From positions 2,838,550 to 2,902,549 of the forward strand of contig NZ_CP090958.1 of NCBI RefSeq assembly GCF_025787225.1: a DNA stretch of 64,000 bases. The letters run 5' to 3'. Position numbers and translations under genes: made by a program. This stretch comes from Saxibacter everestensis (GTDB lineage Bacteria; Actinomycetota; Actinomycetes; Actinomycetales; Brevibacteriaceae). The notes beneath the pieces were generated by a model, which was given only the letters and a program-made list of their open reading frames with translations, was not told the DNA's origin and did not search any database. Numbering within the stretch: the first letter of the stretch is position 1; every line of letters begins with the position of its first letter. Below are positions 1-64,000 of this stretch, in pieces.

Positions 1-25
1 CCGGTTCATAACGAGTGGGGGCATC

Positions 26-1216
26 ATGCAGGACCTGCCGCAGCTCAAACTACAGACGCTTGACCGCTGGCGGGAACTGGTTCAGGACCTGCAAGGCGAC
101 ATCGGCAGATTGCTGGACACGTTCCTGGAATCCCTTGCCGACAACAGCCCCTACACCTCCGGTCTGGTCACTCCCGAAGACATCACCGAGAGCGGCGTCC
201 ACTCGTTCCAGCTGCTGCTGGCCGCGCTGCTGAGCGACGATGAGGTGCCGGATTTCGGCGTGCTGCCGACCCAGCTCGGGCGTCGCCGGGCGCGCCAGGG
301 GGTACCGGCGGAGAACCTGGTGGCGGCAGTCCGTCTGGACTTCAAGATCATTTGGGCATCCCTGCTGCGCAGAGCGACAACTGATGACATGCCCGTGCTG
401 TCGGTGCACGTCGAGCGGGTCTGGCAGGTTGTCGACGAATACGCCCGGCAGGTGCAGCACAGCTACCTCACGGAACGCGCCATCATGGCCCAGGAAGAGC
501 GAAGCCAGCAGGAGCGCTACGTCGCTCTGCTCTTCGGCAGCCAGGGCCGGCTGCCGGAACAGCTTCGGCAGATCGCCTTGTCACTCAAGGTCGACAGCTT
601 TAGCGATTTCCGAGTGTGTGCGGCCTCCGGCCCTGCTGCGACGTCACTGCGTCACGCCGCGCATCTGGCGGCGGAGCGTGGTCAGTCCTGCTACGTCCAC
701 GAACAGGGCGTGTGCACCGTGGCGTTCTGGCCGGTGACCAACCGTCCCGGCGGCCCGGGACGTTCCAATCAGGACCGGTTTGGGACTCTCGATGAGCGGA
801 TCCCGGGGCTGGCGCAGGTGGCATGTGCCGACATCCCCGTCGTTCGGGGACTGGCGGCGGTTCCCGCTGCCGCCGAGCAGGCCGCCGAACTGCTGCCGCT
901 GTTGACGCCGGAGGACCGCGGGCCGCGGCAGTTGCGATCTCTGTGGCAGCGCGTCGCGAAGCGGCGACTGGACGATGTCGGAAACCTCAGCTCGCTCATC
1001 CTGGGCGGCCTTGATACCTGTACCGGAGACGAGCGGGAAAGGCTGATCGAAACAGTGCGTGCCTATCTGAGATTCGGGAACATCGCCGAAACCGCCCAGG
1101 CTTCGTACTGTCACCGCAACACGGTGCTGAACAGGCTGCGGCGCTTCGAGGACCTCACCGATATCAATGTGACGGTGCCGAACGAAGCGGCTCTGGCCGT
1201 TGTGCTGCTCAGCTGA
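26..1216 (+). CDS. PucR/CdaR-type helix-turn-helix transcriptional regulator
   Basis: A 396-residue regulator. The last ~50 residues carry the PucR-type HTH (around YCHRNTVLNRLRRFEDLTD) that ends this family, following a long helical N-terminal half (about 1-170) and a central region (about 180-300) without an obvious catalytic motif. A G-rich stretch a few bases before the ATG can serve as ribosome binding site. Such proteins usually activate neighbouring catabolic genes. The partner on the far side lies outside the window; the next gene downstream converges on it, so its target cannot be told from here. The family call is firm, the ligand unknown. Confidence 0.85.
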   Translation: MQDLPQLKLQTLDRWRELVQDLQGDIGRLLDTFLESLADNSPYTSGLVTPEDITESGVHSFQLLLAALLSDDEVPDFGVLPTQLGRRRARQGVPAENLVAAVRLDFKIIWASLLRRATTDDMPVLSVHVERVWQVVDEYARQVQHSYLTERAIMAQEERSQQERYVALLFGSQGRLPEQLRQIALSLKVDSFSDFRVCAASGPAATSLRHAAHLAAERGQSCYVHEQGVCTVAFWPVTNRPGGPGRSNQDRFGTLDERIPGLAQVACADIPVVRGLAAVPAAAEQAAELLPLLTPEDRGPRQLRSLWQRVAKRRLDDVGNLSSLILGGLDTCTGDERERLIETVRAYLRFGNIAETAQASYCHRNTVLNRLRRFEDLTDINVTVPNEAALAVVLLS

Positions 1217-1223
1217 ATGAGGC

Positions 1224-1240
1224 GGCCCGCGGCGCGGGCC
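1224..1240. terminator. GC-rich hairpin between convergent genes
   Basis: GGCCCGC (1224-1230) and GCGGGCC (1234-1240) form a perfect 7-bp stem with a 3-nt loop in the 34-bp gap between two convergent stop codons. There is no T-run, so it is a candidate bidirectional terminator only. Confidence 0.5.
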
Positions 1241-1250
1241 ACTTACGCTC

Positions 1251-2318
1251 TCACCGAGCCTCGACCGGCGGGTACTTGATCCCGACCTGTTTCCGGACAT
1301 CGTCGAATATCCGGGCGTATAGCTGGGACTCGGCCAGCGGCATCAGATCGCTCTGGGTTTTTCCGGCCCGAACACAGTCGGTCACTTCGCGAAGCTCATA
1401 GACGTAGCCCACGCCGACCGGCTCGAACCTTTCGATCCGGGTATTTCGATCTTGATCGGTGATGTGCAATTCACGGGGGCAGTTCTGCCGTTCGGGCACC
1501 TGAAGGAACCCGCGATCGCAGCCGATCGTGACGCTGCCCGGCCCGTTCGCGGCGAAGGAGCAGCTCAGTTGGGCGTATCCCTGCGGGTAACTGAAGGTCA
1601 TCGAGGTCTGGGTGTCAACATCTCGCCTGGTCAATTGCCCCACGGCATGAACCGAGTCGGGTGCGCCGAAGATGCTGACCGGCCACATTGCGGTGTAGAT
1701 GCCAAGGTCAAGCAAAGCTCCACCGCCCTGTGCAGGATCCCACAGCCGCGAGTCGCCTTCCCGGTCCTCCCGGGCGGCGAAGCCAAGGTTTGCACTGATC
1801 CAGCGTGGGTCGCCGAGCTCGCCGGAGTGGACGATCTGCAGCGCCCTCTGCATTCCCGGGACGAAACGCGACCACAGCGCCTCCATCAGGAAGCGCCTGC
1901 TCTTCTCGGCCAGGTCGACCAGCTGATCCAGTTCGGCGGAATCTATGGTGATTGCCTTCTCGCAGAGCACATGCTTGCCCGCGGCCAGAGCCGCCTTGGC
2001 AATTTCGAAATGCTGACCGTGCGGCGCCGCGATGTAGACCACCTGAATCTCGGGGTCGGCCAGCAACGCCTGGTGGCCGTGATAGCCGCGGTCGAACCCG
2101 AACTCGCTGGCGAACGCGTCGGCTCGTTGCTGGCTTCGGGAGCTGACGCCGACAAGCCGCGCATCGGGAAGCAGCGCCAGGTCCTTCGAAACTGTCCGCG
2201 CGATGTTCCCGGTGGCGACGACACCCCAGCCCAAGGGGTCTCCGGTTGGTGTCAGCGGATCAATGTGCTCCGGCCGGACGGTGAATCGGCCGCCCACCTG
2301 GGTGATCGTGGTGTCCAT
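1251..2318 (-). CDS. Gfo/Idh/MocA-family NAD(P)-dependent oxidoreductase
   Basis: A 355-residue protein with an N-terminal Rossmann fold (GVVATGNIARTV at about 32-43) and the Gfo/Idh C-terminal domain. The usual EKP motif appears as EKA (CEKAITID, around residue 120), which keeps the lysine but loses the proline. Family members oxidise or reduce sugars, polyols and related hydroxyl compounds; the substrate is unknown. It lies 90 bp downstream of the SDR gene in the same orientation, so it may be the last gene of the amine operon or a separate unit. The ATG is chosen because the Rossmann domain follows at normal distance. Confidence 0.85.
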   Translation of the reverse strand: MDTTITQVGGRFTVRPEHIDPLTPTGDPLGWGVVATGNIARTVSKDLALLPDARLVGVSSRSQQRADAFASEFGFDRGYHGHQALLADPEIQVVYIAAPHGQHFEIAKAALAAGKHVLCEKAITIDSAELDQLVDLAEKSRRFLMEALWSRFVPGMQRALQIVHSGELGDPRWISANLGFAAREDREGDSRLWDPAQGGGALLDLGIYTAMWPVSIFGAPDSVHAVGQLTRRDVDTQTSMTFSYPQGYAQLSCSFAANGPGSVTIGCDRGFLQVPERQNCPRELHITDQDRNTRIERFEPVGVGYVYELREVTDCVRAGKTQSDLMPLAESQLYARIFDDVRKQVGIKYPPVEAR

Positions 2319-2408
2319 GCCATCACTCTAACGGCGGGCCTTATTGTGAATCTTCCTGCGCGGCGGCGACCCCGCTACCGATTGCCCGTGCCAGCACAGC
2401 CGCCGCGG

Positions 2409-3188
2409 CTACATTGGTGTGACATACGCGCCGGAGATTCCGCCATCCACCAGGAACGTCGACGCGGTGATGAACGAGGCATCGTCGCTGGCCAGGAAGG
2501 CGACGGATGCGGCAAGTTCCTCCGGCTCGGCAAATCGTCCGAGCGGCACGTGGACCAGCCGGCGCTGAGCCTGCTCAGGGTCTTTGGCGAACAGTTCCTT
2601 GAGCAGCGGGGTGTTGACGGGGCCAGGACAAAGTGCATTGATCCGGATCCCCTGCCGGGCGAACTCAACGCCGAGCTCGCGACTCATCGCCAGCACGCCG
2701 CCTTTGGAGGCGCTGTAGGAGATCTGTGAGGTGGCGGCGCCCATTACGGCTACGAACGACGCCGTGTTGATAATCGATCCCTTGCCCCGTTCCTGCATGT
2801 ACGGGATCGCATGTTTGCAGCAGTAGTAGATCGAGGTCAGGTTGACCTCCTGCACTCGGCGCCAGGCATCGATCCCGGTGTCCAGGATCGATGCGTCATC
2901 CGGGGGTGAAATTCCCGCGTTATTGAACGCGATGTCGACACTCCCGTACGTTTCCTTCGCAGTGGCGTACATGTTCTTCACGTCGTCCTCGTTCGTCACG
3001 TCGACCTTGACGAACATGCCGCCGACTTCTGCCGCGGCTTCCTGGCCGGATGTCGGGTCGATGTCCGCGATGACGACACGCGCGCCTTCTGCCGCGAAGC
3101 GACGGGCGGTGGCCAAGCCGATGCCGCTGGCACCGCCGGTGATCACGGCGACCCGGCCGGACAGCCGGTTGGAGATAATTTCAGTCAA
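2409..3188 (-). CDS. SDR-family short-chain dehydrogenase
   Basis: A 259-residue classical SDR: cofactor motif GGASGIG (about 18-24), NNAG (89-92), Ser near 144 and the Tyr158-x3-Lys162 pair in YSASK. An acidic residue after the second strand (ADID) suggests NAD preference. The start is TTG, chosen because AAGGAG sits 5 nt upstream and no ATG is available. It begins 27 bp after the aldehyde dehydrogenase, in the same operon. An alcohol dehydrogenase beside an aldehyde dehydrogenase suits stepwise oxidation of a gamma-glutamylated amino alcohol to an acid; that role is inference. The alternative is an unrelated ketoacyl or sugar-alcohol reductase. Confidence 0.88.
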   Translation of the reverse strand: MTEIISNRLSGRVAVITGGASGIGLATARRFAAEGARVVIADIDPTSGQEAAAEVGGMFVKVDVTNEDDVKNMYATAKETYGSVDIAFNNAGISPPDDASILDTGIDAWRRVQEVNLTSIYYCCKHAIPYMQERGKGSIINTASFVAVMGAATSQISYSASKGGVLAMSRELGVEFARQGIRINALCPGPVNTPLLKELFAKDPEQAQRRLVHVPLGRFAEPEELAASVAFLASDDASFITASTFLVDGGISGAYVTPM

Positions 3189-3215
3189 CGTTGCTCCTTG
3201 ATGTTGAGTCCGGGG

Positions 3216-4589
3216 TTACCCGGCAGTCGCTGCCGATGTCGAGATGAAAACGTTCTTTGTTTCGGTGAATGCGGCCAGCGCGTCCGGTCCGAGTTCACGG
3301 CCGAGACCGGACTGCTTGAAGCCTCCGAACGGGGTCGAGTAACGCACCGAGGAATGCGAGTTCACCGAGAGGTTCCCAGCCTCGACGGCACGGGATACCC
3401 GCAGCGCCCGGCCGAGGTTCTCGGTCCAAATCGATCCGGACAGCCCGTAGTTCGTGTCGTTCGCGATGGCGATCGCCTCGGCCTCGTCCTTGAACGGCAC
3501 AACCGAGACAACGGGGCCAAAGATCTCTTCGGCGAAGTCGCGGCTGGAGGTGGAAGTGGGCGTGAGCACCGTCGGTGCGTACCAGAATCCGGGGCCTTCC
3601 GGCGCGGTCCCGCGGAAGGCGACGTTCGCACCATCGACATAGCCGGCGACCGAGCCGCGATGCGCGGCTGAGATCAGCGGACCCATCTCGGTAGCCGGGC
3701 TGGAAGGGTCCCCAACCCGAAAATCTGTCACGGCTTGCTCGAAGTGAGCCATGAACTCGTCATAGGCGCTGGCCTCGACCAAAAGCCGGGAGCGCGAACA
3801 ACAGTCCTGGCCCGAGTTGTCGAAGACTCCGCCCGGAGCCGCTAATGCGGCGGCCTCCAGGTCGGCGTCCGCGAAAACAATATTTGAGTTCTTGCCGCCG
3901 AGCTCCAGCGTTACCCGTTTCACCTGATCGGCACAGCCGGCCATGATCCGTTTGCCAACCGCCGTCGACCCCGTGAAAACCACCTTTCGTACAGCCGGGT
4001 GGGTGACGAAGCGTTCGCCGACGACCGATCCCTTTCCTGGCAGGACCGTGAAGACGCCATCCGGAAGCCCGGCCTCACGGGCCAGTTCCCCGAGCCGGAT
4101 AGCGGTGAGCGGGGTCAATTCCGCGGGCTTAAGCACGACCGTGTTTCCCGCGGCCAGCGCAGGTGCAAATCCCCAGCCGGCAATCGGCATCGGAAAGTTC
4201 CAGGGCACGATAACTCCGACGACGCCCAAGGGCTCCTGAAAGGTGACATTGATTCCGCCGGCCACCGGGATCTGCTTGCCGAAGAGCCGCTCCGGCGCGG
4301 CCGAATAGTAGGTGAGCACGTCCCGGACGTTGGCCGCCTCCCAGCGTGCATTGCCAATGGTGTGGCCCGCGTTGACCACCTCGAGTTGCGCCAGATTCTC
4401 GATGTCTGCGTCGACGGCCGCGGCAAACCGGCGGAGCAGCAGTGCCCGATCGGCCGGCGCAACCTCGCGCCAGGATTCGTATGCGTCCGCCGCAGCCGCG
4501 ACCGCCCGGTCGGTGGCCTCCAGCGAGCTGAGCTCGACCGAGCGGGCAACTTCTTCCGTGGCCGGGTTGATCACGTCGTAGGTCGTCAT
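3216..4589 (-). CDS. NAD(P)-dependent aldehyde dehydrogenase
   Basis: A 457-residue ALDH with the full catalytic set: Asn131 (PWNF), Lys154 (KPAE), Glu229 (LELGGK) and Cys263 in SGQDCCSR. The open frame runs further upstream, but the ATG at 4589 is preferred: it gives a normal family N-terminus (MTTYDVINPATEE) and overlaps the previous stop as ATGA, a sign of translational coupling. Its position between a gamma-glutamyl hydrolase and an SDR dehydrogenase suggests it oxidises a gamma-glutamyl-amino aldehyde to the acid, as PuuC or IpuH-type enzymes do in polyamine and alkylamine pathways. The substrate is inferred. Confidence 0.9.
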   Translation of the reverse strand: MTTYDVINPATEEVARSVELSSLEATDRAVAAAADAYESWREVAPADRALLLRRFAAAVDADIENLAQLEVVNAGHTIGNARWEAANVRDVLTYYSAAPERLFGKQIPVAGGINVTFQEPLGVVGVIVPWNFPMPIAGWGFAPALAAGNTVVLKPAELTPLTAIRLGELAREAGLPDGVFTVLPGKGSVVGERFVTHPAVRKVVFTGSTAVGKRIMAGCADQVKRVTLELGGKNSNIVFADADLEAAALAAPGGVFDNSGQDCCSRSRLLVEASAYDEFMAHFEQAVTDFRVGDPSSPATEMGPLISAAHRGSVAGYVDGANVAFRGTAPEGPGFWYAPTVLTPTSTSSRDFAEEIFGPVVSVVPFKDEAEAIAIANDTNYGLSGSIWTENLGRALRVSRAVEAGNLSVNSHSSVRYSTPFGGFKQSGLGRELGPDALAAFTETKNVFISTSAATAG

Positions 4590-5350
4590 GGTTTCGACAC
4601 CTCCGCTTTCTCCATCTGTTCCTGTACCGCGGCAATGAAGCCCCTGAATAGCCTGTCGTCCTGCGGGTTCTGCTCCGGATGCCACTGCACTCCCAGAACC
4701 CAGCCTGCCCCGATGGTCTCGACCGCCTCGATGATTCCGTTGTCCGCCGACGCCGTAACCCGCAGGCCGTCGGCCAGCCGATCGATCGCCTGATGGTGGT
4801 AGCACGGCGCTGTAGCCGACTCCCCCAACAGATCGCCGGCGATCGAATGCGGTTCGGCGAAAATCTCCACCTCGCCGAACTGGCCGAGCGCTGGTTGGTA
4901 GTTGCTGGCCTCGGGAGCGACATCCGGCAGATGCTGGATAAGTGTCCCGCCGAGCGCAACATTGAGAACCTGCGCGCCACGGCAGATGGCGAAAAGTGGC
5001 AGCCGCCGGTTCAGCGCCGATACGGTCAGCGCGATGTCATGGTCGTCCCGAAACGGCTGGAAGTACGATGTCGGATGCGGTTCCTCGCCGTAGTTGGCGG
5101 GATCGACATCGACGCCGCCCACTATGATCAGGCCGTCGAGCACATCGAGGACGCTAGTATCCGTGCCCACCGGCGGTAAGAGAATCGGCACGCCACCAGC
5201 CGCCGCTACTCCACGGACATACGTGGCGGGCAGCACGACGGCGTCGTCATCCCACACGCCCCACCGGGCCTGCTGCAAGTACGTTGTCAGTCCGATTCGC
5301 GGCCGACGTCGCTTGCCGGACTCTGTATTGGGTGTCGTCTCCACAGTCAT
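4586..5350 (-). CDS. Gamma-glutamyl amide hydrolase, class I glutamine amidotransferase fold (PuuD-like)
   Basis: About 254 residues. The nucleophile Cys lies in FAICRGAQ and the His/Glu pair in QWHPE near the C-terminus, the layout of peptidase C26 / PuuD gamma-glutamyl-GABA hydrolases. The frame extends upstream to 5422, but the domain begins at RRPRIGLTTY and the ATG at 5350 lies 4 bp after the glutamine-synthetase-like stop, so that start is preferred. No good Shine-Dalgarno is visible, consistent with coupled translation. In this operon it would release glutamate from the oxidised gamma-glutamyl intermediate, ending the cycle begun by the ligase next door. Confidence 0.88.
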   Translation of the reverse strand: MTVETTPNTESGKRRRPRIGLTTYLQQARWGVWDDDAVVLPATYVRGVAAAGGVPILLPPVGTDTSVLDVLDGLIIVGGVDVDPANYGEEPHPTSYFQPFRDDHDIALTVSALNRRLPLFAICRGAQVLNVALGGTLIQHLPDVAPEASNYQPALGQFGEVEIFAEPHSIAGDLLGESATAPCYHHQAIDRLADGLRVTASADNGIIEAVETIGAGWVLGVQWHPEQNPQDDRLFRGFIAAVQEQMEKAEVSKP

Positions 5351-5354
5351 CAGA

Positions 5355-6722
5355 TTAGAGCCGTTCAAAACCACGCACGCGCTCCCAGTCGGTGATAGCG
5401 GAGGCAAAAGCGGCGAGTTCAACCCGGGCCGCGTTCACATAGTGATCCACCACGTCACTGCCGAATGCCTCGCGCGCAAGCTCGCTCTTCTCCAGCAGAT
5501 CAGCCGCGTCGCGCAGTGAGGTCGGCAGCCGCTCGGCATCGCCGATATAGGCATTGCCCTCGGTTATCCCCTCCAACGGAAGCCTGTTGTCGATGCCGTG
5601 CAGACCGGCGGCTATCAAGGCGGACACCGCCAGGTATGGGTTGAGGTCTCCGCCGCCGATCCGGCATTCGATTCGCAGCGACGGGCCGTGCCCGACAACG
5701 CGGATCGCGCAGCTTCTATTGTCGATGCCCCAGGCGACCGCGGTCGGCGCGAAGCTGCCTTCCACGAAGCGCTTATACGAATTGATATTGGGGGCGAAGA
5801 AGTAACCGAATTCCTTCAGGCAGGCCAGCTGGCCCGCTATGAAGCTCTCCATCATCTCGGAGAAGCCGTGCTCGCCGTCACCGGCCAGCACTGTCTCGTC
5901 ATCGACGCTGCGCAGACTGAGATGGATATGGCAGGAGTTGCCCTCACGCTCGTTGTACTTCGCCATAAAGGTCAGGCTCTTGCCGTGCTGCGCGGCGATT
6001 TCCTTCGCGCCAGCCTTGTAGATGCTGTGATTGTCGCAGGATGCCAACGCTTCCTCATACCGGAACGTGATTTCGTGCTGTCCGAGGTTGCACTCTCCCT
6101 TCGCGGCCTCGACGTATAGCCCGGCTCCCTCCATGAAGTTGCGGATGTCGCGGAGCAGTGGCTCTACCCTGGCGGTGCCCAGCAGCGAGTAATCGACGTT
6201 GTACTGGTTGGCCGGATTCAGACCGCGATACCCGGATTTCCATGCTTCCTCGTAGGGAGTGTCGAAGACGATGAACTCCAGCTCGGTGCCGGCGTGTGCG
6301 GCAAGGCCACGTTCCAGCAGCCGGGCCAGCTGGGCTTTGAGGATCTGTCGTGGCGAGGCGACCACGTCAGTGCCATCGGGCCACTCCACGTCGCAAATCA
6401 CAAGCGCTGAGCCGGGCTGCCACGGAAGCAGGCGCAGGGTTCCAAGGTCGGGCTTCATCACTAGATCGCCATAACCGTTTGCCCAGGATGACATGGCGTA
6501 ACCATCGACTGTATTCATGTCCACATCGACTGCCAGCAGGTAATTGCAGCCTTCTGCGCCGTGGTGCATTACTTCTTCGATGAAAAACCTGGCGCCGCAG
6601 CGCTTGCCCTGCAACCGGCCCTGCACGTCGGTTATCGCGACGACGACGGTGTCGATCTCGCCGGATTCGACGAGGCCCTTCAGCTTCTCCGGCGTGATCA
6701 TGCCTTTCCGTTCTACCGTCAT
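5355..6722 (-). CDS. Glutamine-synthetase-like gamma-glutamyl-amine ligase (GlnA4/PuuA type)
   Basis: A 455-residue type I glutamine synthetase fold. Visible motifs are the metal/glutamate motif ELEF (about 147-150), NSCHIHLS (about 262-269), the ATP/substrate stretch NSYKRFVEGSFAPTA and the RIECRIGGGDLNPY loop. GGAGAT lies 8 nt before the ATG at 6722; an in-frame TTG just upstream has no such signal. It sits among a permease, a gamma-glutamyl hydrolase, an ALDH and an SDR rather than nitrogen-regulation genes, which argues for gamma-glutamylation of an amine. Streptomyces GlnA4 (ethanolamine), PuuA (putrescine) and IpuC (alkylamines) are known enzymes of this kind. With an ethanolamine-type permease and two oxidation steps, ethanolamine is my first guess. 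Confidence 0.85.
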   Translation of the reverse strand: MTVERKGMITPEKLKGLVESGEIDTVVVAITDVQGRLQGKRCGARFFIEEVMHHGAEGCNYLLAVDVDMNTVDGYAMSSWANGYGDLVMKPDLGTLRLLPWQPGSALVICDVEWPDGTDVVASPRQILKAQLARLLERGLAAHAGTELEFIVFDTPYEEAWKSGYRGLNPANQYNVDYSLLGTARVEPLLRDIRNFMEGAGLYVEAAKGECNLGQHEITFRYEEALASCDNHSIYKAGAKEIAAQHGKSLTFMAKYNEREGNSCHIHLSLRSVDDETVLAGDGEHGFSEMMESFIAGQLACLKEFGYFFAPNINSYKRFVEGSFAPTAVAWGIDNRSCAIRVVGHGPSLRIECRIGGGDLNPYLAVSALIAAGLHGIDNRLPLEGITEGNAYIGDAERLPTSLRDAADLLEKSELAREAFGSDVVDHYVNAARVELAAFASAITDWERVRGFERL

Positions 6723-6771
6723 GAGCAAATCTCCGATCTGGTGGTTGCGTAAATACAGTCGTATCGAGGTT

Positions 6772-8205
6772 TCATTTCAGTTCCGCCTCAGCCTGCTGGA
6801 TCTGGGCGAACTCCTCTTCAGGCGCGGTGGCCACGAGCCTGTGTCGGCTGTAGAACCAGAAGTAGCCGAGTGCCAGAACGAAGATTCCCGCGGTGATCGA
6901 GGCGGCGAGAACGTCGACGAAGAAGGTGGCGACGACGGCGACCGCCGCGAGCACCAGCGCGATCGACGTTGTGACCGTGCCGCCCGGCGTCCGATAGCCG
7001 CGCGGCAGGTTGGGTTCCCGCTTACGGAGCACGATATGCGAGAGGTTCAGCAGAACGTATGACACGGTTGCGCCGAATACCGCAATGTTGATCAGCAGTC
7101 CGCCGTTCTGCGTCGTCGCAGCCAGGATGAAACCGATGGTTCCCGGAACGATAAGCGCCAGATAGGGTGTGCGACGCCTGGACGTTAGCGAAAGCCACCG
7201 TGGCAGGTAACCCGATCGGGAGAGCGCGAACAGCTGGCGGGAATACGCGAAGATGATCGAGAAGAAGCTGGCAACCAGCCCGGCCAGGCCCGCGTAATTG
7301 ACGAAACTGGCGAGCCAGGTGTTGCCACCGTAGGCTATCCGGATCGCTTCCGGCAGTGGGTTGTCAGACTCACTCATAGCTTCCGCGCCCGCGGTCCCTG
7401 GCACCAGCAGCAGCATCAGCGCACCGAAGACCAGCAGAGTGATCATGGCGACGATGATGCCGCGCGGCATGTCCTTTTTGGGATTCGCCGACTCCTCAGC
7501 GGCCAGCGGAACACCTTCCACGGCGAGGAAGAACCAGATGCCGAACACCAGCGCCGCAACCACTCCGGAAAATCCGAACGGCAGGAACTGACTGGCTCCG
7601 GCGGCCGCGGTCGGTTCGATATCAAAAAGTTTCGCCGGGTCGAACTTGGCGATCATGCCGAAGACGAACGCGGCGAGGGCAACGACTGCGATAGCGGTGA
7701 TCACGAACATGACCCGCAGCGCCTCGCCAACACCCCAGATGTGGATGCCTATGAAGATGACGTAACACACCAGGTAGATGACCCACGGCTGGATGCCGCC
7801 GAAAAGCCCCAGTGCCTGAACGTAGCCGCCGATAAAAGTGGCAATGGCGGCGGGCGCAACGGCGTACTCGATCAGAATTGCCATCCCAGTGGCGAAGCCG
7901 CCCAGGGGGCCGAGTGCTCTGCGGGCGAAGCCGTAGCCGGCGCCGGCCGTCGGCAGGGTTGAAGACAGTTCCGCCAGCCCGAACACCATGCAGGTGTACA
8001 TCAGGCCCATCAGCAGGAAGGCGATCAGCAGGCCACCCCAGCCACCCACCGCCAGGCCGAGGTTCCATCCGGAGAAGTCGCCGGAAATCACGTAGGCGAT
8101 GCCGAGTCCTGCTAGCAGTATCCAGCCTGCGGCACCACGTTTCAGCTGACGATCTTTCATGTACTGGTCGTCGACCGACCTGTAGTCCACCCGTTGTTTC
8201 GCCAC
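6772..8205 (-). CDS. APC-family permease, ethanolamine-permease-like
   Basis: A 477-residue inner-membrane transporter with about 12 hydrophobic segments. The first helix contains ISGDFSGWNLGL, close to the motif of the ethanolamine permease branch of the APC superfamily, and TAGAGYGFARRALGP follows as in that group. The GTG at 8205 is preceded by AAAGG about 10 nt upstream; an ATG 15 codons later lacks a ribosome binding site. It is the first gene of the operon, 49 bp before the ligase, and diverges from the FadR-type regulator. It likely brings in the amine that the ligase glutamylates. The exact substrate is inferred from motif and context. Confidence 0.8.
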   Translation of the reverse strand: MAKQRVDYRSVDDQYMKDRQLKRGAAGWILLAGLGIAYVISGDFSGWNLGLAVGGWGGLLIAFLLMGLMYTCMVFGLAELSSTLPTAGAGYGFARRALGPLGGFATGMAILIEYAVAPAAIATFIGGYVQALGLFGGIQPWVIYLVCYVIFIGIHIWGVGEALRVMFVITAIAVVALAAFVFGMIAKFDPAKLFDIEPTAAAGASQFLPFGFSGVVAALVFGIWFFLAVEGVPLAAEESANPKKDMPRGIIVAMITLLVFGALMLLLVPGTAGAEAMSESDNPLPEAIRIAYGGNTWLASFVNYAGLAGLVASFFSIIFAYSRQLFALSRSGYLPRWLSLTSRRRTPYLALIVPGTIGFILAATTQNGGLLINIAVFGATVSYVLLNLSHIVLRKREPNLPRGYRTPGGTVTTSIALVLAAVAVVATFFVDVLAASITAGIFVLALGYFWFYSRHRLVATAPEEEFAQIQQAEAELK

Positions 8206-8396
8206 GCCGAACCCGCCTTTGCAGAGGAACTCAATGGTTTGGTTTCAGTCCATAGGATTCGTTCCAGTGTGCTCGCGTGAACATTTGATGGTCAAGCATA
8301 TTTGCAATACTTCTCGCGGAACGGCCGGAGCAAGGTTCCCCGTCAGCGAACCGAGGGTAGAGTCTGGGACAAGTGATTGGTCCATAAAGGAGCCAT
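8206..8396. promoter_or_regulatory. Divergent promoter region with candidate operator sites
   Basis: This 191-bp gap separates the permease operon from its likely regulator. GTCCATA occurs twice, at 8248-8254 and 8380-8386, one copy near each divergent gene, and GGAC-N9-GTCC (8367-8383) forms a small inverted repeat overlapping the second copy. FadR/GntR proteins bind short palindromes in such positions. No confident -10/-35 pair was seen. Operator assignment is tentative. Confidence 0.35.
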
Positions 8397-9137
8397 ATGG
8401 CAGAGCTTGCAGGACGAGCAACGGCGTATTCAGCCGCACGCGCCGAGTTGGCAACCCTACGACCGGTACGACAGGGCAACGCCTTCGAGGAAACCATCGA
8501 GCGGCTCCTGCAGTCGATCAAACTCGGCACTTTTCGGGTTGGCGACAAGCTGCCACCGGAACGGGAACTTGCCGATCGGCTGCGGGTTTCCCGAGCCACA
8601 TTGCGTGAGGCATTGTCCGAATTGCAGAAGGCCGAATACCTTGAGGTACGCAGGGGACGCTACGGCGGTGCATATGTTGCGCCTCTTCCGAAAGCGTCCG
8701 CTCAGGAACCCCGTCCGGTCGAGCCGTCCGAACTCGAGGATGCGCTGGCCTTCCGCGGCATTATCGAACCTGCCGCAGCCGAACTCGCGGCGAGCATGGA
8801 GCTGAGCGCCTCGTCGAGGCGGCACCTGCAAACATGCCTTATTGAAGTGGGGTCCTCCGGCGAGCACCAGTACCGGCAACTGGATTCTCGCCTGCACTTG
8901 GCTATAGCGGAAGTAACCGGCGTTCCTAGCCTGGTAGCCGCGGTTGCGGACGTCCGCAGCAGAATCAACGATTATCTTGATCGGATCCCGCTGATCGGTG
9001 CCAACCTCGGCAACTCCCAGGAACAGCATGAAGAGATCGTCCGGGCGATACTGGTCGGTGACCCGGCGCAAGCCATGGAAATCAGCAGACGCCACGTCGA
9101 CGGTACGGCGCTGCTGCTTCGAGGCTTCCTCGCTTAG
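8397..9137 (+). CDS. FadR-subfamily GntR transcriptional regulator
   Basis: A 246-residue regulator: winged HTH at about 38-95 (KLPPERELADRLRVSRATLREAL, here interrupted only by residue numbering, is the GntR signature) and an all-helical FCD ligand domain at about 110-240 containing the D..H...H pattern (SRLHLAIAE). AAGGAG lies 5 nt before the ATG. The divergent arrangement with the amine operon suggests it represses or activates that operon in response to a pathway acid or amine. The ligand is unknown. Confidence 0.9.
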   Translation: MAELAGRATAYSAARAELATLRPVRQGNAFEETIERLLQSIKLGTFRVGDKLPPERELADRLRVSRATLREALSELQKAEYLEVRRGRYGGAYVAPLPKASAQEPRPVEPSELEDALAFRGIIEPAAAELAASMELSASSRRHLQTCLIEVGSSGEHQYRQLDSRLHLAIAEVTGVPSLVAAVADVRSRINDYLDRIPLIGANLGNSQEQHEEIVRAILVGDPAQAMEISRRHVDGTALLLRGFLA

Positions 9138-9151
9138 GCCCCGGCTGGGGC
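9138..9151 (+). terminator. Short hairpin after the FadR-type gene
   Basis: GCCCC-ggct-GGGGC starts just after the stop codon. The stem is 5 bp of G:C and there is no T-run, so this is a weak terminator candidate in the 89-bp convergent gap with nei2. Confidence 0.35.
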
Positions 9152-9226
9152 ACCTGGCTCAGTCACCCTAGTTCCGACGTGCCTTAAATTTCTCGTTTCC
9201 GGGACATCCAGATTCAGGTTACGCGT

Positions 9227-10042
9227 TCAGTTTGCGCGTTCCGGCTGGCAGCGTGGGCACCAGTAGATTGCTCGGCGCCGGTCCTCGTCGGCGGCTTCGG
9301 CGGCTTCGGCGGCTTCGGCGACCGATGATGTGCGGATGATGCTGCCACATCGTCGGCACGGCTGTCCCTCCCGGCGGTAGACCCATAGAGATTTGCCCCG
9401 TCGCTCGTCTCCGGTTGTGCACCTGATCGATCTGTTCTTGTTGAATTGCAGCATCCGGAACGCGGTATCGATAAGTTTCGCCGGGTCGGCGATCTGCCGG
9501 ACCAGAATCTGCGGATGCAGCCCACGCAGGAAGCAGAGTTCGTTCCGGTAGACGTTGCCGACACCCGCCATCACCCGCTGGTCCAACAGGACGGCCCCGA
9601 CATCCCGGTCCGGCTCGGCCAGGAATCGGGTCAGGGCCTGCCCCGCGTCCCAGTCCGGGCCGAGCAGGTCCGGGCCGAGGTAGGCCAGCAGATCACTCTC
9701 TTCCCGCCGCGGCAAGACCTGGAGTGTCCCCAGCGAAAAGCCGACGGCAACCTTGTCCTCGGTTGTGAGTATCGCTCGGGCCTGGAAGGCGGGGCGCCGC
9801 CACCGCTCGCCAGGGGCATACACCTGCCACGAGCCCTCCATCTTCAGGTGCGAGTGAACCGTCAGGTCACCGGCCCTGAGCAGCAGGTGTTTTCCGCGGC
9901 TCAGCACTCCCTCGACGACTCGTCCGCTGAGATCGACGGTTGCGTATCGCGGCACTCGGAAATCACTCGCCAGCAGTGTTCTTCCGGCAAGCGCTTGGTC
10001 GAGCCTGCGCGCGGTCAGCCAGACGGTATCTCCTTCAGGCAC
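9227..10042 (-). CDS. nei2: Fpg/Nei-family DNA glycosylase (Nei2-like)
   Basis: A 271-residue base-excision repair enzyme. Pro2-Glu3 (MPEGDT) supply the catalytic N-terminal proline and glutamate; the H2TH region lies around 130-190 and a C-terminal zinc finger (CRRC...CPRC) ends the protein. The finger loop is unusually long: 29 residues between the two Cys pairs versus 16 in E. coli Fpg, expanded by AEA-type triplets from a 9-bp DNA repeat at 9291-9317. The gene overlaps lhr by 8 bp; lhr followed by nei2 is a known actinobacterial pairing. It removes oxidised bases, probably pyrimidines. Confidence 0.9.
   Translation of the reverse strand: MPEGDTVWLTARRLDQALAGRTLLASDFRVPRYATVDLSGRVVEGVLSRGKHLLLRAGDLTVHSHLKMEGSWQVYAPGERWRRPAFQARAILTTEDKVAVGFSLGTLQVLPRREESDLLAYLGPDLLGPDWDAGQALTRFLAEPDRDVGAVLLDQRVMAGVGNVYRNELCFLRGLHPQILVRQIADPAKLIDTAFRMLQFNKNRSIRCTTGDERRGKSLWVYRREGQPCRRCGSIIRTSSVAEAAEAAEAADEDRRRAIYWCPRCQPERAN
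9291..9317. repeat. 9-bp tandem repeat (x3) inside the nei2 zinc finger
   Basis: Three perfect copies of gcggcttcg lie end to end and continue imperfectly for a few bases. On the coding strand they give alternating Ala and Glu residues in the loop between the two zinc-binding Cys pairs. Confidence 0.85.
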
Positions 10043-13000
10043 GGATCCGCAGGCCTTTGGGACTCGGATAGAAGCCGGCAGCCTCCATCATCACCGCCAA
10101 CCGGGTTCCGCCGATGTACTCGCCATCGGCCTTCTCCACCACGAGTTTCTCGACCCCGCCGGCCTTCACTGTGCCGGCCAGCGATTCGATGGCGGATTTC
10201 AGCGAGTCCTCATCCTCAGTGAAGGTGAGCACTGTCCTGCCGCCCCGCTCGACATAAAGAGTCAGTTCTCCGTCGCACAGCACCACGAGTGCCCCCGCCT
10301 TACGTCCGGGCCGGTGCTGGGATTCCGCGGCTTCACGGACCGGCCAGGGCAGGGCGGCACCGTATGGATTGGCCGGGTCGGTCGCTGCAAGCGTGACCGT
10401 CTCCAGCGCAGCGACGGCTCTGCTATCGCGCGACTGGTAGCGACGGAGCCGGTCGATGGTCGACGCCGCGGCGAACTGGGCTGCGCCAAGACCTTCGACA
10501 AAGTACCCGCGACGGCAGCGGCCGGAATCCTCGAAGCCACTGAGCACCTTGTAGGCAAGCGCGAAACCTCCGGTGATCCCCTCGCTGGTCACCGAGCCGC
10601 GCAACACAATTCCGTGCCGGTCCAGAAGTTGTTCGGCCATCGCATGCGCGCGCAGGGTTGGGTCCGGCTCAGGCTCAGGCAGCAGGGACCAGCGCCCTGC
10701 CGCCGAGGGCGGCCCGGTCCGACTTGGTACCGCAGCGCGTCCGAGGCCGGAGCGGTACGAGCGGGCCCGCGGCGTTCGGCGTCGAACCGAGTGTGCAGGC
10801 TTTCCGCCTCCAATCAATGAGCGCAGCGGCGCGAATGTGTCATTGCTGAGGTATCCGGCCCAGACCAGGTCCCACAGGTCGCTGTGCAATGACTCGTCAT
10901 CGAGACTGCCGATCGCGTCAGACAGCTGACGGAAGAAGAATGCGCCACCACCGCCAAGGGTGTCGAGAATGTTGCGCTGGCGCTCATTCGGCTCGAATTC
11001 CGCGTCCCGCTGCACGCTGAGCGGCAATGTCTCTGCGGGATGGAGGCTGATCCAGCCGTCGCGGCCGGGCAGGCTGCCGGCTCCTGACCAGACGACCTCG
11101 CCATTTGCGGTGAGCTCATCCAGCATGGCTGGACTGTAATCGGCAACACGGCTGGCAAGGATCAGGGACTCCCAGGCCGATGCCGGAGCTGGCACGCCTG
11201 CCAGCTGGTCGAGCACAGTCAGCACGCCATCGGCCCCGGTCAGCTCGCTGCCAACATGCTGCCAGGCAGGCAGGAACCGGCCCAGTGCGGCCTGTGGGAC
11301 GGGCTCGACCTCATTGCGCAGGGCCGCGAGCGAGCGACGCCTCAGCTGCGACAGCACAGCGGTGTCGCACCACTCGCTGCCCTGGTGTCCCGGCCGGAAC
11401 TCCCCTTCGACCACGCGACGATCGGCAGCCAGCCGACGCAGCGTTTCGAGTGCCACCGCCACGCCGATTCCGAACCGGACGGCAACATCGTCGGCGGTGA
11501 ACGGCCCGTGTGTTCGGGCATAGCGGCCAATCACATCGCCTAGTGGATCTCCGACTGGCTGGAGGAATGCAGCCGGGATGCCGGCGGGAGGCGGCACGCC
11601 GAGGCCATCGCGCAACCGGGCGGCATCCTCAATCGGAACCCACCAGAGCCCCCCGGCAAACGGAACTTCAAGGATTCGTTTCGCCGACCTCAGCTCGTCC
11701 AGCCATTGCCGCGGATTCAGATCCGAATCGCACCGCGCCGCCACTTCCTCGATGGTCAGCGGTCCGAGGAGCCTCAGCAGGTCGGCGAGTTCCTCTGCCG
11801 TTCGCGCCCTGCGGTCCGGCGCGAGGTGCTGCAATTCGCGCTCGGTCTGCCCGATTACCTGCTCGTCGAGCAGCTCACGCAGGTCAGCCCGGCCAAGCAG
11901 TTCCGACAGCAGCGTGGTGTCCAGGGACAACGCGGCGGCGCGACGTTCCGCCAGCGGCGAGTCCGAGTCGTACATGAACGATGCGACGTAGCCAAACAGC
12001 AGGGCCTGTGCGAACGGAGAGGCTGTTTCAGTCGTCACTTCCGCCAGCGAGATGTCGCGGGCACTGATCCGGCGCGCCAGGCCGAGCAGCGACGGCACAT
12101 CGTAAACGTCCTGCAGGCATTCCCGCACCGTTTCCAGGATGATCGGAAAGCTCGGATACTTCCGGGCCACATCCAGTAGTTGCGCGGATCGCTGACGCTG
12201 CTGCCATAGCGGCGAGCGCCTGCCAGGATTCCGCCGCGGCAACAGCAACGCGCGGGCCGCGCATTCCCGGAAGCGCGACGCGAACAGCGCCGAGCCGCCG
12301 ACCTGCTCGGTGACAAGTGCTTCGAGCTCTTCCGGCTCGAAGACGAACAGCTCGGCGCCAGGAGGCTCCTCGCCCATGTCCGGCACCCGGAGCACGATGC
12401 CGTCGTCGCTGGCGGCGACGGCGCCGTCGATCCCGTAACGCTCCTGCAGACGCGCGCCGATCGCGAGCGCCCACGGAGCATGTACCGGAGTGCCGAAGGG
12501 TGAGTGCAGCACGACGCGCCAGTCGCCCAGTTCGTCCCGGAAGCGCTCAACCACGAGCATCCGATCGCTGGGAACGTGCCGGGTGGCGTCCTGCTGTGCC
12601 CGGAGGAATGTGACCAGGTTATTTGCCGCCCATTCGTCCAGGCCTGCCGCCTCGGCGCGACGCAAGGCCGTCGTTTTATCGGCGCCGGCGACCTCCCGAG
12701 TGAAGACGCCCAGCGCCTCGCCCAGTTCGAACGGCCGGCCAAGGTTGTCGCCGAGCCAGAACGGCAGCCGACCCGGTTGTCCGAATGCCGGGCTCACCAA
12801 TACCCGGTCGTGGGTGATGTCTTGAATCTTCCAGCTGGTGGCGCCGAGGGCGAATACATCGCCGACCCGCGATTCGTACACCATCTCCTCATCGAGCTCC
12901 CCGACGCGCGAGGCCTTCTCCCCCACCATGAATACGCCGAACATGCCCCGATCGGGGATCGTGCCACCGGAGGTTACTGCAAGTCGCTGGGCGCCGGGAC

Positions 13001-14651
13001 GGCCGGTCACAGTTCCGGCCTCGCGGTCCCACACCACCCGCGGGCGCAGCTCGGCAAACTCGTCCGAGGGATATCGACCGGCAAGCAGATCGAGAGTCGC
13101 ATCGAAAACAGACCTCGGCAGCGTGGCGAAGGGCGCCGCCATCCGCACCGTGGTGAACCAGTCATCGACGTCGAGCGTGTCCATTGCCGCCGCGGCGACG
13201 GTTTGCTGGGCAAGCACATCGAGAGGATTCCGTGGAACACTCATCGACTCGATCGCCCGGGCGACCATCCGCTCAGCCGTAACCGCTGCATGCACGAGAT
13301 CGGTGCGCTGTTTCGGGTAGATCACCCCGCGGGATATCTCGCCGACCTGATGGCCGGCACGGCCGATCCGCTGCAGGCCGCTTGCCACCGACGGCGGCGA
13401 TTCCACCTGGACGACCAGATCGACGGCGCCCATGTCGATACCGAGTTCGAGGCTGCTGGTCGCGACCACACAGCGAAGCCGTCCCGACTTCAGGTCATCC
13501 TCGATCAAAGCCCGCTGTTCCTTGCTGACCGAACCGTGGTGCGCCCTGGCCAGCAGCGGTTCTGCGCCGTAGGACGTCTCGCTTTGCGCCATCATCTGGG
13601 CCGGAGGCGGCACGGCCGGCTTCCGGTCGTTCAGGGACGTTCGTCCGGCAAGCTGCGCGGAGTAGATCTCATTGAACCTCGAGGTCAACCGCTCGGCCAG
13701 CCGGCGCGAGTTGGCGAACACAATCGATGACTTGTGCTCCAGGACCCGTTTGACAATGCTTTCTTCGACGTGCGGCCAGATCGAATTGTCGGAGTTGTCT
13801 GAGTTGTCGGCCTTGTCGGTTCCGGCTACCGGCGGCGATGCGCCCAGCTCGGTCATGTCCTCAACCGGCACGACGACGCGCAGGTCGAAGGTCTTACTAG
13901 CCTCCGGCGCGACAACCCGCACCGGGTGTTTGCCACCAAGGAACCGGGCAATCTCCTCTTGTGGTCGTACCGTTGCGGATAGCCCGATCCGCTGCGCCGG
14001 ACTCTCCAGGATCGCGTCGAGTCGCTCCAGGGACAGGGCCAGATGAGCCCCGCGCTTGGTGCCTGCGACGGCGTGCACCTCATCGACGATGACCGTATCG
14101 ACGGAGGCGAGGGATTCCCGTGCCGCGGAGGTGAGCATCAGGAACAGCGATTCCGGCGTGGTGATCAGGATGTCGGGCGGTCTGCTGACGAGCGAACGCC
14201 GCTCGGCCGGACTGGTGTCACCGGATCGCACGCCGACCCGGACGTGCGGCGCGGGCAGCCCCATGCCGCGTGCTGTCTGGGAGATCCCGACCAGGGGCGC
14301 GCGCAGATTACGTTCCACGTCAACGGCGAGGGCCTTCAAGGGCGAGATATAAAGCACCCTGGTCGCGGCCTTGTCCTGCCGGCCGGCCGCGGCTCCGGCG
14401 CTCGGTCGGCCAGCGTCGGCGGACTCGGCGTCGGCATCGGTTTCTCCGGCAGCGAGCCGGTCAAGCGCCCAGAGGAAGGCCGCGAGCGTCTTGCCCGAAC
14501 CGGTGGGTGCGACGACAAGCGCATTGGCGCCCGATGACACGGCATCCCACGCGCCGGCCTGGGCGCTGGTCGGCGCGGCAAACGCGCGGCTGAACCACTC
14601 CCTGGTGGCCGGCGAAAACCGCCGCAACACGTCCTCGGTTCTGCTCACCAC
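10035..14651 (-). CDS. lhr: Lhr-type ATP-dependent helicase
   Basis: About 1538 residues, the same length as E. coli Lhr. The N-terminal helicase core shows Walker A APTGSGKT (about 48-55), a DEVH box, SATV and the GIDMGAVDLVVQ and QRIGRAGH motifs; the long C-terminal half is the Lhr-specific extension. Lhr is a 3'-5' DNA helicase/translocase of the mitomycin-C and alkylation damage response in mycobacteria. The frame extends to 14786 but would overlap the symporter gene; GTG at 14651 (or the next GTG at 14648) gives the family N-terminus RTEDVLRRFSPATREWF. A (DNS)3 run encoded near 13785-13820 is a small surface-loop repeat. It overlaps nei2, so the two are probably co-expressed. Confidence 0.93.
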   Translation of the reverse strand: MVSRTEDVLRRFSPATREWFSRAFAAPTSAQAGAWDAVSSGANALVVAPTGSGKTLAAFLWALDRLAAGETDADAESADAGRPSAGAAAGRQDKAATRVLYISPLKALAVDVERNLRAPLVGISQTARGMGLPAPHVRVGVRSGDTSPAERRSLVSRPPDILITTPESLFLMLTSAARESLASVDTVIVDEVHAVAGTKRGAHLALSLERLDAILESPAQRIGLSATVRPQEEIARFLGGKHPVRVVAPEASKTFDLRVVVPVEDMTELGASPPVAGTDKADNSDNSDNSIWPHVEESIVKRVLEHKSSIVFANSRRLAERLTSRFNEIYSAQLAGRTSLNDRKPAVPPPAQMMAQSETSYGAEPLLARAHHGSVSKEQRALIEDDLKSGRLRCVVATSSLELGIDMGAVDLVVQVESPPSVASGLQRIGRAGHQVGEISRGVIYPKQRTDLVHAAVTAERMVARAIESMSVPRNPLDVLAQQTVAAAAMDTLDVDDWFTTVRMAAPFATLPRSVFDATLDLLAGRYPSDEFAELRPRVVWDREAGTVTGRPGAQRLAVTSGGTIPDRGMFGVFMVGEKASRVGELDEEMVYESRVGDVFALGATSWKIQDITHDRVLVSPAFGQPGRLPFWLGDNLGRPFELGEALGVFTREVAGADKTTALRRAEAAGLDEWAANNLVTFLRAQQDATRHVPSDRMLVVERFRDELGDWRVVLHSPFGTPVHAPWALAIGARLQERYGIDGAVAASDDGIVLRVPDMGEEPPGAELFVFEPEELEALVTEQVGGSALFASRFRECAARALLLPRRNPGRRSPLWQQRQRSAQLLDVARKYPSFPIILETVRECLQDVYDVPSLLGLARRISARDISLAEVTTETASPFAQALLFGYVASFMYDSDSPLAERRAAALSLDTTLLSELLGRADLRELLDEQVIGQTERELQHLAPDRRARTAEELADLLRLLGPLTIEEVAARCDSDLNPRQWLDELRSAKRILEVPFAGGLWWVPIEDAARLRDGLGVPPPAGIPAAFLQPVGDPLGDVIGRYARTHGPFTADDVAVRFGIGVAVALETLRRLAADRRVVEGEFRPGHQGSEWCDTAVLSQLRRRSLAALRNEVEPVPQAALGRFLPAWQHVGSELTGADGVLTVLDQLAGVPAPASAWESLILASRVADYSPAMLDELTANGEVVWSGAGSLPGRDGWISLHPAETLPLSVQRDAEFEPNERQRNILDTLGGGGAFFFRQLSDAIGSLDDESLHSDLWDLVWAGYLSNDTFAPLRSLIGGGKPAHSVRRRTPRARSYRSGLGRAAVPSRTGPPSAAGRWSLLPEPEPDPTLRAHAMAEQLLDRHGIVLRGSVTSEGITGGFALAYKVLSGFEDSGRCRRGYFVEGLGAAQFAAASTIDRLRRYQSRDSRAVAALETVTLAATDPANPYGAALPWPVREAAESQHRPGRKAGALVVLCDGELTLYVERGGRTVLTFTEDEDSLKSAIESLAGTVKAGGVEKLVVEKADGEYIGGTRLAVMMEAAGFYPSPKGLRIRA

Positions 14652-14716
14652 TCCATGCTGGCACAGACCACCGACAACGCGACCGGCATAAGGCGCGGCC
14701 GCAGGCAGCCTCAGGG

Positions 14717-16180
14717 TCAGCTCGTCCGGTTCGTTTCCGGATCTCCCTCGATCGACTGGTCTTTGCCGCTGATCCGCTTCGTCCACGCCGTCAGGATTTC
14801 CGGATCGGTCGGCTTAGTCAGCAGGCTGACCGCGATGTAGACCACAAGTGCAGAACCCAAGCCGTAGTAGATCGGTTCGTTGGCGAAGATGTCACGTACG
14901 ACCAGCATGGTGCCGATCGTGACGACGCCACCCGCAATCATCGACGCCATCGCGCCCACGATCGTGCCGCGCTTCCACACCAGGCCGCCGATAATCGCAA
15001 CCAGCAGGCCGCCGACCAGCAGGTCGTAGGCAATCGTCAGCGCGCCGACCACGTCCTGGATCAGGCACGCCAGCCCAAGCATCAGGATGCCGAAGGCGAG
15101 GATGTAGAGCCGGTTGCCCCTGATCTCGTCGTGGCTGGATTTCTCCGCGGCGGCGTGCCGCTTGAACAGTGCCGCGACCACGTCCTTGTTCGCAACTGTG
15201 GCCGCGGCAATCAGTGTGCCGGAGGAAGTCGACATGATCGCGGCCAACGCGGCGGCCAGAACGAGGCCGGCAAGGGCCGGCGGCAGCGTACCGCCCACGA
15301 CCTGGGCAAACGCGTCATCTGCCACCTCGAGGTTCGGGATGATGACCTTCGTCGCCATGCCGATCATGGCCCCGGCAACGCCGAATGCCAAGCAGTAGAG
15401 ACCGGACGTCAGTCCACCCCAGCGCGCAACGCCCGGGCTGCGCGAAGTGAATACCCGCTGCCAGATGTCCTGACCGATCAGCAGGCCGAAGCCGTAGATC
15501 ACGAAATAGGTCAGGATGGTGCCGCCGCCGATCGCGGTCAGGCTGAAGAACTCCGGAGGCAGCGCGGCCTGCATCCCGCTCCAGCCGCCTGCCTTGCTGA
15601 TCACGATCGGCAGCAGAATGAAGAAGATGCCGACGGTCATGATCAGGAACTGCACGAAGTCGGTCAGCGTGATCGACCACATTCCGCCCAGAATCGAGTA
15701 GATGATCACCACGCTTCCGCCGAGCAGGATGGCCGGAATCCGGTCGATGTCGAAGAGCACGCTGAAGACCGTGCCGTAGGCAACGGTCGAAGTGACGGCG
15801 AGAAACAGTGCGTAGAACATCATGATCGTGCCGGACAGCAGCGCCGATCCCCTGCCGTAGCGCAGGTCCAGCATCTGCGGGACGGTATAGACCCGAAGTT
15901 TCTGGATCCGGCCGGCGAACAGCAGGCTGAGCACGCAAATCCCGATGCCGATGGCGAACACCAACCACATCCCGGAGATGCCGTGGGTGTAGCCGAGCCC
16001 GACTCCGCCGATGGTCGACGCGCCACCGAGCACCACAGCGGCAAGAGTGCCGGAGTACAGGAATGGGCCGAGCCGGCGACCCGCGACGAGGAAGTCCGAC
16101 TCGCTCTTGGCGCGACTGCGGCCCCAGAGTCCGATGCCGATCATGCCAAGCATGTAGACGACGATGACGACTATGTCCAT
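14717..16180 (-). CDS. Sodium:solute symporter (SSS family)
   Basis: A 487-residue transporter with about 13 membrane helices. The GRRLGPFLYSGTL segment and the ALAAIMSTSSGTLIAAATV stretch are typical of the SSS family, whose members move amino acids, sugars, urea or carboxylates with sodium. The ATG at 16180 has AAAGGG 7 nt upstream; the TTG six bases earlier does not. It is the last gene of a minus-strand operon after a TPP enzyme and a ureohydrolase, which suggests uptake of a guanidino compound or related amino acid. The substrate is inferred. Confidence 0.88.
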   Translation of the reverse strand: MDIVVIVVYMLGMIGIGLWGRSRAKSESDFLVAGRRLGPFLYSGTLAAVVLGGASTIGGVGLGYTHGISGMWLVFAIGIGICVLSLLFAGRIQKLRVYTVPQMLDLRYGRGSALLSGTIMMFYALFLAVTSTVAYGTVFSVLFDIDRIPAILLGGSVVIIYSILGGMWSITLTDFVQFLIMTVGIFFILLPIVISKAGGWSGMQAALPPEFFSLTAIGGGTILTYFVIYGFGLLIGQDIWQRVFTSRSPGVARWGGLTSGLYCLAFGVAGAMIGMATKVIIPNLEVADDAFAQVVGGTLPPALAGLVLAAALAAIMSTSSGTLIAAATVANKDVVAALFKRHAAAEKSSHDEIRGNRLYILAFGILMLGLACLIQDVVGALTIAYDLLVGGLLVAIIGGLVWKRGTIVGAMASMIAGGVVTIGTMLVVRDIFANEPIYYGLGSALVVYIAVSLLTKPTDPEILTAWTKRISGKDQSIEGDPETNRTS

Positions 16181-16231
16181 GGTCAAACCCTTTGTCGTGG
16201 CGACCCGCCTATTGCGGGCCGACGCAGTGAA

Positions 16232-17938
16232 CTAACTGGTGAGGTCGAGCGTGATGATGGTGGGGCCGTTGCAGCTGAGCGCGTCGGAGACCAGCGACGT
16301 CAGGTCTTCGACCCGGGTCGTCCTGACCCCGCGGGCACCCATCGATTCGCCAAGTGCGGCGAAGTCTGGGCGGCGAAGTTTAACGCCGACGTGCTCCATC
16401 TCGCGGGAGTCCATCTGATCCTGGATTTCGCGATAACCGCCGTTGTCGATGATGACGATCGGGATGGCGAGCTCCAGTTCGACCGCGGTCATGATCTCCT
16501 GGATCGAGAACATCGCCGCCCCGTCACCGAGCAGGCAGACGACCTGATTGTCAGGGGCACCGAGCTTCGCGCCGATCGCCGCTGGGATGCCGTAGCCGAG
16601 TGTTGCGAAGCCAGGCATGTACAGGTGCTGGTACGGCTTTCGGGCGGCAAAGAAGTGCACGGATCCGAGGTAGGTGATCTGCGAGCTGTCACCGGTCAGG
16701 ATCGCGTCGTCGTTCATCGCCGCCCGCACGGCGGCACAGATGGCGGGCGCCACCGGGTAGTCCGGCTCCGCCTCCGCATACGATGCCTCACGGAGCTTTG
16801 CCGCGCGTTCGCCGCCCGCGCTGCGGTCGACATCAGCACCCGTCGGCCCGTTGCCCGCATCGTGTTCGGCATCCGAACCGCTTTCGCCGCCCGCCGGCTC
16901 GGACCGATGCGTTTCGGTGAGGCGGGTCTGAATGGCGGCCAGGAACTCACCGGCATCGCCATGACCCAGAATCTTTCCGGGCAGGTTCTTGTGCAGTTGG
17001 TCTGGATCGATATCGCAGCGGATCACCAGCGGCCTGGCCGGCGCGTCCGGCTCGCCGCCGATCCGTCCTCCCCATAGGTCGGAATCCGCAAGCTCCGTGC
17101 CGACAACAAGGATGACGTCGCATTTCGCCGATTCATCTTGGATGGCGCGCAGCCGGATATTGGCGCCAAGCGACAGCGGATGCAGTTCGTCCAGCACGCC
17201 CTTGCCATTGACCGTCGTGACAACTGGCGCGTCCAGCGTCTCCGCCAGCCGGGTCACCTCGGTGCTGGCATGACAGGCGCCGCCGCCGGCAACGATGAGT
17301 GGACGGCCGGCCGAAGCGAGCGCCTCGGCTGCTGCCGCGACGGCATCCTGATTGGCAACCGGCCGCGATACCTGCTGTTGCGCCGCCGGACTGCCCGACC
17401 ACGAGCCTTCGAGGATGTCCAGCGGAACCTCTATGTGCACAGGGCCCGGACGCCCTGACCGGAACGTGGCGAACGCATCCGCGACGGCCTGGGCAGCGCC
17501 CTCCGCGGTCCGGGTACGGCGGCTCCACAACAGAAGATGCTCGATCGCGCCGCTGGCGTCCTTGGTTTCGTGCAGCAGCCCGGCATCCGCACGTTCAAGT
17601 CCGACCGGGACTCCCGGCGAGAGCACCAGCATCGGCCGGGATTCGGCATAGGCGGTGGCAGCCGCGGTGATCACGTTCGTCAGGCCGGGGCCGGATGTCG
17701 TGATCACCACGCCGGGCTTGCCGGTGACCTGCCAGTAGCCGTCGGCGGCATATCCCGCGCCCTGCTCGTGCCGCGGCGTGACTGCCCGGATGCCGAATGT
17801 CTTCAGATGCCGATAGAACTCGAGGTTATGAGTGCCTGGGATGCCGAAGATCATCTCCACGCCGTGTGCGTGCAGGGTGGAGACGACGGCGAGGGCACCG
17901 TTGCGGAACTTCTCCGGCGTACCGGCGAAATCGGTCAT
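16232..17938 (-). CDS. TPP-dependent 2-oxoacid decarboxylase-like enzyme (possibly 2-ketoarginine decarboxylase, AruI-like)
   Basis: A 568-residue enzyme of the acetolactate synthase / benzoylformate decarboxylase superfamily with three domains: N-terminal PYR domain with the catalytic Glu58 in RHEQGAGYAADG, a central domain, and a C-terminal PP domain with GDGAAMFS...N for TPP and Mg2+. A low-complexity acidic linker (about 335-385) separates the central and PP domains, longer than usual. The gene sits 5 bp after a ureohydrolase and before a symporter. In the Pseudomonas arginine transaminase pathway AruI decarboxylates 5-guanidino-2-oxopentanoate and a guanidinobutyrase acts later; this context favours that reaction, but a generic acetolactate synthase-like function cannot be excluded. 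Confidence 0.75.
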   Translation of the reverse strand: MTDFAGTPEKFRNGALAVVSTLHAHGVEMIFGIPGTHNLEFYRHLKTFGIRAVTPRHEQGAGYAADGYWQVTGKPGVVITTSGPGLTNVITAAATAYAESRPMLVLSPGVPVGLERADAGLLHETKDASGAIEHLLLWSRRTRTAEGAAQAVADAFATFRSGRPGPVHIEVPLDILEGSWSGSPAAQQQVSRPVANQDAVAAAAEALASAGRPLIVAGGGACHASTEVTRLAETLDAPVVTTVNGKGVLDELHPLSLGANIRLRAIQDESAKCDVILVVGTELADSDLWGGRIGGEPDAPARPLVIRCDIDPDQLHKNLPGKILGHGDAGEFLAAIQTRLTETHRSEPAGGESGSDAEHDAGNGPTGADVDRSAGGERAAKLREASYAEAEPDYPVAPAICAAVRAAMNDDAILTGDSSQITYLGSVHFFAARKPYQHLYMPGFATLGYGIPAAIGAKLGAPDNQVVCLLGDGAAMFSIQEIMTAVELELAIPIVIIDNGGYREIQDQMDSREMEHVGVKLRRPDFAALGESMGARGVRTTRVEDLTSLVSDALSCNGPTIITLDLTS

Positions 17939-17943
17939 TGTCC

Positions 17944-18990
17944 CTACTTCGCCCTATCCGGCGTAACGCCGAGATGTGCCGCGATCGGACCGGTCGGTCC
18001 GGTGGCGCCCTGGGCGTTAGCGCCCATCACCGACAGCAACTCGTAGCCGACCTGGGCGGCGGCGAGTCCGGTGATTTCCGCGTGATCGTAAGCCGGTGCA
18101 ACCTCGACGATCTCCGCCCCGACGATGTTGAGGCCCTGTAGACCGCGGATTGAGTTCAGCAGCTCGCGGCTGGTCATCCCGCCGGCCTCCGGGGTTCCGG
18201 TACCTGGCGCGGCAGCAGGGTCGAGCACATCGATGTCGACCGAAACGTAGACCGGTGCATCACCGAGCCGGCGGCGCATCCGCTCGATCACGTTCTCGAT
18301 GCCCTTGAACTGGTAGTCGTCGCTGCGCACGATCTGGAAGCCGAGGACGGCATCATCCTCGAGGTCCTTCTTCGAGTACAGCGGACCGCGAATGCCGATA
18401 TGCATGCTGCGTTCGAGATCGATCAGACCTTCTTCGGAGGCGCGGCGGAATGGCGTGCCATGCGTGTAGGGCGCTCCGAAATAGGTGTCCCAGGTGTCGA
18501 GGTGCGCGTCGAAATGCAACACCGCGATCTTGCCGTGGGTGCGGGCGTGCGAACGAAGCATCGGCAGCGCAATCGTGTGGTCCCCGCCGATGGTCAGCAG
18601 CTTGGCGCCGTCGGCCCGGAGCTCGTCGGCGGCCTGCTCGATCGAGGTGATCGCCTCCTCGATGTTGAACGGGTTGACGCCGATATCACCGCAATCCGCG
18701 ACCTGCTGGCTGGCGAACGGGAATACGTCCGTCGCCTGGTTATAGGGGCGCAGCAGCCGCGAGGAGGCCCGGACATGCGACGGTCCGAACCGGGCGCCGC
18801 TGCGGTAGCTGACCCCGGCGTCATAGGGGATGCCAAGAATCTTGACGTCGACCGAACCCGCGCCGTGTTGGGTTTCCACCTGATCGATCCGCGGCAGCAG
18901 CCCGAACGTCGGCGGCCCGGCGAAGCGGGGAATCTGGGTACAGTCCTGCTGACCGATTGGTTCACGGTTTGACGATGATTCGACGCTCAC
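17944..18990 (-). CDS. Agmatinase/guanidinobutyrase-like ureohydrolase
   Basis: A 348-residue ureohydrolase with all metal ligands: His138 (GGDHT), Asp161, His163 and Asp165 (HFDAHLD), Asp252 and Asp254 (SVDIDVLDP). It hydrolyses a guanidino group to urea and an amine; agmatine and 4-guanidinobutyrate are the usual substrates. The open frame runs to 19209 and an ATG exists at 19017, but GTG at 18990 is chosen because GAAGGAG stands 6 nt upstream and the family N-terminus ([15 protein letters not shown]) follows. It heads an operon with a TPP decarboxylase and a sodium symporter and diverges from a PucR regulator, a context favouring guanidinobutyrase. Confidence 0.88.
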
Positions 18991-19141
18991 CTGATGCTCC
19001 TTCGCACACTTCTGCATTGAACTCCAAAGCCCTCTTTCGAACACAGGGCACCTATCGAACCTAGCGCCTGCTCCACCCCCTAACGCGATATACACACTGT
19101 CGAAGCGCAGACTTTGACACGCCACGGTGGATAATCGTGAC
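18991..19141. promoter_or_regulatory. Divergent promoter region of the ureohydrolase operon and PucR gene
   Basis: This 151-bp gap holds the ureohydrolase Shine-Dalgarno (GAAGGAG) and must hold both promoters. TTGACA at 19114-19119 on the + strand matches a -35 box, but the nearest AT-rich -10 candidate (GATAAT, 19130-19135) is only 10 bp away, so no promoter is claimed. Confidence 0.4.
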
Positions 19142-20929
19142 ATGGTCAAACTCAGCGATATCGTCGGACGGAAGGACCTGGACCTCGAAGTGGTCTGGCC
19201 ACACCGCACCTCGCTTCGTGACCGATTCCTTGAGCGGAACGTCGACGCGGCGAGCGTCTCGGAGCTCTCCGACCCCGGTCCCTGGCTGCAGGGTTCCGAG
19301 CTTCTGATGACGATCGGCCTGCTGCTGCCGGACAGCGAGGCCGGATGCCGTGACTATCTCCACCGGGTCGCGAAGGCCGGTGCGGCGGCCGTCGCCATCG
19401 GACTTGGCGCCGAACTTCCACATCAGCAGGTGCCGGACCGGCTGATCGAAGCCGCCGCCGCAGTCCGGATTCCGCTGCTCGCCGTGCCGCAGGCAGTGCC
19501 CTTCGTCGCGGTCACGAAGGCGTTCGTCGAGCTGCGCACCGAAGCCGAACGGCGCGGACTCGAATGGGCCCTGCAGGCACAGCGCTCGATCACGGTCGCG
19601 GCAACCAGGCCAGGACCGGTGCAATCCATGGTCAAGGCGTTTTCAACCGCCGCGGCTGCCGACGCGGTCGTGCTCGATGCCGCCGGGCACGTCAGCGCCG
19701 CCCATGGCCCTGGCGCCGGCTCGCTGCCCGAGCTGCTCGGCGGCCAGCTTGCGCGGATGCGAAAGCAGCCCGGTCGCTCTGCTTCGATTGACTTCGACGG
19801 CAAGGTCGTCCGGGAGGTGCACCCGCTCGGCATCGCCCGCCCGCGTGCATGGCTATTGATCCAGCGCGGCACGGCTGATTCCAGCAGATCCGGAGGCGTG
19901 CCAGGCGGCAGCAGTGCGGCCGGCAGCGTGGCGGGCGGCAGCGTGCCAGGCGGCAGCAGTGCGGCCGGCAGCGTGGCGGGCGGCAGCGTGCCAGGCGGCA
20001 GCAGTGCGGGCGGCAGCGTGGATGACGGCGTTCGCGACCGGACCGGCAGCGACTCCGCGCAGCATCGGGTTGTCACCGCGGGACTCATCTCGCTGCTGAG
20101 CCTGGAACTGGAAAGGAGACATGCCGCGCTCGAGGAGGTGTGGCGATCAGGCCGCGATGCGTTCGCCGAACTTGTGAGTTCCACCGTTGACGACGGCGCC
20201 GCGCTTGCGTTGCTTGGCCGAGCCGGGATCAACCCCTTTCCGGTGTTGGCCGGCTCGCACCTCGAATCCGATACCCGGCCGTGGGGCATCTTCGGTCCAC
20301 TCTCCGGACGCCGGGTTCGCGTGCTCGCCCTCAGCCAGCGCGAACCGACTCCAGGACAGCATCATCAGCTGCTGGCCGAAGATCTGGCATCGGAATTCGA
20401 AGGCACTCTGGTGAGTTTCGACCCGGCCGCTGTTTTCCTGCTGATCGCCCATGACGACGCCCTCAGTGACCGACTCACCGACCTGGCCCTGGAGCGGAAC
20501 CTGGCCCTCGGCATCGGCAGCGTACTTCGCCCTGGGGCCGCGAGGGTGTCCTATCAGCAGGCACGGGCCGCGCTGCGGCTCAGCCTGAACTCCGGCCAGG
20601 CCGAAACCGCGGCCGGGGACGCCGACTTCCGCCAGATGCTTGACCTGGTGTCCGCCGAACGACTTGGCGAGTTCGCACTTTCCGTACTCGGCCCGGTAAT
20701 CGCCATCGACGACTCGGACCACTCGATGCTTGCCACGCTTCGCGCCTACATCGACCAGCGCGGCAACCAGGACGCGAGCGCCACGGTCCTCGGAATCCAC
20801 CGGCACACAGTGCGCAACCGGATCGCCCGGATTGAGCGGGCGACCGGCCGTGACCTCGGCGCCCCGGACAGCCGGCTCAACGTGGCGCTCGCCCTGCATG
20901 CCTACGACCATTTCCCGCAGCAAAGCTGA
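19142..20929 (+). CDS. PucR-family transcriptional regulator with a repeat-derived Gly/Ser linker
   Basis: A 595-residue PucR protein: N-terminal PucR domain (about 1-130), a middle GGDEF-like/CdaR region (about 305-480) and the C-terminal HTH ([19 protein letters not shown], about 545-563). Between the first two domains lies a Gly/Ser/Ala/Val linker encoded by a 45-bp tandem repeat. The ATG at 19142 is preferred over a GTG 15 bp upstream; neither has a clear ribosome binding site. PucR proteins respond to nitrogen-rich metabolites, and the divergent ureohydrolase/decarboxylase/symporter operon is its likely target. Confidence 0.88.
19898..20020. repeat. 45-bp tandem repeat, about 2.7 copies, in the PucR coding region
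   Basis: Copies begin at 19898, 19943 and 19988; the first two are identical over 45 bp and the third diverges after about 33 bp. Each codes for a 15-residue Gly/Ser/Ala/Val unit ([15 protein letters not shown]), so copy-number change keeps the frame and only alters linker length. Confidence 0.93.
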
Positions 20930-20950
20930 GAAACTCCGGCAACCTCAACA

Positions 20951-21024
20951 GCGAAACGGTCCGCAAAGTCGGCTTGGTCGTCACATATTTGGGACGAAGT
21001 CACCGACAAACCGGACCGTTTCGC
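20951..21024. repeat. Two-tier palindromic element, copy A
   Basis: The outer arms GCGAAACGGTCCGC (20951-20964) and CCGGACCGTTTCGC (21011-21024) pair at 13 of 14 positions. Inside, TCGG/CCGA and TCGTC/GACGA pair around an acatatttgg loop. It lies 6 bp downstream of the SLC13 stop codon, between convergent genes. No T-run follows on either strand. A ~80% identical copy stands at 22753-22826. Confidence 0.85.
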
Positions 21025-21030
21025 CAGGAA

Positions 21031-22608
21031 TCAGCCCAGCTTGAGCAGGGCGCCCATGCCCATCACGCCCGCGACGATGATCACAATGCCGACGATGTCC
21101 AAAGCAACGCCCGATCGGACCATTTTGGTGATCGGCACCATCCCGGTTCCGTAGACGATGGCGTTCGGTGGCGTCGACACCGGAAGCATGAATCCGAACG
21201 ATGCGCCGAAGATGGCGGCGAGCGCGGGAATCACGGCATTGACGTCGGCCGCGACGGCCAGCGGAATGATGATCGGTACGACGACTCCAACGCTCGCCGT
21301 GTTGCTTGTCGTTTCGCTGATGATCACCGCGATGACCGTGCCGAGGATTGTTAAACCGAGCAATGTCTGGATACCGAGCAGACCGCTCAGGCCGCTCCCG
21401 ATCGCCTCCGCAAGCCCGGTTGAGCCAAGCAGACTTCCCAAGGCGATGCCGGAGCCGAAGAGCACGATCGTTCCCCAGTCGATCCGGGCGGCGTCATTCC
21501 ACGTGATGGTGAACTTGCGCTGCGACCAATCGACCGGCAGCACGAACAGCAGGGCCGCCGCGACGATCGCCACCGCGCCCTCGTTCATGCGGTCGGTTAC
21601 CGCGTCGTACACCGCACCCTCGCCGCCAGTGAACAGCCCGATCAAGCCGGGCGTCACCCACAGCAGCACGGCCACGCCGAACGCGATCAGTGTGTTGCGG
21701 CCTCCCGCACCCATCCGGCCCAATTTGGCGTGCTCCTCGCGGACATACTTCTCGACGCCCTCGATGTGCTTGACTTCCGGCCGGTTGAGCATGACGAGCA
21801 ACACGCACAGCACGGCGAACATGACCACGACGAGCGGGAAGGCCAGCACCATCCAGGTGAAGAATGGAATCGTCTCGCCGGTTGCGTCCTCTATGAACGC
21901 GCGGCCGATCAGGTTGGGCGGGCTGCCCACCGGCGTGAGCAGGCCGCCGATGCTAGCCCCGTAGGCCACCATCAGCATCAGCGCGGTCGCGAAGCGGAGA
22001 CGTCCCGGTTTTACCGAGTCACCGGACTGCGACGCAATCATGTTGGTCAGGAACCCGACTATGCCAGCAGCGATAGGCATCATCATTGCGGCCGTGGCGG
22101 TATTGGAAATGAAACCACTGAGCAGGGCTGTAATCGCCCCGAAGGCGACAATGATCCGAACCGTCGAGTTTCCGATTCCCGGAAGCCTTAGAACACCAAA
22201 AGCGAACCGGCGGTCGAGACCGTGCTTGCGCATAGCTTCGGCGATGATGAATCCGCCGATGAACACGAACAGAGTGCTGTTGCCGAAGAGCGCGAAAACC
22301 TCGTCAGCTGGTGCGACGTTGCCGAGCACCACGAGGCACATGGCGACCAGCGAGGTCACCGGGATCGGGATCGCCTCGCTGATCCAGTAGATGATGACGA
22401 ACACGACGATGCCGGCCAGCCGCTGCGCTGGGGCGTCGAGGCCCGCGGAAAGGAAGTAGACCGCAAGGCCGGCGAGCGGCCCCAGAATCAAGCCGATCGT
22501 GCGCCTGCCGCGTTCGAAGCGTTGCTCGGCCGGGCTGAGCGTCTCGGCGACCTCGTCCATCGTTCGGTATGTCGTTGGCCGCGCCGGCTCTTCGGGCTTA
22601 GTTGACAT
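21031..22608 (-). CDS. SLC13/DASS-family sodium:anion symporter
   Basis: A 525-residue transporter with two SNT motifs, SNTATAAMMMPIA in the N-terminal half and SETTSNTASVGVVVP in the C-terminal half, and two re-entrant Pro-rich loops (TPVGSPPNLIG and PVSTPPNAIVYG), as in VcINDY-type dicarboxylate carriers. It probably imports C4-dicarboxylates or related anions with sodium. A second ATG at 22632 is in frame, but a promoter at 22643-22671 would place the transcript start about 4 nt before it, so 22608, which leaves a ~28-nt leader with GAGGGG, is preferred. It is monocistronic and bracketed by two copies of a palindromic element. Confidence 0.9.
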   Translation of the reverse strand: MSTKPEEPARPTTYRTMDEVAETLSPAEQRFERGRRTIGLILGPLAGLAVYFLSAGLDAPAQRLAGIVVFVIIYWISEAIPIPVTSLVAMCLVVLGNVAPADEVFALFGNSTLFVFIGGFIIAEAMRKHGLDRRFAFGVLRLPGIGNSTVRIIVAFGAITALLSGFISNTATAAMMMPIAAGIVGFLTNMIASQSGDSVKPGRLRFATALMLMVAYGASIGGLLTPVGSPPNLIGRAFIEDATGETIPFFTWMVLAFPLVVVMFAVLCVLLVMLNRPEVKHIEGVEKYVREEHAKLGRMGAGGRNTLIAFGVAVLLWVTPGLIGLFTGGEGAVYDAVTDRMNEGAVAIVAAALLFVLPVDWSQRKFTITWNDAARIDWGTIVLFGSGIALGSLLGSTGLAEAIGSGLSGLLGIQTLLGLTILGTVIAVIISETTSNTASVGVVVPIIIPLAVAADVNAVIPALAAIFGASFGFMLPVSTPPNAIVYGTGMVPITKMVRSGVALDIVGIVIIVAGVMGMGALLKLG

Positions 22609-22642
22609 GATCCACTCACCCCTCAGCGTCATTGCTGCCTTG

Positions 22643-22671
22643 TTTATACTGCATCAGCAGCTGGTAGTCCA
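22643..22671 (-). promoter_or_regulatory. Candidate promoter of the SLC13 gene
   Basis: On the minus strand TGGACT (22666-22671) and TATAAA (22643-22648) are spaced by 17 bp, matching 4 and 5 positions of the -35 and -10 consensus. The start site would fall near 22636. Confidence 0.55.
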
Positions 22672-22752
22672 TCGTTGCGCCAGTCGCTGCATGCATACGA
22701 CCAGTTCCCACTGCACAGCTGAGGGCTGGGCACGAGGCCGGCTGATTTACAA

Positions 22753-22826
22753 GCGAAACGGTCCGCAATGTCGGCTTGGTCGTCACATATCTGGGACGAC
22801 CTCAGCGAGAAAGCGGACCGTTTCGC
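22753..22826. repeat. Two-tier palindromic element, copy B
   Basis: The outer arms GCGAAACGGTCCGC (22753-22766) and GCGGACCGTTTCGC (22813-22826) are a perfect 14-bp inverted repeat. Inner arms GGTCGTC (22778-22784) and GACGACC (22795-22801) form a perfect 7-bp stem around acatatctgg. It lies 15 bp downstream of the minus-strand aminotransferase stop codon, the same relative position copy A has to its gene. Confidence 0.88.
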
Positions 22827-22841
22827 CTCGGGCCTGGCAGG

Positions 22842-23918
22842 CTAGAAGTTCTCCTTGCGGAACTCGTCGGCGATCTCGATCAGCCGGTCCGACGCCTCAG
22901 GTTCCGCGATGGTGCATCGCACCCCGACATCGAGGTTCCGCACGCTGAGAGCCCGGGCCCGGCAGGCGGCATCGAAGGCGTCGGTCAGTTCACCCAGCGG
23001 CAGCCAGATGAAGTTGGCCTGCGAGTCGGGAACGTTCCAACCCTGGGCAAGCAGCGCCCCGCGCACCCGATTGCGCTCGGCGACGATTGAGCACACCCGT
23101 TCTCGCATCTCATCCTCGGCGCGCAGCGAGGCCAGCGCGGCCTTCTGGCTCATCGACGTCACGCCGAACGGGATGACAGTTTTCGTCAGTGCCTCGATAA
23201 CATTCGGCCGGGCGACCGCGAAGCCGATTCGCATCCCGGCCAGACCGTGCGCTTTGGAGAAGGTGCGCAGCAGCACCACGTTATTCCGGCCTGCGAAAAA
23301 GTCGAGTCCGTCCGCGGCATCCGGATCGGTAATAAAATCCAGGTACGCCTCGTCGAGCACGACGATTACGGATGGCGGCACCTTGCCGAGGAATTCCTCG
23401 AGCTCGTCGCTGCGGATGGCCGGGCCGGTCGGATTGTTCGGCGTGCAGAGGAAGATCAGCCGGGTACGCTCGGTAATCGCATCGGCCATCGCCGGGAGGT
23501 CGTGGCGGAATTCCTCGGTGAGTGGAACTTCCACGGCTTTCGCCGCGGCAAGCCCGACGACCTGCGGATACATCTCGAATGACGGCCAAGCGTAGATGGC
23601 CTCATCGCCGTCGTCGCACGTCGCCTGGGTGATCGAGTTGATCAGCTCCGAGGAGCCGGTGCCGATGATGAAATGATCGGTCGGCAGATTCAGTCGAACA
23701 CCGAGTGCGCCGACGAGTTCAACTCCAAAGGTGTCCGGATACCTGGCCGGAGTGGCCGCGGCCTCGGTAATCGCCTCGATCACCGAGGGCAGCGGCGGCA
23801 GATAGCTTTCATTGGAGGAGATCTTGTAGCTGACCAGGCCGGCAATCTCCTGCGGCGCCTTGCCCGGAATGTATGGCGGAAAAGCATCGAGGGCCTTCCG
23901 CAGTTTTGGAATGTGCAT
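22842..23918 (-). CDS. HisC-like class I/II PLP-dependent aminotransferase
   Basis: A 358-residue histidinol-phosphate/aromatic aminotransferase-type enzyme: SSNES N-terminal motif, CTPNNPTG, VVLDEAYLDF and the PLP lysine in RTFSKAHGLAGMRIG. It transfers the amino group of glutamate to an imidazole or aromatic keto acid. No his genes are adjacent, and a paralogue lies at 43760, so it may be an aromatic or specialised transaminase rather than the biosynthetic HisC. The ATG at 23918 has no ribosome binding site, but TACAGT 7 nt upstream could be a -10 box of a leaderless transcript. A GTG three codons earlier is the alternative. Confidence 0.85.
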   Translation of the reverse strand: MHIPKLRKALDAFPPYIPGKAPQEIAGLVSYKISSNESYLPPLPSVIEAITEAAATPARYPDTFGVELVGALGVRLNLPTDHFIIGTGSSELINSITQATCDDGDEAIYAWPSFEMYPQVVGLAAAKAVEVPLTEEFRHDLPAMADAITERTRLIFLCTPNNPTGPAIRSDELEEFLGKVPPSVIVVLDEAYLDFITDPDAADGLDFFAGRNNVVLLRTFSKAHGLAGMRIGFAVARPNVIEALTKTVIPFGVTSMSQKAALASLRAEDEMRERVCSIVAERNRVRGALLAQGWNVPDSQANFIWLPLGELTDAFDAACRARALSVRNLDVGVRCTIAEPEASDRLIEIADEFRKENF

Positions 23919-23947
23919 GGAACACACTGTACGAGCAGGTATCGGAA

Positions 23948-24086
23948 CCGAACGCTCAGGCCTCGCCGCGTCGGCTGTCGCAGGCAGCCGCCATCCCGAA
24001 CCGAACGCTCAGGCCTCGCCGCGTTGGTTGCTGGCAGCTGCCATCCGGGTCCGAACGCTCATGCCTCGCTGCGTCGGTTTGTCGCA
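23948..24086. repeat. Imperfect ~50-bp tandem repeat, three copies
   Basis: The unit starting CCGAACGCTC begins at 23948, 24001 and 24051 (periods 53 and 50 bp) and continues with a (g/t)cctcgc(c/t)gcgt core and a ggcag tail. It fills most of the 249-bp gap between the aminotransferase and metQ. No gene is seen on either strand. Confidence 0.85.
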
Positions 24087-24113
24087 GGCAGCGCGGGAAC
24101 TTCCCGCGCTGCC
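24087..24113 (-). terminator. Strong hairpin downstream of metQ
   Basis: GGCAGCGCGGGAA-c-TTCCCGCGCTGCC is a perfect 13-bp inverted repeat 54 bp after the metQ stop. No T-run follows, so it is a terminator or RNA-stability structure for the metNIQ transcript. Confidence 0.6.
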
Positions 24114-24167
24114 CGTAACAAACCACACCTGACGCGGCCTAACCGGACCGAATCCTAAGCAGGTGAC

Positions 24168-25010
24168 CTAGAACGCTGGAAGTACCTGTCCGTCGGTCCA
24201 CTCTTCCTCGATGAACTTCTTCACTTCGTCGGAGTGCAACAGCTCGTCAAGCTTCTTGAGCGATTCATTGTTCTCGTCGCCGGCGCGAGCCGCGAGGAAG
24301 TTGGCGTACGGGTTGTCTTCTGCCTCTTCCACCAGGACGCCATCCTTGCTGGGTGCCAGGCCAGCCTCAAGGGCGAAGTTTCCGTTGATCACGGAAGCGT
24401 CGACGTCATCGAGGGTGCGAGCCAGCTGCGCGGCGTCCGCCTCGACGAACTCCAGGTGCTTCGGGTTGTCCTTGACGTCGTTGATCGTGGCGTTGACGAT
24501 GTCCTTGTCTTCGGCCAGCGTGATTACGCCCGCCTTGACCAGCAGGTCGAGCGCGCGTCCCTGGTTGGAAGGGTCGTTATTGATGCCGATCTTGGCACCG
24601 TCCTTCAGCTCCGAGATGTCCTTTATCGACTTCGAGTAGAGAGCGAACGGCTCAAGGTGTACACCCTTGAAGTGAGCCAGTTCATAGCCCTGACCTTGCA
24701 CCTCGGACTCGTAGTACGGCAGGTGCTGGAAGTAGTTCGCATCCAGGTCGCCATCGACGAGCGCCTTGTTCGGGGCTGTGTAGTCGGTGTACTCCTTGAT
24801 GTCGAGCTTCAGCCCGGCGTCCTCGGCGAGGTTGTCGTTGACGAACTTGAGGATGTCGCCGTGCGGCACTGGCGAGACGCCGACTGTCAGGGTTGTGACG
24901 CCGCTTGCTTCCTGGCCGACCTCGGCCTTGTCGTCAGGCACGAGGCCACAGGAACTGAGGGCGAGTGCTGCAGCGGTGGTAACCGCGAAAAGCGCTGGGA
25001 TCTTGCGCAT
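24168..25010 (-). CDS. metQ: Methionine ABC transporter substrate-binding lipoprotein
   Basis: A 280-residue NlpA/MetQ-family protein. A signal peptide with lipobox LSSC puts the lipid-modified cysteine at residue 21. The mature domain keeps family features such as DYTAPNKALVDGDLDANYFQH and IGINNDPSNQGRALDLL. It captures methionine outside the membrane for MetNI. It is the third gene of metNIQ, 180 bp after metI. Confidence 0.93.
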   Translation of the reverse strand: MRKIPALFAVTTAAALALSSCGLVPDDKAEVGQEASGVTTLTVGVSPVPHGDILKFVNDNLAEDAGLKLDIKEYTDYTAPNKALVDGDLDANYFQHLPYYESEVQGQGYELAHFKGVHLEPFALYSKSIKDISELKDGAKIGINNDPSNQGRALDLLVKAGVITLAEDKDIVNATINDVKDNPKHLEFVEADAAQLARTLDDVDASVINGNFALEAGLAPSKDGVLVEEAEDNPYANFLAARAGDENNESLKKLDELLHSDEVKKFIEEEWTDGQVLPAF

Positions 25011-25082
25011 TGGTGTTTCCTTTCGAGAATGATTTCCTACCCGGTCTACCCGGACTAACCGGATGCCGGTCGTAGAAAAGTC

Positions 25083-25140
25083 GTGGTGTGTAACAAAGAG
25101 GTGTGTAACTAAGAGGTGTGCAACAAGCGGTGTGTTGCGA
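25083..25140. repeat. 14-15-bp tandem repeat, four copies, between metI and metQ
   Basis: Units begin at 25083, 25098, 25113 and 25127 with the core g(a/t/c)ggtgtgtaac, degenerating toward the metI side. They lie in the intra-operon gap. Confidence 0.85.
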
Positions 25141-25190
25141 ACGCGGCTTCGCAGGCCGGCAGCCAGGCTGACCCTGCCCGGGGCACGGGC

Positions 25191-25907
25191 TCAGCGATGA
25201 TCGATCAGCCGGGCGATCCGGTCGCCAAAGAACTGCACGATCGCGACGAGCGCAACAAGCAACACGATGCAGACAATCATCACGTCGCCCTGATAGCGCT
25301 GGTATCCGTAGGAGATCGCCAAGGCACCGAGACCGCCGCCGCCTACCGCTCCCGCCATTGCGGTGTAGGCGATCAAGGTGACGATTGTGATGGTCAACCC
25401 GCCCACGATGCCCGGCCTGGCTTCCTTGTAGAGCACGTCGCGGATTATCTGCCTTTTGCTGGCCCCCATCATCTGGGCGGCCTCGACTTTTCCGAGCCCG
25501 ACCTCGCGCAGCGCATTTTCGACCAGCCTGGCGAAGAACGGAATAGCGCCGACGCTGAGCGGGACGGCGGCTGCGTACCAACCGAGCGCGGTGTCCACCA
25601 TGAATCGGGTGAACGGAATCAGCGCGATCATCAGGATGATGAACGGGATCGACCGGCCAATGTCAATGATCAGGCTGAGCATCCGGTAGACGGCGACCTG
25701 CGGCGAAAGACCCTTCGGACTGGTGACGTGCAACCAGATTCCAAGCGGCAGCCCGAGCAGGGCTGCGACTATCGAGGCGACGACCGTCATGTAGATGGTC
25801 TCGAGGGTCGCGGGCAGCACCTGGTCCTGGATGACCGGGTTGTTGAACCACTGCGGGTCCTTCGCTGCGGCCAGGATGGCCGAGACACCTGTCAGTTCGG
25901 CGTTCAT
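25191..25907 (-). CDS. metI: Methionine ABC transporter permease
   Basis: A 238-residue permease with five to six membrane helices and the EAA-type loop EVGLGKVEAAQMMGASKRQII that contacts the ATPase. It forms the methionine channel with MetN. Its ATG overlaps the metN stop by 4 bp (ATGA), so translation is coupled. Confidence 0.95.
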   Translation of the reverse strand: MNAELTGVSAILAAAKDPQWFNNPVIQDQVLPATLETIYMTVVASIVAALLGLPLGIWLHVTSPKGLSPQVAVYRMLSLIIDIGRSIPFIILMIALIPFTRFMVDTALGWYAAAVPLSVGAIPFFARLVENALREVGLGKVEAAQMMGASKRQIIRDVLYKEARPGIVGGLTITIVTLIAYTAMAGAVGGGGLGALAISYGYQRYQGDVMIVCIVLLVALVAIVQFFGDRIARLIDHR

Positions 25908-26881
25908 GCCACCACCTCCGCGTATACGCCGGCCCTGGTCAACAGCTCGATGATCTGCCCGGAGTCGTGACTGTCACTCACCTCGAGCTGCAGGCGGCCG
26001 ACCCGGCGACCGCCCACTGTTTCGATGGTTCCGGCAGCGATATCGGCGCCGACACCGGCATCGGCAAGCAACGCCAGCAGTTTCGTGGCCGACGGGGTGT
26101 CCTCGGTGGATCCCAGACCTACCTCTACGAGGCGCATTCGTTCACCGACCGGAAGCGGGGGCAACGGAATGAGCTCCTTGCTCAGCGTGGAGCCGGAGTG
26201 GGCCAGCACCTCGACCAGTGAGCCGGATTCTGCAATCTTTCCGTTCTCCAGCAGGGTAACCGAGTCGCAGACCTCACGGACGACGCTCATCTCATGGGTG
26301 ATGATCAGCACGGTGATATTGAGCCGGTCACGCAGGTCCCGGATCAGGGACAGAATCTGCCGGGTGGTTCCTGAGTCCAGTGCGGAAGTCGGCTCGTCAC
26401 AGAGCAGGACGGCCGGCTCGGCGGCGAGCGCCCTGGCGATTCCGACCCGCTGTTTCTGACCGCCGGAAAGCTGCGCTGGGTAGTTCCCGGCGCGATCGCG
26501 CAGGCCGACAAGGTCGAGGAGCTCGCGAACTCTGGCGTCGCGCTGCTTTTTCGGAACGCCGGCCACCTCCAGTGGGTGGGCGATATTGCCTGCCGCAGTG
26601 CGGGAGTCGAGCAGATTGACGTGCTGGAAGACCATGCCGATCCTGCGGCGCGCTACCCGGAGCTTCTCGCCTGTCAGTCCCGACACTTCCTGCCCGTCGA
26701 TCTCGACCGAGCCCTCGCTGGGCTTTTCCAAGGCAGTGAGGCAGCGGATCAAGGTTGATTTTCCGGCACCGGAACGTCCGACGATGCCGTGGATTTCACC
26801 TGCGGGAACGTGCAGATCGATGCCGTCAAGCGCGACGACATCGCCTGCGAATTTTTTGCGCAGGCCGGTCAGAGTAATCAT
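25904..26881 (-). CDS. metN: Methionine ABC transporter ATP-binding protein
   Basis: A 325-residue ATPase: Walker A GRSGAGKST (about 35-43), signature LSGGQKQRVGIARAL, Walker B LLCDEPTSALD and the H-loop ITHEM. The C-terminal ~90 residues form the NIL/ACT domain that senses intracellular methionine and inhibits transport. It is the first gene of the operon; the structured 5' region is described separately. Confidence 0.95.
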   Translation of the reverse strand: MITLTGLRKKFAGDVVALDGIDLHVPAGEIHGIVGRSGAGKSTLIRCLTALEKPSEGSVEIDGQEVSGLTGEKLRVARRRIGMVFQHVNLLDSRTAAGNIAHPLEVAGVPKKQRDARVRELLDLVGLRDRAGNYPAQLSGGQKQRVGIARALAAEPAVLLCDEPTSALDSGTTRQILSLIRDLRDRLNITVLIITHEMSVVREVCDSVTLLENGKIAESGSLVEVLAHSGSTLSKELIPLPPLPVGERMRLVEVGLGSTEDTPSATKLLALLADAGVGADIAAGTIETVGGRRVGRLQLEVSDSHDSGQIIELLTRAGVYAEVVA

Positions 26882-27172
26882 GTCTTCTCCGGGCGTGTGC
26901 CGCGAAACACCAGATGAGGCGCCGCGTGAATTTGGCCAGACATTTCATCACCGCTGGCACGACGTTCCAGTGTGGCATCTCGTGGCCACCCGCCGCATTT
27001 TCACCGGGTCGAATATGACGATTTATGACCGTCGCGTGGCACAGCTCACGAAAACCTGCTCACGACAGCGTGAGGCAGTTCACGAAAGTACGCCCTCGAT
27101 TACTGCCGGGCGGCAAATTCTCCGCATGGTCCGGGGTCGATGCATAGACTGATCACGGACAAGCGGAGGGTA
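26882..27172 (-). promoter_or_regulatory. metN leader / divergent intergenic region
   Basis: This 291-bp gap lies between metN (minus) and a hydrolase gene (plus). On the minus strand, within ~90 nt of metN, GTGGC-N8-GCCAC and CTGG-N9-CCAG form two adjacent small hairpins. Further up, TCACGA occurs at 27046, 27060 and 27080 with an opposing CGTGAG at 27069. These could be a structured leader and regulator sites. I see no match to a SAM riboswitch core. Confidence 0.4.
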
Positions 27173-28285
27173 ATGAGCGAGACGAGCAACGACTGGCAGC
27201 CAGATATTTTGGGAACCGGCTTCGAACAGCTGGCGCTCCCGCTCGATGACGACAGCCAGGGCAGCGTCGTCGCGACACTGATCCGCTACCGTCCCTCGTC
27301 ACAATCGGCAACGGCGCCCAACGCGGCCGCGAACGGCACGACGCGCCTGGCCAGTCAGGACCAGCCGAACGCACCGGCGGCTAAGACAAACGTGCTGTAC
27401 GTGCACGGCTGGTCAGACTATTTCTTCCAGACCGAACTCGCTCAATTTTGGCACCACGCCGGCGCGAACTTTTACGCCCTGGATCTTCGTAAATATGGCC
27501 GGAGCCTGGGTCCGCATCAGACTCCGGGCTACATCACGAGTCTGACTACCTACGATGAAGACATCGAGGCCGCACTGAAGGTCATTCAGACCGAGAATCC
27601 GGAGAGCCGCCTGATCCTCAACGGGCACTCCACCGGCGGCTTGACGCTGTCCCTCTGGGCCAACCGGCATCCCGGCGTGGCAGATGGTCTTGTACTGAAC
27701 AGTCCATGGCTGGAGTTCCAGTGGAAGAGCCGGGCACGGATGGCGATTTCTCCGTTCGTGAACCTGAGCGCCAAGACCCGCCCCGGCAGCCCGATCCCGA
27801 TCGTGATGCCCGACTTCTACGCCCGCACGGTGTCATTCGCCAATGAAGGCCTGCTGGAGTACAACGTCGACTGGCGGCCCAGTCGAGGGTTTGCCATCTA
27901 TCCGGCGTGGCTGAACGCAATCTTCACCGCTCATTCCCAGGTGGCTGAAGGGCTGCGGATCGACTGCCCCGCGCTCGTCCTGCTGTCGAGCAAGAGCCTG
28001 CTGCACGCCCGCTGGTCTGAGGATATGAACGAGTCGGATGTCGCGCTCGATGTCGATGTCGTCGCACACCGGGCGCTGTCGCTTGGCGAGACGGTTACAG
28101 TTTCCCGAGTCCCCGGCGCCGTGCACGACATCGTGCTATCTCCCAAGTCGGTGCGGGAACGTGGTTTCGCCGAGATCACCCGCTGGCTCGGCGGCTACCT
28201 CCCCGAGCCAGATGCACCGGCCGTTGTGCACCAGAATCATCGACCGCCACGTTGGCAACGGGTGCTGCACGCGCTCCGGGATTAA
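27173..28285 (+). CDS. Alpha/beta hydrolase (serine aminopeptidase/lysophospholipase type)
   Basis: A 370-residue cytoplasmic hydrolase. The oxyanion HGW motif (YVHGWSDYFF), nucleophile elbow GHSTGG and a late His in GAVHDIVLS complete the triad layout. An extra segment rich in Ala, Asn and Gln (about 45-75) precedes the fold. The ATG at 27173 is taken because GGAGG lies 3-4 nt upstream; a start 11 codons earlier has none. No pathway genes are adjacent, so the ester or amide substrate is unknown. Confidence 0.85.
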   Translation: MSETSNDWQPDILGTGFEQLALPLDDDSQGSVVATLIRYRPSSQSATAPNAAANGTTRLASQDQPNAPAAKTNVLYVHGWSDYFFQTELAQFWHHAGANFYALDLRKYGRSLGPHQTPGYITSLTTYDEDIEAALKVIQTENPESRLILNGHSTGGLTLSLWANRHPGVADGLVLNSPWLEFQWKSRARMAISPFVNLSAKTRPGSPIPIVMPDFYARTVSFANEGLLEYNVDWRPSRGFAIYPAWLNAIFTAHSQVAEGLRIDCPALVLLSSKSLLHARWSEDMNESDVALDVDVVAHRALSLGETVTVSRVPGAVHDIVLSPKSVRERGFAEITRWLGGYLPEPDAPAVVHQNHRPPRWQRVLHALRD

Positions 28286-28433
28286 CTGCGGTGCGGGATT
28301 AACGAGCCCACTGACACAGTAAGTGCGTTTAGGCGCGGACAAAACGTCCCTACTCTGACATTCGAGAGCGGGACTACCCCGCCTGCCAACGATCTTGCGG
28401 TCTCGCCACGCCAGGACGGCGTCAGCTGAACAC

Positions 28434-28468
28434 AAAAGCCCGCCCCGGTCCGAAGACCAGAGCGGGCT
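28434..28468 (-). terminator. Intrinsic terminator of the tRNA-Ser gene
   Basis: On the minus strand AGCCCGC and GCGGGCT pair as a 7-bp stem with an inner GGTC/GACC pair, followed directly by TTTT. It lies 30 bp past the tRNA 3' end. Confidence 0.85.
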
Positions 28469-28498
28469 CATTGTGAACAATGATTCGACTCATCACAT

Positions 28499-28589
28499 TG
28501 GCGGTAGCGGTGGGATTTGAACCCACGGTGCGCTTTAAACGCACACAACATTTCGAGTGTTGCACCTTCGGCCGCTCGGACACGCTACC
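28499..28589 (-). tRNA. serU: tRNA-Ser(CGA)
   Basis: A 91-nt tRNA with encoded CCA. The acceptor stem GGTAGCG/CGCTACC, the long variable arm typical of class II tRNAs, and the T arm GTGGG-TTCAAAT-CCCAC are all visible. The anticodon stem CAACA/TGTTG encloses the loop CTCGAAA, giving anticodon CGA, which reads UCG serine codons. It is a single-gene unit with its own promoter and T-rich terminator. The gene symbol follows E. coli usage. Confidence 0.96.
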
Positions 28590-28596
28590 GCGAATA

Positions 28597-28625
28597 ACCT
28601 TACCGAATGGAGGGCCGTTGCCCAA
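28597..28625 (-). promoter_or_regulatory. Candidate tRNA-Ser promoter
   Basis: On the minus strand TTGGGC (28620-28625) and TAAGGT (28597-28602) are separated by 17 bp, placing the start site just before the tRNA 5' end. Confidence 0.55.
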
Positions 28626-28746
28626 AACCGGACGCCGGACGGCGCGAGTTCTCCGGCTTCCGGCTCGATTTCCGTAGGCGTAAGGCCCGCCCCATCCCCG
28701 TACGCGTGATGCCTGCACCGTCACCGTGAGCGAAGAGGCCCCGCCC

Positions 28747-29178
28747 CTACCGCCGTGCGGTGAAGAAGTCACGAAGAATTGCGCCGCACTCCTCCTCAAG
28801 CACACCGGGGATGATCTCGATGGTGTGGTTCGAGCGCCGGTCGCGAACCACATCCCAGACAGAACCTGCGGCTCCGGCCTTTTCATCCCAGGTGCCCAGG
28901 ACAATTCGTTCGACACGAGCAAGCATCGCCGCACCGGCGCACATCAGGCATGGTTCGAGCGTGACCACGAGAGTGCACCCATCCAGCCGCCAGCTCCCGA
29001 CGGCGGCAGAGGCCTCCCGAAGCGCGATGACTTCCGCGTGCGCCGTCGGGTCGTGGAGTTCCTCACGCTGGTTGTGGCCTTGGCCGATGATCGCACCCTC
29101 CGCGGAGACGACGACGGCTCCGACCGGAACGTCACCGGCGGCCTCGGTCAATGCAGCCTGCTCAAGGGCAGCACGCAT
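28747..29178 (-). CDS. tadA: tRNA-specific adenosine deaminase
   Basis: A 143-residue zinc deaminase that converts A34 to inosine in tRNA-Arg(ACG). The zinc site is His47-Ala-Glu49 and Pro76-Cys77-Leu-Met-Cys80. The frame extends upstream to 29304, but the domain starts at MRAALEQAALTEA, so the ATG at 29178, 26 bp after the partner gene, is taken. The ribosome binding site is weak. Confidence 0.92.
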   Translation of the reverse strand: MRAALEQAALTEAAGDVPVGAVVVSAEGAIIGQGHNQREELHDPTAHAEVIALREASAAVGSWRLDGCTLVVTLEPCLMCAGAAMLARVERIVLGTWDEKAGAAGSVWDVVRDRRSNHTIEIIPGVLEEECGAILRDFFTARR

Positions 29179-29204
29179 CAACCGAAAATACTCGTTCCCC
29201 GGTC

Positions 29205-29765
29205 TCAGCGCAGCGCCTCGAGCAGTTCGCCGAAGCCAACCTCGTCTCCGATATCGGTCAATACCTGGCCAGGATCTTCCGGATGTTGAACCACCAGTTC
29301 GCACAGCCGGGTAGCATCGACGCCGCGATCGGCCAACAAATCAGCATCCCCGGACCACTCGGGTGGGGCATTCAGGGTGAGGACCGGTGAGGCCTGGGTT
29401 TCGTCATCCTCGTTGTCCCCATTGGAACCATTGGACGATTTCCGTTCCTCGTCGTCAGACTCTTCATCTGCATCGAAGTCGTGCGCCTTCAGGTTCAGGT
29501 AGTCAGCCAACACTTCCGCGAATTTGCTCTGCGCTGCCGCGTGAACATCTGAGACAAACACCCGTGGGTCGTCATCGCCAATGATCCGAACCAGGGCAAA
29601 CCACTCATCTTCATGCTCAATCACGGCCACAGTGTCGTGCCCGTTCACCGAGACGGTGCGCATCAGATCAGCTAAATCTTCGAGGCTGACGGCATCGGAC
29701 GCGTCCACGTCCCGGGCTCGCCAGCTGTCCCCGGTATCCGATAAGACTGCAGTAAAGTACGACAC
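29205..29765 (-). CDS. tRNA adenosine deaminase-associated protein
   Basis: A 186-residue protein of the actinobacterial family named for its fixed position next to tadA; its biochemical role is not established. It begins VSYFTAVLSDTG and carries an acidic, Asn/Ser-rich loop (about 105-130) absent from compact members. The GTG at 29765 is used because homology starts there. The first codons lie about 100 bp after the frameshifted ABC ATPase gene. Confidence 0.8.
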   Translation of the reverse strand: MSYFTAVLSDTGDSWRARDVDASDAVSLEDLADLMRTVSVNGHDTVAVIEHEDEWFALVRIIGDDDPRVFVSDVHAAAQSKFAEVLADYLNLKAHDFDADEESDDEERKSSNGSNGDNEDDETQASPVLTLNAPPEWSGDADLLADRGVDATRLCELVVQHPEDPGQVLTDIGDEVGFGELLEALR

Positions 29766-29865
29766 CTCTTCATCATTCCAAAGAAACCGGGTTTTGGGAA
29801 CGGTGCGGCCGGGCCGCTTCTCCGCTGCAGACCAACCCCGCTTCCGGGCCCTTATGGGCCGGATG

Positions 29866-30695
29866 TCAGCCCGGATAACTTCCGCTGAAGGCCGAAGCTG
29901 TCGCGGTCCAGCGATTTCCACTGCGGCCGATGTCGATCGGATAGTCGAATGCCTCGGAGACCAGCCGAGTGGTCAGCACCTCGTCCGCGTCTCCTGCCGA
30001 TGTGATCCGTCCGCGGCCGATCAGCATGGCATGGGTCGTGGTCGGAGGCAGCTCTTCCAGGTGATGCGTCACCAGGATGCTTGCGAGGTCGGCATCGGCG
30101 GCGTGCACGGCATCGATGCTGGTCAGCAGCTGCTCCCGAGCCGCGACATCGAGCCCGGTCGCCGGTTCGTCCAACAGCAGGAGTTGCGGCCTCGGCATCA
30201 ATGCCCGGGCAATCAGGGCACGGCCACGCTCCCCCTGCGAGAGCTCACGCCAGTCAGCGTTCGCTCGGCTGGTTACCCGCAGCATCTCCAGCAGACCATC
30301 CGCCCGCCGGACCTCTTCTGTAGTTGGCTCCCAGCGCGGTTTCAGCGCGGCGGTTCCGGTCAGCCCAGTCAGCACAACCTCGCGCATGGTGAGCGGGCCA
30401 CGTACCCGGTGGCGCGGATCCACGTGGCCGATGTGCTTGCGCAACTCGAAGATGTCGACCCGGCCCAGCTGATTGTTCAGGATCCGGGCCACGCCGCGGG
30501 TTGGATGTTGGTACGCACCGATGATGCTCAGCAGAGTTGATTTCCCGGCACCATTGGGCCCAAGCAGCGCCCAGTGCTCCCCGCGCCGATCCGAGCGCCG
30601 ACGGCGTCAAGCAACAGGCTGCCGTTACGCACCAGGTCGACTCCGTCGACCTCCACGACCGTTCCGAAGGCGTCCGGACCAAAGGGACTTTGCAT
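29866..30695 (-). pseudogene. ABC transporter ATP-binding protein with a single-base frameshift
   Basis: The gene would encode about 276 residues. From ATG 30695, with GAGAGG 6 nt upstream, the frame reads a normal ABC N-terminus up to residue ~40 (DAVGARIGAG) and then meets a stop. Continuing in the next frame from the G4 run at 30579-30582 gives GEHWALLGPNGAGKST (Walker A), then LSQGERGRALIARAL (signature), LLLDEPATGLD (Walker B) and the THH switch. Restoring one G makes the protein continuous. Everything else is intact, so it is either a young pseudogene, a phase-variable locus or a sequencing error. The substrate is unknown. Confidence 0.85.
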
Positions 30696-30769
30696 TGTCT
30701 GCCTCTCTTTCTGCTCTCAACACGCTATGCGGTCGCGCGGATTCTTGACCGTCAGGGTAGGTTTTCCCT

Positions 30770-31405
30770 ATGCGCCTGCACGTTGCCGATCACCCGCTGA
30801 TTGCCCACAAACTGTCCGTACTTCGCAGCAAGGACACCGATTCCCCGACGTTCCGTCGGCTTGCCGAGGAACTCGTCACCCTGTTGGCGTACGAGGCGAC
30901 ACGCGACGTACGGGTTGAGCCGAAACAAATCCAGACCCCCGTCACCGAGATGACCGGCGTCGCCATTTCGTCGCCACGGCCCCTTGTGGTGCCGATCCTG
31001 CGCGCCGGCCTAGGCATGCTCGAAGGCATGACCCGCCTGATTCCCACCGCTGAGGTCGGATTTCTCGGCATGGTCCGCGATGAGCAGACGCTCGAGGCCA
31101 CGACATACGCCGAACGGCTGCCCGACGACCTCTCCGGTCGGCAGATCTTCGTGCTGGACCCGATGCTGGCGACCGGCGGCACACTGGCCGTCGCCATCCA
31201 GTTCCTGCTCGACCGCGGCGCGCGCGATGTCGTCGCGGTCTGCCTGCTCGCGGCCCCCGAAGGCGTGCGGCTGATCGAGCACAAGTTCGACGCCCGGGCC
31301 AACGTGACCATCGTTACAGCAGCGCTCGACGAACGCCTGGACGAAAACGGCTACATCGTCCCCGGCCTCGGCGACGCCGGCGACCGCCTGTACGGCGTGG
31401 TCTGA
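30770..31405 (+). CDS. upp: Uracil phosphoribosyltransferase
   Basis: A 211-residue enzyme making UMP from uracil and PRPP. The PRPP loop [15 protein letters not shown] (about 129-143), [10 protein letters not shown] and the C-terminal uracil motif [15 protein letters not shown] are intact. It is a single gene after the frameshifted ABC ATPase (divergent). Its last ~40 bp are repeated twice in tandem just downstream. Confidence 0.96.
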
Positions 31406-31481
31406 CCGCTTGTCTCGGCGACGCCGGTGACCGCCTGTACGGCGACGCCGGTGACCGCCTGTACGGCGTGGTCTGACCGCT
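31367..31481. repeat. Tandem duplication of the upp 3' end
   Basis: The segment ctcggcgacgccgg... that ends upp (31367-31410) recurs partly at 31414-31440 and nearly completely at 31441-31481, including the stop codon and the following bases, with one shared c-to-t difference. Confidence 0.92.
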
Positions 31482-31552
31482 GCTGGTGGCAATCCGACCG
31501 GCGTAAGTCGCGTCACAAATCGTCACATTCATTCTCAGATTGTGACCAAGTG

Positions 31553-31581
31553 TTGCAGCGATCCGTGAAATAGCTAAGAAT
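31553..31581 (+). promoter_or_regulatory. Promoter of the poly-cysteine leader
   Basis: TTGCAG (31553-31558) and TAAGAA(T) (31575-31581) are spaced 16-17 bp. A start site 7 nt later would coincide with the GTG at 31588, giving a leaderless transcript. Upstream, GTCACA at 31512 and 31522 with an opposing TGTGAC at 31541 may be a regulator site. Confidence 0.6.
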
Positions 31582-31587
31582 CGTCTC

Positions 31588-31662
31588 GTGCCTACCAAAC
31601 AACAGATGTCCAAGATGCCGCGCGTGATGCCCAGCGCCTGCGGCTGCTGTTGTTGTCTTTAA
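31588..31662 (+). CDS. Cys-rich leaderless leader peptide (candidate cysteine attenuator)
   Basis: A 24-codon frame starting at GTG encodes VPTKQQMSKMPRVMPSACGCCCCL and stops at TAA 31660. Five of the last seven residues are Cys, four in a row. A promoter ends about 7 nt before the GTG, so translation likely starts at the 5' end of the mRNA. In mycobacteria, leaderless short frames ending in poly-Cys are known cysteine-responsive attenuators: ribosome stalling at Cys codons changes downstream expression. Here the Cys codons form the 5' arm of a hairpin (31635-31646 with 31685-31696). The downstream gene is a winged-helix regulator, not an obvious cysteine enzyme. Peptide and structure are seen; mechanism is inferred. 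Confidence 0.75.
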   Translation: MPTKQQMSKMPRVMPSACGCCCCL

Positions 31663-31730
31663 GAACTGACTCAACAAGCTGTGCCAGCCGCAGGCGGCAG
31701 GCGATGAAGGCAGCGATCCCCACAGTTTTT
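31635..31730 (+). promoter_or_regulatory. Attenuator-like structure after the poly-Cys leader
   Basis: CGCCTGCGGCTG (31635-31646, covering the first Cys codons) and CAGCCGCAGGCG (31685-31696) form a perfect 12-bp stem. An alternative outer pair CTGTG (31679-31683) and CACAG (31721-31725) encloses the 3' arm and is followed by TTTTT (31726-31730). The two cannot form together, which is the logic of attenuation. The alternative terminator stem is short with a large interior. Confidence 0.6.
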
Positions 31731-31734
31731 CGGT

Positions 31735-31754
31735 CCACCGGCGTTATCCGGTGG
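31735..31754 (+). promoter_or_regulatory. Hairpin upstream of the winged-helix gene
   Basis: CCACCGG-cgttat-CCGGTGG is a perfect 7-bp stem 20 bp before the start codon and 10 bp before its Shine-Dalgarno. It could tune translation or protect the 5' end. Confidence 0.5.
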
Positions 31755-31774
31755 CAAGACCTTGGAGTATCACA

Positions 31775-32611
31775 ATGGGCGGAAACAGCTCGGCAAACGC
31801 AGTAAGTTCTCCGGTTCCATCCCGTAGGGGATGGCATTCGGCCGGTCAGGGAGTCTCCGCGAAGCGCCTCGGCGCACGCGCCCTTTCACCAGTGTCCGAC
31901 GACACCACAACCCGGACCTACGGTCCGGAAGGCGTCACGCCGTCGGCTCGTGCCGCGCGCGGAATCATTCTCTACCTCGGACTCGATGAAGCCAAGGCCT
32001 CGGCAGATGGCACAAACCTGGTGGAGATCGCCGAGAAGCTGCAGCGGTATGCCCGGCAGCTCGCTTCACGCGCCGACACCCAGGCAGTTGTCGCCCTAGC
32101 TCCTGAGGGCCCGAATCGCGATCTCGACGCAGTCCGCGCGGTCGCCGCGGGATCACCGGCCGCCACAGGGCAGACCGCATCGGCGCATGGTCCGGTACGG
32201 AGCCGCGTTCCCAGCCGCGTTCACGCACCGGGCACCCGCCAGCAGCCGGCGACAGCTACGCCCAACCGCGGCAGCATTCCGGAGGCGGGACTGCTTATCG
32301 ACGCCCCGCGTCGCGAAGTCCATATCGATGGTGCCCTGAGCAGCCTGACCTACAAGGAATTCGACCTGCTCGCCTTCCTGGTCTCCCGCGAGGACCGGAC
32401 TGTGAGCCGGTCCGAACTGATCGCCGAGCTCTGGTCCAACGGCCCGGCCGAAGAAGTGCCGACCGAACGCACTGTCGACGTGCATATCCGTCGTCTGCGT
32501 ACAAAGCTGGGCCGCTACTCCAGCATCGTTCGCACGATTCGGGGCGGCGGCTACCGTTACGACGATCATCCCGATGTCGTCGTCTGGCAGGCAATCGCCC
32601 GCCCGGTGTAG
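31775..32611 (+). CDS. Winged-helix (OmpR/PhoB-type DNA-binding) orphan regulator
   Basis: A 278-residue protein. The C-terminal ~95 residues are a Trans_reg_C winged helix (LTYKEFDLLAFLVSR, TERTVDVHIRRLRTKLG, IRTIRGGGYRY). The N-terminal ~170 residues are not a response-regulator receiver: no phosphorylatable Asp context is visible, and a Pro/Ala/Arg-rich segment links the halves. ATG 31775 has GGAG 7 nt upstream. The gene stands alone behind a poly-cysteine leader and attenuator-like hairpins, suggesting its level follows cysteine or sulfur supply. Its targets are unknown. Confidence 0.85.
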   Translation: MGGNSSANAVSSPVPSRRGWHSAGQGVSAKRLGARALSPVSDDTTTRTYGPEGVTPSARAARGIILYLGLDEAKASADGTNLVEIAEKLQRYARQLASRADTQAVVALAPEGPNRDLDAVRAVAAGSPAATGQTASAHGPVRSRVPSRVHAPGTRQQPATATPNRGSIPEAGLLIDAPRREVHIDGALSSLTYKEFDLLAFLVSREDRTVSRSELIAELWSNGPAEEVPTERTVDVHIRRLRTKLGRYSSIVRTIRGGGYRYDDHPDVVVWQAIARPV

Positions 32612-32623
32612 AAACTTAGCGGC

Positions 32624-32677
32624 AACCTAAAACGCGCGCCTCCGAACTCACTCGTTCGAAGGCGTGCGTTTTAGGTT
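32624..32677. terminator. Bidirectional terminator hairpin
   Basis: AACCTAAAACGCGCGCC (32624-32640) pairs with GGCGTGCGTTTTAGGTT (32661-32677) at 16 of 17 positions (one G-U in RNA), with a CGAA/TTCG inner pair. It fills the gap between convergent stops and ends 2 bp before the oxidase stop codon; the A/T-rich stem ends give T-runs both ways. Confidence 0.75.
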
Positions 32678-32678
32678 T

Positions 32679-34067
32679 CTAGCCGATCTGCTTGCCGGGG
32701 TTCAGGATGCCCTGCGGATCGAAGCTGTGTTTGATCTCTTCCTGCAGGCGCAGCGAGGTTGCTGAGAGTTCCCGGCGCAGACCCTCGCGCTTGAGGATGC
32801 CGACGCCGTGTTCGCCGGTTATCGTCCCGCCGAGTTCCAGGCCGAGCAGCATGATCTCCTCGAACGCGACCGCGGCACGTGCCTTGGCGGCCTCGTCTGC
32901 CCGGTCGAAGATCACCGTTGGGTGCATGTTCCCGTCACCCGCGTGACCGGCCGTGGCCACCTTGATGTCATTTCGCTCGGCAATCTCTTCGATGCCGGCA
33001 AGCAGGTCAAGCATCCGGACCCGCGGCACCGCGACATCGTCGGTGAAGTTCCCGCCGAGCACCTCAAGCGCTGCGTGCAACGAGCGGCGGGACTGCAACA
33101 GCATCGCCGCTTCCTGATCGTCGGCGGACTCCGCCACATCGATCGCACCGTTCGCCGTGGCTATCTTCGCCATCCGGGCGACGTCCTCAAGTGCTTCCGG
33201 CGAATCGGACTGCGCGAGGATCAGCGCACAATCATCGTCGAAGCCCATGTCCTGCAGCGCGTTCACCGCGGCGACAGATATCGGGTCGAGGAATTCCATT
33301 AGCGACGGGGTCACGCCGGAAGCCATGATCGCGGTAACCGCCGCGAGTCCGCTAGCCGAGTCAGGGAAGGTGGCGGCCATCGTCAGTGAGGGTCGCGGGG
33401 CTGGCTTCAGCCCGAGGATGACCTTGGTGATAACGCCGAGGCAGCCTTCGGAACCGACGACGAGGCTGGTCAGGTCGAACCCGGCGACGCCCTTGGCAGT
33501 CCGGCGTCCGGTCTCGAGCACAGTTCCGTCGGCCAGCACCAGCTCAAGCCCGCGGACGAAGTCACCGGTGACACCGTATTTAACGCAGCACATCCCGCCG
33601 GCGTTGGTCGCTACGTTCCCGCCAATCGTGGAGATCTCCCAGGAGCCGGGATCCGGCGGGTAGAAGAGCCCCTGCTCGGCGACAGCGTGCGACAGCTCCT
33701 TGTTCAGCACTCCGGGCTCCACGACCGCTACCTGATCGTCGACACTGATTTCGAGGATCCGGTTCATATCGCGAACTGAAAGCACGAGACAACCATCGAT
33801 GGCGTTCCCTGCGCCAGACAATCCGGACATCGCACCCTGCGGTACCACCGGGATGCCGTGCTTGCTCGCGGTGCGAAGCGCATGCACGACGTCATCGCGG
33901 GACGCTGCCCGCACGACGGCGACCGGAACACCCGCCGGCGAGAAGGATGCCATGTCGAAGCGGTAGGTTTCGAGTTGATCGGCGCCGCTCAGGAGCGCCT
34001 TTTCCGAAAGTCCGGAGGCGAGGTCTGCGAGCAGGGCTTCCTTGGCGAAAATCGTGGGAGTTGTCAC
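32679..34067 (-). CDS. GlcD-type FAD-linked oxidase (2-hydroxyacid dehydrogenase)
   Basis: A 462-residue VAO/PCMH flavoprotein. The FAD-binding half has VVPQGAMSGLSGAGNA and PPDPGSWEISTIGGNVATNAGG; the C-terminal half ends with the GHAGDGNMHP and GTITGEHGVGILK motifs. Glycolate oxidase subunit D and D-lactate dehydrogenases share this layout. No glcE/glcF partners are adjacent, so a single-subunit D-2-hydroxyacid dehydrogenase is likely. It starts at GTG with a weak ribosome binding site. Confidence 0.88.
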   Translation of the reverse strand: MTTPTIFAKEALLADLASGLSEKALLSGADQLETYRFDMASFSPAGVPVAVVRAASRDDVVHALRTASKHGIPVVPQGAMSGLSGAGNAIDGCLVLSVRDMNRILEISVDDQVAVVEPGVLNKELSHAVAEQGLFYPPDPGSWEISTIGGNVATNAGGMCCVKYGVTGDFVRGLELVLADGTVLETGRRTAKGVAGFDLTSLVVGSEGCLGVITKVILGLKPAPRPSLTMAATFPDSASGLAAVTAIMASGVTPSLMEFLDPISVAAVNALQDMGFDDDCALILAQSDSPEALEDVARMAKIATANGAIDVAESADDQEAAMLLQSRRSLHAALEVLGGNFTDDVAVPRVRMLDLLAGIEEIAERNDIKVATAGHAGDGNMHPTVIFDRADEAAKARAAVAFEEIMLLGLELGGTITGEHGVGILKREGLRRELSATSLRLQEEIKHSFDPQGILNPGKQIG

Positions 34068-34176
34068 AGCTTCTTAGCCTATGCCACCTGCAATACCGGC
34101 ACGAATCCTTCCCGGGAGCGTTCACGATCTTCATCATTCGCACGATCTGCTCAGGTTCATCCGATAGAAAGGCTCA

Positions 34177-35226
34177 GTGACTCTCATCGACCGAACCGCC
34201 CATAACGGCGGACATCCCGAGCGACCCAAGCGGTCTGCCGCTCCCGGCCGCCCCGGCCGTAGGCCTGGCAATTCACGGCGGCGACGCTCACGCGGGATCA
34301 TCATCGCGATAGCTGCCCTCGTGCTGGCCGCAGCCATTGCCGGCCATCGTTTCATCCCCGAGACCGGCGGGCTCGGGCTGGTCTGGGAGAGCGCCTTACC
34401 GTGGGCCTGGGTTCTGGTCGCAGCCCTCGCGGTCCTGGCACTATTTCGCCGTTCCCTCGTCGCCGGCGCGGGTGTGCTAGTTGCCGCGCTGACCTGGTCA
34501 GCGTTATTTCTGCCGGGACTCCCCTTCCAGGGTCAGCCCATGCCGGCCGATGCCGACACGTCGGCCGGCGGAAAGTCGACAGAGCTGGTCGTCGCCACCC
34601 ACAACGTCGGCGCGCGGTTGCCGCAGCCCACGGCGACTGCCAATTCGCTGATCGACTCGGGTGCGGACATCGTCTCGGTGCAGGAGCTGGCCGGCAAGAG
34701 TGGCGGGATAATCGGCGAGAGGTTGACGGCCGCGTACCGGTATCACAAGATAGTCGGCACCGTGGGCCTATGGAGCCGGTATCCGATCAGCGATGTCACC
34801 CGCCAAGATCTCGGCATGGACTGGACCCGGGCGTTCTCGGCCACCGTCACGACGCCGGCGGGAGACGTCCGGGTCTACGCCGCGCATCTGCCATCGGTTC
34901 GTCCAGGCGCTGAATCGGCACGCAATGACGCGCTCGAACGGCTGGCGTCCACTGTCGCGGCTGACGATGCGGAGAGGATCATCCTCGCCGGCGATCTGAA
35001 CACCGCCGCAACCGACCGCCATCTCGTTGCACTCACCGACCAGCTCACCGACACCAGCATGTCGAAGGCCGGCGATTTCGGCTTCACCTGGCCGAGCAAG
35101 GCGCCGGTCACCCGTCCGGACCATGTGATGGTCAAGGGCATCGATGTGGTCAGCGATCAGGTTCTGCCCTCGATCAGCAGTGATCACAGGGCCGTCATAG
35201 CCCGGGTCGCACTGCCCCAGGGCTGA
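34177..35226 (+). CDS. Membrane-anchored endonuclease/exonuclease/phosphatase (EEP) family protein
   Basis: A 349-residue protein. After a basic N-terminus (about 1-40, many Arg) come three hydrophobic helices (about 40-115), then an EEP domain: ATHNVG, DIVSVQEL, AAHLPSV, LAGDLNT, TWPS..PVTRPDHV and SSDHRAV. The domain should face outward, where EEP enzymes hydrolyse phosphodiesters of lipids or nucleic acids. The GTG start has AAAGG 4-5 nt upstream. The substrate is unknown. Confidence 0.88.
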   Translation: MTLIDRTAHNGGHPERPKRSAAPGRPGRRPGNSRRRRSRGIIIAIAALVLAAAIAGHRFIPETGGLGLVWESALPWAWVLVAALAVLALFRRSLVAGAGVLVAALTWSALFLPGLPFQGQPMPADADTSAGGKSTELVVATHNVGARLPQPTATANSLIDSGADIVSVQELAGKSGGIIGERLTAAYRYHKIVGTVGLWSRYPISDVTRQDLGMDWTRAFSATVTTPAGDVRVYAAHLPSVRPGAESARNDALERLASTVAADDAERIILAGDLNTAATDRHLVALTDQLTDTSMSKAGDFGFTWPSKAPVTRPDHVMVKGIDVVSDQVLPSISSDHRAVIARVALPQG

Positions 35227-35336
35227 TCTGGTCCTACTGCCCAGGGCTGTCCCGCGAGGCTCGATCGCCAGGGCTGACCCGCGGGTCAGACTCGATCGCG
35301 GGGCTGACCCGCGGCGAAGCAAGCGTCGAATGCTAC
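35227..35336. repeat. Convergent gap with repeats and a 16-bp palindrome
   Basis: CTGACCCG-CGGGTCAG (35274-35289) is a perfect palindrome. Around it (cc)cagggctg occurs three times, ggctgacccgcgg twice and ctcgatcgc twice. No gene is seen; the palindrome may terminate transcription from both sides. Confidence 0.65.
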
Positions 35337-36821
35337 TCAGACCTCGGCCGGGAACTCCAGCCGGCCGTTGATCCGTTGTGGCACGCCCCAGGAGTTCACA
35401 TCCTGCAAGGCGATCGGCAACAGGGCCTGCGGAACATTCTGGTAGGCCACCGGTCGCATGAAGCGTGCGATCGCCGCCGTGCCGACCGACGTAGTTGCTG
35501 GTGCCGTCGTGGCTGGGTAGGGGCCACCGTGCTGTTGTGCGTACGAGACGACGACACCGGTGGGCCATCCTCCCCACAGCAAGCGCCCGGCCCGATCGCT
35601 CATCAGTCGGATCAGCTCGGCGGCGATCGGCTCGTCCTTCCGGGCGTGCAGCGTCGCAGTCAGCTGTCCGCCGAGTTTTGCCAGGACCTTTGTCAGCTCG
35701 GAAACGTCGTCATATGCGATGACGAGGGCGGCCGGGCCGAAACACTCGGCAGCCAGCAGATCGGGATTAGCCAGGAAGTCCGGAAGTGTGGTGGATAGCA
35801 GGGTCGGTGTCGGCGCGTCAGAATACGCCTCATCGCCCAGGACCAATGGTGCGGCGAGCCCCGAATCGACCAGGCGTTCAAGCCCGGCCCGGTATCCGGC
35901 GACGATTCGATCATTCAGCAGCGGGGCCGCCCCGGGCCCGGCATCCGCGTCGAACCTTGCCGCCAGTTTCTCTTCCATGCCGGCGCCGGCAGGGACGAAC
36001 AGCAATCCGGGTTTGGTACAGAACTGGCCCGCACCCAGGGTGAAAGATCCGATGAAGCCGTCGACGATGGCGTCGGCATCGTCGAGGACGGCTCCTTCCG
36101 TGACGAAAACCGGGTTGGTGCTGCCGAGTTCACCGAAGAATGGAATGGGCGCCTCCCGGCTGACGGCGATATCGAAGAGCGCACGACCGCCTCGGATCGA
36201 CCCGGTGAAAGCTCCTGACTGAATCCGCGGGTCACGCAGGACGGTGCGGCCGGCCTCGTCGCCGAAGATCACCGCAAACACGCCATCCGGCGCCCCGACC
36301 TCGGCAAGTGCCTTGATAACGAGTTCACCGGTACGGGCCGAAAGCTCGGGATGTCCGGGATGGGCCTTGAGCACGACCGGACAGCCGGCAGCGAGCGCCG
36401 ATGCCGTGTCGCCACCTGCGACCGAGAAGGCAAACGGGAAGTTGCTGGCTGCGAACACGACCGCCGGCCCAAGTGGGACATTCACCCGGCGCAGATCCGG
36501 CCGGGGGCCCATCCCCCAGTCCGGGTCGCTCCGGTCGATCCGGGCGTCCAGGAAGGCTCCGTCGTCCAGGGTCTGCGCAAAGAGCCGGAGCTGGAACGTC
36601 GTTCGGCCGAGTTCACCGGACAATCGCGACTGGGACAAATGGGATTCCCGTTCGGCGATCGGCGCCAGCTCGGCCGCCGCGTCGTCGAGCCGGTCGGCGA
36701 TCGCCCGCAGCGCTGCCGCCCGGGAGCTGGGCGAGAGGTCGGCAAACGGTCGTGCAGCTGACTGTGCGGCGGCCAGCACGACCTCGAGCTGCTCACTGCT
36801 GGTTGGCGTTTCGGCGGTCAT
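35337..36821 (-). CDS. Alpha-ketoglutaric semialdehyde dehydrogenase-type aldehyde dehydrogenase (NADP+)
   Basis: A 494-residue ALDH of the 2,5-dioxovalerate dehydrogenase branch. Visible are Asn127 (AASNFPFAFS), Glu231 (FFGELGSTNP) and Cys268 (GAGQFCTKPG), with the branch-specific PGHPELSARTGELV segment. It would oxidise 2-oxoglutarate semialdehyde from sugar-acid or hydroxyproline catabolism to 2-oxoglutarate. Upstream on the same strand is the remnant of an MHS transporter that may once have supplied the substrate. No other pathway enzymes are adjacent. Confidence 0.9.
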   Translation of the reverse strand: MTAETPTSSEQLEVVLAAAQSAARPFADLSPSSRAAALRAIADRLDDAAAELAPIAERESHLSQSRLSGELGRTTFQLRLFAQTLDDGAFLDARIDRSDPDWGMGPRPDLRRVNVPLGPAVVFAASNFPFAFSVAGGDTASALAAGCPVVLKAHPGHPELSARTGELVIKALAEVGAPDGVFAVIFGDEAGRTVLRDPRIQSGAFTGSIRGGRALFDIAVSREAPIPFFGELGSTNPVFVTEGAVLDDADAIVDGFIGSFTLGAGQFCTKPGLLFVPAGAGMEEKLAARFDADAGPGAAPLLNDRIVAGYRAGLERLVDSGLAAPLVLGDEAYSDAPTPTLLSTTLPDFLANPDLLAAECFGPAALVIAYDDVSELTKVLAKLGGQLTATLHARKDEPIAAELIRLMSDRAGRLLWGGWPTGVVVSYAQQHGGPYPATTAPATTSVGTAAIARFMRPVAYQNVPQALLPIALQDVNSWGVPQRINGRLEFPAEV

Positions 36822-36938
36822 GGCGAAGCTCCCCCGCTAGTCCTGCTTTGGGTCTTATGACGACCTTACCGGCGCAGGCTCCCGAGTCGACGTGGATTCC
36901 AGTTCCGCTTCCGGCATCCGGTAGTTCGTCGACATCGA

Positions 36939-37196
36939 TCAACGGATTGTCGTCCTGGGTCGCCACCAGGGTTTTGCCTCACCCTCGGTCTCGACCGCAG
37001 GCATCGATCCCTGCAGTGGTTTGCGTGCGGTCTCCGGCATGAAGGCAGCGGCGATCACCCCGATGACGCCGGCGAACATCAGGTAGAAGGCCGGCATCAG
37101 GTCGTTGCCCGTGCCGTTGATCAGCGCCGTGACAACGAACGGCGCGGTGCCGCCGAAGATCGAGACGGCGAAGTTGTAGGAGAATGGAATACTGTG
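36939..37196 (-). pseudogene. Remnant (C-terminal end) of an MHS-type MFS transporter
   Basis: Translation of the minus strand gives 85 residues beginning HSIPFSYNFAVSIFGGTAPF and continuing through FMPETARKPLQGS, the last helices of metabolite:proton symporters (MHS, ProP/KgtP-like). A TAG lies directly before the first codon and the rest of the gene is missing. At the A4 run 36972-36975 the natural tail (LVATQDDNPLIDVDELP) continues in another frame, so a base is also lost there. The homology ends only 4 bp from the acetyltransferase start codon, marking a deletion junction. Confidence 0.85.
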
Positions 37197-37199
37197 CTA

Positions 37200-37688
37200 A
37201 TGACCACTACGACATCAGCACGGCTGCGCCGCGCCACGATTGACGACATCCCGGGCATCCTCGGATTGATCCACGAGCTCGCTGTCTATGAAAAAGAGCC
37301 GGACGCGGTCAATACCACCGAGGAGGACCTTCGAAAGGCCCTGTTCGGCGCAGACCCGGCGGCGTTTGCCCACGTCGTAGAGGTCGATGGCGAGCCAGTT
37401 GCGATGGCACTGTGGTTTCTCAACTTCTCCACCTGGGAGGGCGTACACGGGATCTATCTGGAGGACCTGTTCGTCAAGCCGGAACATCGCGGCGCAGGCT
37501 ACGGGAAACTCTTGCTGAAGACTCTCGCCGAGCTCTGCGTCGAACGCGGCTACGCGCGGCTCGAGTGGAGCGTTCTGAACTGGAACGAGCCATCGATCGG
37601 CTTCTACAAGTCGTTGGGTGCCGTGCCACAGGACGAATGGACGACATTCCGACTGACCGGCGACTCACTGACAAGTCTCGGCAGCTAG
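37200..37688 (+). CDS. GNAT N-acetyltransferase (SSAT/diamine acetyltransferase-like)
   Basis: A 162-residue GNAT enzyme. YLEDLFVKPEHRGAGYGKLLL is the acetyl-CoA-binding signature and RLEWSVLNWNEPSIGFYKSLGA follows, as in the spermidine/spermine or thialysine N-acetyltransferase branch. AATACT ends 7 nt before ATG 37200, suggesting a leaderless transcript; a GTG two codons upstream has AGGAG at 11 nt. The promoter region is made of transporter remnant DNA. The substrate is probably a polyamine-like amine. Confidence 0.88.
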   Translation: MTTTTSARLRRATIDDIPGILGLIHELAVYEKEPDAVNTTEEDLRKALFGADPAAFAHVVEVDGEPVAMALWFLNFSTWEGVHGIYLEDLFVKPEHRGAGYGKLLLKTLAELCVERGYARLEWSVLNWNEPSIGFYKSLGAVPQDEWTTFRLTGDSLTSLGS

Positions 37689-38005
37689 GAGCTGATCCGC
37701 GCGGTTGGTCGTCGCTTCGGACCGCGAGGTGCCGGCACAAACCGCGAGGTGCTGGTCAGACCGCGAGTTCATACGCTCGCGGTCTGACCAGAAGTTCCGG
37801 TTCTGCGGCGAGCTGCCGCCCTACTAGCTCATGAGATCCAGTTTCCACTCGCACTGTCAAAAATTCTTGACATCGCCCCGAAACCCTCAAATGTCAAGCA
37901 TTCTAAACACTGACGCTCAGTGCTGACATGTCCGAACTCAGATGGAATGGCGCGCATCCCTCGAAACGGCGAGAGGGGCCGGCGGCATAAGGCCCTCCGC
38001 AACCG
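37689..38005. other. 317-bp convergent gap with hairpin and inverted repeats
   Basis: A perfect 16-bp hairpin CTGGTCAGACCGCGAG-N8-CTCGCGGTCTGACCAG (37752-37791) can end the acetyltransferase transcript. Two further inverted repeats lie beyond it: CTTGACAT/ATGTCAAG (37866-37873 and 37891-37898) and CACTGA-cgc-TCAGTG (37908-37922). No coding region is supported. Confidence 0.75.
37752..37791. terminator. Perfect 16-bp hairpin after the acetyltransferase gene
   Basis: The arms match exactly with an 8-nt loop. There is no T-run. Part of the 5' arm sits in a short direct repeat (accgcgaggtgc, twice). Confidence 0.7.
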
Positions 38006-39196
38006 CTAGGCCACGCTGCAGGCGCCGGTAGACACTTCCTCGGATCCTTTGCCCTCATTCAGGACCGGGGCGATTTCGTCCATCGTCAACGCGTACCCGG
38101 TGCTGTCGTCAGCGGCCGACTTGGCGAAAACGAGTCCGACAACGTCTCCCGAGGCGTCCAGCATCGGACCACCGGAGTTTCCTGGCCGTACGATTCCGCG
38201 AAGTGAATAGATCTCGCGGACCACGGTTTCCTTGTTATAGATGTCCAGGCCACGAGCCATTATGGTCTCGCGAACCCGGGACGGGGACAGCGTGTACGGG
38301 CCGTCGTTCGGGAAGCCGGCAACGACAGCCGAGTCGCCGGTATCCAACTCAGTTCCCACGGTCAGCGGCTCGGCCGGCAGCTCGTCAACCTTGAGCACGG
38401 CAACGTCGCGCGCGGCATCGAAGGCAACGACATCTGCTCGATAGGCCTCACCGACCCCGCCGACCTGCACGATCATCTTCTCGGCACCGGCAACGACGTG
38501 GGCGTTGGTGACAACTCGCCGGTCGGACATCACCCAGCCGCTGCCTTCCGTTGCCGCGCCACATCGCTGCGACTCACCGTAGATCTTCACGATGCTGTCC
38601 TCGGCGCCACGGACACCCTCGACCGCTCCGGCGTCGGGCGCATCGATTGAACGGATCTGTTCCGGCTGCCCGCTGAAGACGCTCGGGAACCCGGAGGCTT
38701 CTAGCACTTCGCCGACCTGGCCGAGCACCTGTGCGGATGGCAGCGGGATCGCGCGGTCAAGTCCGGCGACCGCGCGGGATGACGCGACCCAGGAGTTCGG
38801 TGCGACGTAGGGCGTCGTGCGGATGAAGCCAGCCGCCAACCACACAACGAGGCATGCGGCCAGCAGGCTGGCCAGCACGCCACCGACCGAATCCAGGCCG
38901 CGGACCACTCCATCGCCGAGCGACGCCCGAATCCGCACCCCGAGCATGTAGCCGAGGGTCTGAACGACGAAGCCTGCGATCAGCACCACGACCAGTCCGA
39001 ACAGCGGCTTCCACTGAGATGAAAGCATGTCGTGGTCCTGCAGCCATGCGGTGGATGCGGGCAGCGCCGCGCTTGCAAGCCAGATGCCCGCAATGAAGCC
39101 GATCAGGCTAAGCACCCCGACGAGGGCACCCCTGCGCCAGCCACCGATGGCAACAAGAACAGCCACGATAAGCAGCACTATGTCGACGAAACTCAT
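38006..39196 (-). CDS. marP: MarP-type membrane serine protease
   Basis: A 396-residue protein: four helices of a CvpA-like membrane domain (about 1-125), then a periplasmic trypsin-like domain with His233 (TNAHVVAG), Asp264 (RDVAVL) and Ser341 (RPGNSGGP). Cys212 and Cys393 match the disulfide of M. tuberculosis MarP, where the residues are His235, Asp264, Ser343, Cys214 and Cys395. MarP keeps mycobacteria alive at low pH by activating a peptidoglycan hydrolase. A similar cell-wall stress role is likely here. Confidence 0.92.
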   Translation of the reverse strand: MSFVDIVLLIVAVLVAIGGWRRGALVGVLSLIGFIAGIWLASAALPASTAWLQDHDMLSSQWKPLFGLVVVLIAGFVVQTLGYMLGVRIRASLGDGVVRGLDSVGGVLASLLAACLVVWLAAGFIRTTPYVAPNSWVASSRAVAGLDRAIPLPSAQVLGQVGEVLEASGFPSVFSGQPEQIRSIDAPDAGAVEGVRGAEDSIVKIYGESQRCGAATEGSGWVMSDRRVVTNAHVVAGAEKMIVQVGGVGEAYRADVVAFDAARDVAVLKVDELPAEPLTVGTELDTGDSAVVAGFPNDGPYTLSPSRVRETIMARGLDIYNKETVVREIYSLRGIVRPGNSGGPMLDASGDVVGLVFAKSAADDSTGYALTMDEIAPVLNEGKGSEEVSTGACSVA

Positions 39197-39328
39197 GCCT
39201 TGTAGTTTGCAGTATCAACCTGAGCAATCCCCGCGAAATCTGGACGACGAACCAGTGAGCCGGGTCACCCGAGGCAATGGTTCGGACAACCTAGACTGTA
39301 TTCACGCAATCAATGCTCGGAGGACACC

Positions 39329-39799
39329 ATTAGCAGCCAGGCACGGCCCATCGACGACACCGATCGCCGAATCGTTGCCGAGTTGAGCCGGGATGCGCGC
39401 CTGTCGGTCCGCCAGCTTGCAGAGCGGGTGCATGTGTCCCGCACCGCCGCCCATACCCGGCTGCAGAACCTGACGGATACCGGCGTGATCACCGGTTTCG
39501 CCGCGCAGGTCAATCGCAAGGCCCTCGGCCTGCACATTTCCGCCGTCGTCGTGGTCAAGGTCGGCGACGTGCCCTGGCCCGAGATAAGCAGCGAACTGGC
39601 CGCTTTACCGTTCGTTGAGAAGGTCCAGGCTGTGAGCGGAGACGTCGACGCCCTCGTCACGGTGAATGCCCCGGACCACGACCAGCTCTCCCAGGTGATT
39701 CTGCGCAAGATCCACGAGGTGCACGGCGTACTGTCCACCCGATCGCTGCTCATCCTCGAGGAAATTCCAGGCACCGTTCCCGGCACCGCGGGGCAGTAG
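39329..39799 (+). CDS. Lrp/AsnC-family regulator with an apparent ATT start
   Basis: The frame codes for about 156 residues: winged HTH (RRIVAELSRDARLS and VSRTAAHTRLQNL, about 12-50) and a RAM effector domain (about 65-145). No ATG, GTG or TTG lies in the right place: TTG at 39383 would cut off helix 1. ATT at 39329 has a perfect GGAGG 5 nt upstream and yields the family N-terminus (SSQARPIDDTDRRIV), so ATT initiation is proposed. The gene precedes the branched-chain ketoacid dehydrogenase operon and is likely its leucine-type sensor, as with BkdR. Confidence 0.8.
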   Translation: MSSQARPIDDTDRRIVAELSRDARLSVRQLAERVHVSRTAAHTRLQNLTDTGVITGFAAQVNRKALGLHISAVVVVKVGDVPWPEISSELAALPFVEKVQAVSGDVDALVTVNAPDHDQLSQVILRKIHEVHGVLSTRSLLILEEIPGTVPGTAGQ

Positions 39800-39947
39800 A
39801 TCGCGGCTCGCCAGTCCGGGACAAATGGCGTCTTTCCTTCGGAAAGCGACGGACAAATGGCACCTATTTCCGCAGGCTAACTACCATCTGTCGCAGACCC
39901 GTTCCACAGGCTGGAAAGATGACCTGGGTCACGTTCATTATGAGGGT

Positions 39948-41063
39948 ATGAGTGTCCATATTGAGCGCAATGAAGCGCCAGTGCTACCGCAGGCAACACC
40001 CCTGACATTGATCAACGACACGGGTCATGCGGTGGCCGGCGACGGCACCGGCGGTTTCGAGCTCCCCGAGCCTGAGATCCTGAAGTCGCTGTATCGCCGG
40101 ATGGTGGTGGCCCGTCGTTTCGACACCCAGGTCACCGCGCTGACCCGCCAGGGCCGGCTAGCGACGTATCCCTCAGCCCTCGGCCAGGAAGCCTGCGAGA
40201 TCGGCAGCGTTATGGCGCTGCGCACCAGCGACTGGCTTTTTCCCACCTACCGGGACACCATCGCGTTGCTGACCCGCGGCATCAGCCCGGCAGACATCCT
40301 TGAGGCCTTCCGCGGCGACTGGCACTCGGGCTATGACCCGAAGGCGCATCGCACCGCTCCGGCCGCAACTCCGCTGGCGACCCAGGCACTGCACGCGGTC
40401 GGCCTTGGCACCGCTGCCCGGTTGAAGGGCGACAACACGGTTGCGCTGACGTTCCTCGGTGACGGCGCAACCAGCGAAGGCGACGCGCATGAGGCCTTCA
40501 ACTTCGCCGCAGTGTGGCAGGCACCGGTGATCTTCATGGTGCAGAACAATCAGTTCGCCATCTCGGTGCCCCTGAAGAAGCAAACGCACGCCCGGATGCT
40601 GGCCGATAAGGCCGTCGGCTACGGCATGCCCGGCTATCGCGTCGACGGCAACGATGCCGCCGCCGTTTACGCCGTCGTCTCCGCCGCTGTCGAACGCGCC
40701 CGTTCGGGGCACGGCCCAACGCTCATCGAGGGCTTGACCTACCGGATCGAGGCGCACACCAACTCGGACGACCCGAGCCGATATCGAAGCAACGACGATG
40801 TGCTTGCCTGGAAGGCCCGCGACCCGATCGAGCGCCTGGAAAAGTACCTGGTGTCGCAAAACCTGCTGTCGGAGGACGACCGGAGCGCCATCGCCGCCGA
40901 AGCCGAGAGCCTTGCCGGCGACATCCGGGACGCAATGAACGCCGAGGTGGAAATCGACCCGCTGTCCCTCTTCGACCACGTCTACGCGGAACCGCGTCCG
41001 GCCCTGCTCGAGCAGCGCCAGTTCCTCGCGGACGAGCTTTCTGCAAGCGAGGACAAGTCATGA
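39948..41063 (+). CDS. bkdA: Branched-chain 2-oxoacid dehydrogenase E1 alpha subunit
   Basis: A 371-residue thiamine-dependent E1 alpha: YRRMVVARRFDTQ, the TPP motif GDGATSEGDAHEA...QNNQFAIS, and the phosphorylation-loop-like YRIEAHTNSDDPSRYR. With E1 beta it decarboxylates branched-chain keto acids and passes the acyl group to E2. The upstream frame to 39825 is ignored because the domain begins near residue 30 of the ATG-39948 product. CATTAT 7 nt before the ATG could be a -10 box of a leaderless transcript. The stop overlaps bkdB (ATGA). Confidence 0.9.
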   Translation: MSVHIERNEAPVLPQATPLTLINDTGHAVAGDGTGGFELPEPEILKSLYRRMVVARRFDTQVTALTRQGRLATYPSALGQEACEIGSVMALRTSDWLFPTYRDTIALLTRGISPADILEAFRGDWHSGYDPKAHRTAPAATPLATQALHAVGLGTAARLKGDNTVALTFLGDGATSEGDAHEAFNFAAVWQAPVIFMVQNNQFAISVPLKKQTHARMLADKAVGYGMPGYRVDGNDAAAVYAVVSAAVERARSGHGPTLIEGLTYRIEAHTNSDDPSRYRSNDDVLAWKARDPIERLEKYLVSQNLLSEDDRSAIAAEAESLAGDIRDAMNAEVEIDPLSLFDHVYAEPRPALLEQRQFLADELSASEDKS

Positions 41064-42097
41064 GCGCGCCAACCCATACCGCCCCTGGCGAGGCGGATAG
41101 CACAGTGGAACAGACCGCACCGAAGCCGACGACCATGACGGCAGCGCTCAACCAGGCACTGCGGGACGAGCTCGCGGCGGACCCAGATGTCGTCATCTTC
41201 GGTGAGGATGTCGGACCGCTCGGTGGCGTCTTCCGGATCACCGACAGGCTGCAGGCCGAGTTCGGCGACGACAGGGTGTGGGATTCTCCGCTCGCGGAGG
41301 CCGGCATCATCGGCACCGCCATCGGCATGGCGATGTACGGCATGCGGCCGGTGGTGGAGATGCAGTTCGACGCCTTCAGCTTCCCCGCGTTCGAACAGAT
41401 CGTCTCGCACCTGGCCAAGGAACGAAATCGCACCAAGGGGCGACTGAGCATGCCGATCGTGGTGCGCATCCCTTGCGCCGGCGGCATCGGCGGCGTGGAG
41501 CATCATTCGGATTCCTCAGAGGCCTACTGGATCCACACCCCGGGACTGACGGTTGTCACGCCATCCAATCCGGCAGACGCCTACTCAATGTTGCGTGAGG
41601 CGATCCGCTCCGACGACCCGGTAATCTTCATGGAGCCGAAGAGCCGTTACTGGTCGAAGGACACCCTGAGTCTTCCGGTACAGACTGCGCCGATGACGAA
41701 GGCCAGCGTTGTCCAGGAGGGCAGCGACGTAACCCTGCTGAGCTATGGCCCGACTGTCAAGACCGCGCTCGAGGCGGCACGACTCGGCGAGGGAGAGGGG
41801 CTGTCGGTTGAGGTCATCGACCTGCGATCGCTGTCACCCTTCGACGATGAAACAGTAAGCGCTTCGGTGCGAAAGACCTCCCGGGCCGCCGTGATCCATG
41901 AAGCAGCCCAATTCGGCGGCTATGGCGCCGAGGTTGCTGCCCGGGTCACAGAACGGAACTTCTTCCACCTTTCGGCGCCGGTTCTTCGGATCACCGGTTT
42001 CGACATTCCATTCCCCTCGCCAAAGCTCGAGGAGTTTCATCTGCCGACCGCGGAACGCGTCCTGGCCGCCCTGGATACCTGGGAGTGGGAAGTATGA
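41060..42097 (+). CDS. bkdB: Branched-chain 2-oxoacid dehydrogenase E1 beta subunit
   Basis: A 345-residue transketolase-fold subunit with FGEDVGPLGGVFRIT, PLAEAGIIGTAIGMA and the C-terminal LRITGFDIPFPSPKLEEF. It completes the E1 active site with BkdA. ATGA overlaps at both ends show translational coupling within bkdABC. Confidence 0.93.
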   Translation: MSAPTHTAPGEADSTVEQTAPKPTTMTAALNQALRDELAADPDVVIFGEDVGPLGGVFRITDRLQAEFGDDRVWDSPLAEAGIIGTAIGMAMYGMRPVVEMQFDAFSFPAFEQIVSHLAKERNRTKGRLSMPIVVRIPCAGGIGGVEHHSDSSEAYWIHTPGLTVVTPSNPADAYSMLREAIRSDDPVIFMEPKSRYWSKDTLSLPVQTAPMTKASVVQEGSDVTLLSYGPTVKTALEAARLGEGEGLSVEVIDLRSLSPFDDETVSASVRKTSRAAVIHEAAQFGGYGAEVAARVTERNFFHLSAPVLRITGFDIPFPSPKLEEFHLPTAERVLAALDTWEWEV

Positions 42098-43641
42098 GCA
42101 AGCAGTTTCTGTTGCCCGACCTGGGTGAGGGCCTGACCGAGGCCGAGATCATCTCCTGGCTGGTGAAGCCGGGCGACTCGGTGAGCATCGACCAGCTCAT
42201 CGTCGAAGTCGAATCCGCCAAGTCAGTTGTGGAGCTGCCGTGCCCTTTCGCCGGGATCATCGAGGCAGTTCACGTGCAGGCCGGCGAAATGGCCGAAGCC
42301 GGCCAGCCACTGGTTACCGTCGGTGATGGCACCGGCGAACGCTCCGACAATGACGGTGGTATCGATGCCGGCGCCGAGGCCCCTGAGGTACTGACAGGCG
42401 ACGCCCCGGCGACAGCGACAGCTGACGCTGACGGCGGTGTCGACGCCGGCGTCGATGCAGCCGAGCTGGTTCCTGGCACCGCGATCCGGGATACGGAGAC
42501 CGAAGAAGCGTCCGGAGCCGTGCTGATCGGCTACGGCACCACAACGAGCACTCGAACGATCAAGCGACCGGCAGGCGCTCGTTTCGGCGCCCGCGGACGC
42601 CGGTCCGCCGAATCGTCGGGCGCCGCACCGGGAACGGCAGGCGCAGCGTCAACCGCACCGGTGACGGCCCCCTCATCCGACCGCGATTCCCGGCTGGATG
42701 TCGACCGCAGTTCCCCGGTGATCTCCCCTATCGTTCGGAAACTTGCGCACTCTCACGGCTTCGAGGCCAGGCACCTGAAGGGCTCCGGACCGGGAGACCT
42801 GGTGACGCGCGCCGATGTCGAAAGCTACATCGCGGAGCAGAAGACGGCCGGACCGGCGCCAGCGGGCGCAGGCTCAACCGAGTCGGCGCCAGTTAGCTCG
42901 GCTCCTGCGGCTGACGCTCCCGCGGCTGACGCCTCCGCAGTTGACGCCTCCGGCGATGTACGCACTAAGATCAGCGGACTGCGCAAGGTGGTCTCCGATC
43001 GGCTCAGCCTGTCCCGCCGAGAAATCCCAGAGGCCACAATCTGGCTGGACGTAGACGCCACCGAACTGTTGCGGGCGAAAGACCAGCTGCAGCAGGCCAC
43101 CGGGGAGCGCTTCAGCGTTATGGCGCTGATCGCCCGCTTCGTTGTGGCCGGACTGCGGCGTCATCCGATTCTCAACTCGTCCATCGACACTGTGACAAAC
43201 GAGATCGTTCAGCACGGCAGAATCAACCTCGGCCTGGCTGCGCAGACTCCCCGAGGGCTGATGGTTCCCGTGGTCCGCGATGCCGGCCCGTTGACCACGC
43301 GCCAGCTTCGTGATCGCATCGGTGAGCTGGTCTCGGCTTCGGCCAGCGGACATTTTGCGCCGGCACAGCTCAGCGGCGGAACCTTCACGCTGAACAACTA
43401 CGGAGTGTTCGGCGTGGATGGGTCCGCTGCGATCATCAACCACCCGGAGGCCGCCATCCTCGGCATCGGCCGGATCATGGATCGACCGTGGGTGGTCGAC
43501 GGGGAACTCGCGGTACGTAAGGTGGTTGTGCTGTCCCTCGCGTTCGACCATCGCGTGTGCGACGGCGAGGAACCGAGCAAGTTCATCAAGTACGTTGCCG
43601 GGTGCATCGAAAATCCGATGGCGTTCCTGGCCGATTCTTAA
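42094..43641 (+). CDS. bkdC: Dihydrolipoamide acyltransferase E2 of the branched-chain complex
   Basis: A 515-residue E2 with one lipoyl domain (Lys43 in VESAKSVV), a subunit-binding domain (SPIVRKLAHSHGFEARHLKGSG) and a catalytic domain with FDHRVCDG near the C-terminus. The linkers are rich in Ala, Gly, Asp and Pro; one contains a 15-bp DNA repeat near 42905-42955 giving ADAP/ADAS units. It transfers the branched acyl group to CoA. No E3 gene is present nearby, so the complex shares lipoamide dehydrogenase with other systems. Confidence 0.93.
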   Translation: MSKQFLLPDLGEGLTEAEIISWLVKPGDSVSIDQLIVEVESAKSVVELPCPFAGIIEAVHVQAGEMAEAGQPLVTVGDGTGERSDNDGGIDAGAEAPEVLTGDAPATATADADGGVDAGVDAAELVPGTAIRDTETEEASGAVLIGYGTTTSTRTIKRPAGARFGARGRRSAESSGAAPGTAGAASTAPVTAPSSDRDSRLDVDRSSPVISPIVRKLAHSHGFEARHLKGSGPGDLVTRADVESYIAEQKTAGPAPAGAGSTESAPVSSAPAADAPAADASAVDASGDVRTKISGLRKVVSDRLSLSRREIPEATIWLDVDATELLRAKDQLQQATGERFSVMALIARFVVAGLRRHPILNSSIDTVTNEIVQHGRINLGLAAQTPRGLMVPVVRDAGPLTTRQLRDRIGELVSASASGHFAPAQLSGGTFTLNNYGVFGVDGSAAIINHPEAAILGIGRIMDRPWVVDGELAVRKVVVLSLAFDHRVCDGEEPSKFIKYVAGCIENPMAFLADS

Positions 43642-43672
43642 GTCCGCTAGCCGGACAGTCCGCTAGCCGGAC
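43642..43672 (+). terminator. Two tandem short hairpins after bkdC
   Basis: GTCCG-ctagc-CGGAC occurs twice in tandem (43642-43656 and 43658-43672) directly after the bkdC stop. There is no T-run. They may terminate or stabilise the bkd mRNA. Confidence 0.55.
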
Positions 43673-43759
43673 AAAGCGGAGCCGGCCGAGGCTCCGATCG
43701 GACCAGGCGCGATTCACCGAAGCATCCAGCTCAGACAGATAACGAGGAGACGAAGTCAC

Positions 43760-44839
43760 ATGGCGGTACGTGTTCGCCCAGATCTCGCAGGCATCACCGG
43801 GTACGTTCCGGGCCGTACCGTACCTGGGGCGGTCAAGCTTGCAAGCAACGAGTCCGGGATCGGGCCGCTGCCGAGCGTGGTGCAGGCGATGGCATCAGCC
43901 GGTGAACTGATCAACCGCTACCCGGATAACAACGCGAGCGTGCTGACGGCGAAGCTGGCCGCGAAGTTCGGAGTCGACACCGAACAGATCGTTGTCGGCT
44001 GCGGCTCGGTGATGCTGTGCCAGCAGCTGATCCAGGCCACCTGTGCACAGGGACAGAAAGTCGCGTTCGGTTGGCGCTCGTTCGAGGCGTACCCGCTTCT
44101 GACCCGGACCGCCGGTGCGGAGCCGCTGATGGTGCCGATCACCGAACAGCAGGCGCTCGACCTGGATGCACTGGCGGACGCCGTGATCGCTGAGGCGGAC
44201 AATGTCGGTCTCGTGTTTCTGTGCACCCCGAACAATCCGACCGGCACGACCCTGAGCCGCGAGGAGATCAACGGCTTCCTGGCCAAGGTTCCGGGAGACA
44301 TCACGGTCGTGCTCGATGAGGCCTACCGTGAGTTCGCGACCGATGGCAGCCCCGATGGCACCGAGTTCCTCGTCGATGACAACGGAAATCCGCGGGACAA
44401 CGTCGTGGTGCTGCGCACTTTTTCAAAGGCCTACGGCCTTGCCGGCCTTCGGGTCGGCTACGCCATCGGTCACCCCGCGCTGCTGAACGCGGTGCGCGCC
44501 GTGCACGTGCCGTTCAGCGTGAACTCGCTAGCGCTGGCGGCCGCCGAGGTGTCGTTGGATGCCGAGGACGAGCTGACCGAGCGGGTCGGCACGGTGACCA
44601 CGGAACGCGCAAGGGTCACCGACGAGCTCAAGGCCCTTGGCCTGCCGGTGACCGAATCGCAGGCGAACTTCGTCTGGCTGGCTCTTGGCGAGGGGACGGC
44701 GGCATTCGACGCCTTCATGCAGGAGCACAAGGTCATCGTCCGGGCCTTCGCCGGTGATGGCGCACGGGTCACCATCTCGACGCCTGACGACAACGATGCC
44801 TTCCTGCGCGCCATCCGCGACTACGCCGGGCAGGCGTAA
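43760..44839 (+). CDS. HisC/Pat-like aminotransferase
   Basis: A 359-residue PLP aminotransferase: LASNESGIGPLPSV, CTPNNPTGTTL, VVLDEAYREF, PLP lysine in RTFSKAYGLAGLRVGY. It is a paralogue of the enzyme at 22842. Actinobacterial proteins of this type are often aromatic (Pat) rather than histidinol-phosphate transaminases. It follows bkdABC by 118 bp; a role in aromatic or branched amino acid turnover is plausible, not shown. GGAG lies somewhat far (about 12 nt) from the ATG. Confidence 0.87.
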   Translation: MAVRVRPDLAGITGYVPGRTVPGAVKLASNESGIGPLPSVVQAMASAGELINRYPDNNASVLTAKLAAKFGVDTEQIVVGCGSVMLCQQLIQATCAQGQKVAFGWRSFEAYPLLTRTAGAEPLMVPITEQQALDLDALADAVIAEADNVGLVFLCTPNNPTGTTLSREEINGFLAKVPGDITVVLDEAYREFATDGSPDGTEFLVDDNGNPRDNVVVLRTFSKAYGLAGLRVGYAIGHPALLNAVRAVHVPFSVNSLALAAAEVSLDAEDELTERVGTVTTERARVTDELKALGLPVTESQANFVWLALGEGTAAFDAFMQEHKVIVRAFAGDGARVTISTPDDNDAFLRAIRDYAGQA

Positions 44840-44966
44840 TCAAGTAGCGGCGGTCGTAGCCAACCGAACAGTAACGGTCCGCGGCTGCTGACCTTCATAA
44901 CTGAATCACCATGCACAGGCGGCGTTTCCTGCTGCCTAAATGAACAGCATCGAGAAAGAGGAATCA

Positions 44967-46424
44967 ATGGCGATCTCCCATCAAGGTCCGGTACCGGAGA
45001 CGGGACAGCATGACGGTTCGGCACCGGAGGCAAACCATCTGAGCCACGGCATGAGCACGCGCCAGATCACGATGATGAGCTTGGGCACTGCCATCGGCAC
45101 CGGGCTGTTCGTCGGTTCGGCGGCCGGGATCGGCATCGCGGGACCGGCGATCGTGATTTCCTACGCAATCGCCGGTGTCCTACTGATCTTCGTGATGCGA
45201 ATGCTCGGCGAGATGGCCGCCGCTCACCCAAGCTCGGGCTCATTCTCGACCTATGCCGAGAAAGCCCTTGGCAAGGCCGGCGGGGCGACCATCGGCTGGG
45301 TCTGGTGGTTCCAGATGATGATGGTGGCCGCGATCGAGTCCGTCGTGGCCGGCGGATTCCTGGCCGGCTGGACCGGCCTGCCCCAGTGGTTGATGACGCT
45401 CGTCATTCTGCTGGCATTCACCGGAGTCAACATGTTCCAGGTCTCGCGTTTCGGCGAACTGGAGTTCTGGTTCGCCTCGATCAAGGTCGCGGCTGTTATC
45501 GCATTCCTGGTGATCGGCATCGTCGCGGTGGCCGGCCTGATCGGCCCCGGATCGCCTGGGCTGACGAACATCTCGGAGCACGGCGGCGTGTTCCCCAACG
45601 GCGTGACCGGTATGTTCGCCGGCCTGCTCGCGGTGATCTTCTCCTTCGGTGGCATCGAGGTGGTTGCTCTGGCCGCCGCGGAATCCAACGATCCCGGCCG
45701 CAATATCCAGAAGGCCGTTCGCAACGTAGTCTGGCGCATCCTGCTGTTCTACGTCGGCTCGATGGCGATCATGGTGCTCGTCCTGCCGTGGAACTCATTC
45801 GATGCCGGCGACGATTCGCCTGGCCCCTTTGTTCAGGTGCTGAGCCAAATCGGTCTGCCATACGCCGATATCATCATGCAGATCATCATCATGGTGTCGC
45901 TGCTCTCCGCGCTGAACGCGACCCTCTACGCCGCCAGCCGGATGGCTTACTCGCTGTCCAGCCGCGGGCAGGCTCCTCGGCTACTGCAAAAGGTTGGCAC
46001 GAATGGCGTGCCTCGGGTCGCCGTCGTTGCCTCGTCGCTTGTCGGCCTCGTCGTGGTCCTGCTGTCGTTCTTCGGCCAGCAGGTGTTCATGAGCCTGTTG
46101 TCGGCGGTCGGGTCGACGCTTATCATTCTGTTCTGCACAGTGACGATCTCGCACATCATTCTGCGGCGGCGTTATGAAAGCAGCGGCGACACCCGGGAGC
46201 TGCCGTTCAAGATGTGGGCCTTCCCGTATCTGTCCTGGATCACCCTCGGCGCGCTACTGCTGATCATCGCCATGCTGCTGGCCAACTCCGCGACCCGAGC
46301 GCCGCTGCTGATGCTGCTGGCGATCACGGCGGTAATCGCACTGTGCTGCGTCTGGCACAACCGTGGCAACAACAAGTCGCCGTTGGGAAACACGCTGTTC
46401 CCACCTGAGGATTCGAGCCGGTAG
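44967..46424 (+). CDS. Amino acid permease (APC/AAT family)
   Basis: A 485-residue permease with 12 helices. MSLGTAIGTGLFVGSA, the AAT-family loop GEMAAAHPSSGSFSTYA and SFGGIEVVALAAAES are typical of GabP/CycA/aromatic amino-acid carriers. Start ATG 44967 has GAGG 7 nt upstream. It follows the aminotransferase in the same direction and may import a substrate of that enzyme or of the bkd route. The exact amino acid is unknown. Confidence 0.9.
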   Translation: MAISHQGPVPETGQHDGSAPEANHLSHGMSTRQITMMSLGTAIGTGLFVGSAAGIGIAGPAIVISYAIAGVLLIFVMRMLGEMAAAHPSSGSFSTYAEKALGKAGGATIGWVWWFQMMMVAAIESVVAGGFLAGWTGLPQWLMTLVILLAFTGVNMFQVSRFGELEFWFASIKVAAVIAFLVIGIVAVAGLIGPGSPGLTNISEHGGVFPNGVTGMFAGLLAVIFSFGGIEVVALAAAESNDPGRNIQKAVRNVVWRILLFYVGSMAIMVLVLPWNSFDAGDDSPGPFVQVLSQIGLPYADIIMQIIIMVSLLSALNATLYAASRMAYSLSSRGQAPRLLQKVGTNGVPRVAVVASSLVGLVVVLLSFFGQQVFMSLLSAVGSTLIILFCTVTISHIILRRRYESSGDTRELPFKMWAFPYLSWITLGALLLIIAMLLANSATRAPLLMLLAITAVIALCCVWHNRGNNKSPLGNTLFPPEDSSR

Positions 46425-46468
46425 CTGCCCGTGCGTCCGGCGGCGGATGCCGTGCTCCCGGTGCCGGA

Positions 46469-46489
46469 CGGCGCTCGGCCCGAGCGCCG
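46469..46489. terminator. Hairpin between convergent permease and PrsW genes
   Basis: CGGCGCTCG-gcc-CGAGCGCCG is a perfect 9-bp stem in the 106-bp convergent gap. A T-run is missing. Confidence 0.6.
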
Positions 46490-46530
46490 GGCGCCGGCGC
46501 GGCGCTCACAAGCCGTGCCCAGGCGGCGGA

Positions 46531-48048
46531 TCAGACCCGTACCAGGTAACCGGCGTTCACTCGGGCAAATAGCTGCTGGCGATCCGCCGAAAGCTGGTCG
46601 AGAAGCCTGCGCTCCTCGATCTGCACCGTCTGTTTGGCCCTGCCGCCAAGCAGACGCTGGCGGACGAAAGCCAGTTCCGCAGCGGTATGGATGAACTTTT
46701 TCATAACCTGCTTGCCGCCGGGATAGCGATCAGCCCATTTCTTGCCCTGGCTGCGACCGGCCCAGGTGCCGAGCATATCGACCTCCTGGTGGGTCAGCCA
46801 GCCGACATTGGCGTACTCGCCGAGGCGGACCCTGGTGAGCTTCGACTCGCTGCGCATCAGCACGATGATGACCGAAACCCAGGCAACGAAGATCGGGAAC
46901 AAAATCAGGCAGTAGAGCAACAACATCGCCATCTCGTCCTGGGCAAACGTCGCGATTCCGTTCCACAGGGCATGCAGCAGCATTGCCGGAATGAGCCCTA
47001 GGAAGAAGAAGCCGATTGCACCCAAGGGACCGGTCTTTCTGGCTGCTATTCCGAGGAAAATGCCGGTCATCGACGTGTACATGGCATGACCGAACAAGCC
47101 GAAACCACCGCGCAGGATCGCATTGATGAAGAGTCCACCGACGCCACCCTGAGCGAGCGAATCCGAGAAGTACAAGATGTTCTCGGTGAAGGCGAAGCCA
47201 GCGCCGACCAGCATGCCGTACACCAGCCCGTCGAGGGGGCCGTTGAAGTACTTCCGCCCGGCTAGTAGGAGGATCAGCAGCCCGAGGCCCTTCGCGAATT
47301 CCTCCAGCATCGGCGCCTCGATCACCGCACTGTACACATCGCTCGCGGCATACTGGCCACCGCTCGCGACGGCGACGGCAACCATTCGCGCCACTCCGAT
47401 GACCATGGTGATGACGACCGAGGCAACGCCACCCCACAGCACCGCGATAATCAAGGCGAGTTTGGGCTGCGGATGCCACATGTCGATCAGCAGCACGGAG
47501 CAGATGATCAACGACAGTGGAACGAGGGCGACGATCATCGTGCCGATGAACGAGGCGGGTCCGAGCGCCAAAGCCAGCAACGCCGAGATGACGACCGCAC
47601 CGAGGCCGAGCAGTCCGGCCCCGATCCAGGCCAGCACCTTTGCGGTTTCCGTTCTGCGGACAGGCTGTGTCCACACAGCCTGTGCCTGCGGAGCCATCGG
47701 CGCGTGCACCCGAAACTGCTGCTGCGTGTGCACCGGAACGGCATAAAGCCGGGGCTGTGAATACTGCACCTGCCTGGGCTCCTGCTGAAACTGTGGCTGC
47801 GCGTGCTGGGGTGCCTGACGGAAGTGCGGCTGGGGCTGGTACTGCTGGGGTGGAACCCCGTGTGGCTGGGCCGGGAGCTGCTGTGGCTGAAACTGCTGCG
47901 GGGCGGGCCGGGCCTGCGGCGCGGGCTGCTGCGGGAAACCCGGTGGCTGGCCAAATTCTTGTGGCAGGCGATCCGGGGGCATGGGGCCATATGACGGCGG
48001 CGCAACCGCCGGTTGCTCGGCGGGAGGGCGAGGCGTATTGCTGGTCAT
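46531..48048 (-). CDS. PrsW-family intramembrane protease
   Basis: A 505-residue membrane protein. The first ~125 residues are Pro/Gln-rich and probably disordered in the cytoplasm. The membrane part holds the PrsW motifs: Glu249-Glu250-x2-Lys253 (MLEEFAKG), FAFTEN (285-290), His321 and HALWNG near 359. PrsW in Bacillus cleaves an anti-sigma factor under envelope stress. The target here is unknown; no sigma/anti-sigma genes are adjacent. Confidence 0.9.
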   Translation of the reverse strand: MTSNTPRPPAEQPAVAPPSYGPMPPDRLPQEFGQPPGFPQQPAPQARPAPQQFQPQQLPAQPHGVPPQQYQPQPHFRQAPQHAQPQFQQEPRQVQYSQPRLYAVPVHTQQQFRVHAPMAPQAQAVWTQPVRRTETAKVLAWIGAGLLGLGAVVISALLALALGPASFIGTMIVALVPLSLIICSVLLIDMWHPQPKLALIIAVLWGGVASVVITMVIGVARMVAVAVASGGQYAASDVYSAVIEAPMLEEFAKGLGLLILLLAGRKYFNGPLDGLVYGMLVGAGFAFTENILYFSDSLAQGGVGGLFINAILRGGFGLFGHAMYTSMTGIFLGIAARKTGPLGAIGFFFLGLIPAMLLHALWNGIATFAQDEMAMLLLYCLILFPIFVAWVSVIIVLMRSESKLTRVRLGEYANVGWLTHQEVDMLGTWAGRSQGKKWADRYPGGKQVMKKFIHTAAELAFVRQRLLGGRAKQTVQIEERRLLDQLSADRQQLFARVNAGYLVRV

Positions 48049-48115
48049 GGAACGACCCTACGTTGAAGTCCTTGACAGTCGCTGAGTCTTGCCAGAACTG
48101 CTACATGGCTCCCGC

Positions 48116-48973
48116 TCAGGAGCGCGCCGTTTCGGTGAGCAGGTAGGCGAGCAACAGCTCGGCAAGCACCAAGGGTTGCTCCTCGGGAAGGAAGTGGCCG
48201 CAACCAGCAAGCTCCTGTCCGGAGGCTCGGGGCGCAAACGGCCGCCAGGCGGCGAGGACATCCGTCCCGCCGACGAGTCCTCCCTCTCCCCACAAGAGCT
48301 GAGTGGGGATCATGATCTGTCGGCCCGCCTCGAAGTCAGCACTGTCAAGCTCGAGGTCGGGAATCGTCGCACGGTAGTCGTCGAAGCCGGCTCGCAACGC
48401 CCCGGGGCGGGAGAACGCGGCCACGTAATGCGGAATCGCTTCCTCTACCGCCGCCCGCTGGACGGCCCAATGCTCGAAGAAGTACCGCAGGTACGCGTCA
48501 ACATTCGCTCCCACGAGCAGTTCCGGCAGATCGGGCTTCATGTGGAATAGCCAGTGCCAGTACCCGCGTGCCGTCTCGGGAGTGCCGCTGCGGAACGTAT
48601 GCAGCGTGGGGCAGATGTCCAGCAAGGACAGGTGAGTTAACGCCTCCGGGTAATCAAGGGCGAAACGGTGCGCGACCCGGGCGCCGCGGTCGTGGCCGAC
48701 CAGCCGGACCGTGTCATAACCAAGCACGGTGACCAGTTCGCGGATGTCCTGGGCCATCCGCGCCTTATCGTATCCGGTGACCGGCTTGTCGCTGAGTCCA
48801 TACCCGCGCAGGTCGGGAGCTACCACGCGAAAGTGCTCGGCGAGAAGTGGCTCTACCAGCCGCCAGCAGTACGAGGTCTGCGGCCAGCCGTGCAACAACA
48901 CCACAAGAGGGCCGTCGCCGCCGCTGTCGCGGTAGTTCATGGTCAGGTCGGGTAGCCGTCTCGAAGTCTCCAT
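48116..48973 (-). CDS. Alpha/beta hydrolase resembling haloacetate/fluoroacetate dehalogenase
   Basis: A 285-residue hydrolase with an Asp nucleophile: GHDRGARVAHR gives Asp95, Arg96 and Arg99; His140-Trp141 (YWHW), Tyr200 and His260 (GCGHFLPEEQP) follow. In fluoroacetate dehalogenase the set is Asp110, Arg111, Arg114, His155, Trp156, Tyr219 and His280, with almost the same spacing. It may release halide from haloacetates; an epoxide hydrolase is the main alternative. It diverges from a CGNR regulator across a 44-bp gap with a palindrome. No ribosome binding site is seen at the ATG. Confidence 0.8.
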   Translation of the reverse strand: METSRRLPDLTMNYRDSGGDGPLVVLLHGWPQTSYCWRLVEPLLAEHFRVVAPDLRGYGLSDKPVTGYDKARMAQDIRELVTVLGYDTVRLVGHDRGARVAHRFALDYPEALTHLSLLDICPTLHTFRSGTPETARGYWHWLFHMKPDLPELLVGANVDAYLRYFFEHWAVQRAAVEEAIPHYVAAFSRPGALRAGFDDYRATIPDLELDSADFEAGRQIMIPTQLLWGEGGLVGGTDVLAAWRPFAPRASGQELAGCGHFLPEEQPLVLAELLLAYLLTETARS

Positions 48974-48981
48974 TCAGCTAT

Positions 48982-49002
48982 CTAACCATCTAAACCGGTT
49001 AG
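48982..49002. promoter_or_regulatory. Candidate operator between dehalogenase-like and CGNR genes
   Basis: CTAACC-N9-GGTTAG is a perfect 6-bp inverted repeat centred in the 44-bp divergent gap, where one bound protein could control both genes. Confidence 0.5.
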
Positions 49003-49017
49003 TGCAATAATGTCCGC

Positions 49018-49575
49018 ATGGATCACTGGCTTTTCATCGGCGGGGCGACGTGCCTCGACTTCGTCAACACTCTTCGAGACCGTTGGGCGGAGGAGCCTAC
49101 GGAGACGCTTCGGGAACCAGCTGATTTGGCTGCCTGGTCCGCCGCTGCGGGTGTGGCCGAGACCCTCCTCCCGATCGACGATGGCGATCTCGCTAGGGCA
49201 GTTACAGTTCGCGCGGTCCTCTTCCGGCTCCTGACTCAGAGCGACGACATCGGGGCCGCAGACATCGCACTACTCAACAAACTCGCCGCCGCGGCGCCTC
49301 GCCCCGTCCTCGGCCGCATCCAGGCAGCAGAGCTCCCCACTGTCCGACCTCCACGCGCCACCACGGCAAACGACATCCTCGGCCTCGTAATTGCGGACGC
49401 GCTCGAGCTGCTCGCCGAGCATGGGACTGCGCCCGTGAAGGAATGCGAACATCCACGATGCGGTCTGCGGTACCTCGACGCCTCAAGGGGCGGACGACGG
49501 CGTTGGTGCTCAATGCAACGCTGCGGCAACCGTGCCAAGGTGCGGCGCTACGACCGAAACCATGCCTCGGACTGA
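49018..49575 (+). CDS. CGNR zinc-finger (ABATE-domain) regulator
   Basis: A 185-residue protein: N-terminal ABATE domain (FIGGATCLDFVNTL) and a C-terminal CGNR zinc finger (KECEHPRCG...WCSMQRCGNRAKVRRY) that binds DNA. Such proteins are thought to be stress or xenobiotic-responsive regulators. Divergent from the dehalogenase-like gene with a shared palindrome, it is the likely regulator of that gene. Confidence 0.9.
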   Translation: MDHWLFIGGATCLDFVNTLRDRWAEEPTETLREPADLAAWSAAAGVAETLLPIDDGDLARAVTVRAVLFRLLTQSDDIGAADIALLNKLAAAAPRPVLGRIQAAELPTVRPPRATTANDILGLVIADALELLAEHGTAPVKECEHPRCGLRYLDASRGGRRRWCSMQRCGNRAKVRRYDRNHASD

Positions 49576-49601
49576 AGAGTGGTCGGGGCCCCCAGCCGGG
49601 C

Positions 49602-50390
49602 CTAGCGACCCTCGAACTGCGGCGCCCGTTTCTGCTGGAACGCCGCGAAGCCCTCCAGGTAGTCCTTGGTCTGCCGGGCAGCTTCCTGGGCTTCGGCCTC
49701 GGCGGTCATCACATCGTGGAGCGGCTGCCGTTGATCGAAGTACAGCTGCGCAAGAGCTTTCGATGCCGCGAAGGCGCGAGTTGGCCCGGTAGCGACCTTT
49801 ACCGCTGTCGACCTGACCGCATCCAGCAGCTCGGCATCCGGAATCGCGCGCGAAACGAGTCCGTACTCCGCGGCCTGCGTGCCCGAGATCAGCTCGCCGG
49901 TGTAGATCAAATCCATTGCGCGGTGGTACCCGAGCCGGTCGACGAAGAACGCGTGGGCACCTGAATCGGGCACAGCGCCGATCGCGCCAAAAGGACTGCC
50001 GAACTTCGCGGACTCACCGGCGTAAATCACATCGCAGGCGGCGGCCAGGCCGAACCCGACGCCCAGTGCGGCACCCTGCACCGACGCGAAAGTCGGCACG
50101 GCCAGCGATCGGATGGCGCGGATCGCCGGCGCCACCTCGCCGTTCAGAAACCCGAGGGCGTCGTCGGTCCGCGGATCGACCGCAGAGATGTCCCGGCCGG
50201 CGCAGAAAACCTTGCCCTCGCCACGCAGGATGACGGCGCGCACCGCGTTCGCTCCTACTGCCGCGGCAATCTCGTCCACCGCCGCTGCGAGCGAGCGCAG
50301 GGCCGATTCGTCCACGGCATTACGCTGCGCCGGTCCGTCGAGCACAAGCTCGGCCACGAACCCGTCAATAGTGTGTCGGATCTCGGTCAT
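49602..50390 (-). CDS. Enoyl-CoA hydratase/isomerase of the phenylacetate cluster
   Basis: A 262-residue crotonase: oxyanion-hole motif VFCAGRDIS, ASVQGAALGVGFGLAAACD and AIPDAE. It lies 68 bp after paaE in the same direction and probably serves the paa pathway, as PaaG (ring-epoxide isomerase) or PaaF (hydratase). A Glu in the usual second acid position is not evident, so the exact step is open. Confidence 0.8.
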   Translation of the reverse strand: MTEIRHTIDGFVAELVLDGPAQRNAVDESALRSLAAAVDEIAAAVGANAVRAVILRGEGKVFCAGRDISAVDPRTDDALGFLNGEVAPAIRAIRSLAVPTFASVQGAALGVGFGLAAACDVIYAGESAKFGSPFGAIGAVPDSGAHAFFVDRLGYHRAMDLIYTGELISGTQAAEYGLVSRAIPDAELLDAVRSTAVKVATGPTRAFAASKALAQLYFDQRQPLHDVMTAEAEAQEAARQTKDYLEGFAAFQQKRAPQFEGR

Positions 50391-50458
50391 CTTGCTCCTA
50401 TCGAAGGACCGGCGCCGGTCGGCCAGTCGCGCGTCGGCTCCGCGTGCGTTCTTCGAAC

Positions 50459-51589
50459 CTACCGGTCGTAGTCGACCTCGACATCGTCGGAGGTCGGAGT
50501 GGACTGACAGGTCAGCACGTAACCGGCCTTCAACTCGTCGGGTTCAAGCGCGAAGTTGTCTGCCATGTCCACGGTTCCCTTCACCAGGACGGCCTTGCAG
50601 GTTCCGCACACACCGCCGGCGCAGGCAAATGGCACGTCTGCACGCTTGCGCAAGGCTGCGGTCAGGATCGTTTCCGGATCTTCCGCCGGGGTGTCAACGG
50701 TCGCGCTCCGGCCATCCAGCCGGAACGTGACATGCCGCTGCGGGCCGGAAGCGGCCTTCTCGCTGACCGGCCGCGGCGTAGAACGGGCCGGAGAGTCCCC
50801 GGTGCTGAACAGCTCGAAGTGCACCCGGGCACGGTCCACACCGGCGGCGTCCAAAGTCTTTCGCGAGAGTTCAACCAGCTCAAGCGGGCCGCATAGGAAC
50901 CACTCGTCGACGGATTCCGGGCGGACGATGTAGTGGAGCAGTTTCTCCAGCTTCGGCGCATCGATCCGGCCGGAGTACAGCTCGGCGTCCCTGCCCTCGC
51001 GGGAGAGCACATGGTGCACGTCGAACCTGGCAGGGAACCGGTCTTTCAGGTCCGCGATCTCTTCCAGGAACATCACCTCGGCCGCTGTTCGGTTGGCATA
51101 GACCAGGGTGAACCGTGAGTGCGCCGACGTCTGCAGCACCGATTCAGCGAGCGCCATCACGGGGGTGATGCCGCTTCCCGCGACGAGTGCCACGACCCGT
51201 CCCGAGCTGTCCGGAGTCGCCGACGATGTGAACGAACCCTGTGGGTTCATCACCTCAAGTGTGTCCCCCGGTTTCAAGGTGGATCGCACGAAGGTCGAGA
51301 ACAGCCCGCCGTAGGTTTCCTTGACGCCGATCTTCAGTTCGCGACCGTTCGGCACAGCGCACAGGGAATAGCTCCGCCGGATGTCCTGACCATCGACGGT
51401 CGCCTTTAACGCGACGTGCTGGCCCGGAATGTACTCGAACTGCTCGGCCAGCTCCGGCGGGATCGTGAAGCTGACTTCAACTGCTTCCGCGGTGAGCTCC
51501 CGGATGCCGGAGACAACCAGCGGAAAGAAGCGATGCCGCCGTCGAGCGGGCGGCACCGTCGAAGGTTCCGAGAAGGAGATGCCGTTCAT
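50459..51589 (-). CDS. paaE: Phenylacetyl-CoA epoxidase reductase subunit
   Basis: A 376-residue flavoreductase: FAD domain (RRSYSLCAV), NAD domain (GSGITPVMALAES, WFLCGPLELV) and a C-terminal plant-type [2Fe-2S] ferredoxin domain (CAGGVCGTCKA plus a later Cys). It feeds electrons to the PaaABC oxygenase. Its ATG directly abuts the paaD stop codon. Confidence 0.93.
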   Translation of the reverse strand: MNGISFSEPSTVPPARRRHRFFPLVVSGIRELTAEAVEVSFTIPPELAEQFEYIPGQHVALKATVDGQDIRRSYSLCAVPNGRELKIGVKETYGGLFSTFVRSTLKPGDTLEVMNPQGSFTSSATPDSSGRVVALVAGSGITPVMALAESVLQTSAHSRFTLVYANRTAAEVMFLEEIADLKDRFPARFDVHHVLSREGRDAELYSGRIDAPKLEKLLHYIVRPESVDEWFLCGPLELVELSRKTLDAAGVDRARVHFELFSTGDSPARSTPRPVSEKAASGPQRHVTFRLDGRSATVDTPAEDPETILTAALRKRADVPFACAGGVCGTCKAVLVKGTVDMADNFALEPDELKAGYVLTCQSTPTSDDVEVDYDR

Positions 51590-52099
51590 CTAATGCACCT
51601 TGAAGTAGTCGAAGGGTTCGCGGCATGCGCGGCAGCGGTAGAGGGCTTTGCAGGCTGTGGAACCGAACCGGGTCAGTTCCTCGGTGTTAAGTGAGCCGCA
51701 CAACGGGCACTTGACGCTGAGCGTCAGCGGAATCGGCCCCTCGTTCATCGTCGACTTCCCACTTGGCGGAGCTATGCCGTACTCCTCAAGCTTTCGCTTG
51801 CCCTCGACGCTCATCCAGTCGGTGCTCCACGCAGGGCTGAGCACGGTGCGCACCTCCGCGTCGTCTACTCCGTGGTCGGCAAGCACTCGCATGATGTCGG
51901 CGCGGATCGCATCGACCGCAGGACAGCCGGAATAGGTCGGCGTGATGGTCACGACGATCCGGCCTGACTCGGCGTCCACATCGATATCGCGCAGGATGCC
52001 GAGGTCCTCGATGCTCAGGACAGGCACCTCGGGATCCGGCACCGCTGCAATCAGTTCGCGCAAATCCTGGGCGCTCAGCGTCACGGTCATCGCTACCAC
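51590..52099 (-). CDS. paaD: Phenylacetyl-CoA epoxidase assembly protein
   Basis: A 169-residue DUF59/MIP18-type protein with a C-terminal zinc ribbon (KCPLCGS...YRCRACREPF). PaaD is needed for an active epoxidase, probably in metal-cluster maturation. GTG 52099 has GGAG 4 nt upstream and overlaps paaC; ATG 52090 is the alternative. Confidence 0.92.
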   Translation of the reverse strand: MVAMTVTLSAQDLRELIAAVPDPEVPVLSIEDLGILRDIDVDAESGRIVVTITPTYSGCPAVDAIRADIMRVLADHGVDDAEVRTVLSPAWSTDWMSVEGKRKLEEYGIAPPSGKSTMNEGPIPLTLSVKCPLCGSLNTEELTRFGSTACKALYRCRACREPFDYFKVH

Positions 52100-52983
52100 G
52101 TCGCTCCGGGATGGGCGCGGCCCAGCACCTGCATTTCGGCCAGAATGTAGCCCAGGTGCTGGGAATGCTGACCCCAGCGGCCCCGCGCCATCGCGGCGGG
52201 CGCCTCGGGTCGCTCAAGCGCGGCTTCTTCGAGCACAGCGGCAAGAGCGGAATCGAACGAGCCGCGGCGGGCGGCGATATCGACGGCCACCCCACGGTCG
52301 ATCAGCTCCTCGAACGGAGCATTGCTGAACAACTCGTCAAGGTAGGGCCAGCGGCTGGCGAGGGCGGCCTGCATCCGGTCGTGGCTCTCGTCCGTGCCGT
52401 CACCCAGCCGAATGGTCCAGGTCGCGGCATGTTCCAGGTGGTAGCGGACTTCCTTGATTGCCTTGGCGGCAACGGCTGCCAGGAACGGGTCGGTCGAATT
52501 CACCAACTGGCCGAACAGTTCGCGTTGATAGAGCGCGACCAGCAGCAGGCGGGCGATCACCTCCGCGAAGTCGCCATTGGGTTGCTCGACCAGGTGCGAC
52601 GAAGTGAATTCAGCCTCATCGCGGAAGTACGCCAGTTCGTCCTCCGACCTGCTATCGGACCGTCCGGCGTACTGCAGCAGCGCGCGCGCCTGTCCGAGGT
52701 TGTCGAGTCCGATGTTGGCCAGCGCAACGTCTTCCTCCAGCTCCGGCGCCCGGGAGACCAGCTCGCCGAGCCGCTGCGCCAGGATGAGGGCATCGTCGCC
52801 GAGCGCGAGCGCGTACCGGGCCGTTTCGGCATCCGGCGAGTCGATTGCCGTGACGTCGATGCCTGGGAGGGCCGCGGCGGGCGCGAGCGGGTCCGCCTGC
52901 GGATGCTCGTGCAACTCCTCGTCGGTTATCTGCCGTGCCGCCGGAAGCCCCGCGGATTCCGGCTGCTTGGAACCGGGGTTCAT
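52093..52983 (-). CDS. paaC: Phenylacetyl-CoA epoxidase structural subunit
   Basis: A 296-residue ferritin-like subunit that scaffolds the catalytic PaaA: ALILAQRLGELVSRAPELEEDVALANI at the first helices and REVRYHLEHAATWTIRLGDG later. The N-terminus carries ~40 extra residues rich in Pro and Ala. It overlaps paaB by 4 bp. Confidence 0.93.
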   Translation of the reverse strand: MNPGSKQPESAGLPAARQITDEELHEHPQADPLAPAAALPGIDVTAIDSPDAETARYALALGDDALILAQRLGELVSRAPELEEDVALANIGLDNLGQARALLQYAGRSDSRSEDELAYFRDEAEFTSSHLVEQPNGDFAEVIARLLLVALYQRELFGQLVNSTDPFLAAVAAKAIKEVRYHLEHAATWTIRLGDGTDESHDRMQAALASRWPYLDELFSNAPFEELIDRGVAVDIAARRGSFDSALAAVLEEAALERPEAPAAMARGRWGQHSQHLGYILAEMQVLGRAHPGATW

Positions 52984-53279
52984 AGGTGCGGCACTCCCTC
53001 GGCTCGGGTGTAGAAGGTCGGATGCCGGTACACCTTGTCGGTGGCCGGATCGAAGTAGGCGTCTTTTTCATCCGGATTCGAGGCGACGATTTCGGCCGCT
53101 GGCACGACCCAGATGGACACACCCTCTGCGCGGCGGGTGTAAACGTCCCGTCCGTTCTGCAGCGCCAGCTCCGCATCGGGCGCGTGCAGCGATCCAACAT
53201 GCACATGGGAGAGCCCGCGGGAACTCCGAACGAACACCTCCCACAGCGGCCAGTTGGCGGCTTCGCGAGTTTCACTCAT
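52980..53279 (-). CDS. paaB: Phenylacetyl-CoA epoxidase subunit B
   Basis: A 99-residue protein with the family pattern WEVFVRSSRGLSHVHVGSLHA and RAEGVSIWVVPA. PaaB bridges PaaAC dimers in the oxygenase. AAGGA lies 7 nt before the ATG; the stop overlaps paaC (ATGA). Confidence 0.95.
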   Translation of the reverse strand: MSETREAANWPLWEVFVRSSRGLSHVHVGSLHAPDAELALQNGRDVYTRRAEGVSIWVVPAAEIVASNPDEKDAYFDPATDKVYRHPTFYTRAEGVPHL

Positions 53280-53374
53280 CTTTGTTTCCTTGTGTTCGTG
53301 TTGCGTGATGGCGTTGCTGCGTCAGTTCACGGTTCTAGCCACAACCCGGTGAGGTCCCGGTTCGCGCCCTACCC

Positions 53375-54358
53375 TTACGCCGCGACGGCCTGCTTGGTGC
53401 GGGCGGCCTTCTTCGCGGCGTGCGCCACGGCGGCTTCGCGCACCCAGTCGCCGTCCTGGTGCGCCTTGCGGCGGTGCGCGATCCGCTGCGCGTTGCACGG
53501 TCCATTGCCCTTCAGCACCTGGTGGAACTCGGTCCAGTCGATTTCGCCGAAATCGTAGTGGCCACGGTCTGGGTTCCAGCTCAGCTCGGGGTCGGGCAAC
53601 GTCAGGCCGAGCACCTCAACCTGAGGAACGCACATATCCACGAAGCGCTGTCGCAACTCGTCGTTGGAGAAGCGCTTGATCTTCCATTGCATCGACTGCG
53701 CGGAATTGGGCGAATCGGCATCGGGCGGGCCGAACATCATCAGGCTCGGCCAGTACCAGCGATCCACGGCTTCCTGCGCCATTTTCTTCTGCGCTTCGGT
53801 TCCGTGCGCAAGCTCGTAAAGGATCTCGAAACCTTGCCGCTGGTGGAACGATTCCTCTTTGCAGACCCGGACCATGGCTCGTGCGTAGGGCCCGTACGAT
53901 GCGCGGCAGAGTGGGACCTGGTTGCAGATCGCCGCGCCGTCGACCAGCCAGCCGATCGCGCCGATATCGGCCCAGGTGGGCGTCGGGTAGTTGAAGATCG
54001 AGGAATACTTCGCCTTCCCGGCAAGCAGCTGTTCGGTGAGGTCCTGGCGGTCCACACCGAGAGTCTCAGCAGCGGAGTAAAGGTACAGACCGTGGCCGGC
54101 CTCGTCCTGCACCTTCGCCATCAGAATCGACTTGCGCTTCAGGCTCGGCGCGCGGGTAATCCAGTTGCCCTCCGGCTGCATTCCGATGATCTCGGAGTGG
54201 GCGTGCTGGGAAATCTGCCGCACCAGCGTCTTGCGATACGCCTCGGGCATCCAATCGCGGGGCTCGATCCGCTGTTCGGCGGCGACAGTAGCGTCGAAGC
54301 GTGCCTGCATCTGCTGCTCGTCTGTTTCTGCGTTCTGCGATACGTCCTGCGCGCTCAT
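53375..54358 (-). CDS. paaA: Phenylacetyl-CoA epoxidase catalytic diiron subunit
   Basis: A 327-residue ferritin-fold oxygenase subunit. The diiron ligands appear as DEAGH (KVQDEAGHG) and KEESFH, the two ExxH pairs. It adds one oxygen atom across the ring of phenylacetyl-CoA. The frame runs upstream to 54577, but AAGGAGG stands 6 nt before ATG 54358. It is the first gene of paaABCDE-ech, 95 bp before paaB, under a promoter overlapped by a TetR-type operator. Confidence 0.95.
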
Positions 54359-54409
54359 CGCGAACCTCCTTGTACGACGCTGAGAGCTTGAAGAAAGAAC
54401 CAGCCGATT

Positions 54410-54436
54410 AATTACTGACCGATCGTTCATATAATC
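54410..54436. promoter_or_regulatory. Candidate PaaR operator at the paaA promoter
   Basis: AATTACTGACCGATCGTTCA plus ATATAATC lies over the start site of the predicted paaA promoter. Its left half matches the corynebacterial PaaR motif ACTnACCGnnCG. Two similar sites lie at 54653 and 60517, both at paa-related promoters. Confidence 0.6.
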
Positions 54437-54462
54437 TATCGCACCCGGGCCGGGCATGACAA
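54433..54462 (-). promoter_or_regulatory. Candidate paaA promoter
   Basis: On the minus strand TTGTCA (54457-54462) and TAGATT (54433-54438) are 18 bp apart. The start site near 54427 falls inside the operator candidate. Confidence 0.5.
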
Positions 54463-54471
54463 GCGATCGCA

Positions 54472-54560
54472 GCCACCACGGCATCCTCGACCAGTCGCCA
54501 CGGCATCCTCGACCAGTCGCCACGGCGGTCTGGACCAGCCACCACGGCGGTCTGGACAGG
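54472..54560. repeat. ~22-bp tandem repeat, four units, in the paaA-paaI gap
   Basis: Units start at 54472, 54496, 54518 and 54539. All share ccacggc; the first pair has atcctcgaccagt, the second pair ggtctggac(c/a). No gene is supported in the 336-bp divergent gap that holds them. Confidence 0.85.
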
Positions 54561-54622
54561 TTGAAGCAACACACCACAGACTGATCTGAAGACAGTTTCT
54601 GGCCTGGATCCGGCTAGACGGT

Positions 54623-54674
54623 TTGACAGTCAGCGCACAGCAAGGTGTATTTTTCGAACAAACGGTCACTTATT
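54623..54674 (+). promoter_or_regulatory. paaI-paaK promoter with candidate PaaR operator
   Basis: TTGACA (54623-54628) and TGTATT (54646-54651) are spaced 17 bp. Directly downstream, 54653-54674 read on the minus strand gives AATAAGTGACCGTTTGTTCG, agreeing at 16 of 22 positions with the paaA site. Confidence 0.55.
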
Positions 54675-54694
54675 CAAAGATCAGCGAGAGGACG

Positions 54695-55165
54695 ATGGTG
54701 TCCATCAATAGCAACCCCGCCGTAGGCGCACTGGAGAACACCGGCCCCGAGGCGATGTACGCGGCCGACAGGGCCTCGCAGGCACTGGGAATAACCCTCG
54801 ATGCCTTCGGCCCCGGTTATGCCCGATGCTCGGTGACGGTGACCGAGACAATGGCCAATGGCCACCTGATAACCCACGGCGGTTACGTCTTCCTGCTTGC
54901 CGACACGACCTTCGCCATGGCCTGCAACGAGATTGGTTCGGTCACGGTGGCCTCCGGCGCCGATATCAACTTCCTCAAACCCACGCGGGTTGGAGACCTT
55001 CTGGTCGCCGAGGCGCGCGAGGTGGTCCGGCAGGGACGCAGCGGCGTCTACGACGTCCGGATCACCAGTGGGGAATTCGTCATCGCTGAGTTCCGTGGCC
55101 GCAGCCGCACCCTGCCTGCGCCGATCGCCGACAGCGGCGTCGATGTCGGAAATGACAGCAAGTAA
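54695..55165 (+). CDS. paaI: Hydroxyphenylacetyl-CoA thioesterase
   Basis: A 156-residue hotdog-fold thioesterase: NGHLITHGGYVFLLADTTFAMACN is the PaaI signature, with the catalytic Asp in LADT. It rescues CoA from dead-end ring intermediates. ATG 54695 has GAGAGG 4 nt upstream. It is followed 31 bp later by paaK. Confidence 0.92.
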   Translation: MVSINSNPAVGALENTGPEAMYAADRASQALGITLDAFGPGYARCSVTVTETMANGHLITHGGYVFLLADTTFAMACNEIGSVTVASGADINFLKPTRVGDLLVAEAREVVRQGRSGVYDVRITSGEFVIAEFRGRSRTLPAPIADSGVDVGNDSK

Positions 55166-55196
55166 GCCCGGTCCGCCAGAGGGAAATGAGCACACC

Positions 55197-56531
55197 ATGA
55201 CAACGACTGATTCCCGGCGGCTCGGCGCCCCCCTGCCGACCGAGCTCATGGATGCCGGCGAGCGGCTCAGCGGCGACGAACTACGTTCACTGCAGCTCAC
55301 CCGCCTGCAGAACACGCTGCGCCACGCCTACAACAACGTGCCGTTCTACCGTGAGGCGTTCGACCGGCGCGGCATCTCGCCCCAGGACTGCCACAGCCTC
55401 AGCGACCTGGCGAAGTTCCCCACCACCGACAAGCAGGACCTGCGCGACAATTACCCGTTCGGCATGTTCGCGGTGCCGCGCGAACAGGTCGCCCGAATCC
55501 ACGCCTCGTCGGGAACCACCGGCAAGCCGACAGTGGTTGGCTACACGAAGAACGACCTGGACACCTGGGCGGATCTGATTGGCCGCAGCATCCGCGCTTC
55601 AGGCGGGCGTCCCGGGCAGCTCATGCACAATGCCTACGGTTATGGACTGTTCACCGGCGGCCTCGGCGTGCACGCCGGCGCGGAAAAGTGCGGCTACACC
55701 GTGGTCCCGATCTCGGGCGGGATGACGGCGCGGCAGGTGCAGCTGATCCAGGATTTCCAGCCTGACATCATCACCTGCACCCCGACGTACCTACTGACCA
55801 TCATCGATGAGTTCGAACATCAGGGCATCAATCCAGCATCGACCTCCTTGAAGACAGCGATCTGCGGCGCCGAACCCTGGACGGACGGAATGCGCCACGA
55901 GCTGGAGTCGAAGCTCGACCTCGACGCGGTCGACATCTATGGGCTTTCCGAGGTCATGGGGCCGGGAGTCGCCAATGAGTGCGTGGAAACCAAGGACGGC
56001 CCGCACATCTGGGAAGACCACTTCTATCCGGAGATCCTCGACCCGTTCACTGGCGAGCCGCTTCCTGACGGCGAGGAGGGCGAGCTCGTCTTCACCTCGC
56101 TGACCAAGGAAGCCCTGCCGATCATCAGATACCGCACCCACGACCTGGCCCGACTGCTGCCCGGCACCGCCCGCCCGCAGTTCCGGCGAATGAGCCGGAT
56201 TACCGGCCGCACGGACGACCTGGTGATCATTCGCGGCGTGAACGTCTTCCCGACCCAGATTGAGGAAGTGCTCTTCACCAAGCCCGGCCTCAGCCCGCAC
56301 TTCCACCTGGTGCTCACCCGGCCAGGCCGGATGGATGAGCTGAGCATCGAAGTCGAAGCCCGCCCGGATTCAGCGAGTAGCGGCTGGGAGCAGCTCGCGG
56401 CGGAGACAGTTGTGGCGATCAAGGAGCGGGTCGGTGTGACAGCAACGGTTCGAATCGTTCCACCGGAGACCCTCGAGCGATCGGTAGGCAAGCTCAAGCG
56501 AATCATCGACCGACGCAAAGACGTCCGATAG
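55197..56531 (+). CDS. paaK: Phenylacetate-CoA ligase
   Basis: A 444-residue adenylate-forming ligase that makes phenylacetyl-CoA, the entry step. Motifs are ASSGTTGKPTVVGYT (P-loop), YGLSEVMGPG, YRTHDLARLL and the C-terminal KLKRIIDRR with the second catalytic lysine. The frame begins 100 codons earlier but overlaps paaI, so ATG 55197 is used. Confidence 0.94.
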   Translation: MTTTDSRRLGAPLPTELMDAGERLSGDELRSLQLTRLQNTLRHAYNNVPFYREAFDRRGISPQDCHSLSDLAKFPTTDKQDLRDNYPFGMFAVPREQVARIHASSGTTGKPTVVGYTKNDLDTWADLIGRSIRASGGRPGQLMHNAYGYGLFTGGLGVHAGAEKCGYTVVPISGGMTARQVQLIQDFQPDIITCTPTYLLTIIDEFEHQGINPASTSLKTAICGAEPWTDGMRHELESKLDLDAVDIYGLSEVMGPGVANECVETKDGPHIWEDHFYPEILDPFTGEPLPDGEEGELVFTSLTKEALPIIRYRTHDLARLLPGTARPQFRRMSRITGRTDDLVIIRGVNVFPTQIEEVLFTKPGLSPHFHLVLTRPGRMDELSIEVEARPDSASSGWEQLAAETVVAIKERVGVTATVRIVPPETLERSVGKLKRIIDRRKDVR

Positions 56532-56628
56532 CAGACTTCCGGTGTAAAGCCGAGTCTGCTCCGGGGTGGCATATGTCACCCGCAGTGGACTCGGTTCCTC
56601 CGACCGGGGCAACTTAGGATGAGCTGAG

Positions 56629-56647
56629 TAAGGACAGCCTTTGCTAA
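56629..56647 (+). promoter_or_regulatory. DtxR/IdeR-like iron box
   Basis: TAAGGACAGCCTTTGCTAA matches 15 of 19 positions of the DtxR/IdeR consensus TwAGGTwAGsCTwACCTwA and lies 24 bp before the siderophore-binding lipoprotein gene, the expected place for iron repression. Confidence 0.7.
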
Positions 56648-56671
56648 TTAGTCTGAGATGAGAGAGCACCG

Positions 56672-57625
56672 ATGCGCCCGATTTCTTCCCGTATTCTCCT
56701 GGCAGGTGTTGCCGCCGTTGCCGCCACCTCGCTCGCCGCGTGCGGAGGACAAGCCTCGGCTGACGCAGCAGCCGGAACCGAAACCGTGTCGATCACGCAT
56801 GCGCAGGGCACGACCGAGGTACCGGTTGACCCGGAGAAGGTGGTGACCTTCGACATCGCAGCGCTCGACACTATCGACACGCTCGGCGTCGACGAAAAGA
56901 GCATCGCCGGCGCCCCGAAGAAGGGGCTGCCAGAGTTCCTGTCCGGGTATGCAGGCGACGACTACGCGAACGTCGGCAGCGTGAAAGAGCCCGACCTTGA
57001 GGCAGTTAACGCGGCCGACCCGGATCTGATCATCATCAGCGGCCGGACCGCCGGCTCTTACGATGATCTGTCCGACATCGCGCCGACGATCGACCTGAGC
57101 GTGGACTCGAAGAACTACGTCGAGAGCTTCAGCAACGTCACCGAATCAATCGGGAAGATCTTCGACCGCGAGGATGGCGCCAAGTCCGCCATCGCCGAGC
57201 TCAACAGCAGGATCGACGAGACCAGAACGGCCGGCGAAAAGGCCGGCACCGGCCTGATCGTCATGACATCGGGCGGCGAGGTCACCGCCTATGGCGCTGG
57301 TTCACGCTTCGGCTTCATCCACGATGTGCTCGGCGTCAAGACCGCCACCGACGTGAAGCAGGACGGCAAGCACGGCGAATCGATCTCCTTCGAATACATT
57401 GCCGAGGCCAACCCTGATCATCTCTTCGTGATCGATCGGGACGCCGCAATCGGCCAGTCCGGGGAAGCCGCATCGCAGGTGCTCGACAACGACCTGGTCA
57501 ACGGCACCTCCGCGGCCAAAAACGGCAAGACAGTCTACCTCGACTCGACCTCGTGGTACATCCTGGGCAGTGGTTTGACCACGGTCAACTCGATGGTCGA
57601 CGAGGTTGCCAAGGGCCTCGGATAG
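56672..57625 (+). CDS. Siderophore ABC transporter substrate-binding lipoprotein (FatB/YclQ-like)
   Basis: A 317-residue periplasmic-binding-type protein. The signal peptide ends at lipobox LAAC (Cys24). The mature part has EVPVDPEKVVTFD, DLEAVNAADPDLIIISGR and LIVMTSGGEVTAYG, typical of petrobactin/vibriobactin-type (YclQ, FatB, CeuE) receptors. It delivers ferric siderophore to the two permeases that follow. An iron box upstream suggests repression by iron. Confidence 0.9.
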   Translation: MRPISSRILLAGVAAVAATSLAACGGQASADAAAGTETVSITHAQGTTEVPVDPEKVVTFDIAALDTIDTLGVDEKSIAGAPKKGLPEFLSGYAGDDYANVGSVKEPDLEAVNAADPDLIIISGRTAGSYDDLSDIAPTIDLSVDSKNYVESFSNVTESIGKIFDREDGAKSAIAELNSRIDETRTAGEKAGTGLIVMTSGGEVTAYGAGSRFGFIHDVLGVKTATDVKQDGKHGESISFEYIAEANPDHLFVIDRDAAIGQSGEAASQVLDNDLVNGTSAAKNGKTVYLDSTSWYILGSGLTTVNSMVDEVAKGLG

Positions 57626-57650
57626 ATCGGCGGACGACGCAAAACCAGCC

Positions 57651-58604
57651 ATGAAGCAGCTTCTTGCCGCCATCGCCGCGGTCTCGCTTCTCGCCGTTGT
57701 CAGCCTGTTCGTCGGCGTCAGCGACATCTCCCCCGCGGACGTTCTTGACGACCCGGAAAAGCTGCAGGTGCTGCTGATCAGCCGGGTCCCGCGCACCATC
57801 GCGATCATTCTGACCGGGATGGCGATGTCGGTGGCCGGGCTGATCATGCAGCTGCTCGCCCGGAACAAATTCGTCGAGCCTTCCACCGTGGGCACCGTCG
57901 AGTCGGCGACACTCGGCATTCTGGTTGTCACCCTGCTGGCCCCGGAAGCATCGATTTTTGCGAAGATGCTGACTGCCGCGGCCTTCGCTGTCGCCGGCAC
58001 CGGATTGTTCCTGGCAATCCTGCAGCGCATACCGCTGCGTTCAGCCCTGATCGTCCCGCTGGTCGGCATCATGCTTGGTGGCGTCATTTCCTCGGTGGCG
58101 ACATTCTTCGCCTACCGTTACGATCTGCTGCAGACCCTGAACAGCTGGATGGTAGGCGACTTTTCCGGGGTGCTGCGCGGCCGTTACGAGTTGTTGTGGC
58201 TGGTTGGAGCGCTGACCTTGCTGGGCTTCCTGTTCGCCGACAGATTCACGGTGGCGGGGATGGGCCGCGACTTCACCACCAACCTGGGCCTGGGCTATCG
58301 CCAGGTGATGACGGTCGGCCTGATCATCGTGGCCCTGGTGAGCGCGGTCGTGGTGGTCACGGTGGGCGCTATCCCCTTCCTGGGCCTGATAGTGCCGAAT
58401 GTTGTATCCCTGATCATCGGAGACAATGCCCGGCGCGCCGTGCCCTGGGTCGCTGTTCTCGGGTCGGGATTCGTTCTCGGCTGCGACCTCATCGGGCGGG
58501 TGATTCGCTTCCCGTACGAAATTCCGATCGGCACGGTGGTGGGCGTCGTCGGCAGCGCCCTGTTCCTCTTCCTGCTACTCAGGAGGCGTTCGCTTGTCGG
58601 TTGA
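57651..58604 (+). CDS. Siderophore ABC transporter permease (FatD/YclN-like)
   Basis: A 317-residue FecCD permease with about nine helices: ISRVPRTIAIILTGMAMSVAGLIMQ at the start and GAIPFLGLIVPN later, the loop contacting the ATPase. ATG 57651 lacks a good ribosome binding site; a TTG at 57606 overlapping the previous gene is possible. It pairs with the permease at 58594. Confidence 0.88.
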   Translation: MKQLLAAIAAVSLLAVVSLFVGVSDISPADVLDDPEKLQVLLISRVPRTIAIILTGMAMSVAGLIMQLLARNKFVEPSTVGTVESATLGILVVTLLAPEASIFAKMLTAAAFAVAGTGLFLAILQRIPLRSALIVPLVGIMLGGVISSVATFFAYRYDLLQTLNSWMVGDFSGVLRGRYELLWLVGALTLLGFLFADRFTVAGMGRDFTTNLGLGYRQVMTVGLIIVALVSAVVVVTVGAIPFLGLIVPNVVSLIIGDNARRAVPWVAVLGSGFVLGCDLIGRVIRFPYEIPIGTVVGVVGSALFLFLLLRRRSLVG

Positions 58605-59613
58605 TCATGGGCCCCCGCCCGGACGGACATCCGGAGTGCGGCATAACGCCGATGGCGGCCTGTTACTGTCCGGACGCTGGTGGCTTGTGCTGCTTGCCGC
58701 CGCCAGCGTCACGCTGATCGCGCTATTCATGACGCTCGGCTCGGCCGGCAACTGGGACTTCATTCTGCCCCGGCGCTCGGTACGGGTCGGCGCGCTCGTG
58801 CTCGTCGCCTTCGCCGTCGCGACCTCGACAGTGCTGTTCCAGACGATCACCAACAACCGGATCCTGACCCCCTCGATCATGGGTTTCGATCCGCTCTACA
58901 TTCTGATCCAGACCACGCTGGCATTCAGCATCGGCACGCACCGCTGGACCACAACAGATCCGGCGCTGCGCTACGTCGTCGAGATCGCCATCATGGTCGT
59001 CTTCTCGTCGCTGCTGTATCGCTGGCTGTTCACCGGAGCGAGCCGAAGTCTGCACCTGATGCTGCTGGTCGGCATCATCTTCGGCTCGTTCTTTCGCAGT
59101 CTGTCGTCCCTGATGCAACGGCTGATCGATCCGAATGAGTTTCAGACCCTGCAGGACCTGTTCTTTGCCAGCTTCGGCGATGTCGAGCCTTCGCTGCTCT
59201 TCGTCTCTCTCGTCATCGTCGCGGGGGTGACCGGCTACGCATGGATCATCCGGCACAGTTTCGACGTGCTGGCGCTCGGCCGGGACACCGCGATCAACCT
59301 CGGCCTGGAGCACCAGCGTCTGGTCAGCCGGATCCTGGTGATGGTGGCGATCCTGGTCTCGGTGTCCACTGCGCTTGTCGGCCCGATCACATTCTTCGGG
59401 CTGCTCGTCGCGAACCTGGCGTACCTGCTGGCTGGATCATCGAGACACCGGCGCACGCTGCCGATCGCCTTCCTACTGGCCGTGATATTCCTGGTCGGCG
59501 GTCAGCTCATCCTGGAACGCGCGTTCCAGTTCGACACCAGCCTGAGCATCATCATCGAGTTCATCGGAGGGATCGTTTTCATCATGCTGCTGCTTCGGAG
59601 GTCACCGCGATGA
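58594..59613 (+). CDS. Siderophore ABC transporter permease (FatC/YclO-like)
   Basis: A 339-residue FecCD permease, second half of the channel: LPRRSVRVGALVLVAFAVATSTVLFQ and GPITFFGLLVANLAYLLAG. It starts at TTG, supported by AGGAGG 8 nt upstream, and overlaps the first permease by 11 bp. Confidence 0.88.
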   Translation: MSVDHGPPPGRTSGVRHNADGGLLLSGRWWLVLLAAASVTLIALFMTLGSAGNWDFILPRRSVRVGALVLVAFAVATSTVLFQTITNNRILTPSIMGFDPLYILIQTTLAFSIGTHRWTTTDPALRYVVEIAIMVVFSSLLYRWLFTGASRSLHLMLLVGIIFGSFFRSLSSLMQRLIDPNEFQTLQDLFFASFGDVEPSLLFVSLVIVAGVTGYAWIIRHSFDVLALGRDTAINLGLEHQRLVSRILVMVAILVSVSTALVGPITFFGLLVANLAYLLAGSSRHRRTLPIAFLLAVIFLVGGQLILERAFQFDTSLSIIIEFIGGIVFIMLLLRRSPR

Positions 59614-60413
59614 CCCAGCTTTCGGACCAGGCGCAACGAACCTCCGCCCGGCGCGGCATCGAGGTACGCGGGGTAACGAAGACCTACGGCAAGACGGCGG
59701 TGGTCAAAGATGTCAGCTGCGATATTTCGGCAGGCCAGATCACGTCGATCATCGGTCCGAACGGCGCCGGGAAATCGACGCTGCTGTCGATGATTTCGCG
59801 GCTGCTGCCGTTGGACGCCGGCCGGGTAAGCGTCGATGGACTCGACGTGGCCGGCACACCAAGCAAGATTCTCGCTCGGAAACTGGCAATCCTCCGGCAA
59901 GAGAACCAGTTCCAGGTTCGGCTCACCGTCCGCGACCTGGTCGGTTTCGGACGCTTCCCGTACAGCCAGGGCCGCCCCGGCCCGGACGACCAGGAAAAGA
60001 TCGACGAGGCGATAGCATTCCTCGACCTGCAGGACCTCGAGCATAGGTTCCTCGATCAACTGTCCGGCGGGCAGCGGCAGCGGGCTTATGTTGCGATGGT
60101 GCTGTGCCAGGATACGGATTATATATTGCTCGATGAGCCGTTGAACAATCTCGACATGAAGCACGCCGTGAACATGATGAAGCTGTTGCGACGCGCCGCC
60201 GAGACGCTGGGTAAGACCGTTGTCCTGGTGATTCACGACATCAACTTCGCGGCCAGCTACTCCGATTCGATCATTGCTATGCGCGACGGAGAGATCGTGC
60301 ATCAGGGACCGACCGCGGAGTTGATGACCGAGGCCGTCTTGCGGGAGGTTTTCGACCTGGACATCAGGATTATCGATGTCGATGGCGTGCCGCTCGGCGT
60401 CTACTTCAGCTAA
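59610..60413 (+). CDS. Siderophore ABC transporter ATP-binding protein (YclP-like)
   Basis: A 267-residue ATPase: Walker A GPNGAGKST (about 49-57), LSGGQRQRAYVAMVL signature, Walker B ILLDEPLNNLD, H-loop VIHDIN. It powers the FatCD-type channel. The ATG overlaps the permease stop (ATGA); the longer upstream frame is ignored. It is the last gene of the iron operon. Confidence 0.93.
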   Translation: MTQLSDQAQRTSARRGIEVRGVTKTYGKTAVVKDVSCDISAGQITSIIGPNGAGKSTLLSMISRLLPLDAGRVSVDGLDVAGTPSKILARKLAILRQENQFQVRLTVRDLVGFGRFPYSQGRPGPDDQEKIDEAIAFLDLQDLEHRFLDQLSGGQRQRAYVAMVLCQDTDYILLDEPLNNLDMKHAVNMMKLLRRAAETLGKTVVLVIHDINFAASYSDSIIAMRDGEIVHQGPTAELMTEAVLREVFDLDIRIIDVDGVPLGVYFS

Positions 60414-60448
60414 CCGGCCCGCGGTCCGGCGGCCGCGCCCGCGGTTCC

Positions 60449-60494
60449 GGCGGTTGCGCCCGCAGTTCCGGCAGCCCGCAACCGCCCTAATTTT
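60449..60494 (+). terminator. Intrinsic terminator of the siderophore operon
   Basis: GGCGGTTGCG (60449-60458) and CGCAACCGCC (60477-60486) form a perfect 10-bp stem followed by ctaatttt. The loop region contains a ~21-bp direct repeat of cgcccgc(g/a)gttccggc. Confidence 0.75.
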
Positions 60495-60516
60495 GGCCGC
60501 ACTGGCATCGAAGGCG

Positions 60517-60543
60517 AATTACTGACCCTTTGGTTGATATAAG
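60517..60543. promoter_or_regulatory. Candidate PaaR operator in front of the TetR gene
   Basis: AATTACTGACC at 60517-60527, then GGTT and GATATAAG, repeats the first 11 bases and the ATATAA end of the paaA site. It covers the likely -10 region of the TetR gene, which would give autoregulation. Confidence 0.55.
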
Positions 60544-60550
60544 AGGAAGT

Positions 60551-61216
60551 ATGCCAAGCATTCCACAGTCCGAGGATCCCGTCGCCGAGCCTCAGGCCGC
60601 CGAGACTCAGGTCGCCGCACGGCCGCAGAAGGCGCGCAGGGGCCGACCCGGTTACGACTACGCCACGGTGCTGCGGATTGCGATCGATGTCTTCAACCGT
60701 CGTGGCTACGATGGCACCTCGATGGACGACCTGGCGAAGGAACTCGGCCTGAGCAAGTCCGCGATCTACCACCATGTGCACGGCAAGGAGGAGCTCCTCC
60801 GGCTCGCACTTTCCGAGGGACTGGATGCGCTGACCTCCGTGCTGGAGGAAGAAGAACGCCGCACAGATGACGCGAGCGCACTTGAGCGGCTCCGGCACGT
60901 CGTAGTCCGCAGCGCAGAAGTGCTCAGCGCCCATCAGCCGTCGGTGACGCTGCTGCTGAGGGTACGGGGAAACAGCGAGGTCGAGCTGGATGCGATGCGC
61001 CGCCGTCGCGAGATCGACCACCGGATGGCCCGGCTCGTTTCCCTCGCAGTCGATGACGGGTCGGTCCGTTCGGACATCGATCCCACGATGATCAGCAGGC
61101 TGCTCTTCGGCATGGTGAACTCTCTGACCGAGTGGTACCGCCCGGACCGCGGCTATGACAGCAAAGTCGTGGCCGAGGCAGTCGCCTCGCTGGCATTCGA
61201 CGGCCTCAGGGCGTGA
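60551..61216 (+). CDS. paaR: TetR/AcrR-family regulator (PaaR-like)
   Basis: A 221-residue repressor: after a ~40-residue tail rich in Gln/Ala/Glu, the HTH (GTSMDDLAKELGLSKSAIYHH, helices 2-3) and a helical ligand domain. It lies between the siderophore operon and convergent paaZ, and its promoter carries the same candidate operator as paaA and paaI. Corynebacterial PaaR is a TetR repressor released by phenylacetyl-CoA. The name is a context-based proposal. GAGG precedes the ATG by 4-5 nt. Confidence 0.8.
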   Translation: MPSIPQSEDPVAEPQAAETQVAARPQKARRGRPGYDYATVLRIAIDVFNRRGYDGTSMDDLAKELGLSKSAIYHHVHGKEELLRLALSEGLDALTSVLEEEERRTDDASALERLRHVVVRSAEVLSAHQPSVTLLLRVRGNSEVELDAMRRRREIDHRMARLVSLAVDDGSVRSDIDPTMISRLLFGMVNSLTEWYRPDRGYDSKVVAEAVASLAFDGLRA

Positions 61217-61324
61217 AGTGGGCCTCGCTCGCCGTCGTCGTCGTCGTTGCCAGAATAACGGCGTCCTGCCGACGTCCCGACCGACCTACTCAGACAATGC
61301 CGCGCCGCGGACCGACGACGTAAA

Positions 61325-63367
61325 TCAGCCTTCCTTGGCCACCAGGGTGAGTACGTCGTAGGCTGCCACCTGCTCGTCGTTCTGGTTCCGGACATCGGCG
61401 TCCCAGCGCACCTCACCGTACTCGTCGGTCTCGCGCGGAGTGATCTGCTTCGCGGTCAGGGTCACCGTCAGTGAGTCGCCGGGCGACACCGGAGTGACGA
61501 AACGCAGGTTCTCTAGCCCGTAGTTGGCAAGCACAGGTCCGGGGTCCGGCCAGACAAACAGGCCAGCGGCGAACGAGACGATGAGGTAGCCGTGCGCCAC
61601 TCGTCCCGGGAAGAACGGATTGGCCGCGGCGGCCTCCTCATTCATGTGTGCGTAGAAGGTGTCGCCGGTGAAGTCGGCAAAGTGTTCGACGTCCTCAAGA
61701 CTCACCGTGCGGGGTCCGGCGACGACGGCATCGCCGATCTTCAACTCGGCGAGCGACTTGCTGAACGGGTGCGCGCCTTCCGTTGCGCGCGCAGATCCCG
61801 AGGTCCAGCGGTTCGTGATCGCGGTCAGCATCTGCGGTGAGGCCTGTACGGCCGTACGCTGCATATGGTGCAGAACGCCGCGGATGCCGCCGAGCTCTTC
61901 GCCGCCGCCCGCACGCCCTGGCCCGCCGTGCACCATGTGCGGCAATGGCGAACCATGCCCGGTGGACTCCTTGGCGTCATCCCGGTCGAGCACCAGCAGC
62001 CGGCCGTGCCACGGAGCGGTGCCGAGCACGAGCGCCCGGACAACCTCGGGGTCATGGCTCACGATGGAGCCCACCAGGCTGCCCCGGCCTCGACCCGCCA
62101 GCCCGATCGCCTCGTCGATGTCGCGGTATGGCAGCAGCGACGCCACCGGGCCGAATGCCTCCACATCGTGCGGCGCGTCGGTCCAGGCGTCGTCGAAAGT
62201 AAGCAGGGTGGGCGGAACGAAGGCACCAGAGTCGAAGTCCGCGCCCACCGGTTCAAACGGCTCGAGGCCACCGAGCACGATGCGGCCTTCGGCGGACAGC
62301 GACTTCAGCGATCGCCGAACCTCATCGCGCTGCGCCGAGGAGATCAAAGGGCCCATCGTGACGCCATCCGTGCGCGGATCACCGACCACGATCCGGTCCT
62401 GAACCCGCTTCGCCACGGCATCCGCGACCGCCTGCAGTTGTTCACGGGGAACGATGGCGCGGCGGATAGCGGTGCACTTCTGCCCCGCCTTCACGGTCAT
62501 CTCGCTGACAAGCTGCTTGACGTACAGCTCGAACTCCGGCGTCTCGGGCGTGGCATCCGGACCGAGGATCGAATAGTTCAGCGAATCGGCTTCGGCCGTG
62601 AAACGCACCCCGCCACCGATGACGTTCGGATGCCGGCGCAGCCTCGCGGCGGTCGAGGCCGAGCCGGTGAACGCCACGACGTCCTGCTCGCCGAGGTGGT
62701 CCAGGAAGTTGTGGACCGAGCCACAAATCAGCTGACACGATCCCTCGGGAAGGATGCCGGAGTTGATAATGTCGGCGACGACGGCCTGGGTCAGCTGTGC
62801 CGTGGACGACGCCGGCTTCACCACCGTGGGCAGCCCGGACAGGAACGATGGGGCAAGCTTCTCCAGCATGCCCCACACCGGGAAGTTGAAGGCGTTCACC
62901 TGCACGGCCACGCCCTTGAGCGAGGTGTAGATGTGCTGGCCGAGGAAGGTGCCTCCGCGGCTAAGGCCCTCCAACTCGCCATCGAGGTAGACGGTGTCAT
63001 TCGGCATTTCGCGACGGCCCTTCGAGCTGAACACGAACGTCGTCGAGATACCGCCATCGATGTCGACCTGGGCGTCCCGCTTGGTGGTGCCGGTGGCGTA
63101 CGACAGCTCGTGATACCTGGCCGTGCGCTCGTTCAGGTACTGCGCCATCGCCTTGAGCTTCATCGCCCGCTGATGAAAGGTGAGCCGCGCAATTGCCGGA
63201 CCGCCAACAGAACGCGCATAGTCGAACACATCAGCCAGGGCGAGCCCATCGGCTGACACCAGATGTGTCGTCTCTCCCGTCGAGGCATCGACGACCGCAG
63301 TCGTCCCGTCCGGGTTTTCCGGCGTCCACCATTCGCCCCTGACGTAGCTAGGCAGGATTTTCGTCAT
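61325..63367 (-). CDS. paaZ: Oxepin-CoA hydrolase / semialdehyde dehydrogenase
   Basis: A 680-residue bifunctional enzyme. Residues ~1-515 are an aldehyde dehydrogenase with the catalytic Cys in KAGQKCTAIRRA; residues ~530-680 are a MaoC-type hydratase (FADFTGDTFYAHMNEEAA, FPGRVAHGYL). It opens the oxepin ring and oxidises the resulting semialdehyde-CoA. It stands next to paaH on the same strand. Both activities appear intact. Confidence 0.95.
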   Translation of the reverse strand: MTKILPSYVRGEWWTPENPDGTTAVVDASTGETTHLVSADGLALADVFDYARSVGGPAIARLTFHQRAMKLKAMAQYLNERTARYHELSYATGTTKRDAQVDIDGGISTTFVFSSKGRREMPNDTVYLDGELEGLSRGGTFLGQHIYTSLKGVAVQVNAFNFPVWGMLEKLAPSFLSGLPTVVKPASSTAQLTQAVVADIINSGILPEGSCQLICGSVHNFLDHLGEQDVVAFTGSASTAARLRRHPNVIGGGVRFTAEADSLNYSILGPDATPETPEFELYVKQLVSEMTVKAGQKCTAIRRAIVPREQLQAVADAVAKRVQDRIVVGDPRTDGVTMGPLISSAQRDEVRRSLKSLSAEGRIVLGGLEPFEPVGADFDSGAFVPPTLLTFDDAWTDAPHDVEAFGPVASLLPYRDIDEAIGLAGRGRGSLVGSIVSHDPEVVRALVLGTAPWHGRLLVLDRDDAKESTGHGSPLPHMVHGGPGRAGGGEELGGIRGVLHHMQRTAVQASPQMLTAITNRWTSGSARATEGAHPFSKSLAELKIGDAVVAGPRTVSLEDVEHFADFTGDTFYAHMNEEAAAANPFFPGRVAHGYLIVSFAAGLFVWPDPGPVLANYGLENLRFVTPVSPGDSLTVTLTAKQITPRETDEYGEVRWDADVRNQNDEQVAAYDVLTLVAKEG

Positions 63368-63410
63368 GATTCCTCACTTCGGTAACGAGCTGCTTGACGT
63401 AGCGGGCGTT

Positions 63411-64000
63411 TCAGTCCTGGGGCCAGCTGTAGAACCCCTGGCCGGACTTCTGCCCGAGGTGGCCGGCCGCCACCGTGTCGCGCAGTAGCTGCGGCGGAGC
63501 GAACCGATCACCAAGCTCGCCCTGCAGGTACTCGGCAATAGCAAGGCGTACGTCGAGTCCCACGATGTCGGTTAGCCTGAGCGGCCCCACCGGGTGTTTG
63601 TACCCGAGTGCCATCGCGGCATCGATGTCTTCGGCGGTCGCTACGCCTTCCTCAAGCATCCGGATGGCCTCGAGCCCCAGCGCAACTCCGAGCCTGGAAC
63701 TGGCGAATCCCGGCACATTGCGGACCGTCACCGGTGTCTTCCCCAGCGCCCGAACCCAGCCCTGGGCGGTTGTGGTGACTTCACCCGTGGTCTGCGACCC
63801 GATAATGATCTCGATCAGGGAGCTCGCTGGCACCGGATTGAAGAAGTGCAGCCCGAGAAAGCGCCCCGGCGAAGGGACCGCCGCACCCAGCTCGTCGATG
63901 GAAATCGAGCTTGTGTTGCTGGCCAGCATCGCGCTGTCGTCAACGACAGCCGCCGCGCGGCCCAGCACTGAAAGCTTGAGCTGCACATCCTCGGGAACTG
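63411..64000 (-). CDS. paaH: 3-hydroxyacyl-CoA dehydrogenase, 3' part (gene runs past the window edge)
   Basis: About 196 residues of the C-terminal part are visible. ASNTSSISI and the GLHFFNPVP motif (with the catalytic His) belong to the NAD domain end; VTVRNVPGFASSRLG and LGYKHPVGPLRLTDIVGLD to the dimer domain. It oxidises 3-hydroxyadipyl-CoA late in the phenylacetate route. The 5' end lies beyond 64000. It ends 44 bp before paaZ. Confidence 0.9.
   Translation of the reverse strand, partial: VPEDVQLKLSVLGRAAAVVDDSAMLASNTSSISIDELGAAVPSPGRFLGLHFFNPVPASSLIEIIIGSQTTGEVTTTAQGWVRALGKTPVTVRNVPGFASSRLGVALGLEAIRMLEEGVATAEDIDAAMALGYKHPVGPLRLTDIVGLDVRLAIAEYLQGELGDRFAPPQLLRDTVAAGHLGQKSGQGFYSWPQD

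Follow-up and report, generated by a model that had tools for sequence, protein, structure and literature searches.

A predicted sulfur-amino-acid leader peptide preceding a candidate sulfur regulator of the orphan winged-helix type in Saxibacter everestensis and related Micrococcales

In Bacillus, the leader peptide rtpLP reportedly controls anti-TRAP, and there too a leader peptide with amino-acid codons sets the level of a regulatory protein rather than of an enzyme; it differs from the case described here in having tryptophan codons, in being led by a Shine-Dalgarno sequence and in controlling an inhibitor of an RNA-binding protein. Winged helices of the OmpR/PhoB type usually act on direct-repeat operators spaced 10-11 bp apart. 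The cys leader peptides described in 2005 (PMC1262725) lie before genes of biosynthesis. They are short, carry runs of Cys codons close to the stop and lack a clear terminator; no conserved hairpin emerged from that study, which also reports no element for methionine operons. In mycobacteria, leaderless polycysteine short ORFs (Canestrari et al. 2020, doi 10.1111/mmi.14498) precede sulfur genes (cited in PMC9094748 and PMC13236596). The locus analysed here resembles the mycobacterial attenuators, as presented there, in its predicted leaderless frame, in the consecutive Cys codons near the stop, in the sulfur-related unit that follows and in the proposed stalling. It differs from those accounts in two respects: the gene directly after the leader encodes a transcription factor, linked to sulfur through its own predicted regulon, and not a sulfur-metabolism gene, and the leader peptides also hold many Met codons, unlike the mycobacterial frames.

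A probably leaderless Cys- and Met-rich frame

The window, a stretch of 64,000 nucleotides from the S. everestensis genome (a single 4.05-Mb contig), was read directly and compared with a family set of 60 genomes in four genera, of which Brevibacterium is the largest. As the earlier note had reported from the sequence, the window contains a 24-codon GTG frame encoding VPTKQQMSKMPRVMPSACGCCCCL, which ends in CGCCCCL and stops at 31660-31662 (Table 1); besides its five Cys codons it has three internal Met codons. The note had also placed the transcript start at the GTG, and the geometry agrees with this: TTGCAG and AAGAAT are separated by a 17-nt spacer and another 6 nt lead to the GTG, so that +1 at the GTG is the expected arrangement, and the spacing is common to relatives, most of those sampled having TTGNNN 35-37 nt 5' of the leader start codon. 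A strict consensus promoter scan found no promoter at the leader. Upstream of the locus, a tandem repeat (31369-31468, period 24, about four copies) is made of the upp 3' end and runs past the upp stop codon.

Table 1. Coordinates of the features discussed, numbered from the first nucleotide of the window
Feature	Position	Strand	Basis or remark
metN, metI, metQ (methionine ABC transporter)	24168..26881	-	predicted regulon member
Second perfect operator copy, upstream of metNIQ	27014..27029	-	consensus scan of genome
Predicted operator, tandem GTCAY repeats GTCACAAATCGTCACA	31512..31527	+	-76/-66 from leader start codon; same position in relatives
-35-like element TTGCAG	31553..31558	+	direct reading; spacing common to relatives
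-10-like element AAGAAT	31576..31581	+	inferred promoter; +1 placed at 31588
Leader-peptide frame, predicted leaderless, GTG start	31588..31662	+	kept in 58/60 family genomes
Helix P1, 5' arm, overlapping Cys codons 18 and 20	31635..31646	+	direct reading, shuffles, covariation
Candidate helix P2, 5' arm, 1 nt 5' of P1 3' arm	31676..31683	+	p ~0.05, suggestive
Helix P1, 3' arm	31685..31696	+	covariation across family
Candidate helix P2, 3' arm, running into TTTTT at 31726-31730	31721..31728	+	suggestive
Regulator Shine-Dalgarno TTGGAG	31762..31767	+	direct reading
Orphan winged-helix regulator, 278 aa	31775..32611	+	N-terminal domain ~residues 61-131; C-terminal Trans_reg_C

A regulator orthologue was present in all 60 family genomes, and in 58 of them a short frame starts 6-8 nt 3' of a -10 element and ends 5' of the regulator gene, the 6-8 nt spacing not being independent, as the search was anchored on the -10 element. 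Cys codons, on whose presence in close relatives the earlier reading depended, were found in all 50 distinct family peptides, each with at least three Met plus Cys residues; these two amino acids make up 23.5% of the residues in the leader frame across the family, against 12.4% and 1.8% in the other two frames. Runs of Cys near the stop occur in the window (CGCCCCL) and in two other genera (VCCCL and CGCCCCLSIK), while most Brevibacterium leader peptides have merely one or two scattered Cys; in three Brevibacterium species Arg replaces the Cys adjoining helix P1 and the other Cys codons are kept. The frames extend beyond the family: other Micrococcales families have Met/Cys-rich short frames 5' of the regulator orthologue, with ends such as MCCRMCR, CMSVCR or CCRMHA, and examples preceding genes with the same N-terminal domain in further families are MTDTARTLTAREANRTADMMMSARAPMCCRMCR, MSNRSALMAQDTCAMFCCSMAMCMSVCR and VNKNSTAPAAAEHWTSTPAAANMRCCRMHA. 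The NCBIfam models did not match any of the leader peptides. Two small-genome relatives (L050 and L051), whose genomes are without the triple box described below, have no leader frame, and in them the regulator itself seems to begin leaderless. The Cys codons of the earlier proposal hold up, and its specificity is amended: with Met codons present alongside those for Cys, the peptide may sense both amino acids.

These comparisons bear on two other readings of the frame. GC-rich DNA often contains runs of TGC/TGT codons, and a Cys-rich frame could arise as a functionless by-product of a GC-rich hairpin; this genome has 25 four-codon runs, the leader run being the only one outside a called gene. 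Conservation over several families, the codon enrichment and the covariation of the helix contradict this explanation, which we regard as barely credible. The frame might instead be the gene of a small protein with a function of its own, or its product might arrest ribosomes in a sequence-specific way in response to something other than tRNA charging, as C-terminal motifs kept within groups (MCMPCVRGR, MCCRMCR, CCRMHA) would suit. Between groups, however, the peptide sequence varies while the Met/Cys richness, the +1 start and the position are kept, and RNA pairing explains part of the peptide conservation, the conserved residues falling on the P1 arm; we judge a small protein or arrest peptide improbable.

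Pairing in the leader RNA

The perfect 12-bp hairpin noticed earlier was present, CGCCTGCGGCTG pairing with CAGCCGCAGGCG (helix P1, p = 0.016 against shuffled downstream sequence). It had been described as having the Cys codons for one of its arms, which holds for two of the five (31639 and 31645), located inside the 5' arm, and not for the other three (31648-31656), which lie just 3' of it. Alignment of the window with a second genus (CGTCTGTTGTTG/CAGCAGCAGACG) and with Brevibacterium (CGTTCGCGACC/GGTCGCGAACG and variants) revealed double, compensatory changes at several positions. When the outer six pairs were used as the anchor and the inner six were scored, 134 of 162 cells were paired, compared with 131 in the best of 2000 random re-pairings, a comparison whose independence is lowered by sequence kinship. 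In a large Brevibacterium clade, one or two mismatches break P1. A covarying helix overlapping the terminal codons distinguishes these leaders from the earlier cys leader peptides (PMC1262725).

A competing stem followed by TTTTT had also been proposed. The stem exists (AAGCTGTG/CACAGTTT), although it is weak, with 8 bp including wobble pairs and a 37-nt loop, and it is neither called nor conserved as a terminator. In diverse lineages a second helix is found with its 5' arm placed 1-3 nt ahead of the 3' arm of P1; among them are the second genus (GGATGCGCC/GGCGCATCC) and the genus G059 (GCTGCG/CGCAGC), and individual p values are mostly between 0.03 and 0.4. The resulting order of arms, 1-2-3-4 with pairs 1:3 and 2:4, is suggestive of an H-type pseudoknot or of two mutually exclusive helices. 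Folding of the whole leader was mildly more stable than that of shuffled sequences (z -1.56), and neither the window leader nor those of relatives matched an RNA family in Rfam.

In a classical transcription attenuator, Cys starvation would allow an antiterminator to form and block an intrinsic terminator before the regulator gene. A run of TTTTT or TTTTTT after the stem, present in the window and G059, fits this scheme, as does the arm order, which prevents P1 and P2 from coexisting as nested helices. Against it, the intrinsic terminator scan called no terminator in the leader, the putative stem being short with its long loop, no terminator was conserved in relatives, and in Brevibacterium the equivalent stem is not followed by a T run; furthermore, given the arm order, a stalled ribosome would favour the second stem and not prevent it. 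A terminator-type attenuator is not supported, and we give it a low probability. When a ribosome was parked on the Cys codons in the model, the accessibility of the regulator ribosome-binding site increased in only 14 of 56 leaders and decreased in three, an equivocal outcome for sequestration of that site.

The regulator, its predicted operator and regulon

The downstream gene had been described as a transcription factor with an unusual N-terminal half, and the domain searches agree. Its C-terminal domain is Trans_reg_C (PF00486, E 5e-20), with a winged helix-turn-helix modelled at pLDDT values mostly above 90, while the conserved N-terminal domain of about 70 residues, represented by two structure models of moderate confidence, had no Pfam match. 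No receiver domain was matched in the protein. Its sequence places the protein among the OmpR/PhoB-type winged helices, as an orphan whose N-terminal domain is undescribed: it shares with regulators of that type, including the orphan GlnR, the Trans_reg_C domain and predicted operators of direct repeats, spaced by about one helical turn and located 5' of the -35 element, and differs from them in its lack of a receiver domain and in its N-terminal domain. The latter was present in 71 of 297 sampled genomes of the order, including further families; the named relatives are Aquiluna and other Micrococcales, from which the Microbacteriaceae or Micrococcaceae assignment of the further genomes is inferred. 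The literature searched gave no published account of this regulator or of a leader peptide before it. Elsewhere in the window, a PucR-family regulator (19127-20929) has an internal Gly/Ser/Val/Pro repeat tract.

The predicted operator consists of tandem GTCAY repeats spaced 10-11 bp, lying just upstream of the -35 element at -76/-66 or -65/-55/-44 relative to the leader start codon. Across the S. everestensis genome the consensus GTCAYANWTCGTCAYA has two perfect matches, one at the regulator's own promoter and the other upstream of metNIQ. Allowing up to two mismatches gave 26 matches, 22 inside genes and four intergenic, the latter at the own promoter, metNIQ, metY and the mtnK/ARD intergenic region; the box also lies 5' of metK, within the coaBC end. 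The three-repeat pattern found no sulfur site in this genome; the two-repeat pattern finds sulfur sites. In relatives, 50 of 51 metY loci have tandem GTCAY repeats 5' of the gene, invariably on one strand, and triple-repeat boxes occurred in 57 of 60 genomes, the reversed pattern giving few matches. Among 20 sites sampled in relatives, sulfur-related neighbours were cysK, DszC/SfnB-like, SfnB, SfnG, SsuE, MetB-like and homocysteine methyltransferase genes, and others adjoin transporters, CoA ligases and other genes without evident sulfur link. The box directly adjoins the -35 element of the leader promoter in Microbacteriaceae-like genomes, and one of these genomes has a second box 5' of a metY homologue. 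One genus (G059, locus L003) lacks a GTCAY box at its own promoter and at metY and retains the leader peptide and the hairpin.

Two further motifs were seen in the same scans. A recurrent variant repeat, GTCACTACTCNGTCA-N6-GGTCAY, lies beside a protein at one locus (L331), with similar sites in many Brevibacterium. Upstream of the leader frame, four loci of Micrococcaceae-like genomes (L287, L290, L292 and L299) share another conserved motif, TGTCTCA..ATG.GGAC..TTC..ATTGTTACTTGC.

The tandem GTCAY box common to the own promoter and to sulfur genes (metY, metNIQ, mtnK/ARD, metK, cysK) supports what the earlier note had guessed, and makes the reading of the orphan winged-helix protein as a sulfur regulator well supported on sequence grounds. 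The regulator itself, and not another factor, would bind the box, and the position of the box just 5' of the -35 element suggests that it acts as an activator. The link between box and protein is one of co-occurrence, and the box could belong to a different sulfur regulator, with the winged-helix gene as one more target and the leader as a local Cys attenuator. This arrangement is unlikely, since OmpR/PhoB winged helices usually recognise direct repeats spaced 10-11 bp, the box accompanies the regulator gene in different families, and the leader box is the only triple repeat genome-wide in two Microbacteriaceae-like genomes. Consistent with the predicted regulon, metY, metB, metNIQ and the sulfonate genes of Brevibacterium aurantiacum respond jointly to sulfur supply (PMC6706770).

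A proposed leader peptide setting the level of a probable sulfur regulator

Taken together, our analyses suggest, with a probability of roughly 0.7, that expression of a transcription factor with a sulfur regulon is controlled by a sulfur-amino-acid leader peptide. In Brevibacterium and its relatives, ribosomes probably move more slowly along the leader when sulfur amino acids run short, and the level of a so far undescribed master switch for sulfur would be set in this way. With too little charged Cys (or Met) tRNA, the ribosomes would stall on the terminal leader codons and prevent the formation of P1, which would increase the synthesis of the regulator, either because its ribosome-binding site is left accessible or because Rho-dependent termination is prevented; we infer the stalling, its direction and the output step from the arrangement of the leader. 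For the mycobacterial frames, Canestrari and colleagues are said to have proposed that stalled ribosomes free the next ribosome-binding site. The regulator would then bind the GTCAY direct repeats upstream of -35 elements, raising its own transcription and switching on methionine and cysteine synthesis, methionine uptake, methylthioribose salvage and the use of organosulfur compounds. The wider proposal, that a widespread and so far undescribed autoactivating winged-helix regulator is the sulfur master regulator across the Micrococcales, with a leaderless peptide sensing both Met-tRNA and Cys-tRNA and a conserved pseudoknot-like leader RNA without a terminator, is more tentative, and we place it somewhat below even odds.

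Such a unit would combine, under autoregulation, amino-acid attenuation sensed by ribosomes with a DNA-binding master regulator, two forms of control that are mostly treated separately. It would also widen the known range of Cys-codon leader peptides, previously reported from mycobacteria, propionibacteria and bifidobacteria. The predicted operator and regulon are directly testable. For Brevibacterium, whose sulfur volatiles matter in cheese, the regulator would be a named candidate for the factor behind sulfur control.
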